Source: an uncultured cyanobacterium (lineage in GTDB: Bacteria > Cyanobacteriota > Vampirovibrionia > Gastranaerophilales > Gastranaerophilaceae). Taken from it: a stretch of 33,374 nucleotides of DNA. Positions within the stretch are counted from its first letter, which is position 1, and every line of letters begins with the position of its first letter. This document shows positions 1 to 33,374 of this stretch, piece by piece. Both the position numbers and the translations under genes were made by a program. Under the pieces are notes generated by a model. It did no database searches, was not told the DNA's origin, and saw nothing but the letters and a program-made list of their open reading frames with translations. Location: assembly GCA_945487905.1 (NCBI GenBank), contig CALYTW010000012.1, positions 1 through 33,374 of the forward strand, written 5' to 3'.

Positions 1-1521
1 GATATAAATAAATCAAAAGATCCTTACACAGACAAATATACAAAATTAGAGAATATTTATAAGAATAACAAAAATGATATTGACAAATTTATGCTTGAAG
101 AGACTGGCGACGGACTAAATGTCGGTAATTTGAGAATGGGCACATTATCTATAGAAACAGGCTATCGAACATATACAGAATACAAAAATCATGCAGAAAA
201 TCTTGTTAAGAATGCAACAAATGATAATGCGGTTGATACCACAAAACCAATATTGGGGCTTTTGAGCAGTTATAATGACGGCACTCGCAATTTGATTACA
301 GATTTGTACAAGAATGCAAATAATCCATATGCTCTGTTCAAAATTGAGACCTTGAGAGATATGCTTGTTGAAGAAGCAGAAAAATATGCTAAAAATTTGA
401 ATCCTAAAAATAATGAATACAATAAAATGATTACTGACTTAAAGAATGCCTCTGTAGATAATACATTTACATCAAAGTTTAACAAACTTTATGCATACAC
501 AAGAATTATTGCGGCTAAAGTGGCAGGCAATATGATAAATACACATTATCCTGCAGTGGGTGCAGATGTTATGATTGCAGAAACTAAAAAAGATTTGCTA
601 CAGGAAAAAGTAATTAATGAAAATAATATAACGTCCGCAGCAAACGCTTTAAATATCAAAGCAGATGCTGTCATAGGAGAAAAAACATTCAATACTGTTA
701 AAATTACCGATAAAACAGCGGAAGAAGCTATGGAATTACTTTCTATGCCTGAATATGGGCAATTGAATAAACTTTCAGAAACGATTACGATAGAAAATAC
801 CCAGTATACCGTGTATGAAGAAGCTTATGGCAAAGATAAATTCAAATATATTGTCGATGACGGTAAGGTATACAAAGTAACCGTAAATGGTAGTTGTGGA
901 ACAAAAGGCGAAGAAGTCCAAGCACAAGCAATTCAGGAAAGAATGGTAGATGCACATGAGAATTATGTACAAAAACAGACAGAGGAACAGAAAGAAGCCG
1001 ATAAAAAACGAATAGAGGCAGAGAAAAATAGAAACAACAACCTTAATACTGGACTTGAAACTACTTGTGAAAATAATTTAACATTGGAATATAAATATAC
1101 GACTAAAACGAAGGATACTAACTTAAATAATCAACTTAAGGATATAAATAATAAACTTGAGAATAGTGGTAAGACATTGGCAAATTTGGCTTATTCTGAA
1201 AATAAACCTGATATTAGTAGCGAAGAAACAAATGATGACAGAACAATTTATGTCGCTAAAATTGAAGGTAAAGAAAAGGTTCGTATTGTTAAACATAAAG
1301 ATACAAATAAAATATACGTCTATGTTAATAACTTTGATGTTTGTTACTGTTACGACAAACAATCAAAGAGTTGGACAGTAAATGTTAAGAATCCGTCTAC
1401 TAAGAAGTGGGCATGGGAAAATGATAAAACGCCGGCTGAAAGGCTAACTTTCACTAATAATATCCAAGATACCTTAGCAAAAATCTTTGGCGATAATATT
1501 GAGGGCTGGTTTTCATCATAA
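1..1521 (+). CDS. Hypothetical Asn/Lys-rich protein, 3' part (5' end cut by window)
   Basis: The ORF track starts this at the ATG at 91, but the same frame is open back to base 1 (reads DINKSKDPYTDKYTK...) with no ribosome binding site before 91. The gene therefore almost certainly begins upstream of the window; 506 residues are visible. The protein is hydrophilic and rich in Asn, Lys, Thr and Glu. It has a long helical, probably coiled-coil stretch rich in EEQKEADKKRIEAEK-type sequence about two thirds along, then a beta-rich C-terminus ending GWFSS. I see no membrane segment, catalytic motif or recognisable domain in the visible part. The composition would fit a large extracellular or structural protein, but that is a guess. 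It is followed by a strong terminator and stands alone on this strand. Confidence 0.75.
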   Translation, partial: DINKSKDPYTDKYTKLENIYKNNKNDIDKFMLEETGDGLNVGNLRMGTLSIETGYRTYTEYKNHAENLVKNATNDNAVDTTKPILGLLSSYNDGTRNLITDLYKNANNPYALFKIETLRDMLVEEAEKYAKNLNPKNNEYNKMITDLKNASVDNTFTSKFNKLYAYTRIIAAKVAGNMINTHYPAVGADVMIAETKKDLLQEKVINENNITSAANALNIKADAVIGEKTFNTVKITDKTAEEAMELLSMPEYGQLNKLSETITIENTQYTVYEEAYGKDKFKYIVDDGKVYKVTVNGSCGTKGEEVQAQAIQERMVDAHENYVQKQTEEQKEADKKRIEAEKNRNNNLNTGLETTCENNLTLEYKYTTKTKDTNLNNQLKDINNKLENSGKTLANLAYSENKPDISSEETNDDRTIYVAKIEGKEKVRIVKHKDTNKIYVYVNNFDVCYCYDKQSKSWTVNVKNPSTKKWAWENDKTPAERLTFTNNIQDTLAKIFGDNIEGWFSS

Positions 1522-1523
1522 AA

Positions 1524-1571
1524 CGAGAGCGAAAGCGGGGCTGCGTTAACGCAGCCCCGCTTTCGCTTTTA
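1524..1571. terminator. Perfect 40-bp palindromic bidirectional terminator
   Basis: AGCGAAAGCGGGGCTGCGTT is followed directly by its exact reverse complement (1528-1567). T-rich bases follow on the plus strand (CTTTTAAAAA) and on the minus strand (CTCGTTTT). It sits between the convergent ends of the hypothetical gene and ahcY and should stop both transcripts. The stem is far more GC-rich than its surroundings. Confidence 0.9.
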
Positions 1572-1576
1572 AAAAC

Positions 1577-3021
<1,445 letters not shown>

Positions 3022-3035
3022 GTTATAGTTTACTC

Positions 3036-4880
3036 CTATTCCACCGTAACAGACTTTGCTAAGTTTCTCGGCTGGTCAACATCTTTGCCCAAAAATTCCG
3101 CTATATAATAAGCAAGCAGCTGCAACGAAACAATTGCAAGCGCAGGCGAAAGCATTTCGTCTACTTCCGGAATCCTGATTATACACTCAAAAAGTTCATC
3201 CAATTTTGTATCATCAGAATCCGTAAGTGCAATCATTCTTGCATTTCTCGCCTTTGCTTCCTCAGAATTTGAAAGAATCTTGTCGTAGACTTTGCCCTTC
3301 ATCAAGATTGACAGAACAGGCATAGATTCGTCAAGCATAGCAATCGGCCCGTGTTTAAGCTCCCCTGCCGTATAACCAGTAGCATTGATGTAACTGATTT
3401 CTTTGAGTTTTAAAGCCCCTTCCAAAGCTGTCGGGAAGTTAATTCCTCTTGCAATAAATATAAAGTCTTTTGAATTAGCAAATTTTTTCGCACAGGTTTT
3501 AACTTCATCCTTATGAGATAATGTTTTTTCCAGTTTCTGCGGAAGCAAAATCAACTCCCGCTTGATTTTTTCCAACTCTGACCGTGATGCAGACTCTTTA
3601 ATTTCCGCAATATGAATTGCAAGCAAATAGAAAGAAATTACCTGTGCCATATAAGACTTTGTAGCCGCTACGGAAACTTCAATACCTGCACTTACAGGGA
3701 CAAGACTGTCTGCCTCTCTTGCCATAGTTGAATCAGGCCTGTTTGTAACAATTAAAACATGTGAACCCCTCGATTTTGCCTGTCTTACAGCGGTAATTGT
3801 ATCAGCAGTTTCGCCTGATTGAGAAACCCCTATAACAAGTGTATTTTTGTCTCCAACAGTTTTTCTGTATATATATTCGCTTGAAGGTTCGACATCCACA
3901 GGAATACCGCATAAATCTTCGATAATATATTTTCCCACCATCGCCGCATGTAAAGAAGTTCCGCATGCAACAATTTGAATTCGGTTAAGTGTTTTTAAAG
4001 CTTCTTTATCAAGTTTAACTTCATTTAAAACAATATTTTCATTGCTCGCTCTCAACTTGCCGCTAAGAACATTTCTTACTACATCGGGCTGTTCGTGAAT
4101 TTCTTTAAGCATAAAGTGTTTATAGCCCATTTTGCTCAATGCAACAGGCTCCCACGGAAGTGTTTCAATTTTTGGTACAAGCTCATTGTTATCAGAATCA
4201 ATCAATTTCATTGAGTTCGAAGTCAAAGTTACAATTTGGTTGTCATCAAGATACATTGCCCTTTTTGTATATTTAATTATAGCCGGAACGTCAGATGCCA
4301 CATAGTATTCTCCCTCTCCTATACCAACAAGAAGCGGAGCGTTTCTTCTTGTAGCCACAATTGTATTTTTAACATCCTGATGAATAACCGCAAGTGCATA
4401 TGCTCCCTCAATCTCTTTTGTGGCTAGCCTTACAGCTTCAGTAAGATTATTCGTTTGAGCATATTTGGAAGCAACCAGATGTGCCACGGTTTCTGTATCG
4501 GTTTGTGAGCGGAATGTGCATCCCTGTTTTTCAAGTTTTGCACGAAGTTCTTTGTAGTTTTCAATAATGCCGTTGTGAACAATTGCAACCCGCCCGCAGT
4601 TGCAGGAGTGCGGATGAGCGTTGACCGCTGTGGGCGAACCGTGAGTTGCCCAGCGAATGTGTCCTATGCCTATTGTGGATTTCAATATGTGCTCACGTTT
4701 TTCGTTTGTTAAATCTTTGAGATTTTGAAGTTTGCCTTCAGCCTTGTATAACTCAACTTTACCCTCAACATTAACCGCAATTCCCGCCGAATCATAACCC
4801 CTGTATTCCAAATTGGTTAAGCCGTCCAACAAAATGCCTAATGCCGATTTTTCTCCTATATATCCAACAATTCCGCACAT
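3036..4880 (-). CDS. glmS: Glutamine-fructose-6-phosphate aminotransferase (isomerizing)
   Basis: Converts fructose-6-phosphate and glutamine to glucosamine-6-phosphate, the entry step to UDP-GlcNAc for peptidoglycan and lipid A. The N-terminal Ntn glutaminase starts MCGIVGYIG with Cys2 as nucleophile after Met removal, and has HIRWATHG and VHNGIIENY signatures. Two SIS sugar-isomerase domains follow (for example CGTSLHAA, SQSGETADT). The C-terminus DQPRNLAKSVTVE is the conserved family end carrying the active-site Lys. Its 614 aa is the usual size. GAGAGG precedes the ATG. A minus-strand extended -10 box (ATGTTAAAAT) at 4927-4936 gives a leader of about 40 nt, too short for a glmS ribozyme. 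It heads the transcript that continues into the 54-aa gene and ahcY. Confidence 0.97.
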   Translation of the reverse strand: MCGIVGYIGEKSALGILLDGLTNLEYRGYDSAGIAVNVEGKVELYKAEGKLQNLKDLTNEKREHILKSTIGIGHIRWATHGSPTAVNAHPHSCNCGRVAIVHNGIIENYKELRAKLEKQGCTFRSQTDTETVAHLVASKYAQTNNLTEAVRLATKEIEGAYALAVIHQDVKNTIVATRRNAPLLVGIGEGEYYVASDVPAIIKYTKRAMYLDDNQIVTLTSNSMKLIDSDNNELVPKIETLPWEPVALSKMGYKHFMLKEIHEQPDVVRNVLSGKLRASNENIVLNEVKLDKEALKTLNRIQIVACGTSLHAAMVGKYIIEDLCGIPVDVEPSSEYIYRKTVGDKNTLVIGVSQSGETADTITAVRQAKSRGSHVLIVTNRPDSTMAREADSLVPVSAGIEVSVAATKSYMAQVISFYLLAIHIAEIKESASRSELEKIKRELILLPQKLEKTLSHKDEVKTCAKKFANSKDFIFIARGINFPTALEGALKLKEISYINATGYTAGELKHGPIAMLDESMPVLSILMKGKVYDKILSNSEEAKARNARMIALTDSDDTKLDELFECIIRIPEVDEMLSPALAIVSLQLLAYYIAEFLGKDVDQPRNLAKSVTVE

Positions 4881-4926
4881 AATTACCTCTCTTTTAAGTC
4901 AAATTTATTAATTCGACTATAAAATA

Positions 4927-4936
4927 ATTTTAACAT
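4927..4936 (-). promoter_or_regulatory. Extended -10 promoter box for glmS
   Basis: On the minus strand ATGTTAAAAT is a TGN-type extended -10 box identical to those in front of the PPTase gene and rsmH. No good -35 is seen. Transcription from here would give a leader of about 40 nt that carries the glmS ribosome binding site GAGAGG. Confidence 0.6.
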
Positions 4937-4959
4937 AAAATATCATAATTAAGAATTTA

Positions 4960-5190
4960 TTAAAATATTCCTAAAAATTTTCTCTTTTTTTCCGGTTTTG
5001 CTTCTCTCTCTACTGCAATAAAAATGTCGTTATTAAGAGCTTCGAGTTTTTTATTCGCCTCTCTGTCAGAATAAACATATCTGGTTGGAATATTCTCAGG
5101 TGCTTCTACAACAACATGTCTCGGCTTTTCCACCTTTGGTGCTGTTGTATAGTGTGCATTCAGGTTTTGATTTTGATTTATTTCGTTCAT
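4960..5190 (-). CDS. Hypothetical protein, 76 aa
   Basis: A short, highly charged protein with an Asn/Gln-rich N-terminus (MNEINQNQNLNAHY). A central part has Pro and Val residues, a helical YSDREANKKLEALNNDIF segment follows, and the basic tail ends KPEKKRKFLGIF. No membrane segment or known domain is visible. It starts only 3 bp after the stop of the GNAT-like gene upstream on the same strand, so the two are almost certainly co-transcribed and probably translationally coupled. The gene is followed by the glmS promoter region. I do not recognise it; the basic, aromatic C-terminus might mediate contact with a partner or membrane, but that is speculation. Confidence 0.7.
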   Translation of the reverse strand: MNEINQNQNLNAHYTTAPKVEKPRHVVVEAPENIPTRYVYSDREANKKLEALNNDIFIAVEREAKPEKKRKFLGIF

Positions 5191-5193
5191 GGT

Positions 5194-5832
5194 TTAAAAC
5201 AGTTCTCCGTAATGCAGTAATTTATTCAGGTAAGTTCTCGGAAGATACATCATGCCCGTCTGAGGCGGTAAATCCGGAATGTTTTTGATTAAACAATCCT
5301 TCATTCGCTCGTTTGCCTGCGGATCCATAAATCTAAATCCTAATTTATAGAAAAACAGAGCCGGAGAAGATTCCCTGCATACAGGCGCAGAATACGTTAC
5401 AATTCTTCCCTGAATTTTGGGATCAAACATTGCCTTTTCCGCAAGCCCCTTCATAGCTTCCGTTCCCATTCCGCATCGAACCTGCGGAGATTGAATATAG
5501 TCTATTATATAGCAATCCTTAAGATACTTGGTTCGCTTCTTCGGAGGAAGTAAATTAACAAAACTGAATCCACGGCTTGGCATGAAACCGACATTATTTC
5601 CAGAATCCTCATCTTCTTCAATTATATCAACATAATCATCATCAATTTCTCCGGCTATTATTATATCGTCGCTTCGTTTAAATTTTTTAACACGCAAATC
5701 AGCTTTGCCTTTTAAAGCAGGCGTTTTAAAACCTAATATCGGAGGCATGCTCATACCTACCGTTGAAGTCATCGTTTTCGCAACAGCCATTTGCTGCATG
5801 TGCATATCAACATTTGAAATGTTGTTAATCAT
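5194..5832 (-). CDS. GNAT-like acetyltransferase domain protein
   Basis: 212 aa. The C-terminal half carries features of the GNAT fold. These are RCGMGTEAMKGLAEKA (~118-133), resembling the R/Q-x-x-G-x-G/A acetyl-CoA pyrophosphate loop and following helix, and SSPALFFYKLGFRF, resembling the conserved A-x-x-x-Y-x-x-x-G-F motif of strand 5. The first ~60 residues are Met-rich and unstructured with a PPILGFKTPALKGKA segment, followed by an acidic stretch (DDDYVDIIEEDEDSG). That N-terminal extension is atypical of GNATs and may be lineage-specific. The substrate is unknown. It starts the two-gene unit with the 76-aa protein. Start 5832 has AGGT/AGG purines 5-10 nt upstream. Family call moderate; acetylation activity is inferred only. 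Confidence 0.6.
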   Translation of the reverse strand: MINNISNVDMHMQQMAVAKTMTSTVGMSMPPILGFKTPALKGKADLRVKKFKRSDDIIIAGEIDDDYVDIIEEDEDSGNNVGFMPSRGFSFVNLLPPKKRTKYLKDCYIIDYIQSPQVRCGMGTEAMKGLAEKAMFDPKIQGRIVTYSAPVCRESSPALFFYKLGFRFMDPQANERMKDCLIKNIPDLPPQTGMMYLPRTYLNKLLHYGELF

Positions 5833-5931
5833 TCTAACCTACCTATCTAACGAATTTAATTTCCTAACCTTATATATATAAAGTCAAATGCATAAAAATA
5901 ATTGCCTTTTGAGATAAAATACCTTGATAAA

Positions 5932-5958
5932 TTGTTACAAAAATTTACATTTGTAAAT
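5932..5958. promoter_or_regulatory. Operator-like box TTGTTACAA-N3-TTTACA plus inverted repeat
   Basis: TTGTTACAA (5932-5940, itself an odd palindrome) is followed three bases later by TTTACA. This overlaps a further inverted repeat ATTTACA-TT-TGTAAAT (5943-5958). The same 18-mer TTGTTACAAAAATTTACA occurs at 17368, and a 15/18 match lies at 21920. It sits in the 288-bp divergent region between the GNAT-like gene and the GT5-like gene; no other gene is evident there. Confidence 0.45.
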
Positions 5959-6120
5959 AAAAAAACCGTCTTGAATTTATACCTTGTTTCTGCTAACATA
6001 GGTTGAACATCTATCAGACAAACATTTTCTTTACAATTCTTAACTAACACAGAATATGAAGCAAATTTTTGTTTTCAGAGGTTTTTATATATATAGATTA
6101 TGTGTGTAAGGAGTTTATTT

Positions 6121-8988
6121 ATGTATGTTAGCTCAGTCAGCGGTTTTCAAAAGTATCCAGTATACGGTTCAATTGTCGGTAAAAACAACAGCACTTCAAC
6201 CGTAAGTCGACCAGAATCGGCAAGCAATATCAGTGTAATTGCATTTAGAGGCGGGAATAAGAATCAGGCTTTGTTCTACGGAGTGGAGGTAAGGCCGTAC
6301 TTTGCAAAAGGCGGTGTTTCTACCATATTTCAGGACATGAGAAACCTTAAAATATCTGAAAATGCGCCTTCGTTCAACACAGAAGATGCACAAAAAACAA
6401 AAGAGTATTGGAATCAGACTGATAAGGTGTTTGTATCTCCGGTATATAACGGAAAAGAAGTCTATGATTATGACACAGGAACTATAAAGCAGGTTAAGCT
6501 TGATAAAATTCCGGATAATTTACCAGAAAACAGTCCTTTTGCCAAATACAAAGGCAAATACTTTATGACAAATTCTCCGAAATACAAAGAGTATACTGCT
6601 TCGGAAGGATTTTTTGCAAAAGAAAATTTAAAATTAGATAAAGATATTTTCATTCTTGATGATGTTACCGGTGCAGAAAGAAAAATGGATTTTGGCGCAA
6701 GTCAAGATGTCGAACTAAAATTGTTTAGAGTATTGAGAAAATTTGACGGTTCTGATGAATTGCAAAAAACAAGAGATTTTCTCGTATTTTCTGACGTAAC
6801 AGCGACTTGGAAAGGTCCGTATGAAGGCGGAGGTTATGCATCAGGTTCAGGAAATCTTGTTCAAACTTGGAAAGGCGATGGAGATGCACGTTCTGCAAAA
6901 GCATTTACGGAATTAATGGAGCGTATCTGCGAAGTTGCAAGCGAAGACGGCGTAAAATTTGATCCTGGTACGATTATTCTTAACGATTCACAAAGCGCAA
7001 ATGCAGTTGAATATATTGCCGAAAAACACGTAAAAGGCGGAGAATTCTGGCAGGGTAAAAAGCCATTCTTTATTACACATAACTCCGGAGCCGGTTATAT
7101 TCAGAAAACGACTCCATTAAATATGTTTATGAATATTGCTGATAGAGAATTGCTAACTGCTGTGGAACAAGATCCCAAGTTTATTGAAGCACTGAAGATA
7201 GGCGATGAGGCAGTAAACAGATATTTTGCAACGAAAATGCCGGAAGAAATGATTGATGCTCAATCAGCATTCTCTCCTTACAACGCCGCTCTGTATTATG
7301 CAGAAAAAGGCTATGTACCTGTAGGAACTGTTTCTCCTGGGTATCACAAAGCATTAACTACCAATCCCGATTTAGCTCCGGGATCGTATGAAACATTAAA
7401 AGCGCTTGCCGGAAAAGGCGATTTTGTCGGTATATTGAATGCCTTTGAAGGTTTCGGAATGGATCCGTTCTCAAAATCTGGCGTTAACGGCTACTATGAT
7501 GCTAAAAAAGATTTGGTATACAAATTCCCTGAAGAAGCAGGCAATTTGGCAGGAAAAGAAATCAAAGCATTTTCCGTTATGGATAAAAGTAAAGTTAATT
7601 CAGACGGGATTGATATAGCTCACGTAAGAGAAATTAAACGTCAAAACAAAGTAAAACTTTTGGAAAGGTTTGATGAAGAAACTTTGACCGCTTTGAGGAA
7701 TTTGCAAAATGTAGAAGGTCACAAAACAGCTTTCAACAAGGTTATTGCAGGCTTAGACGGAAAAGACGTTAAGGTTTACGGTCATATCGATAAAAAATAC
7801 ATAGAAGAAGCTAAGATGTCCAACAGCGACATAAAAGTTATTACAAGCTGGGGCAGAGGCGATGCTCAAAAGGGTTTGGATTCTGTTCTCAGTGCTTTTG
7901 AACAATATATAATGAAGTTTGGAGACAAAGACCCGAATACAGTTCTGGTAATGGGCGGAGCTTTAGATTTAGATAAAGGAAATAGTGAAGGCAAAAAGAT
8001 AAAAAAAGTCATAGACAGAATGCTCGCCAATTCGAAATTAAAAGGTCGTTTTGTATACTTAGACGGATTTGCACCTAATAAACCTCTTGCAGCTGCGGCT
8101 GATTTCTCGGTATTTCCTTCAAGATTCGCTCCTTGCGAATTGACAGACCTTGAATCATACAAATTACTTTGTTCACCAATTGTTACTAATTGCCAAGGTC
8201 TTGCAGATAAGAACTTTGATGCATCATTTGAAGGTGAAGCGGAAAAAGTTACAGGCTACAAAACAAAACATGCTTACGATATGCCTTTGGAAGAACTTAC
8301 TAAAAATATAGAAGAATTAGACAAGGTCGAAACAAACAAGGCAAACAAACCCGCTCTTGAAAGAGATGTGAAACAGTTCTTTGACAAAATCAAACAGGAT
8401 TATCGTATAAAACACCACCGTGAATTATCTGACCAAGAAGTTATGGAAATAATAAAGAAAAGTTCGGATTTGCACCATCAATATGAGTACGAAATCTTAA
8501 GACCTTACAGAGACAGAATCATAGAAAGTGAACTTGTTGGTTGTTTTGAAAGAGCATTAATAACTGACAGAAACCAAGAAGTTCAGAACAAGATGATTAA
8601 GAATCTGTTTAATGCAAGAACCGATTGGGAAGGCAATGCAGCTCTGAACGGCGGTAAATCATCAGGTGCACGTTACAGAGAAATCTTCCAAAGAGATGCA
8701 GGTACTGTAACAGAAAAAGATACCCTGCTTTACAAGATTAAACAAAAATGTAAAGATTTGATTGAAAATGCTAAACAATCCGCTTCGAGAGAATCTACTA
8801 CTGTAGTTACAAACAACAGCTCAAAGGGAGGTAACAAATGGATTACAATCGGTGCGGCTACGATTGGTGTTCTTGGTCTTGGATACGGCATAATAAGCGG
8901 TGTAAAAAAATCGGATAAGAAAGCTGTAGAAACTTCATCTGAAGCAGACTACGATAATGAAGACGATTATGAAGACGAAGATGTATAA
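6121..8988 (+). CDS. GT5-like glycogen/starch synthase family protein with C-terminal membrane anchor
   Basis: GT-B glycosyltransferase, 955 aa, much longer than the ~480 aa of bacterial GlgA. The track start at 6100 is unlikely: TAAGGAG lies at 6107-6113, 7 nt before the ATG at 6121, giving MYVSSVSGFQKY. Recognisable parts: VRPYFAKGGVSTIFQDM near residue 60 (GT5 K-x-GG region), donor-site RGDAQKG (579-585, matching R-x4-K-G), and FPSRFAPCELTDLES (665-679), matching the FEPCGLTQ region. In that motif the Glu shown to matter in E. coli GlgA is Ala (A670), with Glu at 673 and 678. A ~200-aa helical region follows. Then comes one hydrophobic segment (~907-927) and an acidic tail of alternating Asp/Glu, so the enzyme is probably membrane-tethered. 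It may make or remodel alpha-glucan; activity is uncertain given the altered residue. A terminator follows. Confidence 0.75.
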   Translation: MYVSSVSGFQKYPVYGSIVGKNNSTSTVSRPESASNISVIAFRGGNKNQALFYGVEVRPYFAKGGVSTIFQDMRNLKISENAPSFNTEDAQKTKEYWNQTDKVFVSPVYNGKEVYDYDTGTIKQVKLDKIPDNLPENSPFAKYKGKYFMTNSPKYKEYTASEGFFAKENLKLDKDIFILDDVTGAERKMDFGASQDVELKLFRVLRKFDGSDELQKTRDFLVFSDVTATWKGPYEGGGYASGSGNLVQTWKGDGDARSAKAFTELMERICEVASEDGVKFDPGTIILNDSQSANAVEYIAEKHVKGGEFWQGKKPFFITHNSGAGYIQKTTPLNMFMNIADRELLTAVEQDPKFIEALKIGDEAVNRYFATKMPEEMIDAQSAFSPYNAALYYAEKGYVPVGTVSPGYHKALTTNPDLAPGSYETLKALAGKGDFVGILNAFEGFGMDPFSKSGVNGYYDAKKDLVYKFPEEAGNLAGKEIKAFSVMDKSKVNSDGIDIAHVREIKRQNKVKLLERFDEETLTALRNLQNVEGHKTAFNKVIAGLDGKDVKVYGHIDKKYIEEAKMSNSDIKVITSWGRGDAQKGLDSVLSAFEQYIMKFGDKDPNTVLVMGGALDLDKGNSEGKKIKKVIDRMLANSKLKGRFVYLDGFAPNKPLAAAADFSVFPSRFAPCELTDLESYKLLCSPIVTNCQGLADKNFDASFEGEAEKVTGYKTKHAYDMPLEELTKNIEELDKVETNKANKPALERDVKQFFDKIKQDYRIKHHRELSDQEVMEIIKKSSDLHHQYEYEILRPYRDRIIESELVGCFERALITDRNQEVQNKMIKNLFNARTDWEGNAALNGGKSSGARYREIFQRDAGTVTEKDTLLYKIKQKCKDLIENAKQSASRESTTVVTNNSSKGGNKWITIGAATIGVLGLGYGIISGVKKSDKKAVETSSEADYDNEDDYEDEDV

Positions 8989-8996
8989 GTAATTTA

Positions 8997-9025
8997 AAGC
9001 CCGAGGTTGAAACCTCGGGCTTCTT
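8997..9025 (+). terminator. Rho-independent terminator after the GT5-like gene
   Basis: AGCCCGAGGTT-GA-AACCTCGGGCT is a near-perfect GC-rich stem followed by TTCTTAAT. It lies 9 bases after the stop codon at 8988. Confidence 0.85.
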
Positions 9026-9042
9026 AATATAAAATCTAAAAT

Positions 9043-9720
9043 ATGATTATTAAAACATTTATTGAACCGCCTATTGATAATAATAATTACGTATTAATAG
9101 ATGAAGAAACTAAAGAAGGAGCTTTAATCGATTGTTCGTCGCCTGCAATATGGAACAAAGTTCCTTATACTAGAGGCAAGGTTTCCGTCAGCACAGTTGG
9201 GGAAAATAGAGAAGAAATTGAGAATGTAACATTAAAGTACATTCTGCTGACTCACGGACATTTTGATCATATAGCAGGGATAAAATCAAAGAATTCTTAC
9301 CTGCCGGATTCGACAGAAAGACCTCAAATTTATATGCATAAAGATGATTTGAACTGGGTGCAAGAAGTTAACACTTTCATGCCCATGATGGGTATGCCGG
9401 AAATGGATATTCCGCAAATTGATGTTTTTGTCGAAGATAGGGATGTGATTAAACTCGGAAATATTGAAATAAGAGTTATACATACTCCAGGTCATACACA
9501 GGGAGGTGTTTGCTACTACACAAACGGAGTTTTATTCTCGGGAGATACAATATTCAGAGAAGCCGTCGGAAGATGCGATTTGCAAGGCGGAAATTTTGAA
9601 CAAATTGTTGACAGCATTGAAAACAAGCTCTATAAACTGCCGGATGATACAATTATTTACCCGGGTCACGGAAAACAGACAACTATCGGCTGGGAAAAAG
9701 AACACAACTTATTTCTTTAA
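9043..9720 (+). CDS. MBL-fold metallo-hydrolase (glyoxalase II-like)
   Basis: 225-aa metallo-beta-lactamase-fold hydrolase. The zinc-binding motif THGHFDHIAG (H-x-H-x-D-H) and the second-shell HTPGHTQGG histidine are present. The SGDTIF aspartate and the C-terminal YPGHGKQTTIGWEKEHN histidine complete the binuclear metal site. This pattern belongs to the GloB/YcbL-like subgroup that hydrolyses thioesters such as S-lactoylglutathione or related substrates. The exact substrate cannot be read from sequence. No ribosome binding site precedes the ATG; a TAAAAT box ends 7 nt upstream (9030-9035), so the mRNA may be leaderless. Its stop overlaps the stop of the convergent PPTase gene (shared TTAA), with no terminator between them. 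Confidence 0.88.
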   Translation: MIIKTFIEPPIDNNNYVLIDEETKEGALIDCSSPAIWNKVPYTRGKVSVSTVGENREEIENVTLKYILLTHGHFDHIAGIKSKNSYLPDSTERPQIYMHKDDLNWVQEVNTFMPMMGMPEMDIPQIDVFVEDRDVIKLGNIEIRVIHTPGHTQGGVCYYTNGVLFSGDTIFREAVGRCDLQGGNFEQIVDSIENKLYKLPDDTIIYPGHGKQTTIGWEKEHNLFL

Positions 9721-10229
9721 AAAGACTTGTATAATTCAAATTTCTCATCAGTATTTGCACAAACTGCAGTAAGTATATAGCTTCCTAGTTCAATGTAATA
9801 TTTAGAAATGTTTTCATTTGATTCATTGAATTTATACATCGCTTCATACTCAGTCCAATTTTTGTAAAATTCTTCCAATGAATCTGATTTAAATCCCATT
9901 TTTTCAGAAATTGCCCTATAATTACGCTCTTTAATTTCTTCTATATCTATCCCGCAATTATAATCAGAGAAACCAATTGCAATATATCCGCCGGAATGAC
10001 TTATGGAAAAATGTTTTCTCCCCGATTTTAAGATAGGCTTGTTCAAATGAAAAACAATTTCACAATCCTCAATGTGATAAATTTCTCTTAGAATCCTGTT
10101 TACCATTAAGTATGATAAACAATGAATAACATTTTTGTCATAGTTATTATATTTTTTGTAATCAAATTCTTTCAACAATTCTTCCGGAAGAAATTTTGCA
10201 ACTCTTATATCAATCACATAAATATCCAT
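9717..10229 (-). CDS. 4'-phosphopantetheinyl transferase, Sfp/AcpT superfamily
   Basis: Transfers 4'-phosphopantetheine from CoA to a Ser of an acyl or peptidyl carrier protein. At 170 aa it is shorter than Sfp (~220) but keeps all core motifs: FSISHS (74-79), GIDIEE (93-98, with the Mg2+-binding Asp95 and Glu97), and W-x3-E-x3-K as NWTEYEAMYK (124-133). The first ~45 residues are a reduced N-terminal lobe. It is most likely the enzyme that activates a fatty-acid-synthase ACP or a secondary-metabolite carrier. No Shine-Dalgarno is present. The ATG lies 6 nt after the -10 box TAAAAT read on the minus strand, so its mRNA is predicted to be leaderless. It is divergent from rsmH and shares a symmetrical promoter region with it. 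Confidence 0.87.
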   Translation of the reverse strand: MDIYVIDIRVAKFLPEELLKEFDYKKYNNYDKNVIHCLSYLMVNRILREIYHIEDCEIVFHLNKPILKSGRKHFSISHSGGYIAIGFSDYNCGIDIEEIKERNYRAISEKMGFKSDSLEEFYKNWTEYEAMYKFNESNENISKYYIELGSYILTAVCANTDEKFELYKSF

Positions 10230-10235
10230 AGAATA

Positions 10236-10257
10236 ATTTTAACATACATGTTAAAAT
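10236..10257. promoter_or_regulatory. Symmetric divergent promoter: inverted ATGTTAAAAT boxes for the PPTase gene and rsmH
   Basis: ATTTTAACAT-AC-ATGTTAAAAT is a 10-bp inverted repeat around two bases. Each arm is an extended -10 element (TGTTAAAAT) on its own strand. On both sides exactly six bases separate the box from an ATG (10229 on minus, 10264 on plus). Each A of ATG therefore sits where transcription should begin. Confidence 0.7.
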
Positions 10258-10263
10258 ATGCCT

Positions 10264-11190
10264 ATGGATGACTTTAAACATTATACGGTAATGCTAAACG
10301 AGGCTGTTGATGCGCTGGAATGTAAAGACGGCAAGGTTTATATTGATTGCACTCTCGGGGGAGGCGGTCACAGCGAGCTTATTTTAAAAAGAATTTCTCC
10401 TAACGGCAGGCTGATTGCATTTGACATCGATGACGAAGCCATAGCACACTCTAAAGAACGATTAAAAGATTATAAAAATATTACTGTAATAAAATCTTCT
10501 TATACAAATATAAAGCAGGAATTAGCAAAACTAGGGATAGATAAAATTACTGGCGGCGTAATCCTCGATTTGGGAGCATCATATCATCAGCTTACAAAAG
10601 CGGAAAGAGGTTTTTCTTTTTCTAAAAATGCACCTTTGGATATGCGTTTTGATATGGAAAGCAATTTTTCCGCATATGATTTAATAAACGGTTACAAAGA
10701 AGAAGATTTGGTAAGGATTTTTAGCGAATACGGAGAAGAAAGATTTTCAAAAAGAATTGCAAAGAAAATTGTCGAAATTCGTTCTAAAAAAAAGATAGAA
10801 ACAACCGTAGAACTTGCAGAACTTATCGTTAATGCAACACCCAGAATAAAAAGCTCTGTACACCCGGCCACAAGAGTATTTCAGGCTGTCAGAATAGAAG
10901 TTAACCAAGAGTTAAAAAATGTAAATAATGTATTGCATGACATATTGGATTTGTTAGAAGTTGGTGGTATAATTTCTGTATTGAGTTTTCATTCACTGGA
11001 GGATAGAATTGTCAAACAATTCTTCAAGTATGAAAGCCAGCAGTGCAGGTGCAATGATATGATTTGCAAATGCACACCGCCAAGATTAAAAATCGTAAAC
11101 AAAAAACCGATTTTGGCGTCACAAGAGGAGATAAAGGAAAATCCGCCGTCAAGGAGTGCCAAACTCAGAATTGCGAGGTGTATTTTCTGA
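10264..11190 (+). CDS. rsmH: 16S rRNA (cytosine1402-N4)-methyltransferase RsmH
   Basis: SAM-dependent methyltransferase that modifies C1402 in the ribosomal P site; formerly MraW, usually first or second in the division/cell-wall cluster. The SAM-binding motif I is YIDCTLGGGGHSE. The family motif LDLGASYHQLTKAERGFSF follows, and the C-terminus has the cysteine cluster CRCNDMICKC and the PPRSAKLRIARCIF-like ending. The start at 10264 (MDDFKHYTVMLNEAV, 308 aa) is preferred over the track's 10258. The ATG at 10258 abuts the -10 box, while 10264 begins at the predicted transcription start and matches the family N-terminus. It is followed by an FtsL-like gene, as in dcw clusters, but no mraZ or ftsI is here. 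Confidence 0.95.
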   Translation: MDDFKHYTVMLNEAVDALECKDGKVYIDCTLGGGGHSELILKRISPNGRLIAFDIDDEAIAHSKERLKDYKNITVIKSSYTNIKQELAKLGIDKITGGVILDLGASYHQLTKAERGFSFSKNAPLDMRFDMESNFSAYDLINGYKEEDLVRIFSEYGEERFSKRIAKKIVEIRSKKKIETTVELAELIVNATPRIKSSVHPATRVFQAVRIEVNQELKNVNNVLHDILDLLEVGGIISVLSFHSLEDRIVKQFFKYESQQCRCNDMICKCTPPRLKIVNKKPILASQEEIKENPPSRSAKLRIARCIF

Positions 11191-11211
11191 TTTGTTTTGG
11201 GGAGTAGATAG

Positions 11212-11757
11212 TTGGTTTACGCTATAAAAAATTATAACAGCAATCAACCGTATAAAAGAGAAGAATACAGAAGTGTTTTGGAATCATTGATTAAGAAGAT
11301 TTCTGGCGAAGCTTCAGCTCAATATTCAAATAAAAAGAAAACTTTTTTGGACAAATCTGTTCAAAAACTTGCTGTTAATAGTATAATAGAAGGAAACTTC
11401 CCGAAGGAGAATGTTGTTAAACAAATGGCTATTAAAAGAGTTAACAAAATGCTGTGTATTATATTAAGTATGCTTATTGCAGTTGTTATAGTAAGCTACT
11501 ATTTTGTAATTACCAGTGAAATGAAGCTGAATGAAATCAGCCGTCAAACTATAGTCCTTAATAACGAAAATGCTGAATTACAAAACCGTTTGGACAGCTT
11601 GAAATCTTTTGATAATGTAGATAAAACCCTTCAACAAAACAATATGCTTCAAAGGGCGGGTCAAGTTATAGAAACACCTGCAATTGAAGTTGAACTAAAT
11701 GAAAACTCATTAAAACCATCTAAGAAAAAGTTGTTTAATTATGCAATCGGGTTTTAG
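11212..11757 (+). CDS. FtsL-like single-span membrane protein with coiled coil
   Basis: 181 aa, predicted type II (cytosol-in) membrane protein. It has a basic, polar N-terminal region of ~75 residues and one hydrophobic segment (MLCIILSMLIAVVIVSYYFV). A heptad-type extracytoplasmic coiled coil follows (LNEISRQTIVLNNENAELQNRLDSL), then a Pro-containing tail. Topology plus the position directly after rsmH point to the divisome subunit FtsL, which with FtsB/DivIC activates septal peptidoglycan synthesis. Sequence alone is too divergent to be sure, and the cytoplasmic region is longer than in E. coli FtsL. The start is TTG: GGGGAG sits 7 nt before it and no closer ATG exists for ~70 codons. The gap to rsmH is 21 bp, so co-transcription is likely. 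Confidence 0.65.
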   Translation: MVYAIKNYNSNQPYKREEYRSVLESLIKKISGEASAQYSNKKKTFLDKSVQKLAVNSIIEGNFPKENVVKQMAIKRVNKMLCIILSMLIAVVIVSYYFVITSEMKLNEISRQTIVLNNENAELQNRLDSLKSFDNVDKTLQQNNMLQRAGQVIETPAIEVELNENSLKPSKKKLFNYAIGF

Positions 11758-11768
11758 GTTTTATTTTT

Positions 11769-12716
11769 ATGTGTGTTGATTTGTTGGAAAATAAAACCTT
11801 TTTTAAACTTATCTGCGGTGCCGGAAACGAAGATTGTGAGTCTGTTAAACGACTTGTATATGTTTATGCAAAAGCCGGCTGTAAGGTTTTTGATTTGTCC
11901 GCAAAAGCAGAAGTTCTTCAATCCGCAAAAGAAGGGGTTGCCCTTGCCAATTCAGAAAATGTGCATTTCTGCATATCAATCGGGATAAGAGGAGATAAGC
12001 ATATTTCAAAAGCGGAGGTAAATTCTTCAAAATGTATTACATGCGGAAATTGCACAAGAAATTGTCCGAATAGTGCAATATATCCGCCAAATTTAATCGA
12101 TGAAAAAAAATGTATAGGATGCGGTAAGTGTGCTGAGAAATGCCCTGCGAACGCAATAAAAATGTATGAAAAAGATATAAATATACAAAAAGTTTTACCT
12201 GAATTGATGAACAATGGTGCTGAAATAATAGAACTTCATATTATGGGGCATGACAAAAAGGATTTGGACTATAAATGGAATATTATTAATCGATGCAGTC
12301 CCAAAATGGCTTCTATATGCATAGACAGAGAAAACTTCGGAAACAAAGAAGTTTTGTCAAGAATAAGGGAAATGGCGGAAACAAGGAAACCATACACAAC
12401 AATTATTCAAGCAGATGGCGTTCCGATGAGCGGAAGTAAAGATGATTACAAAACAACACTTCAAGCTGCGGCTATGGCTGAAATTATACAAAATGCAAAT
12501 TTGCCTGTATATTTAACTTTATCAGGAGGAACAAATTCCAAAACGATGGAATTGTGTCATCAATGCGGAATTTATCCGCATGGGATTGCAATAGGTTCTT
12601 GGGCAAGAAAAATTATAAAAGAGTATACGGAACTTTCGGATTTTTGGGAAAACAAGGGGGCTCAGGAAGAAGCCGTAAATTTGGCAAAAGGTTTAATAGA
12701 ATCTGTTTGTATTTAG
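11769..12716 (+). CDS. ldpA: LdpA-like iron-sulfur protein (cyanobacterial clock-input family)
   Basis: 315 aa. The N-terminus FFKLICGAGNEDCESVKRLV continues with YVYAKAGCKVFDLSAKAEVL. This closely resembles, from memory, the LdpA opening in cyanobacteria (WFKLICGAS...LTLAYTLAGADCIDVAADPAVI). Two [4Fe-4S] ferredoxin motifs follow: C89-x2-C92-x2-C95-x3-C99P and C115-x2-C118-x2-C121-x3-C125P. The rest resembles a TIM-barrel-like C-terminal domain with an SGGTNSKT phosphate-loop-like motif. In Synechococcus, LdpA senses redox state and feeds it to the circadian clock. Here no kai gene is in view, so the ancestral role is probably redox sensing or an unknown enzymatic step. It starts 11 bp after the FtsL-like gene with no clear ribosome binding site; cotranscription or coupling is likely. 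Confidence 0.75.
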   Translation: MCVDLLENKTFFKLICGAGNEDCESVKRLVYVYAKAGCKVFDLSAKAEVLQSAKEGVALANSENVHFCISIGIRGDKHISKAEVNSSKCITCGNCTRNCPNSAIYPPNLIDEKKCIGCGKCAEKCPANAIKMYEKDINIQKVLPELMNNGAEIIELHIMGHDKKDLDYKWNIINRCSPKMASICIDRENFGNKEVLSRIREMAETRKPYTTIIQADGVPMSGSKDDYKTTLQAAAMAEIIQNANLPVYLTLSGGTNSKTMELCHQCGIYPHGIAIGSWARKIIKEYTELSDFWENKGAQEEAVNLAKGLIESVCI

Positions 12717-12804
12717 ATGCCGTTCAATTTCTTTATTTCTCTATACACCCCCCTTGTAATCAATTTTTTAGCAGAGTATACTGTAGTTATATTCGGAGTT
12801 TGGT

Positions 12805-15030
12805 GTGAAAAAGTTATCACTCGCAATATATTGGCACATGCATCAACCGGTCTATGAAATCGAAGGCACTTATTTAATGCCGTGGACTCGTTTGCACGCA
12901 GTAAAAGACTACTTGGATATGGTTTTGGTTTTAGAGAAATTCCCGAAACTAAAACTGAATGTTGATATCGTTCCTGCGCTGATTGATACAATCATTGATT
13001 ATTCACACGGAGCTGATGATATACATTCTGAACTTACCGTTTCAGATGTTTCTGTTATGACGGCAGAAGAAAAGTCTTTTGTCTTGCACAACTTTTTTAG
13101 CCCGAAGTTTGAAACAATGATTTTCAAAAGCGAAAATTATAAAAATCTCTATGAAAAAAGATTTGCTAAAGATGTTTGTAACCCGAACGATTTTGATGAA
13201 CAGGAAATATCTGACTTAATGGCACTTTTTAACCTTGTCTGGATTGATCCCGTGCATTATGAAAGATACCCGAGATTAAAAGAATTGTGGGAAAAACAGT
13301 ACAATTATTCACAAGATGAACGTATTGAAATAATCAAAATGCACAGACAAATAATAAGTGAAATTATTCCCGCCTACAGAAAATATATAAATGAAGGCCG
13401 TTTGGAAGTCACTGCAAGCACCTATCATCATTCGATTTTACCAATTCTTATTGATATGAAATCCACTCTAAAATCAGTTCCTACTACAGCAGGACTTCCG
13501 TCAGCACTCGGGATGAAAGACAGCGCAATATTACAGGTAAAAATGGCGCTTGATAGGATTGATGAAGTTTTTGGAGTCCGCCCCAGAGGGTTTTGGCCTC
13601 CGGAACTGTGTATATGTCCAAAAACACTTTCTTTGTTAGCAAAAGAAGGCGTTAAGTGGACTATTTCAGATGAAAGAATTCTGGCAGATTCAATGAATAC
13701 TGCATTTATCAGAAATTTTAAAGGCAATCTAAACGATCCGTACCATCTATTAAAAGTTTATGAATACAGCACCAAAACACAACCGATTGATATAATTTTC
13801 AGAGATCGTTCGATTCCGAATCTTATCAACTTTGAATATGCAGGCATAAATTCAAAAATGGCTGCCAACGATTTGTATGATAAAATTAAGGTTATACAGA
13901 GTAAAATTCTGATTTCTCCGGATTCGACCCACCTTTTAACAATCGCACAAGACGGCGAAAACTGCTGGGAAAATTATGAAAACGACGGAAATGATTTCCT
14001 TAATAATTTTTATTCATTGATTGAAGAAGATGAATCTCTTGAAACAGTCTTGATATCAGACTATATCGAAGCTGATGAGCATAAAAAACAATTAAATAAG
14101 ATAAGTTCAGGTTCAAGCATAGACAAAACCTTTAAATATTGGATAGGGGATGAAACAAAAAATAAAGCATGGGCATATTTAAAACAGGCAAAAGATGCTT
14201 TTGACAAATATTCCTCAAAGCAAATAAATTCGGAAAATGTAGAATTTGCAAGCAATGAATTAATGATTGCTCAAGGAAGCGACTGGTTCTGGTGGTATGG
14301 AGAACCGAATAATTCCGGACAGGATTTTATATTTGATTACATGTTCAGAGAACATTTGAAAAATGTGTATATAGCGCTAAATCTTGAAGTGCCTGAATGT
14401 TTGGACAACTCTTTAATAACGAAAATTGAAATTCCGTTCCGCAGACCTTCGAGGGAAATTTCTCCGAGGATGGACGGTTTGGCAGGCAGTGAAAATGATT
14501 GGTACAATTCCGGCATAATAAGCCTTTTGGACGGGCCGGTCCACAGAGAAAATAAGAATATCGATAAAATTCATTTTGGATGCGATAACAAAAATATGTA
14601 CTTCAGGCTTCATATAAATAAAAATTCAAGCGAAATGAGTTTTTCTGAGAGAATTAACCAGTTCTATATTTATGTAAGAAATGCAACGCACGCAGGTGCA
14701 AGAGCATATATTAGACTTATAAGCAAGACTGATAACCCGTATCCTATTTTGCGGGAAAAATTTGAAAACGAATTAACACTTACTCTGGTAAAAGATACTC
14801 TTTACCCGCCGAGGCTATCGAAATGTTTACACCAAAACATGTGGACTCTGGCAAATCCTGAGGGGGTTAATATGGTTTATAAAGACGTTATAGACCTATC
14901 CGTACCGTTTGATACAATTGGTGTACACCCCGGAGAAACTGTTGAATTCTTTATAGCCAACACTGATTCAGGTGTCAAAAATACATATATTCCGCAGGAA
15001 ATAATGCTTTCTATGGTAAGAGAATCCTAA
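12805..15030 (+). CDS. Glycoside hydrolase family 57 (alpha-amylase / 4-alpha-glucanotransferase type)
   Basis: 741-aa GH57 enzyme acting on alpha-1,4 (or alpha-1,6) glucan by a retaining mechanism. Conserved regions in order: WHMHQP (10-15; region 1), GRLEVTASTYHHSILP (region 2), and GFWPPEL with the expected nucleophile Glu267 (region 3). QDGENCWENY follows with acid/base Asp383 (region 4), and then SDWFWWYGEPN. The last ~200 residues form a beta-rich accessory domain (FGCDNKNMYFRLHIN, YIYVRNATHAGARAYIRLIS) like those of amylopullulanase-type GH57 members. No signal peptide is present, so it is probably cytosolic and works on stored glycogen with the GT5-like protein. The start is GTG at 12805, with CGGAG 6 bp upstream. 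It converges with ilvE, with only 9 bp between the ORFs. Confidence 0.9.
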   Translation: MKKLSLAIYWHMHQPVYEIEGTYLMPWTRLHAVKDYLDMVLVLEKFPKLKLNVDIVPALIDTIIDYSHGADDIHSELTVSDVSVMTAEEKSFVLHNFFSPKFETMIFKSENYKNLYEKRFAKDVCNPNDFDEQEISDLMALFNLVWIDPVHYERYPRLKELWEKQYNYSQDERIEIIKMHRQIISEIIPAYRKYINEGRLEVTASTYHHSILPILIDMKSTLKSVPTTAGLPSALGMKDSAILQVKMALDRIDEVFGVRPRGFWPPELCICPKTLSLLAKEGVKWTISDERILADSMNTAFIRNFKGNLNDPYHLLKVYEYSTKTQPIDIIFRDRSIPNLINFEYAGINSKMAANDLYDKIKVIQSKILISPDSTHLLTIAQDGENCWENYENDGNDFLNNFYSLIEEDESLETVLISDYIEADEHKKQLNKISSGSSIDKTFKYWIGDETKNKAWAYLKQAKDAFDKYSSKQINSENVEFASNELMIAQGSDWFWWYGEPNNSGQDFIFDYMFREHLKNVYIALNLEVPECLDNSLITKIEIPFRRPSREISPRMDGLAGSENDWYNSGIISLLDGPVHRENKNIDKIHFGCDNKNMYFRLHINKNSSEMSFSERINQFYIYVRNATHAGARAYIRLISKTDNPYPILREKFENELTLTLVKDTLYPPRLSKCLHQNMWTLANPEGVNMVYKDVIDLSVPFDTIGVHPGETVEFFIANTDSGVKNTYIPQEIMLSMVRES

Positions 15031-15039
15031 TTTGAATGT

Positions 15040-16062
15040 TTATCGTATTTCTCTCAACCAGCCATACGGTGGTTCAATCCTACCCATTTGAATACCTGTC
15101 AGAGTATCATATAATTTCTGAGTAATTTCTCCCATTTTTTCCATACCTGATGGAAACAGTATTTCATTTTTATGATCAACAATCCTTCCGACGGGAGAAA
15201 GTACCGCTGCCGTACCGCATAACGCACATTCCTTAAAATACGGAACTTCTGAGATAAACACTTCCCGTTCTTCAACTTTAAGCCCTAAATATTTTTCAGC
15301 AACGTGCATCAGAGAACGTCTGGTTATTGAAGGCAATATTGTATCTGATTTAGGAGTTACAACCGTATTGTCATTCGTTATAAACAGTATATTTGCACCT
15401 CCGGTTTCCTCAACTTTTGTTCTTGTTGCCGAATCCAAATACATATTTTCGCTGTAACCCTGATTATGAGCATCGACTATTGCATGCAAACTCATTGCAT
15501 AATTCAACCCAGCCTTGACATGTCCTGTTCCTTTCGGAGCTGCTCTATCGAAATCGGGAACTCTTAAAGAAATAGGTTTCGCTCCTCCTTTAAAATAAGG
15601 ACCTACAGGAGTTGTAAATATTCTAAACTGGAATTCTGTAGCAGGTTTTACACCAATTACCGCATTAGAACCAAACATATATGGTCTTATGTAGAGGGTT
15701 GCACCTGAGCCAAACGGCGGAACATAATCCATATTTGCTTTTACAACTTTCTCGACTGCATTAACAAATCTTTCTTCAGGGAAAACCGGCATTTCCAGCC
15801 TTTTGGCACTATCTGCCATTCTTTTTGCGTTCATATCGGGTCTAAAACAAACTACCCTGTTGTCAACCGTTCTGTATGCTTTTAAACCTTCAAAACACGT
15901 TTGAGCATATTGAAGTACACAAGCACTTTCATGCAGAGTAATTGTCTCATCTTCGGTTAATTTTCCGATATCCCATCTGTCATCTTTATAATTAGAAACA
16001 TATCTGTAATCTGTTTTAATATATCCAAACCCCAATGAACTCCAATCAATATCTTTTGCCAT
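15040..16062 (-). CDS. ilvE: Branched-chain amino acid aminotransferase
   Basis: PLP-dependent fold-type IV aminotransferase (340 aa, the longer BCAT form as in Bacillus and eukaryotes). It interconverts Leu, Ile and Val with their 2-oxo acids using glutamate. Visible motifs: CFEGLKAYR near residue 56, LYIRPYMFGS (123-132), and the Schiff-base Lys183 in GTGHVKAGLNYA. EETGGANILFI, typical of the PLP-phosphate region, follows. GTAAVLSPV near the end matches the second phosphate-binding turn. AGGAG precedes the ATG at 16062. It stands alone. A minus-strand TTGTTA with a downstream AT-rich -10 region at 16088-16118 is a possible promoter. leuD lies a few kb away but in a separate unit. Confidence 0.95.
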   Translation of the reverse strand: MAKDIDWSSLGFGYIKTDYRYVSNYKDDRWDIGKLTEDETITLHESACVLQYAQTCFEGLKAYRTVDNRVVCFRPDMNAKRMADSAKRLEMPVFPEERFVNAVEKVVKANMDYVPPFGSGATLYIRPYMFGSNAVIGVKPATEFQFRIFTTPVGPYFKGGAKPISLRVPDFDRAAPKGTGHVKAGLNYAMSLHAIVDAHNQGYSENMYLDSATRTKVEETGGANILFITNDNTVVTPKSDTILPSITRRSLMHVAEKYLGLKVEEREVFISEVPYFKECALCGTAAVLSPVGRIVDHKNEILFPSGMEKMGEITQKLYDTLTGIQMGRIEPPYGWLREIR

Positions 16063-16087
16063 AGCTATCTCCTATTCTTATATCGCT

Positions 16088-16118
16088 ATTATATTATAAA
16101 TATTACGAAAAATAACAA
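16088..16118 (-). promoter_or_regulatory. Possible ilvE promoter
   Basis: On the minus strand TTGTTA (16113-16118) is followed 16 nt later by TAATAT, within a longer TATAATATAAT run. The exact -10 cannot be fixed because of that AT-rich run. Confidence 0.4.
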
Positions 16119-16134
16119 TAATCATGATTTTAAT

Positions 16135-16162
16135 TTGGTTTTGAAAATTTTTATACTATAAT
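16135..16162 (+). promoter_or_regulatory. Promoter of the 193-aa coiled-coil gene
   Basis: TTGGTT, a 16-nt spacer, then a perfect TATAAT at 16157-16162. The leader would be about 27 nt and includes the ribosome binding site AGGGAG. Confidence 0.6.
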
Positions 16163-16195
16163 TATTCCATTGGTAAATTTACAAGGGAGTAAATT

Positions 16196-16777
16196 ATGAA
16201 TAATGAGAGTGTAGGGAAAAAAATAGTTGAGGCTTTAAAAAAGCAGGCTGAAAGCATGGATATGGAAGAAACTCCTACAGAAACAGCTTTATTTGATGAA
16301 CCTGCTGTTAAAACAGATTTTTTGGGCGGACAAGATAATGATGGTATTTTTGCCGAACCAAAAACAGAGCAAAAGTCAGGATTTTTTGATGATACCGAAG
16401 AAGATGAACCGATGTTTATTTCCGAACCGCAAATAGGTTCTCAAGTTTCTGACATGTCTGTAGATAATTTTGAACTACCTTCAAACATAACAGTTTTGAA
16501 GAAGCTTATCTCACAACTTCCGAGCGGTGTTTCAAGACATACCGGAGCGCAGATTATTAAGCAGACAATGGAAGCTTTAGGTATTTCCATGAAAAGCGTT
16601 CTACAAGATGCTCAACAGGTGCAAGAAAGTTTGAAAACTTCAGCAAGAGAATGTCAGGGAACGATTCAGGAATATAAAAAACAAATATTGTCGCTTGAAA
16701 GACAATCGCAAAATTACCAGAAACAATATTCAGCTTTAAACGATTTAATAAGTTTATTTATACAAACAACGAAATAG
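16196..16777 (+). CDS. Hypothetical acidic protein with conserved-looking core and C-terminal coiled coil
   Basis: 193 aa. Residues 1-95 are acidic and low in predicted structure (MDMEETPTETALFDEP, DDTEEDEPMF). A compact core follows: ITVLKKLISQLPSGVSRHTG then AQIIKQTMEALGISMKSVLQ. It ends in a strong heptad helix (YKKQILSLERQSQNYQKQYSALNDLISLF). AGGGAG 8 nt before the ATG and a good promoter support expression. No membrane segment or catalytic motif is seen. The layout, a disordered acidic arm plus a coiled coil, suggests a structural or adaptor protein, possibly cytoskeletal or division-related. I do not recognise the family. It is a single-gene unit followed by a block of nested hairpins. 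Confidence 0.75.
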   Translation: MNNESVGKKIVEALKKQAESMDMEETPTETALFDEPAVKTDFLGGQDNDGIFAEPKTEQKSGFFDDTEEDEPMFISEPQIGSQVSDMSVDNFELPSNITVLKKLISQLPSGVSRHTGAQIIKQTMEALGISMKSVLQDAQQVQESLKTSARECQGTIQEYKKQILSLERQSQNYQKQYSALNDLISLFIQTTK

Positions 16778-16796
16778 TTTGATGACAATTGAGGAT

Positions 16797-17022
16797 GCGG
16801 AAAAAGTCGAAAAATGACAATTTTTCGAACTTGCTTGGTTGTCGGCGTTAAACGTGTCTGCGTGTTTTGCTTCGCAAAAGCACTCCGCACTCTGCCGACA
16901 ATCCGCTTTTTCAAATCCGACCCAAGGTGTGTGAGAGTCAGGCTAGGTGTGGGATAGCACATAGCCTGACTCGAAACCGTACCCCGAAGTTTGCGAAGAA
17001 AAACGAAGTTTTTCCGCAAACT
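16797..17022. repeat. Block of four nested/adjacent inverted repeats (structured element)
   Basis: Four stems lie in tandem. (1) TCGAAAAAT-GACA-ATTTTTCGA (16807-16828). (2) TTGTCGGC...GCCGACAA (16839-16901) enclosing TTTTGC-TTC-GCAAAA (16865-16879). (3) GAGTCAGGCTA...TAGCCTGACTC (16935-16972). (4) AGTTTGCG...CGCAAACT (16988-17022) enclosing AAAAAC-GAA-GTTTTT. In addition GCGGAAAAA at the left edge can pair with TTTTTCCGC at the right edge, closing the whole block. It is clearly more GC-rich than its surroundings. It could be a mobile palindromic (REP/MITE-like) unit or a structured RNA. The 111-aa minus ORF across it is most likely spurious. Confidence 0.6.
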
Positions 17023-17059
17023 CCAATTTGTAAAAAGTATATGTAGCAAATTTTACAAT

Positions 17060-17099
17060 AAAAGCGGGCGGGACGGTTTTTTGGACCTGTCCCGCCCGT
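17060..17099 (-). terminator. Strong terminator, best oriented for the 52-aa minus-strand gene
   Basis: CGGGCGGGAC...GTCCCGCCCG (17065-17098) forms a 10-bp GC stem. On the minus strand it is followed by CTTTTATTGT; the plus side has only GTTTGGGG. It lies 25 bp after the stop of the 52-aa ORF. Confidence 0.75.
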
Positions 17100-17123
17100 T
17101 TGGGGTATTTAATACTTTGAGTC

Positions 17124-17282
17124 TTATACTCTTAATTCATCACGTTCTTTAAAAAAGTCAACTACTGTATCCATTACATTGTCAAAGAAAAAATCCAGTT
17201 CGCAGGAAAGGCTTCTTTCCATCGGGGCTTCTGTAAATTCTCTCTTACTTAATCTTGATAACATTTCATTTTCGATACGCAT
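17124..17282 (-). CDS. Small hypothetical protein (52 aa), absent from the ORF track
   Basis: ATG at 17282, stop TAA at 17124, minus strand. The product begins MRIENEMLSRLSKREFTEAP, then MERSLSCELDFFFDNVMDTV, and ends VDFFKERDELRV. An excellent GGAAAGG ribosome binding site lies 7 nt before the ATG, and a strong correctly oriented terminator follows, so this is a complete one-gene transcription unit. The protein is acidic and mostly helical, with a hydrophobic patch FFFDNVMDTVVDFF. I do not recognise it. Upstream on the same strand is the intergenic region it shares with dnaN, which contains the TTGTTACAA-type box. It falls below the track's length cut-off. Confidence 0.7.
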   Translation of the reverse strand: MRIENEMLSRLSKREFTEAPMERSLSCELDFFFDNVMDTVVDFFKERDELRV

Positions 17283-17367
17283 ATTTTAATCCTTTCCTGA
17301 ATTTTATCTTTAACTCATACTTTTCATATCGGCATTTTGAAAAAAAACTTTAGAGTTTTGAAAAAGT

Positions 17368-17385
17368 TTGTTACAAAAATTTACA
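17368..17385. promoter_or_regulatory. Operator-like box TTGTTACAA-N3-TTTACA (second copy)
   Basis: Exact copy of the 18-mer found at 5932-5949, here between the divergent 52-aa gene and dnaN. It lies about 47 bp upstream of the dnaN -35. Confidence 0.45.
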
Positions 17386-17431
17386 GTAAGTTTTTAATTA
17401 TTATTTTTGAAAAGTCAAATTCAAGTTTTAC

Positions 17432-17460
17432 TTGTCATACGTTCCCTTTTGTATTAAAAT
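17432..17460 (+). promoter_or_regulatory. dnaN promoter
   Basis: TTGTCA (17432-17437), a 17-nt spacer and TAAAAT (17455-17460). Predicted leader is about 37 nt and contains purine-rich AGGGGT repeats before the ATG at 17504. Confidence 0.7.
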
Positions 17461-17503
17461 AGTGAAGTAAATAAGACTTTTGAGGGGTAGAGGGGTAATT
17501 TAT

Positions 17504-18625
17504 ATGAAATTTACTGCAGGAAAAGAAGATTTATTAAACGGAATCAGAATTGTCGAAAGAGCTACCGTTGTTAAGGGTTTACAGCCTGTGCTTGCAAACA
17601 TATTAATAGAATCTTTTTCAAATAATCAGGTTAAATTGACGGCAACAGACTTTGATCTTTCAATAACAACCATAATTACCGCTCAGGTTGAAGAAGAAGG
17701 CAAATATACGCTTCCTGCAAAAAAATTGGGCGACATTATTTCGAGATTACAGGATGAACTTGTAAAAATAGAGCTTAACGGTTCTTCTGCAACAATTACC
17801 TGCAAAAATTCCAAATTTGATATTATAGGTATTTCTGCAAATGAGTTTCCTCCTGTTGAAGAAAACATTTCTGAAGGAGACTCAATTGAAATTGAAACAA
17901 AACCGTTTATCAAAGCTATTCGTGAAGTTGTTTCTGCAGCCGCCGGATATGAAACAAACAATTTGCTTTCAGGAGTAGTTTGCGAAGTTAATAAAAACGT
18001 TCTTGAAATGGCTGCAACTGACGGAAACAGACTTGCAAGAGTAAGAGAAGTTATTAAAAACAACTCCGCAGACAGTGAGAAAGTGTTTGAAATGCTTATT
18101 TCATCAAAGGTTCTTGCGGAACTTTCAAAAATATCACTTCTTGCCGAAACTGAAAGCATAAAAATATGCAAAGAAGTTAAAAAGATTGTTATTGCTCTTG
18201 ACAAAACAAAAATTATTACAAAGCTTATGCAGGGACAGTTCCCGAAATATAACCAGCTCATACCTCAAACTTTCCCTAAAGAAGCCGTAGTTGATAAATT
18301 CAGCCTTATTTCGGCACTGGAAAGGGTTGCTGTCATGGTTAACGAGAAGAACAGCATTGTTAAGTTTGAATTTGCGGATAATCAATTAAAATTGTCCGGA
18401 GATTCGCCGGAAGCAGGTAATTCGCAGGATATTATTGACGTCAAATATACAGGTGAACCTTTAACAATCGCATTTAATTACAAATTTGTTCTTGAATTTT
18501 TAAAAATAGTTGAATCGGAAGAAATTGCGGTTAAATTAAATTCTTCTCTTTCGGCAACGGTGTTTGCACCGTGTTCTGAAGAAGATTATATTTATCTTGT
18601 TATGCCGGTTCAATTGAGAGGATAG
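17504..18625 (+). CDS. dnaN: DNA polymerase III beta subunit (sliding clamp)
   Basis: Ring-shaped processivity clamp that tethers DNA polymerase III, and other repair enzymes, to DNA; 373 aa, standard length. Starts MKFTAGKEDLLNGIRIVERA and has the three-domain repeat structure. Typical clamp signatures are present: ILIESFSNNQVKLTATDFDLSI style strands, TDGNRLARVRE in domain 2, and the C-terminal YLVMPVQLRG, which matches the conserved MPM-R-x end. The track start (TTG at 17480) is rejected because the ATG at 17504 has AGGGGT upstream and matches the family start. It is followed after 9 bp by leuD and then a zinc-ribbon gene, an unusual neighbourhood: dnaN normally sits beside dnaA or recF, neither of which is here. 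Confidence 0.96.
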   Translation: MKFTAGKEDLLNGIRIVERATVVKGLQPVLANILIESFSNNQVKLTATDFDLSITTIITAQVEEEGKYTLPAKKLGDIISRLQDELVKIELNGSSATITCKNSKFDIIGISANEFPPVEENISEGDSIEIETKPFIKAIREVVSAAAGYETNNLLSGVVCEVNKNVLEMAATDGNRLARVREVIKNNSADSEKVFEMLISSKVLAELSKISLLAETESIKICKEVKKIVIALDKTKIITKLMQGQFPKYNQLIPQTFPKEAVVDKFSLISALERVAVMVNEKNSIVKFEFADNQLKLSGDSPEAGNSQDIIDVKYTGEPLTIAFNYKFVLEFLKIVESEEIAVKLNSSLSATVFAPCSEEDYIYLVMPVQLRG

Positions 18626-18634
18626 TTTTCATAA

Positions 18635-19129
18635 ATGCAGGGTAAGGCTTTTAAATTCGAAGATAATATTTCAACAGACCATATAGCACCGGGGAGACTG
18701 TTTCATTTGCGTTCTGATTTGCAGGAATTTTCCAAGCATGTTCTTGAAGATGCTGATGAAAATTTTGCAAAAGAAATGAAAAGGGGAGATTTTGTGGTTG
18801 CAGGTAACAACTTCGGTTTAGGTTCTTCGAGAGAACATGCTCCGCAAATCATAAAAATTGCAGGTGTTGGAGCTGTAATCGCAAAGTCGTTTGCAAGAAT
18901 ATTTTACAGAAATGCTATTAATATCGGGCTTCTTGCAATAGAATGCGACACCGATAGTATTGATGCCGGAGATGAGCTTGATTTAGATATTAAAGAAGGT
19001 GTCCTGAAAAACATTACCAAAGGTACTATAACAATGATTGAACCATTGCCTGACGTTATGATTCAATTGCTTAATGACGGCGGGTTGATTGAACATATTA
19101 AGAAAAACGGCGACTTAGTTTTAGGATAG
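18635..19129 (+). CDS. leuD: 3-isopropylmalate dehydratase small subunit (LeuD family)
   Basis: Small (swivel-domain) subunit that with LeuC isomerises 2- to 3-isopropylmalate in leucine synthesis. At 164 aa it matches the compact HacB/LeuD form. Motifs: the NISTDHIAPGRL start region, the substrate-binding GNNFGLGSSREHAP (~58-71), and AKSFARIFYRNAINIG. No leuC lies next to it; the large subunit must be elsewhere. The same family also includes the small subunits of homoaconitase and citraconate/methylmalate hydratases, so leucine synthesis is the likeliest but not the only role. It sits 9 bp after dnaN and 9 bp before the zinc-ribbon gene, in one apparent operon. Confidence 0.9.
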   Translation: MQGKAFKFEDNISTDHIAPGRLFHLRSDLQEFSKHVLEDADENFAKEMKRGDFVVAGNNFGLGSSREHAPQIIKIAGVGAVIAKSFARIFYRNAINIGLLAIECDTDSIDAGDELDLDIKEGVLKNITKGTITMIEPLPDVMIQLLNDGGLIEHIKKNGDLVLG

Positions 19130-19138
19130 GAGAAACTT

Positions 19139-19618
19139 ATGGCTGACACAACAGATATTATCAAATGTCCTGCGTGCGATAAAGTAATGAAAAAACTTTA
19201 TATTCAGGAAGATGATTTACATATTGATATATGTCTTGACGGATGCGGAGGAATATTTTTTGATAACCGTGAACTGGAAAAATTCGATGAAAAGCATGAG
19301 AATGCCGACAAGATTTTAGAAGCAATTGAAGGTAAGAAGTTTGTTCAGGTTAATGATGTTGAACTCAGAATCTGCCCTGCTTGCGGTCTTCCTATGGTAA
19401 AAATGGGTGCTGCGGACGGAACAGTACAAATTGATGTATGCAATACCTGCGGTGGTAAATTTTTAGACAACGGCGAACTTCAAAAGATTAGAAAATACAA
19501 AAACGACCATCAAAAAGTCGATAATATAATTGACGGCATTATGAAAACGGTTTACTCCGACATAAAACCTAATAAAAGAAGAATGTTTTTTGAAAAACTT
19601 GTGAGCAAGTATGTGTAA
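19139..19618 (+). CDS. Double TFIIB-type zinc-ribbon protein
   Basis: 159 aa with two copies of the zf-TFIIB-like domain. Copy 1: CPACDKVMKKL...CLDGCGGIFFDNRELEKF (~10-60). Copy 2: CPACGLPMVKM...CNTCGGKFLDNGELQKI (~78-122). Each copy has a CxxC knuckle, a second Cys pair near CGG, and the conserved [FL]D-N-x-EL-x-K tail. A basic helix follows (DIKPNKRRMFFEKLV). Proteins of this family are widespread and mostly uncharacterised; zinc binding is expected, while a role in nucleic-acid or protein binding is only inferred. AGGAG lies 6 nt before the ATG. It is the third gene of the dnaN-leuD unit. Confidence 0.85.
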   Translation: MADTTDIIKCPACDKVMKKLYIQEDDLHIDICLDGCGGIFFDNRELEKFDEKHENADKILEAIEGKKFVQVNDVELRICPACGLPMVKMGAADGTVQIDVCNTCGGKFLDNGELQKIRKYKNDHQKVDNIIDGIMKTVYSDIKPNKRRMFFEKLVSKYV

Positions 19619-19632
19619 AAATAAAGAGTTTT

Positions 19633-19663
19633 TTGCATAAGATTAACGAATTTATGTTATCAT
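19633..19663 (+). promoter_or_regulatory. nth promoter with extended -10, leaderless layout
   Basis: TTGCAT (19633) and the extended -10 ATGTTATCAT ending at 19663 (spacer 19). Seven nt later comes the nth ATG, with no ribosome binding site. Confidence 0.55.
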
Positions 19664-19670
19664 AAATTAC

Positions 19671-20294
19671 ATGATAGATAAAATTGTTAAAAAGTTAAAG
19701 GATGCAAATCAGCAAAAAAGCGAATTTGTAGGACTTATGGATTCATTTAACAATCCGTATCTTGTACTGATTGCTTGTATTTTAAGCTTGAGAACAAACG
19801 ATAAAACTACTTATCCCGCAACATTGCGGATGCTTAAACTTGCTAAAACTCCAGCAGAAATGAAAAAAGTGAGTATAAATGACTTAGCCAAAGCAATTTA
19901 TCCAGTAGGATTTTATGAAAACAAAGCAAAACAGATAATTGAGCTTTCAAAGATTATTGATGAGGATTTGGACGGAATTGTTCCTGACGAGATTGAAGAG
20001 CTTGTAAAATTTAACGGAGTTGGGCGCAAAACAGCCAACCTCGTGCTTGCAAGAGGGTTTAATAAACCTGCTATCTGTGTTGATGTTCACGTCCACAGAA
20101 TTTTTAACAGGCTTGGCTATGTCAAAACAAAGAATCCCGAAGAAACCGAATTTGCCCTGAGAGATAAACTGCCTAAAAAATATTGGATTGAAATAAACAC
20201 ACTAATCGTAACCCACGGGCAAAACTGCTGTACACCAAGAAACCCGAAATGTCAAGAATGTCCGATAGAAGAACATTGTGCAAAAATAATCTAA
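19671..20294 (+). CDS. nth: Endonuclease III (DNA glycosylase / AP lyase)
   Basis: Base-excision-repair enzyme removing oxidised pyrimidines and cutting the abasic strand; 207 aa, normal length. The helix-hairpin-helix is FNGVGRKTANLVLARG with the catalytic Lys in GRKTA. The catalytic Asp lies in VDVHVHRIFNRLG. The C-terminal [4Fe-4S] loop is C-x6-C-x2-C-x5-C (CTPRNPKCQECPIEEHC). The LSLRTNDKTT motif in place of E. coli LSAQATD is typical of archaeal/Thermotoga-type members. No Shine-Dalgarno is seen, and the ATG lies 7 nt after an extended -10, so the mRNA is probably leaderless and independent of the dnaN unit. Its stop overlaps that of the convergent 115-aa gene by 4 bp. Confidence 0.94.
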   Translation: MIDKIVKKLKDANQQKSEFVGLMDSFNNPYLVLIACILSLRTNDKTTYPATLRMLKLAKTPAEMKKVSINDLAKAIYPVGFYENKAKQIIELSKIIDEDLDGIVPDEIEELVKFNGVGRKTANLVLARGFNKPAICVDVHVHRIFNRLGYVKTKNPEETEFALRDKLPKKYWIEINTLIVTHGQNCCTPRNPKCQECPIEEHCAKII

Positions 20295-20638
20295 ATCTTA
20301 AGTTCAAATGTTGACTTTGCAACAGCACAATTTGCCTGATAAGCTCTGAGTGCAAGATTCATATTTACAGCTTCCTGAACACCGTAACCGTTTTCAATAT
20401 AAGAAACCATTGCATTGTCTAATGCTTTTGCCGAATTTTTTACATTGTTTGAAACTTCGGCATACAAATCTGTTGTTTCGGGGTCAGAATAATACCCGCT
20501 GAAATTCGGTATCGATTCAAAATCTTCGGTTTCTGTGTACGCCGGAGCTACAGTGGCATTTAAGCTTTCACGGGTTGGAAATGTATCTATACCGCTTACA
20601 AGGGCCATATATTGGGAACTGTCTATCGGTGCTACCAT
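20291..20638 (-). CDS. Hypothetical protein, 115 aa
   Basis: Small protein with a Pro/Ser/Thr-rich N-terminal half (VSGIDTFPTRESLNATVAPA) and a helical C-terminal half. The end reads NGYGVQEAVNMNLALRAYQA then NCAVAKSTFELKI. The final helix with AYQAN-x-x-V-x-K faintly recalls the C-terminal helices of flagellar rod-type proteins (FlgB/FlgC/FliE), but the rest does not fit and no flagellar gene is nearby, so I leave it unassigned. AAGGA lies 7 nt before the ATG at 20638. No signal peptide or membrane segment. It overlaps nth tail-to-tail by 4 bp. Confidence 0.7.
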   Translation of the reverse strand: MVAPIDSSQYMALVSGIDTFPTRESLNATVAPAYTETEDFESIPNFSGYYSDPETTDLYAEVSNNVKNSAKALDNAMVSYIENGYGVQEAVNMNLALRAYQANCAVAKSTFELKI

Positions 20639-20713
20639 ATAACAATCCTTCTTATTTATATTTACATGTTAACTCGTTTTTTATAAAAATCAATTGATAT
20701 TAATAACAAAAAA

Positions 20714-21358
20714 CTATTTAGTAAGAGTTTTTGTCATTTCTTTTATATTTTTCGATACTTTTAAAGACTCTCTAATTTTTTGTAATGATTTGTTATAAGT
20801 TCTTTTATCCAAATGACACTCTTTGGATTTCAAATACTTCAAACATTTTTGAGGATACTTGCCCATAATCGTTGCAAAAGCCCACGCAACACCCATTTGA
20901 GAATAATAATCATCTGTATTCAATTCATCCAATATTTTTATAGTTTTATCTATATATTCATTATTCAAATAATGCGAAAGTAAACACACTGACACAATCC
21001 TGCTTTCAAATTCTTTGCAGGAATCTTTATATTTCAGAATAAAATCCAAAAATATCTCAGGATATTCCCTTGCGACTTTAAAACTCTGGCATAGAGAATC
21101 ATTAACACCCCAATCATCAACCATAGGTATAAATTTTTCAAAATATTTTATTAATGTTCTTATATCATCTTTTGCATAACCTAATACAAAAGCATGCAGA
21201 AGTTTCAATTCAAACGTAGAAAAATCGTTATTTTCTATAAATTCTTTGTAATTATCTTTCGCAATTTTTCTCGCAAATTTACGCAGTTCAGGAATAGAAA
21301 TTCCGAATTTTGTCCTTTTTATACAGTTTAATTCTGATTTTATTTTTCTTAGGTCCAT
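20714..21358 (-). CDS. DNA alkylation repair protein, AlkD-type HEAT-like glycosylase
   Basis: 214 aa all-helical protein of the AlkC/AlkD superfamily, built of HEAT-like repeats. AlkD removes 3-methyladenine and 7-methylguanine without base flipping. Recognisable family segments are GISIPELRKFARKIAKDNY near the N-terminus, DDWGVNDSLCQSF in the middle (AlkD-like W-x-x-x-D catalytic-face region), and SQMGVAWAFATIMGKYP towards the end. The start lacks a clear ribosome binding site. A large AT-rich and G-rich intergenic region lies upstream with a terminator at 21742-21771 belonging to another minus-strand transcript. Function is inferred from family; no other repair gene is coupled to it, though nth is close by. 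Confidence 0.85.
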   Translation of the reverse strand: MDLRKIKSELNCIKRTKFGISIPELRKFARKIAKDNYKEFIENNDFSTFELKLLHAFVLGYAKDDIRTLIKYFEKFIPMVDDWGVNDSLCQSFKVAREYPEIFLDFILKYKDSCKEFESRIVSVCLLSHYLNNEYIDKTIKILDELNTDDYYSQMGVAWAFATIMGKYPQKCLKYLKSKECHLDKRTYNKSLQKIRESLKVSKNIKEMTKTLTK

Positions 21359-21454
21359 TACATACCGTTCATTCTGCCTGAATTTATATATAAATTTATC
21401 ATGTTTATTGCAAAAAAGAAAGCGGTATAAAAATAGTCCTGCATAGCCTAAACC

Positions 21455-21540
21455 AAGGTGCCCCAGGGGTTGGCAGTCAGCAGGGTGGGGAAACAGTGGG
21501 GCAGGGGAAGAAGACAGAGAGGGAGCTGGAGGTATGGAAG
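21455..21540. repeat. G/purine-rich low-complexity segment between direct GCGGTATAAAA repeats
   Basis: Runs such as GGTGGGG, GTGGGGCAGGGG and AGACAGAGAGGG form an almost C-poor, G-rich strand in an otherwise AT-rich region. Direct copies of GCGGTATAAAA flank it at 21422 and 21553. Confidence 0.6.
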
Positions 21541-21741
21541 AATAGATATCAGGCGGTATAAAAGATACAACGCTATACCTGCGTACCCCTTATAATTCGA
21601 CCCTTGTTTAAAAAAGTCTTAGATTATTGGCGGTTCGCAAGTTTGCATTCGCTATATTTCTCTTATGAAAAATAGTTGCTCTTTTCAACTTTCTCACAGG
21701 AACAAGTTTCGGGCTTTACCCTCACTCTTGCCAAAATCCAT

Positions 21742-21771
21742 AAAAAAAAACCCTGTCTGAAGACCGGGTTT
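21742..21771 (-). terminator. Intrinsic terminator (minus strand)
   Basis: AGACCGGGTTT-type stem with a 2-nt loop and a run of nine T on the minus strand; the plus side lacks a T-run. It ends the candidate RNA that starts near 22048. Confidence 0.75.
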
Positions 21772-21919
21772 GGAATCTTGTTTTATAATTCCTCATGTGT
21801 GTAGAAGGTTAGTGTGTAGGTTGTATGAAAGGTTGTGTTATGTGTTTATTTAATGTTGTTTATCGCTTACATATATATAAAGTATTTTCAAAAGATATAA
21901 TTTCACAACCGGACCTATT

Positions 21920-21978
21920 TTGTTACAATTGTTTACAATTGAAACTCTTTTTACTCTTTTTATTAACTTTTGTAACAA
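21920..21978. promoter_or_regulatory. Pair of TTGTWACAA boxes upstream of the sigma gene
   Basis: TTGTTACAATTGTTTACA (21920-21937) matches the 18-mer at 5932 and 17368 at 15 of 18 positions. It also contains the direct repeat TTACAATTG twice with 10-bp period. An inverted copy TTGTAACAA lies at 21970-21978. Confidence 0.45.
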
Positions 21979-22054
21979 AATCGCTAAAAAGGTGGTGTTT
22001 TTGTAATATTTCTTAATAAAACACTTGAAGTTTATATACGTGTGATATATATTA

Positions 22055-22084
22055 AGTATATAAGGATTATGTGTTATGTGTCAA
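22055..22084 (-). promoter_or_regulatory. Strong minus-strand promoter
   Basis: On the minus strand TTGACA (22079-22084, perfect -35) is followed after 18 nt by TATACT (22055-22060); TATATA with 16-nt spacing is an alternative. It points away from the sigma gene. Confidence 0.6.
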
Positions 22085-22142
22085 GTCGATTTAATCCTTT
22101 GCCCATAAAATATACGTTTACTAATTATATGGAGTCAAAAGT

Positions 22143-23024
22143 ATGAAAGAATTTACCTCAAACAAAGTTACCAATCCATCAAAAGCAGTCTATGTTTCTA
22201 TGACATCTGGCTCGACAGAAATGAGTGACTATTTAAGAAAAATTAATACCATCAAGTCACTGGACATTAAAGACGAAAAAGAATTGGCCGCTAAAGCAAA
22301 ACAAGGAGATTTAAAAGCAAAAAAAGAACTTGTACAATCAAATTTAAGATTGGTTCTGACTATTGCAAGAAAAGCCATACATGTCTCAAAATTACCTATG
22401 GTTGATTTAATTCAGGAAGGCAATTTAGGTTTGATGGTTGCAGTTGAAAAGTTTAATCCGGATTTGGGTTACAGATTCTCTACTTATGCAACATGGTGGA
22501 TTAAACAGGCTATGTTCAAAGCTATTTCAGAGCAATCTTATTGCATGAAAATACCCGTTTACATTCAGGAAACATTATCAAAATTCTCCAAAGTAAAAGC
22601 CGAAATGGAAAAAAATTATAACTGTCAGGTTACCAATAGCGATGTTGCTAAAAAAATGGACATTGAACCTGAAAAAATAGATACTTATCTTTCAGCTTAT
22701 AATTCTACCGTGTCGATTGAAGGAAGTTTTGATGCGAACAACGGAAGCGAACTTTCTGTTGCGGATGTAGTAGCTGATGAGAATGGTTGTATTGAAGAAA
22801 ATGTGGAATACGAAGAATTAAAAAAAGAGATTGCCTCTGTTGTTGCTACATTGAAAGAAAGAGAGCAAAATGTAATTAAGATGAGATTTGGATTGGAAAA
22901 TTGTGCCAAAACAACTCTTGAAGACATCGGAAAATTGTACGGTGTAACAAAAGAATGTATAAGACAAACAGAAGCAAGAGCATTGGGAAAACTAAGAAGC
23001 GGATTAAATTGCTACGGTTACTAA
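22143..23024 (+). CDS. RNA polymerase sigma-70 family factor (RpoD/SigA-like, no region 1.1)
   Basis: 293 aa, lacking an acidic region 1.1. Region 2: VQSNLRLVLTIARKAIHVSKLP then DLIQEGNLGLMVAVEKFNPD. The -10 recognition helix is GYRFSTYATWWIKQAMFKAI. Region 3 follows (IPVYIQETLSKFSKVKAEME, NYNCQVTNSDVAKKMDI). Region 4: LKEREQNVIKMRFGL, then the helix-turn-helix TLEDIGKLYGVTKECIRQTE for the -35 box. Length and lack of 1.1 suggest a group 2 (non-essential, SigA-like) factor, but a compact primary factor cannot be excluded. GGAG lies ~8 nt before the ATG. The long upstream region with paired TTGTWACAA boxes suggests regulated expression. Confidence 0.9.
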   Translation: MKEFTSNKVTNPSKAVYVSMTSGSTEMSDYLRKINTIKSLDIKDEKELAAKAKQGDLKAKKELVQSNLRLVLTIARKAIHVSKLPMVDLIQEGNLGLMVAVEKFNPDLGYRFSTYATWWIKQAMFKAISEQSYCMKIPVYIQETLSKFSKVKAEMEKNYNCQVTNSDVAKKMDIEPEKIDTYLSAYNSTVSIEGSFDANNGSELSVADVVADENGCIEENVEYEELKKEIASVVATLKEREQNVIKMRFGLENCAKTTLEDIGKLYGVTKECIRQTEARALGKLRSGLNCYGY

Positions 23025-23025
23025 T

Positions 23026-23062
23026 AAAATGGGGCGGGTTGATTTTCAACCCGCCCCATTCC
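23026..23062. terminator. Bidirectional terminator between sigma and SLH genes
   Basis: AATGGGGCGGGTTGA-TTT-TCAACCCGCCCCATT is a 15-bp perfect stem (23028-23060). The minus-strand side continues with TTTTATTAG and the plus side with CCTATTCATTTT. It lies between two convergent genes. Confidence 0.9.
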
Positions 23063-23081
23063 TATTCATTTTATATCCAAA

Positions 23082-24494
23082 TTAGAATATAATCGTTAAT
23101 TCTTCATCAGGATTCAAGCTTGAATCATTAGACATGCTTGGAACAATGATGTATTTGCATTCGTCAACGAATTCATAAAGAACACCGAATGTTCCTGATA
23201 CAGCATACTTAGTGATGTTGTATACACCTTTACCAACTGCGATAACGCCTGAACCAAGACTCTTCAAGCCTTTAAGAGGATGAAGTGAGAACGTATCAGA
23301 CATTGAATCTGAGCAATTGTCAAGAATTTCTTCCGAACCATTAGCAATAACTTCAGCTGTTTCAGAAACCGATCTTCCTGCAACACCTGCGACTCTGCCA
23401 ACCATTGAGAACGGAGCGCCCAATACTCTTGAAATAATATTAGGATTCTTGATTACATCAGCTTGTGCGCTTGAAACATTTTTCGGAAATTCAACGCAAT
23501 TGTCTCCGTTTGAAATGCTGTTAAATTCAACTTCAATATATCCGGGTTTTTGCACGCCAGGTCTTGCAACTGCTATTACTTTACCCTTAACTGTAGAACC
23601 TGCCGGGAAAGAAACACCGTTGAAAACTACATCTTGAGTTGTTTTTGCTGTAAAAGTATCATTAACATTAGAAGTTCTAGCACTCAATCTTTCGCTTAAT
23701 TTGATTTTAACCGCTGTTTGTTCATATTTTGTTGCACATCCAACTGCACCGTTTGAAAGATCAATTCTGAAGTTTTTCTTCATAGCTGAAACTAAGAATG
23801 CAACCTGTTCTTTAGAAAGATATTCGTCATTGATAACTTTATCCTGATCCGGTAATACATTTAAGATACCTGAAGCAATAACTTCGTTTGTTGCGGCATA
23901 AGCCCATTCAGGGATGTATTTAAGCTGTTGACCGTTTAATACAGGAATAGCTGTCTTGCTTGCAGGAACTTCCATCATTTTTGCGAAAGTACAGAATACT
24001 TCAGCTTTGTTGATAGCTTTGTCAGGTTTAAATGTTTTGTCAGGGTAACCAATCATAATATCCAGAGTTAAAACTCTGTCGATTTCTTCTTTAGCCCAAT
24101 AAGAAGCAGTTACATCAGAATAGCTGTCAGTTGCTGCTTTTGTTAAGCCTAAACCTTCAGAGATTAAGAATGCTAACTCAGAACGCAGAACCGGCATCTT
24201 AGGATTATAAACTGCACCTCTTTTTTGATCCATTTTGGATTGCATATTATCGAGCATTTTCTTAGCATTACGTGATACTACAACATTTTGTTTTCCTTCA
24301 ATTGTTTTTGCTTGACATGGTTTGTAGATTTTACCGCCGATTACTACATCATTTTCAGCTGTTACAAGTGAATGACCTTGTGAACCAAAAAGGGTAGGAT
24401 GAGCATAAGCTTGAATATTTTCATCAGCTACTGCTACACCTGCAGAAATAGCGATAACACCCATTGTCATCAAGAGTTCTTTAGAAATTTTCAT
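23082..24494 (-). CDS. Exported protein with two SLH domains
   Basis: 470 aa. The N-terminus MKISKELLMTMGVIAISAGVAVADE is a signal peptide, with likely cleavage after AVA. SLH repeat 1 is YSDVTASYWAKEEIDRVLTL followed by DIMIGYPDKTFKPDKAINKAE (~125-170). Repeat 2 is degenerate: IPEWAYAATNEVIASGILNV...LSKEQVAFLVSAMKK (~195-245). The rest is beta-rich (VVFNGVSFPAGSTVKGKVIAVA) with small-residue helices near the C-terminus. SLH domains bind peptidoglycan-linked polymers; in cyanobacteria they anchor the outer membrane through SLH-porins, but this protein lacks an obvious porin barrel. AGGAG precedes the ATG. The promoter has an extended -10 (TGTTATAAT) at 24566 and a ~65-nt leader. Confidence 0.88.
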   Translation of the reverse strand: MKISKELLMTMGVIAISAGVAVADENIQAYAHPTLFGSQGHSLVTAENDVVIGGKIYKPCQAKTIEGKQNVVVSRNAKKMLDNMQSKMDQKRGAVYNPKMPVLRSELAFLISEGLGLTKAATDSYSDVTASYWAKEEIDRVLTLDIMIGYPDKTFKPDKAINKAEVFCTFAKMMEVPASKTAIPVLNGQQLKYIPEWAYAATNEVIASGILNVLPDQDKVINDEYLSKEQVAFLVSAMKKNFRIDLSNGAVGCATKYEQTAVKIKLSERLSARTSNVNDTFTAKTTQDVVFNGVSFPAGSTVKGKVIAVARPGVQKPGYIEVEFNSISNGDNCVEFPKNVSSAQADVIKNPNIISRVLGAPFSMVGRVAGVAGRSVSETAEVIANGSEEILDNCSDSMSDTFSLHPLKGLKSLGSGVIAVGKGVYNITKYAVSGTFGVLYEFVDECKYIIVPSMSNDSSLNPDEELTIIF

Positions 24495-24565
24495 ACTTCT
24501 CCTTTCATATGACTCTGTCCTTTTTTAAGATTGTCACTCTTCCACTACATAATATTTTCGTTTAT

Positions 24566-24574
24566 ATTATAACA
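24566..24574 (-). promoter_or_regulatory. Extended -10 promoter of the SLH gene
   Basis: On the minus strand TGTTATAAT is a perfect TATAAT with TG extension. No clear -35. Leader to the ATG is about 65 nt. Confidence 0.6.
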
Positions 24575-24580
24575 CAAATT

Positions 24581-25576
24581 TTATTTTCTACGTTTTTGTA
24601 AAAGATATGCTTGGGGATAGCAATAATCTTCTCTAAAACCTATTTTTCTGTACATTTTCAAAGCTTTGTAATTATTTGTTTCAGTTGTTACATTGACTTC
24701 GCTTATATCTCTTTGACCTAATTTTGTCCAATCTGTCATAGTTTTTATTGTACGATTTAAAAGCAATGCCGAAAATCCATTACCCCTATGATTTTTTTCA
24801 ATAGCTACCAGCGGAATATTTGCGATTTTACCTCCTGTAATATTTGCAAAAGCGAAGCCGCATGGTTTTTCATCAAACAGCAGAACCGATGTGGCTTCCG
24901 GCAGAAATTCGCCGTAAATACTTTCCGTAACTTTATTTATGATATCAGTAGTACCGTCCATGCTTTTGTATCTTGTATCATATATTGCATCTTGTGTATC
25001 TTTAAATGCTTCATAAATTATCCTTACAGCATCTTCCTTAAACAAGTCGGAATAACCAACTACTTTGTATCTGTCGAACTTACCAGGAAGTTTCATGTTT
25101 TCAAGTATTCTTTCAGAGGATGCATTTCCCATGACAAATCTTAAAACTGCAAGACCTATAAATTTAAACCCATATTTTGCTATATCAGCAGTAAATACTG
25201 ATTGATGACCTATCATCGGATATGAGACAACTTTTGTCTGCCGGTCAGCTTCAGTTAATTCCAAAAATCTTTCTATTAAAAGCTTGTGTTTTGTTATTTC
25301 ATCTTCATTTCCAAGACAATGAACAATATTTAATTCTATGGATTCGGAAATTGATGTTGTATAAACCAAAAACGCTGTAGGAATATTGTGTTCTTTTAAA
25401 ACAATACATTTAAGATACCCTTTTTCGACAGCATCAATGAATTCCTCATATTCAAGCGGTTCAAGCTCAAATTTATATTCGCTGACAGCCTTTGATTTAA
25501 AGTCATTATAAACGCCTTTAAATATTTTGTATAAACCGCTGTCTAAAATTTCTGCTTCGTAGCCCGTTTCTATCAT
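24581..25576 (-). CDS. Tandem GNAT-family N-acetyltransferase
   Basis: 331 aa with two GNAT-like halves. The C-terminal one is well conserved: IPLVAIEKNHRGNGFSALLL contains the acetyl-CoA-binding R-G-x-G loop, and TTETNNYKALKMYRKIGFRE is the typical N-x-x-A-x-x-x-Y-x-x-x-G-F strand/helix. The N-terminal half (YLKCIVLKEHNIPTAFLVYT) has the fold pattern but no clear CoA loop, so it is probably inactive or structural. The substrate is unknown. GAGG precedes the ATG at 25576. It starts 10 bp after ribBA on the same strand, making it the last gene of a ribE-ribBA-GNAT unit; a link to flavin metabolism is suggested only by position. Confidence 0.82.
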   Translation of the reverse strand: MIETGYEAEILDSGLYKIFKGVYNDFKSKAVSEYKFELEPLEYEEFIDAVEKGYLKCIVLKEHNIPTAFLVYTTSISESIELNIVHCLGNEDEITKHKLLIERFLELTEADRQTKVVSYPMIGHQSVFTADIAKYGFKFIGLAVLRFVMGNASSERILENMKLPGKFDRYKVVGYSDLFKEDAVRIIYEAFKDTQDAIYDTRYKSMDGTTDIINKVTESIYGEFLPEATSVLLFDEKPCGFAFANITGGKIANIPLVAIEKNHRGNGFSALLLNRTIKTMTDWTKLGQRDISEVNVTTETNNYKALKMYRKIGFREDYCYPQAYLLQKRRK

Positions 25577-25586
25577 AAAAAATCCT

Positions 25587-26795
25587 CTACATTAGATGAT
25601 GCATCTTTTCTTTTTTTGTATTTATATATCTTTCGTTATATTTATTAACTTCCGATTTTATATTTATATTTTCGTGAATTGTAAGTCCGTAGCCTTTCAA
25701 GCCAATAATTTTTTTAGGATTATTTGTAATCAGATTGAAGTTGTTAAAACCCAAATCAAGAATAATTTGAGCACCGACACCATAGTTTCTCAAATCTGGT
25801 GCAAACCCGAGTGAAACATTTGCTTCAATTGTATCCTGACCTTGTTCCTGTAATTTATATGCTTTAAGCTTATTTATAAGTCCGATTCCACGTCCTTCGT
25901 GATCTCTTATGTATATCAGCGCACCTTTTCCGTAATCACTTATCATGTGAAGTGCCTTGTGCAATTGCCAATTGCAGTCACACTTAAGGCTGTGGAATAT
26001 ATCTCCGGTCAAACATTCACTGTGAACTCTGATAAGCGGAGTTTTGTCCGAGCCGTCATCTTTTACAAGCGCAACATGTTCGCATCCTGTTATTGTATCC
26101 GTATACCCAAAGATATTAAAATCTCCGAATTGAGTAGGCAAAAATACTTCGATTTCTCGCTTTACAAACTTTTCCCGTTTGAGGCGGTAAGCGATTAAAT
26201 CAGAAACAGTGATAAATTTTATGTTGTGATTTTGTGCAAATTCTGCCAACTCGTCTCTGCGCATCATATGTCCGTCTTCTGACATAATTTCACACATAAC
26301 CCCTGCATGCCTGTGACCTGAAAGTTTTGCCAAATCTACGACCGCTTCTGTATGACCGCATCTTTTCAAAACTCCGCCCTTTCTGGCTACACAAGGAAAC
26401 ATATGCCCCGGGCGCCTTAAATCGGAAGGAACTGCATCCGAAGCTATTGCCACTTCTATTGTTTTTGCCCTATCAAAAGCAGAAATACCTGTTGTTACCC
26501 CAAATTTCGGATGTGCATCTATACTCAATGAAAAAGCCGTCTGCATACTTTCCGTATTACGTGAAACCATTTGGGGTAATTCAAGCTTTTCCGCTATTTC
26601 GGAAGAAATTGCAAGACAAATAAGACCTCTGCATTCCTTTGCCATAAAGTTTATAAATTCAGGTGTCACAAATTCGGCAGAAATAATCAAATCGCCTTCA
26701 TTTTCTCTGTCTTCGTCATCGGCAACAATGAGAGGCTTTCCGTTTTTGAAATCCTCTAAAGCTTCTTCAATTGTACTAAAATACGTATTTGTCAT
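25587..26795 (-). CDS. ribBA: Bifunctional DHBP synthase / GTP cyclohydrolase II
   Basis: 402-aa fusion supplying both riboflavin precursors. The N-terminal RibB domain (1-~200) makes 3,4-dihydroxy-2-butanone-4-phosphate from ribulose-5-phosphate: ADDEDRENEGDLIISAE is the metal/substrate loop and CGHTEAVVDLA the conserved His motif. The C-terminal RibA domain opens GTP: SECLTGDIFHSLKCDC holds the three zinc Cys, and IRDHEGRGIGL the catalytic Arg/Asp region. NPKKIIGLKGYGL is also typical. It starts 8 bp after ribE. No FMN riboswitch is visible; the unit appears to be transcribed from the leaderless ribE promoter. ribD and ribH are not in this window. Confidence 0.96.
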   Translation of the reverse strand: MTNTYFSTIEEALEDFKNGKPLIVADDEDRENEGDLIISAEFVTPEFINFMAKECRGLICLAISSEIAEKLELPQMVSRNTESMQTAFSLSIDAHPKFGVTTGISAFDRAKTIEVAIASDAVPSDLRRPGHMFPCVARKGGVLKRCGHTEAVVDLAKLSGHRHAGVMCEIMSEDGHMMRRDELAEFAQNHNIKFITVSDLIAYRLKREKFVKREIEVFLPTQFGDFNIFGYTDTITGCEHVALVKDDGSDKTPLIRVHSECLTGDIFHSLKCDCNWQLHKALHMISDYGKGALIYIRDHEGRGIGLINKLKAYKLQEQGQDTIEANVSLGFAPDLRNYGVGAQIILDLGFNNFNLITNNPKKIIGLKGYGLTIHENINIKSEVNKYNERYINTKKEKMHHLM

Positions 26796-26803
26796 AGCTG
26801 TTT

Positions 26804-27433
26804 TTACAAAAACCCGTTTTCATGCAGAAATTCAGAGTCTATTCCTGTTTTATTATTATCCGTTGATAAAAATTTTTCAATATATTTTGCACACATATCA
26901 ACTTCTACGTTTACAAAATTATCTTTACTCAAGTATTGTAAATTTGTATTTTCAAATGTATGGGGGATTACGGCAATCGTAATTATGTTTTTATTTACAT
27001 CTGCAATAGTCAAACTTATACCGTTGATAGAAATTGAACCTTTTTTAATAACATATTTAGCATATTCATTCGGAATTTCTATTTTCAGATTATAGAAATT
27101 TCCGATTTTAGTTACATTTACGCATTTACCCCTGCCATCAATATGTCCGGAAACAATATGTCCCCCGAATCTTCCATCTGCGGGCATCGCACGTTCAAGA
27201 TTAACAAAATCTCCTGATTTCAAATCATTAAGGTTTGTAACCTTTTTGGTTTCGGGAGATATATCTGCAGTTAAACCGTTATCACTGATTTTACAAACAG
27301 TTAAGCATATACCGTTGACTGAAACACTGTCTCCGATTTTTGTATTTTCAATAACGGTTTGACACAAAATACCGATTTTATCAGACGAAATAAATTCTAT
27401 CCTGCCTATTTCTTCTATAATACCCGTGAACAT
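26804..27433 (-). CDS. ribE: Riboflavin synthase alpha subunit
   Basis: Final step of riboflavin synthesis: dismutation of two 6,7-dimethyl-8-ribityllumazine molecules. The 209-aa product has the two internal lumazine-binding repeats: MFTGIIEEIGRIEFI...GDSVSVNGICLTV (1-~95) and VSGHIDGRGKCVNV...KKGSISINGISLTIADV (~100-190). The ORF track starts 12 codons early (MTSCCVLWYNHC...). The ATG at 27433 is right because MFTGIIEE is the family N-terminus, and a perfect TATAAT ends exactly 6 nt upstream with no room for a Shine-Dalgarno. The mRNA is therefore predicted to be leaderless, which also excludes an FMN riboswitch. ribBA follows after 8 bp. Confidence 0.95.
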   Translation of the reverse strand: MFTGIIEEIGRIEFISSDKIGILCQTVIENTKIGDSVSVNGICLTVCKISDNGLTADISPETKKVTNLNDLKSGDFVNLERAMPADGRFGGHIVSGHIDGRGKCVNVTKIGNFYNLKIEIPNEYAKYVIKKGSISINGISLTIADVNKNIITIAVIPHTFENTNLQYLSKDNFVNVEVDMCAKYIEKFLSTDNNKTGIDSEFLHENGFL

Positions 27434-27469
27434 ACAGTGATTATACCATAAGACACAGCAACTTGTCAT
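27434..27469 (-). promoter_or_regulatory. ribE promoter, leaderless layout
   Basis: On the minus strand ATGACA (-35, 27464-27469), an 18-nt spacer and the extended -10 ATGGTATAAT (hexamer 27440-27445). Six nt later comes the ribE ATG. Confidence 0.75.
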
Positions 27470-27494
27470 TAATATATGGTTAAACTTTTAATTT

Positions 27495-27504
27495 ATGTTA
27501 GAAT
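27495..27504 (+). promoter_or_regulatory. dprA extended -10, leaderless layout
   Basis: ATGTTAGAAT (hexamer 27499-27504) followed by TAATTT and then the dprA ATG at 27511. No ribosome binding site and no clear -35. Confidence 0.65.
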
Positions 27505-27510
27505 TAATTT

Positions 27511-28593
27511 ATGAATACAAAATATTGGACTGCATTCGCTTCAATTGAGCAGTTGGATTCAACCTTTATCCAACAGCTTTATAATTATTTCGGAGATATT
27601 GAAACCGCATTTAATGCAAATATTTCTGAGCTCAGACAGATAGAAGGACTTTCCGTAAAAAAAGCCGAGACCTTTGTGGAAAAAAAGAAGAAAATAAATC
27701 CTGATCAAACACTGGAATTCGTTTTAAACAGGGAGATAAAAATATTAACCTTTGACGACACAAATTATCCCTATATGCTCCGTCAAATTCCAAACCCTCC
27801 GATGACTTTGTTTTATAAAGGAGATTTGTCTGGCTGTAATTTGAACAAAACAGTAGCCTTTGTGGGTTCAAGAAAGGCAAGTTTTTCTGGCAAAGAAGGA
27901 GTAAGCAGAGTTATTGCCGATTTAAGGAACACCGACTTGTGTATAGTTTCAGGACTTGCTACCGGAATCGATGCAGTTTCACACAAAAGTGCAATAGATA
28001 ACAACCTTAAAACAATTGGAGTTATAGCCAGCGGTCTTGACCATATTTATCCTACAGGCAATAAACACTTGTATGAACAAATTGAAAACGGATGCGGTGC
28101 TGTTGCAACTGAATATTACCCGACATTTGAGCCGTTACAGTATAGATTTCCGCAGAGAAACAGAATTATAACAGGCTTGTCATACGGAACTGTTGTCGGA
28201 GAGGCTGCTCTAAAAAGCGGAGCTTTGATAAGTGCTAATTTAACCCTCGAACAGGGCAGAGAACTTATGTGCATCCCAGGAGCGATAAATAATGTCAATA
28301 CGGAAGGAATATATAAACTGTTGAAAGACGGTGCAACAATGGTTACAACAGGGGAAGATATTTTAAATACACTCGGCTGGGAAGTTCAAACTTCGGAAAA
28401 ATTTCATGAAAACAAAGTTTCAAAAAAATATCTGCCGGTTTATAATATAGTGTCAGTTGAAGCAAAGGGATTTGATGAAATACAAACCGAAACCGGAATG
28501 AAAACCGACGAATTGTTAGTTCTATTGACAGAAATGGAACTTCACGGTTTAATAGAACAGTCAGACGGCGATAAGTATAAAAGGGTAAATTAA
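27511..28593 (+). CDS. dprA: DNA-processing protein DprA (Smf)
   Basis: Protects incoming single-stranded DNA during natural transformation and loads RecA; also present in many non-competent bacteria. 360 aa: an N-terminal helix-hairpin-helix/SAM-like region with GLSVKKAETFVEKKK; the Rossmann core with VGSRKASFSGKEG, SGLATGIDAVSHKSA, VIASGLDHIYP and FPQRNRIITGLS (~110-290); and a C-terminal winged-helix (DML1-like) domain with IQTETGMKTDELLVLLTEME. No ribosome binding site; the ATG follows a -10 box by 6 nt. topA starts 12 bp after its stop, the same dprA-topA order found in many Firmicutes, so the two are probably one transcript. Confidence 0.95.
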   Translation: MNTKYWTAFASIEQLDSTFIQQLYNYFGDIETAFNANISELRQIEGLSVKKAETFVEKKKKINPDQTLEFVLNREIKILTFDDTNYPYMLRQIPNPPMTLFYKGDLSGCNLNKTVAFVGSRKASFSGKEGVSRVIADLRNTDLCIVSGLATGIDAVSHKSAIDNNLKTIGVIASGLDHIYPTGNKHLYEQIENGCGAVATEYYPTFEPLQYRFPQRNRIITGLSYGTVVGEAALKSGALISANLTLEQGRELMCIPGAINNVNTEGIYKLLKDGATMVTTGEDILNTLGWEVQTSEKFHENKVSKKYLPVYNIVSVEAKGFDEIQTETGMKTDELLVLLTEMELHGLIEQSDGDKYKRVN

Positions 28594-28605
28594 GGGGCGG
28601 TCAAA

Positions 28606-30918
28606 GTGGCGGAAGCTTTTGCGGAAGAAAAACCCAAGAAATCTAAAAAAGAAAGAGCATTAGTAATAGTCGAGTCTCCCGCTAAATCAAAAACAATAAA
28701 GAAAATTTTGGGAGACGGCTATCAGATAGAAGCAAGTTTCGGACATGTAAGAAATTTGCCTGAAAACATTTTGGGATTTGATGTTCACAATGATTTTAAG
28801 CCCACCTACGTTATTATCCCCGAAAAGAAAAAGGTTGTTACAAAATTGAATGAACTTGCAAAGCATTCGGATAAAGTGTATCTCGCATCCGACCCTGACC
28901 GTGAAGGAGAAGCTATTGCATGGCATGTTCGTGAACTTTTAGAAGTGGACGACAAAAAGATTTTTAGAATCGAATTTAATGAAATTACTCCAAAGGCGGT
29001 AAAATATGCTGTCGAACATTCCCGCCAGATTGATATGGATAAGGTTCAGGCACAGCAGACAAGACAAATCTTGGATAAACTCGTAGGATACAAACTTTCT
29101 CCCGTGCTTTGGAAACAGCTCGGGAATTACCATCTGTCAGCAGGAAGAGTCCAGTCTGTTGCACTACGTATGATTTGTGAAAGAGAAGAAGAAATAGAAG
29201 CCTTTATCCCGAAGGAGTACTGGTCAATTCACACAATCATGGATAAAGGGGGTAAATGTTTTGAAGCGGAAGTTGTTAAACACAAAGGTAAAAAATTTGA
29301 GATAAACAGTGAAGATGAAGCTAATAAAATAAAAGAATATTTGCTTTCTCCATCTTGCGAATACAAAGTCGAAAAAGTTACTCAAAAAACCACAAAACGT
29401 AAGCCTACAGCACCATTTATAACCTCTACATTACAGCGTGCTGCGAGTTCAAAACTAGGATTCGGGGTGCAAAAAACAATGCAGGTTGCTCAAAAACTTT
29501 ATGAAGGTATTGAAATTGAAGGTACTCCCGTTGGTTTAATAACTTATATGAGAACAGACTCAGTTCGTATTTCTGATGATGCACATGAAATGGCAAAAAA
29601 TTTCATTATGGAAAATTACGGCGAGAAATATTACCCTGAGACAACAAATGTTTATGTAAAAGGTAAACAAAATGTTCAGGATGCACACGAAGCGATTCGT
29701 CCTTCATATCCTGAAAGAACTCCCGAAAGTCTAAAAAAATATTTACCTCCGGATCAGTATAAACTATACAAACTCATTTGGGAAAAATTTATGTCTTCTC
29801 AAATGGCACCCGCAGAAATCGGAAATAAAACAATAGATATTTTTGCAGGAGAATACGGACTTAGAGCCGGAACAAGCAAAGTAGTTTTCGACGGATTTTT
29901 AAAAGTTTATAACGATGCAGAGGAAGAAGAACAGGACAAAGAGGCTAAAATTCCGGATTTAGCTCAAGGAGATGTTGTAAATTGCAAGGAAGTTAACCCT
30001 AAACAGCATTTTACTCAACCGCCCCCGAGATATAACGAAGCTTCTCTCGTAAAAGCTCTTGAAGAACAGGGAATAGGTCGTCCTTCAACCTATGCGACGA
30101 TTATAACAGTCATTCAGACAAGAAAATATGTTGAAAAAAAAGACAAGGCGCTTTTCCCAACACTTCTCGGAAGAACTGTCTGCAAACAATTGGTTTCACA
30201 ATTTGCCGATATTATGGATTATAAATTTACTGCGGGCATGGAAGAAAAACTTGATGCTATTGCAGAGAAAAAAGCTGTTTGGAACAAAGTTTTGAAAGAT
30301 TTTTATACTCCGTTCATGGAAGAAGTAAATTCCGTCATGAAAACAGCACAAAAGGTTGTTATAGAAAGCGATAAAATCTGTCCGAATTGCGGAAAGAAAA
30401 TGCTTGTCCGAACAAGCCGGTATGGAAACCAATTTTTAGGCTGTTCCGGTTATCCCGAATGTAAAACTATTATTTCTATTAACAATATTAACGAACTGGA
30501 AGATTCTTCAGATGGGATAAATGAGAGCGGTGAAAACACGCAAATTATGGAAGAAAAATGTGAAAAATGCGGAGGACAAATGGTTCTTAAAACCGGTCCT
30601 TACGGAAAATATACAGAATGCACCGAATGCAATGCACGCAAAAAATATATTCGTTCGACCGGAGTAAAATGCCCTAAATGCGGACAGGGAGAAATTGTTG
30701 AAAAGAAATCCAAATCAGGAAAGATTTTTTTCGGATGCAACAAATATCCGGATTGTGATTACGCTCTCTGGGATGAACCTACAGGAGAACATTGCCCCAA
30801 CTGCGGAGAACTTATTGTAAAAAGAACTACCAAAAACGGTGTTGTCGAGAGTTGTTCAAACAGAAAATGCGGTTATAAAAAAGCTGTCGAACAGATTAAT
30901 CCAGCCAATACAGAATAA
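28606..30918 (+). CDS. topA: DNA topoisomerase I (type IA)
   Basis: Relaxes negative supercoils through a 5'-phosphotyrosine intermediate; 770 aa. The TOPRIM domain carries LVIVESPAKSKTIKKIL with the catalytic Glu and the ASDPDREGEAIAWH metal motif (~95-108). The active Tyr314 lies in GLITYMRTDSVRIS. The toroid segment IGRPSTYATIITVIQ is typical. The C-terminus has several tetracysteine zinc ribbons: CPNCGKKM...CSGYPEC, CEKCGGQM...CTEC, CPKCGQGE...CNKYPDC, CPNCGELI...CSNRKC. The GTG at 28606 follows a GGGGCGG purine run after dprA; the GTG start is plausible because upstream space is taken by the dprA stop. No obvious terminator follows. Confidence 0.96.
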   Translation: MAEAFAEEKPKKSKKERALVIVESPAKSKTIKKILGDGYQIEASFGHVRNLPENILGFDVHNDFKPTYVIIPEKKKVVTKLNELAKHSDKVYLASDPDREGEAIAWHVRELLEVDDKKIFRIEFNEITPKAVKYAVEHSRQIDMDKVQAQQTRQILDKLVGYKLSPVLWKQLGNYHLSAGRVQSVALRMICEREEEIEAFIPKEYWSIHTIMDKGGKCFEAEVVKHKGKKFEINSEDEANKIKEYLLSPSCEYKVEKVTQKTTKRKPTAPFITSTLQRAASSKLGFGVQKTMQVAQKLYEGIEIEGTPVGLITYMRTDSVRISDDAHEMAKNFIMENYGEKYYPETTNVYVKGKQNVQDAHEAIRPSYPERTPESLKKYLPPDQYKLYKLIWEKFMSSQMAPAEIGNKTIDIFAGEYGLRAGTSKVVFDGFLKVYNDAEEEEQDKEAKIPDLAQGDVVNCKEVNPKQHFTQPPPRYNEASLVKALEEQGIGRPSTYATIITVIQTRKYVEKKDKALFPTLLGRTVCKQLVSQFADIMDYKFTAGMEEKLDAIAEKKAVWNKVLKDFYTPFMEEVNSVMKTAQKVVIESDKICPNCGKKMLVRTSRYGNQFLGCSGYPECKTIISINNINELEDSSDGINESGENTQIMEEKCEKCGGQMVLKTGPYGKYTECTECNARKKYIRSTGVKCPKCGQGEIVEKKSKSGKIFFGCNKYPDCDYALWDEPTGEHCPNCGELIVKRTTKNGVVESCSNRKCGYKKAVEQINPANTE

Positions 30919-31079
30919 ACTTTCTACTTTTTATATACTTTGAATTGATTACGTTACAAATCATCGAAAAGCATTCCATAAAATTTTCATTTTGCTACAA
31001 CACAATATATCAAATCGTAGCAAATAGATATATAATTACTCCAATTGTCAACCATTACAACAACCCCGCCGTTTTGCCA

Positions 31080-31123
31080 TAAAAAACAGCTTTTAAGAGA
31101 AACTCCCCACCCGCAAAAGCTGT
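31080..31123 (-). terminator. Possible intrinsic terminator (minus strand)
   Basis: ACAGCTTTT and AAAAGCTGT (31086-31094 / 31115-31123) form a 9-bp stem with a 20-nt loop; on the minus strand six T follow. It would end a transcript covering the 41-aa ORF. Confidence 0.45.
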
Positions 31124-31146
31124 AGAGTCCGATTTGCGTCAGGTGT

Positions 31147-31272
31147 TTAAGAATTCTGCACATAAAAAACTCCGACAAAAAGCTTTATCTCGAAAGGCGA
31201 CCAGCACAAAACACCAATTTGTTCGTTAACCAGACTTAAAGAGAATGGGAAAGAGCTTTGTGTAGAAAACAT
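31147..31272 (-). CDS. Possible small protein (41 aa)
   Basis: ATG at 31272, stop at 31147, minus strand. The product begins MFSTQSSFPFSLSLVNEQIG and ends VLCWSPFEIKLFVGVFYVQNS. GGAGG lies 9 nt before the ATG, and the terminator-like hairpin starts 24 bp after the stop, the same layout as the 52-aa gene. The track reports a longer version starting in the heptamer repeats (MPIAHCPLPL...), which is very likely spurious. No clear promoter is seen and the content is hydrophobic with no known motif. A decayed remnant is equally possible because a second ORF (30987-31178) overlaps its end in another frame. Confidence 0.3.
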   Translation of the reverse strand: MFSTQSSFPFSLSLVNEQIGVLCWSPFEIKLFVGVFYVQNS

Positions 31273-31326
31273 CAATAAGAGCCTCCTCAAAAGAACAGTT
31301 ACGTATTCCAAGGGGCGAGGGGAGAG

Positions 31327-31357
31327 GGGCAATGGGCAATGGGCAATGGGCAATGGG
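31327..31357. repeat. GGGCAAT heptanucleotide tandem repeat (about 4.4 copies)
   Basis: Four perfect GGGCAAT units followed by GGG, preceded by a G-rich tract (GGGGCGAGGGGAGAGG). This resembles the short tandemly repeated repetitive (STRR) heptamers known from intergenic DNA of heterocystous cyanobacteria. It lies about 150 bp upstream of the wHTH regulator gene. Confidence 0.9.
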
Positions 31358-31433
31358 TAAACTATTAATTTGCCAAATCCGCATAGCAGTCTACCTGTCT
31401 AGGTGTTCAAGACACTCAGCTGCTTTATAAATC

Positions 31434-31461
31434 TTAACATTGAGTTGAATGTTTTTATACT
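31434..31461 (+). promoter_or_regulatory. Promoter of the four-wHTH regulator gene
   Basis: TTAACA (31434-31439), a 16-nt spacer and TATACT (31456-31461). Leader of about 35 nt contains TGGAG 7 nt before the TTG start. Confidence 0.65.
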
Positions 31462-31503
31462 CTCAGGTTATTATTAATCAATAAAAGGGTATGGAGTATA
31501 AAA

Positions 31504-32538
31504 TTGCGAAAAATCCGGCTTGCTGAAATGGCACCTCATGTACATAGTTTTCAGCCTAACGAAAATAAAACCGAAAAAATTGCAAAATGGATGATTGCAT
31601 GGATTACAATTGCATTGAGAGGCGAAATAATAAAGCCTTATGATTTACTGCCGTCAAAAGCTGAAATTGCCTGCCATATCGGAGTCAGCCTCGGAACAAT
31701 GCAAAATGTATACAGAATACTGGAAGATGCAGGATATATTGAATCCAAACAAAAAATAGGTTCGTTTGTCAAAGACAGAAAGTTTGAAAGCGTTGAAAAA
31801 CTTACTTCAAAAAAAGATTTGGCAACGGATGTTATCAAAAAATATATGAAAGACAACAACTATAAATCCGGCGACGAATTGCTTTCCATACGAAAACTTT
31901 CCAAAATTACCGGCGTTTCAAGTGCAACAATCAGGGCTGCTGTAACGAATCTAGTCATGCAGGGAATTTTAGAAAAGAAAAAAAATTCTTATTTATTAAC
32001 AGGCAGATCTTTCAGGGCACATAATGTTGAAGCAAAAACTCTTGTTGAAAAAATCTCTGAAAATATAAAAGAATATGTAAAAAATAACTTAAAATCCGGA
32101 GAAAAACTGCCTCCCAGTATTGAACTTGCAAGAATGTTTAATGTAAGTGTTAAAACGGTACACGATTCCGTCAAGTTATTGTCAAAAGAAGGACTGCTCC
32201 ATGCAAGACGTGGGAAATACGGAACTACGGTCGTTACGGATGAGTATAACGAATCTGCCGTTCTTTATAACTACGAAATAATTGAACAAAAAATTAAAGA
32301 ATACATTATTAAAAATTGCAAAACAGGGGATAAATTGCCGTCCATAAAAGTTTTTGCAAAAATGCTTGAAACAAGTGAAAAAACAGTAAAAAAAGCACTG
32401 GATAACCTTGCAGGAGAGGGATACGTAACTTTTATGAGAGGCAGATACGGCGGCACATTTGTAACAGATATTCCTGTAAACGAAGGCTATACTTGGATTG
32501 CAATAAGTTCAGACTATATTCGTAGAGCTGAAAATTAG
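31504..32538 (+). CDS. Transcriptional regulator of four tandem GntR-type winged helix-turn-helix units
   Basis: 344 aa made almost only of GntR-like DNA-binding units. Unit 1 (~20-83): GEIIKPYDLLPSKAEIACHI, GVSLGTMQNVYRILEDAGYI. Unit 2 (~97-167): KSGDELLSIRKLSKITGVSS, ATIRAAVTNLVMQGIL. Unit 3 (~180-250): KSGEKLPPSIELARMFNVSV, KTVHDSVKLLSKEGLL. Unit 4 (~260-327): KTGDKLPSIKVFAKMLETSE, KTVKKALDNLAGEGYV. Each shows the x-G-x-x-LPS-x-x-x-[LF]A pattern, the recognition helix and, mostly, the G-x-x-G-T-x-V wing. No effector-binding domain (FCD, UTRA or aminotransferase) is present. Usual GntR proteins have one such unit and dimerise. The start is TTG with GGAG 7 nt upstream. The target is unknown; autoregulation is likely but unproven. 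Confidence 0.85.
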   Translation: MRKIRLAEMAPHVHSFQPNENKTEKIAKWMIAWITIALRGEIIKPYDLLPSKAEIACHIGVSLGTMQNVYRILEDAGYIESKQKIGSFVKDRKFESVEKLTSKKDLATDVIKKYMKDNNYKSGDELLSIRKLSKITGVSSATIRAAVTNLVMQGILEKKKNSYLLTGRSFRAHNVEAKTLVEKISENIKEYVKNNLKSGEKLPPSIELARMFNVSVKTVHDSVKLLSKEGLLHARRGKYGTTVVTDEYNESAVLYNYEIIEQKIKEYIIKNCKTGDKLPSIKVFAKMLETSEKTVKKALDNLAGEGYVTFMRGRYGGTFVTDIPVNEGYTWIAISSDYIRRAEN

Positions 32539-32548
32539 TCCAAAATAC

Positions 32549-32576
32549 TTGAAAATTGGAATAAATATGATATTAT
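32549..32576 (+). promoter_or_regulatory. infC promoter
   Basis: TTGAAA (32549-32554), a 16-nt spacer and TATTAT (32571-32576) with a TG extension (TGATATTAT). Confidence 0.65.
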
Positions 32577-32608
32577 AAATTATGTAAATAACCATAAGGA
32601 GAATAGTC

Positions 32609-33160
32609 ATAGCTAACGAAGAAAGAAATGCCGTAAAAAGCACAGGAAAAGACAAACCGCTCATAAATGAAAAAATACGAGCAAAAGAAGTAAGATTAAT
32701 TGATGAAAATGGCGAGAACCATGGTATCGTTCAAACAGCACAAGCATTAAGGATGGCAGAAGAAGCTGATTTAGATTTAGTTGTAATAAGCCCAAACCAA
32801 GCACCTCCCGTAGCAAAAATCTTGAATTACGGGAAATACAAGTATGAACTTGAAAAAAAAGCAAAAGAAGCTAAGAAAAAACAGCATGTCGTCGATATAA
32901 AAGAAGTTAAAGTTCGTTATAAAATCGATACTCATGACTATGAAGTACGATTAAAAAATATAAGAAAATTCATTACACAAGGTAATAAAGTAAAACTGGT
33001 TGTCATGTTGAGAGGTCGTGAAATGCAGCATTCGCATTTGGCAATGGAATTGGCAGAAAAATTTATAACTGATTTGGCAAACGACCCTATAGCTGTTGAA
33101 AAAAAGCCTATGATAGAAGGTAGGAACGTAACAGCATGGTTTACTCCTCAGGGAAATTAA
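32609..33160 (+). CDS. infC: Translation initiation factor IF-3, AUA start codon
   Basis: Binds the 30S subunit, blocks 50S joining and checks start-codon pairing. The track begins at an internal ATG (32753), but the IF3 N-domain starts upstream in the same frame: PLINEKIRAKEVRLIDENGE, then HGIVQTAQALRMAEEADLDL. The frame opens with ATA at 32609, preceded by AGGAG at 32597-32601 with 7-nt spacing, and has no in-frame ATG, GTG or TTG at the right place. This gives 183 aa, the normal length. The C-domain is complete (KEVKVRYKIDTHDYEVRLKN, VVMLRGREMQHSHLAMELAE). Rare infC starts (AUU in E. coli) permit autorepression by IF3, so the same control is likely. rpmI and rplT do not follow; a tRNA gene does. 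Confidence 0.93.
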   Translation: MANEERNAVKSTGKDKPLINEKIRAKEVRLIDENGENHGIVQTAQALRMAEEADLDLVVISPNQAPPVAKILNYGKYKYELEKKAKEAKKKQHVVDIKEVKVRYKIDTHDYEVRLKNIRKFITQGNKVKLVVMLRGREMQHSHLAMELAEKFITDLANDPIAVEKKPMIEGRNVTAWFTPQGN

Positions 33161-33169
33161 ACTTTATAC

Positions 33170-33197
33170 TTGATAAAAAATTTTGAGCAAGTAGAAT
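33170..33197 (+). promoter_or_regulatory. Promoter of tRNA-Phe
   Basis: TTGATA (33170-33175), a 16-nt spacer and TAGAAT (33192-33197), just after the infC stop. The transcript would have about 25 nt before the mature tRNA. Confidence 0.6.
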
Positions 33198-33228
33198 GGA
33201 TTTATGCCCTTGGGCAGAAGAAAAATAT

Positions 33229-33304
33229 GCCGCAATAGCTCAGTTGGTAGAGCAAGGGACTGAAAATCCCTGTGTCCTTGGTTCAATTCCGAGTTGCGGC
33301 ACCA
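33229..33304 (+). tRNA. tRNA-Phe (GAA), CCA encoded
   Basis: Complete cloverleaf of 76 nt: acceptor GCCGCAA/TTGCGGC, D-arm GCTC-AGTTGGTA-GAGC, anticodon arm AGGGA-CTGAAAA-TCCCT with anticodon GAA, a 5-nt variable loop, T-arm CTTGG-TTCAATT-CCGAG, discriminator A and encoded CCA. All stems are fully paired. Confidence 0.97.
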
Positions 33305-33309
33305 TTTTA

Positions 33310-33332
33310 AGAGGGTTTCAACCCTCTTTTTT
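33310..33332 (+). terminator. Terminator after tRNA-Phe
   Basis: AGAGGGTT-TC-AACCCTCT followed by six T; six bases after the CCA end. Confidence 0.9.
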
Positions 33333-33374
33333 AATGCCTTATTATTTACTATAAAATCTGTGTGCAGAATATGT

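Follow-up and report, generated by a model that had tools for sequence, protein, structure and literature searches.

Extended -10 boxes at start codons suggest a minority class of leaderless genes in Gastranaerophilales

The DNA analysed here, a stretch of 33,374 nucleotides (referred to as the window), belongs to an uncultured member of the Gastranaerophilales and raises the question whether some of its genes are transcribed from the start codon onward. This order is a gut-dwelling, non-photosynthetic branch of Cyanobacteriota, and the genome was assigned to it because the closest named relatives of its ribE are mostly MAGs of Gastranaerophilales/Melainabacteria and because it encodes an LdpA-like protein. 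A first-pass annotation had described five genes as leaderless, with extended -10 boxes ending 6 nt (PPTase, rsmH, ribE and dprA) or 7 nt (nth) before the ATG, and had named an MBL-fold gene as a weaker sixth case. The positions and spacings of all five boxes match the sequence. The gene starts in question are the following, where "leaderless" denotes the predicted class:

27440-27449, minus strand: extended -10 box of ribE, ATGGTATAAT; hexamer TATAAT at 27445-27440, 6 nt to ATG 27433
26804-27433, minus strand: ribE gene (riboflavin synthase), predicted leaderless; NF006767, 226 bits; start set by MFTGIIEE
27495-27504, plus strand: extended -10 box of dprA, ATGTTAGAAT; TAGAAT at 27499-27504, 6 nt to ATG 27511
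27511-28593, plus strand: dprA gene, predicted leaderless; TIGR00732
10236-10245, minus strand: extended -10 box of the PPTase gene, ATGTTAAAAT; TAAAAT at 10241-10236, 6 nt to ATG 10229
9717-10229, minus strand: 4'-phosphopantetheinyl transferase-like (PPTase) gene, predicted leaderless; profile score below the curated cut-off
10248-10257, plus strand: extended -10 box of rsmH, ATGTTAAAAT; TAAAAT at 10252-10257, 6 nt to ATG 10264
10264-11190, plus strand: rsmH gene, predicted leaderless; profile match and homologues
19654-19663, plus strand: extended -10 box of nth, ATGTTATCAT; TATCAT at 19658-19663, 7 nt to ATG 19671
19671-20294, plus strand: nth gene (endonuclease III), predicted leaderless; profile match
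9030-9035, plus strand: -10 hexamer TAAAAT of the MBL-fold gene, without TG; 7 nt to ATG 9043
9043-9720, plus strand: MBL-fold hydrolase gene, probably leaderless; profile match and congeneric orthologue

Gene starts in the window

The congeneric orthologue of the MBL-fold gene carries TACAAT at a distance of 6 nt, and the box of this gene is probably a genuine sixth case. A Shine-Dalgarno (SD) motif at the usual distance is missing upstream of PPTase, rsmH, ribE, dprA and nth, as had been claimed, and also upstream of the MBL-fold gene. The ribosome binding sites ascribed to glmS and to the SLH gene could likewise be found, since an SD motif is seen at both as well as at several other genes; dnaN and infC, named together with these two, are present in the window.

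The start of ribE is known independently of its box because of the invariant N-terminus MFTGIIEE. The longest open reading frame reaches 27469 and thereby extends past the likely true start, which the homologues place at 27433. Similarly, the longest frame of rsmH begins with ATG 10258, while homologues favour 10264; the in-frame ATG 10258 abuts the -10 box and would fall upstream of the transcript. Start-codon annotation in Gastranaerophilales thus becomes correctable at genes such as these two, where longest-frame calls overshoot. An Rfam search of the window returned a single tRNA and nothing else, and therefore no riboswitch leader before ribE.

Two local arrangements may be mentioned here. 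The start codons of PPTase and rsmH are separated by 34 nt (10230-10263) that hold two back-to-back copies of the same extended -10 box, forming a near-perfect inverted repeat (ATTTTAACAT-AC-ATGTTAAAAT) of two divergent promoters, a symmetry that is absent upstream of the congeneric rsmH. Directly before the MBL promoter, a GC-rich hairpin and the T-rich stretch after it (8999-9025; cccgaggttgaaacctcggg cttctt) are likely the terminator of the preceding gene.

Box positions in orthologues and across genomes

As in the window, the ribE box TG-N-TANNNT is located 6 nt (once 7 nt) before the ATG in each of the 16 Gastranaerophilales relatives compared, and the spacer sequence varies. The ribE genes from outside the order that were compared alongside are devoid of the box and many of them are SD-like upstream. 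Columns -15, -14, -12, -11, -9 to -7 and -1 of the ribE profile carry 1.2-2.0 bits and columns -6 to -2 only 0.2-0.75 bits, i.e. the TG, the TA..AT and the T at -1 are conserved and the spacer between them is free. The rsmH profile resembles that of ribE, and the box keeps its distance from the ATG in 20 of 28 family genomes, which almost all represent separate genera. A comparable box is present in approximately 10 of 30 family loci of nth, whose starts are less certain, a few of them being alternative start choices.

As a case conserved throughout the family, dprA had to be discarded, since its box is found in 2 of 30 family loci, both from this genus. The upstream sequences suggest that outside the genus dprA generally comes shortly after another reading frame. 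Leaderless status therefore appears to follow operon position, as a class defined by promoters should, which suggests that dprA is a gene that switches class with its place in the operon. Within the genus, orthologues in the two sampled congeners share their box status (7/12 versus 11/115, P = 1.8e-4).

The first-pass annotation had named a genome-wide count of TANNAT 6-7 nt before start codons as a check, and this count reveals a distinct enrichment. Gene starts were called with a home-made finder, and since its codon model ignores the upstream sequence, the choice of a start is independent of the box. In the sample of the own genome (413 kb including the window, 362 starts, approximately 25% of the genome), there are 15 TANNAT boxes at a gap of 6 nt and 11 at 7 nt, and the neighbouring gaps (1-5 and 8-12) average 4.3 each; the two counts add up to 26 boxes versus 8.6 expected (P = 1.3e-6). 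The TG-extended form is found 9 and 3 times at the two gaps and 0-2 times at the other gaps between 0 and 13. The congener G166 yields 27 and 9 boxes, 36 versus 10.8 expected (P = 1.2e-9). The net leaderless-type fraction above background amounts to 4.8% of the genes in the own genome and 6.7% in the congener, and by this estimate transcription seems to begin at the start codon in roughly one of every 15 to 20 genes.

G214, the sole representative of a different family of the order in the sample, has a weaker peak, at gap 6 only (12 versus 4.4 per gap; 1 at gap 7). In G240, which is more distant and belongs to another family of the same class, -10-like boxes are spread over gaps 6-9 and only 19% of the starts possess an SD motif, possibly reflecting leaderless genes plus very short leaders. 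For this genome, a base-composition null of the gene finder had yielded just 109 genes; testing ruled out a variant genetic code, and a frame-based null resolved the low gene yield. No peak at gaps 6-7 was detected in a low-GC Clostridium (31% GC, 54% SD; 5 TANNAT versus 7.2 expected) or in the photosynthetic cyanobacterium G095 (2 versus 3.0 expected).

Pattern counts in complete genomes point in the same direction. The own genome (1.66 Mb, 115 contigs) contains 14 matches to TATGNTANNAT-N6-ATG, 2 to the reversed pattern and 5 at N9 spacing. The 28 family genomes common to both counts together contain 645 N6 and 112 N9 matches (hand-summed), so that displacing the ATG by 3 nt reduces the matches approximately six-fold in the same genomes. 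Most family members have approximately 10-50 N6 matches each and about 1 in the reversed control, and the counts in class outgroups and in Cyanobacteriia (approximately 150 genomes of the latter) are mostly near background. Since the other genomes from a 43-locus search, mostly gut Firmicutes, also show mostly 0-15 matches, the bare N6 pattern is not exclusive to Gastranaerophilales. Two peculiarities of these counts are a TATGA-unit tandem repeat at G000:C21:3502-3550, which gives overlapping TATGATATGATATG matches, and the uncultured Clostridia genome Lapin-002 (G335) with 19 N6 matches (1 forward versus 18 reverse), whose ribE is SD-like upstream.

Because the AT-rich genome produces a background of approximately 4 boxes per gap, about a third of the individual box genes may be coincidental. 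One could extend this argument to all of them and assume that A/T-rich promoters of leadered transcripts happen to land near an ATG. For the class as a whole, such a coincidence is disfavoured by the sharp spacing, the conservation in orthologues and the negative controls, and we consider it hardly credible.

SD motifs occur at none of the 26 box genes in the own genome and at 3 of 36 in the congener. However, an SD motif is likewise missing where other A/T hexamers occupy this place, so its absence in box genes is in part a consequence of position and was dropped as independent evidence.

Promoter features and the proposed mode of initiation

The promoter alignment comprises 62 box genes from the own genome and its congener, anchored on the hexamer. 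A -35-like hexamer opening with TTG is present at a 17-nt spacer in 12 of them, compared to 0-3 at the other spacers between 8 and 31, and 25 of the 62 have TG at -15/-14. Position -1 is a pyrimidine in 87-91% of the box genes but in only 57-58% of the SD genes (P = 0.006 in the own genome and 2.5e-4 in the congener). The usual initiator is Y-1/R+1, and a pyrimidine at -1 before an A at +1 therefore makes the A of the ATG the likely first transcribed base. In the own genome, boxes are depleted at operon-internal genes (P = 0.007) and enriched at divergent pairs (P = 0.026); the operon-internal depletion in G166 has the same direction and is not significant (P = 0.12). Taken as sequence features, the boxes look like real promoter elements.

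The existence of two initiation classes in one genome, as proposed by the first-pass annotation, is thus supported by spacing, promoter grammar, orthologue conservation and negative controls alike. The best reading of these sequences is that a minority leaderless class (approximately 5-7% of the genes, net) coexists with SD genes, and we assign a probability of about 0.88 to the view that housekeeping-sigma promoters placed at start codons give rise to leaderless mRNAs of this class. A sigma-70-type polymerase would recognise the extended -10 element (TG-N-TANNAT in many cases), with or without a -35 element. From the spacing and the pyrimidine at -1 we infer that transcription would begin 6-7 nt past the box, on the A of the AUG, giving an mRNA without a leader, whose 5'-terminal AUG would presumably be bound directly by 70S ribosomes, a mode of initiation that is known for leaderless mRNAs (reviewed in PMC9031893). 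The leaderless class would mainly consist of the first genes of transcription units and of divergent pairs.

The RNA start may be off by 1-2 nt, particularly at the gap-7 genes. These account for 11 of the 26 boxes in the own sample and, together with the range of gaps 6-9 in G240, could mean that the same promoters produce very short leaders of 1-5 nt and that translation still begins at an AUG close to the 5' end. The peak at gap 6, seen in the congener as well as in the ribE and rsmH orthologues, argues against such leaders, as does the strongly conserved pyrimidine at -1 beside A+1, which would follow from a start on the A, and we regard them as unlikely.

It is also conceivable that the A/T-rich box acts in translation and that the real promoter lies further upstream; an S1 or AU-rich ribosome site of this kind has been proposed for Bacteroidetes. 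The box sits, after all, where the SD motif is normally found and where it is missing in these genes. Yet TTG at exactly 17 nt and TG at -15/-14 are DNA promoter features, boxes are depleted in operon-internal genes, and the dprA box is missing in genera where dprA closely trails another reading frame, which makes a ribosome site very improbable. We therefore retain transcription from the start codon as the preferred reading.

Leaderless genes in other bacteria and in the lineage

The general mechanism has precedents in Deinococcota, in Actinobacteria and in some Firmicutes. That the -10 box of leaderless genes adjoins the reading frame is well described (PMC3160421, PMC12340547), and PMC9581028 quotes a GeneMarkS-2 prediction of leaderless transcription in 21.6% of bacterial species. 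The likeness to Deinococcus and Actinobacteria, on which the first-pass annotation had remarked, is one in kind and not in amount, since leaderless genes make up approximately 40% of the genes in Deinococcus-Thermus and approximately 20% in Actinobacteria (Zheng 2011, PMC3160421); a dominance of 20-40% or more is not found here, with net fractions of 4.8% and 6.7%. The TANNNT genes of Deinococcus-Thermus (PMC3160421, PMC12340547) share with the present ones a -10 element a few nt before the reading frame, a spacing requirement and a GGAG ribosome-site class alongside. There, however, they comprise approximately 30-40% of the genes and the middle positions of the box are degenerate, whereas the box described here has the AT-rich form TANNAT and is often preceded by TG. 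Actinobacteria such as Mycobacterium and Streptomyces also combine two initiation classes per genome with transcription from the start codon, but they have a high GC content and more leaderless genes (PMC3160421), while the present genome is low in GC and 23 of the 26 box starts in its sample are ATG. With its strong TG element, the signal is closer to the low-GC form of Lactococcus, where TG precedes TAtAAT in a minority of genes beside SD genes (PMC3160421), although Lactococcus belongs to an unrelated phylum and TTG at a 17-nt spacer is additionally enriched in part of the set here.

Photosynthetic Cyanobacteriia belong to the same phylum but differ, as seen from the lack of a peak in G095 and from the near-background counts in approximately 150 genomes. 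In Zheng 2011 (PMC3160421), Cyanobacteria are not among the phyla listed with leaderless genes and many cyanobacterial genomes are described as using neither SD motifs nor leaderless genes. Our literature search revealed no report that links leaderless genes with Melainabacteria, Gastranaerophilales or Vampirovibrio, with the limitation that domain-wide surveys (PMC12340547 or another) may include the lineage. The present genes would accordingly represent a new lineage for a known mode of expression, and a widespread, largely uncultured gut lineage on a branch of Cyanobacteriota would join the bacteria that mix leaderless and SD initiation.

One might go further and assume that the leaderless class on extended -10 promoters extends over all Gastranaerophilales, is ancestral there and absent from the photosynthetic sisters, and that genes switch class with gain or loss of the first place in an operon. 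We put this forward tentatively, at slightly less than even odds. If true, members of Cyanobacteriota have diverged from one another in how translation is initiated. Gain or loss of leaderless initiation becomes testable inside one phylum through the contrast with Cyanobacteriia, and the orthologue panels of ribE and rsmH provide a ready phylogenetic series.

Two other genes of the window deserve mention. Upstream of infC, positions 31528-32538 (plus strand) encode a protein of 336 amino acids with four tandem GntR-type winged-helix stretches and no detected effector domain, an unusual multi-HTH architecture. A homologue of LdpA, a cyanobacterial circadian-clock protein, is encoded at 11769-12716 (plus strand; NF045992, 136.7 bits, below the cut-off), in a genome that is probably non-photosynthetic.
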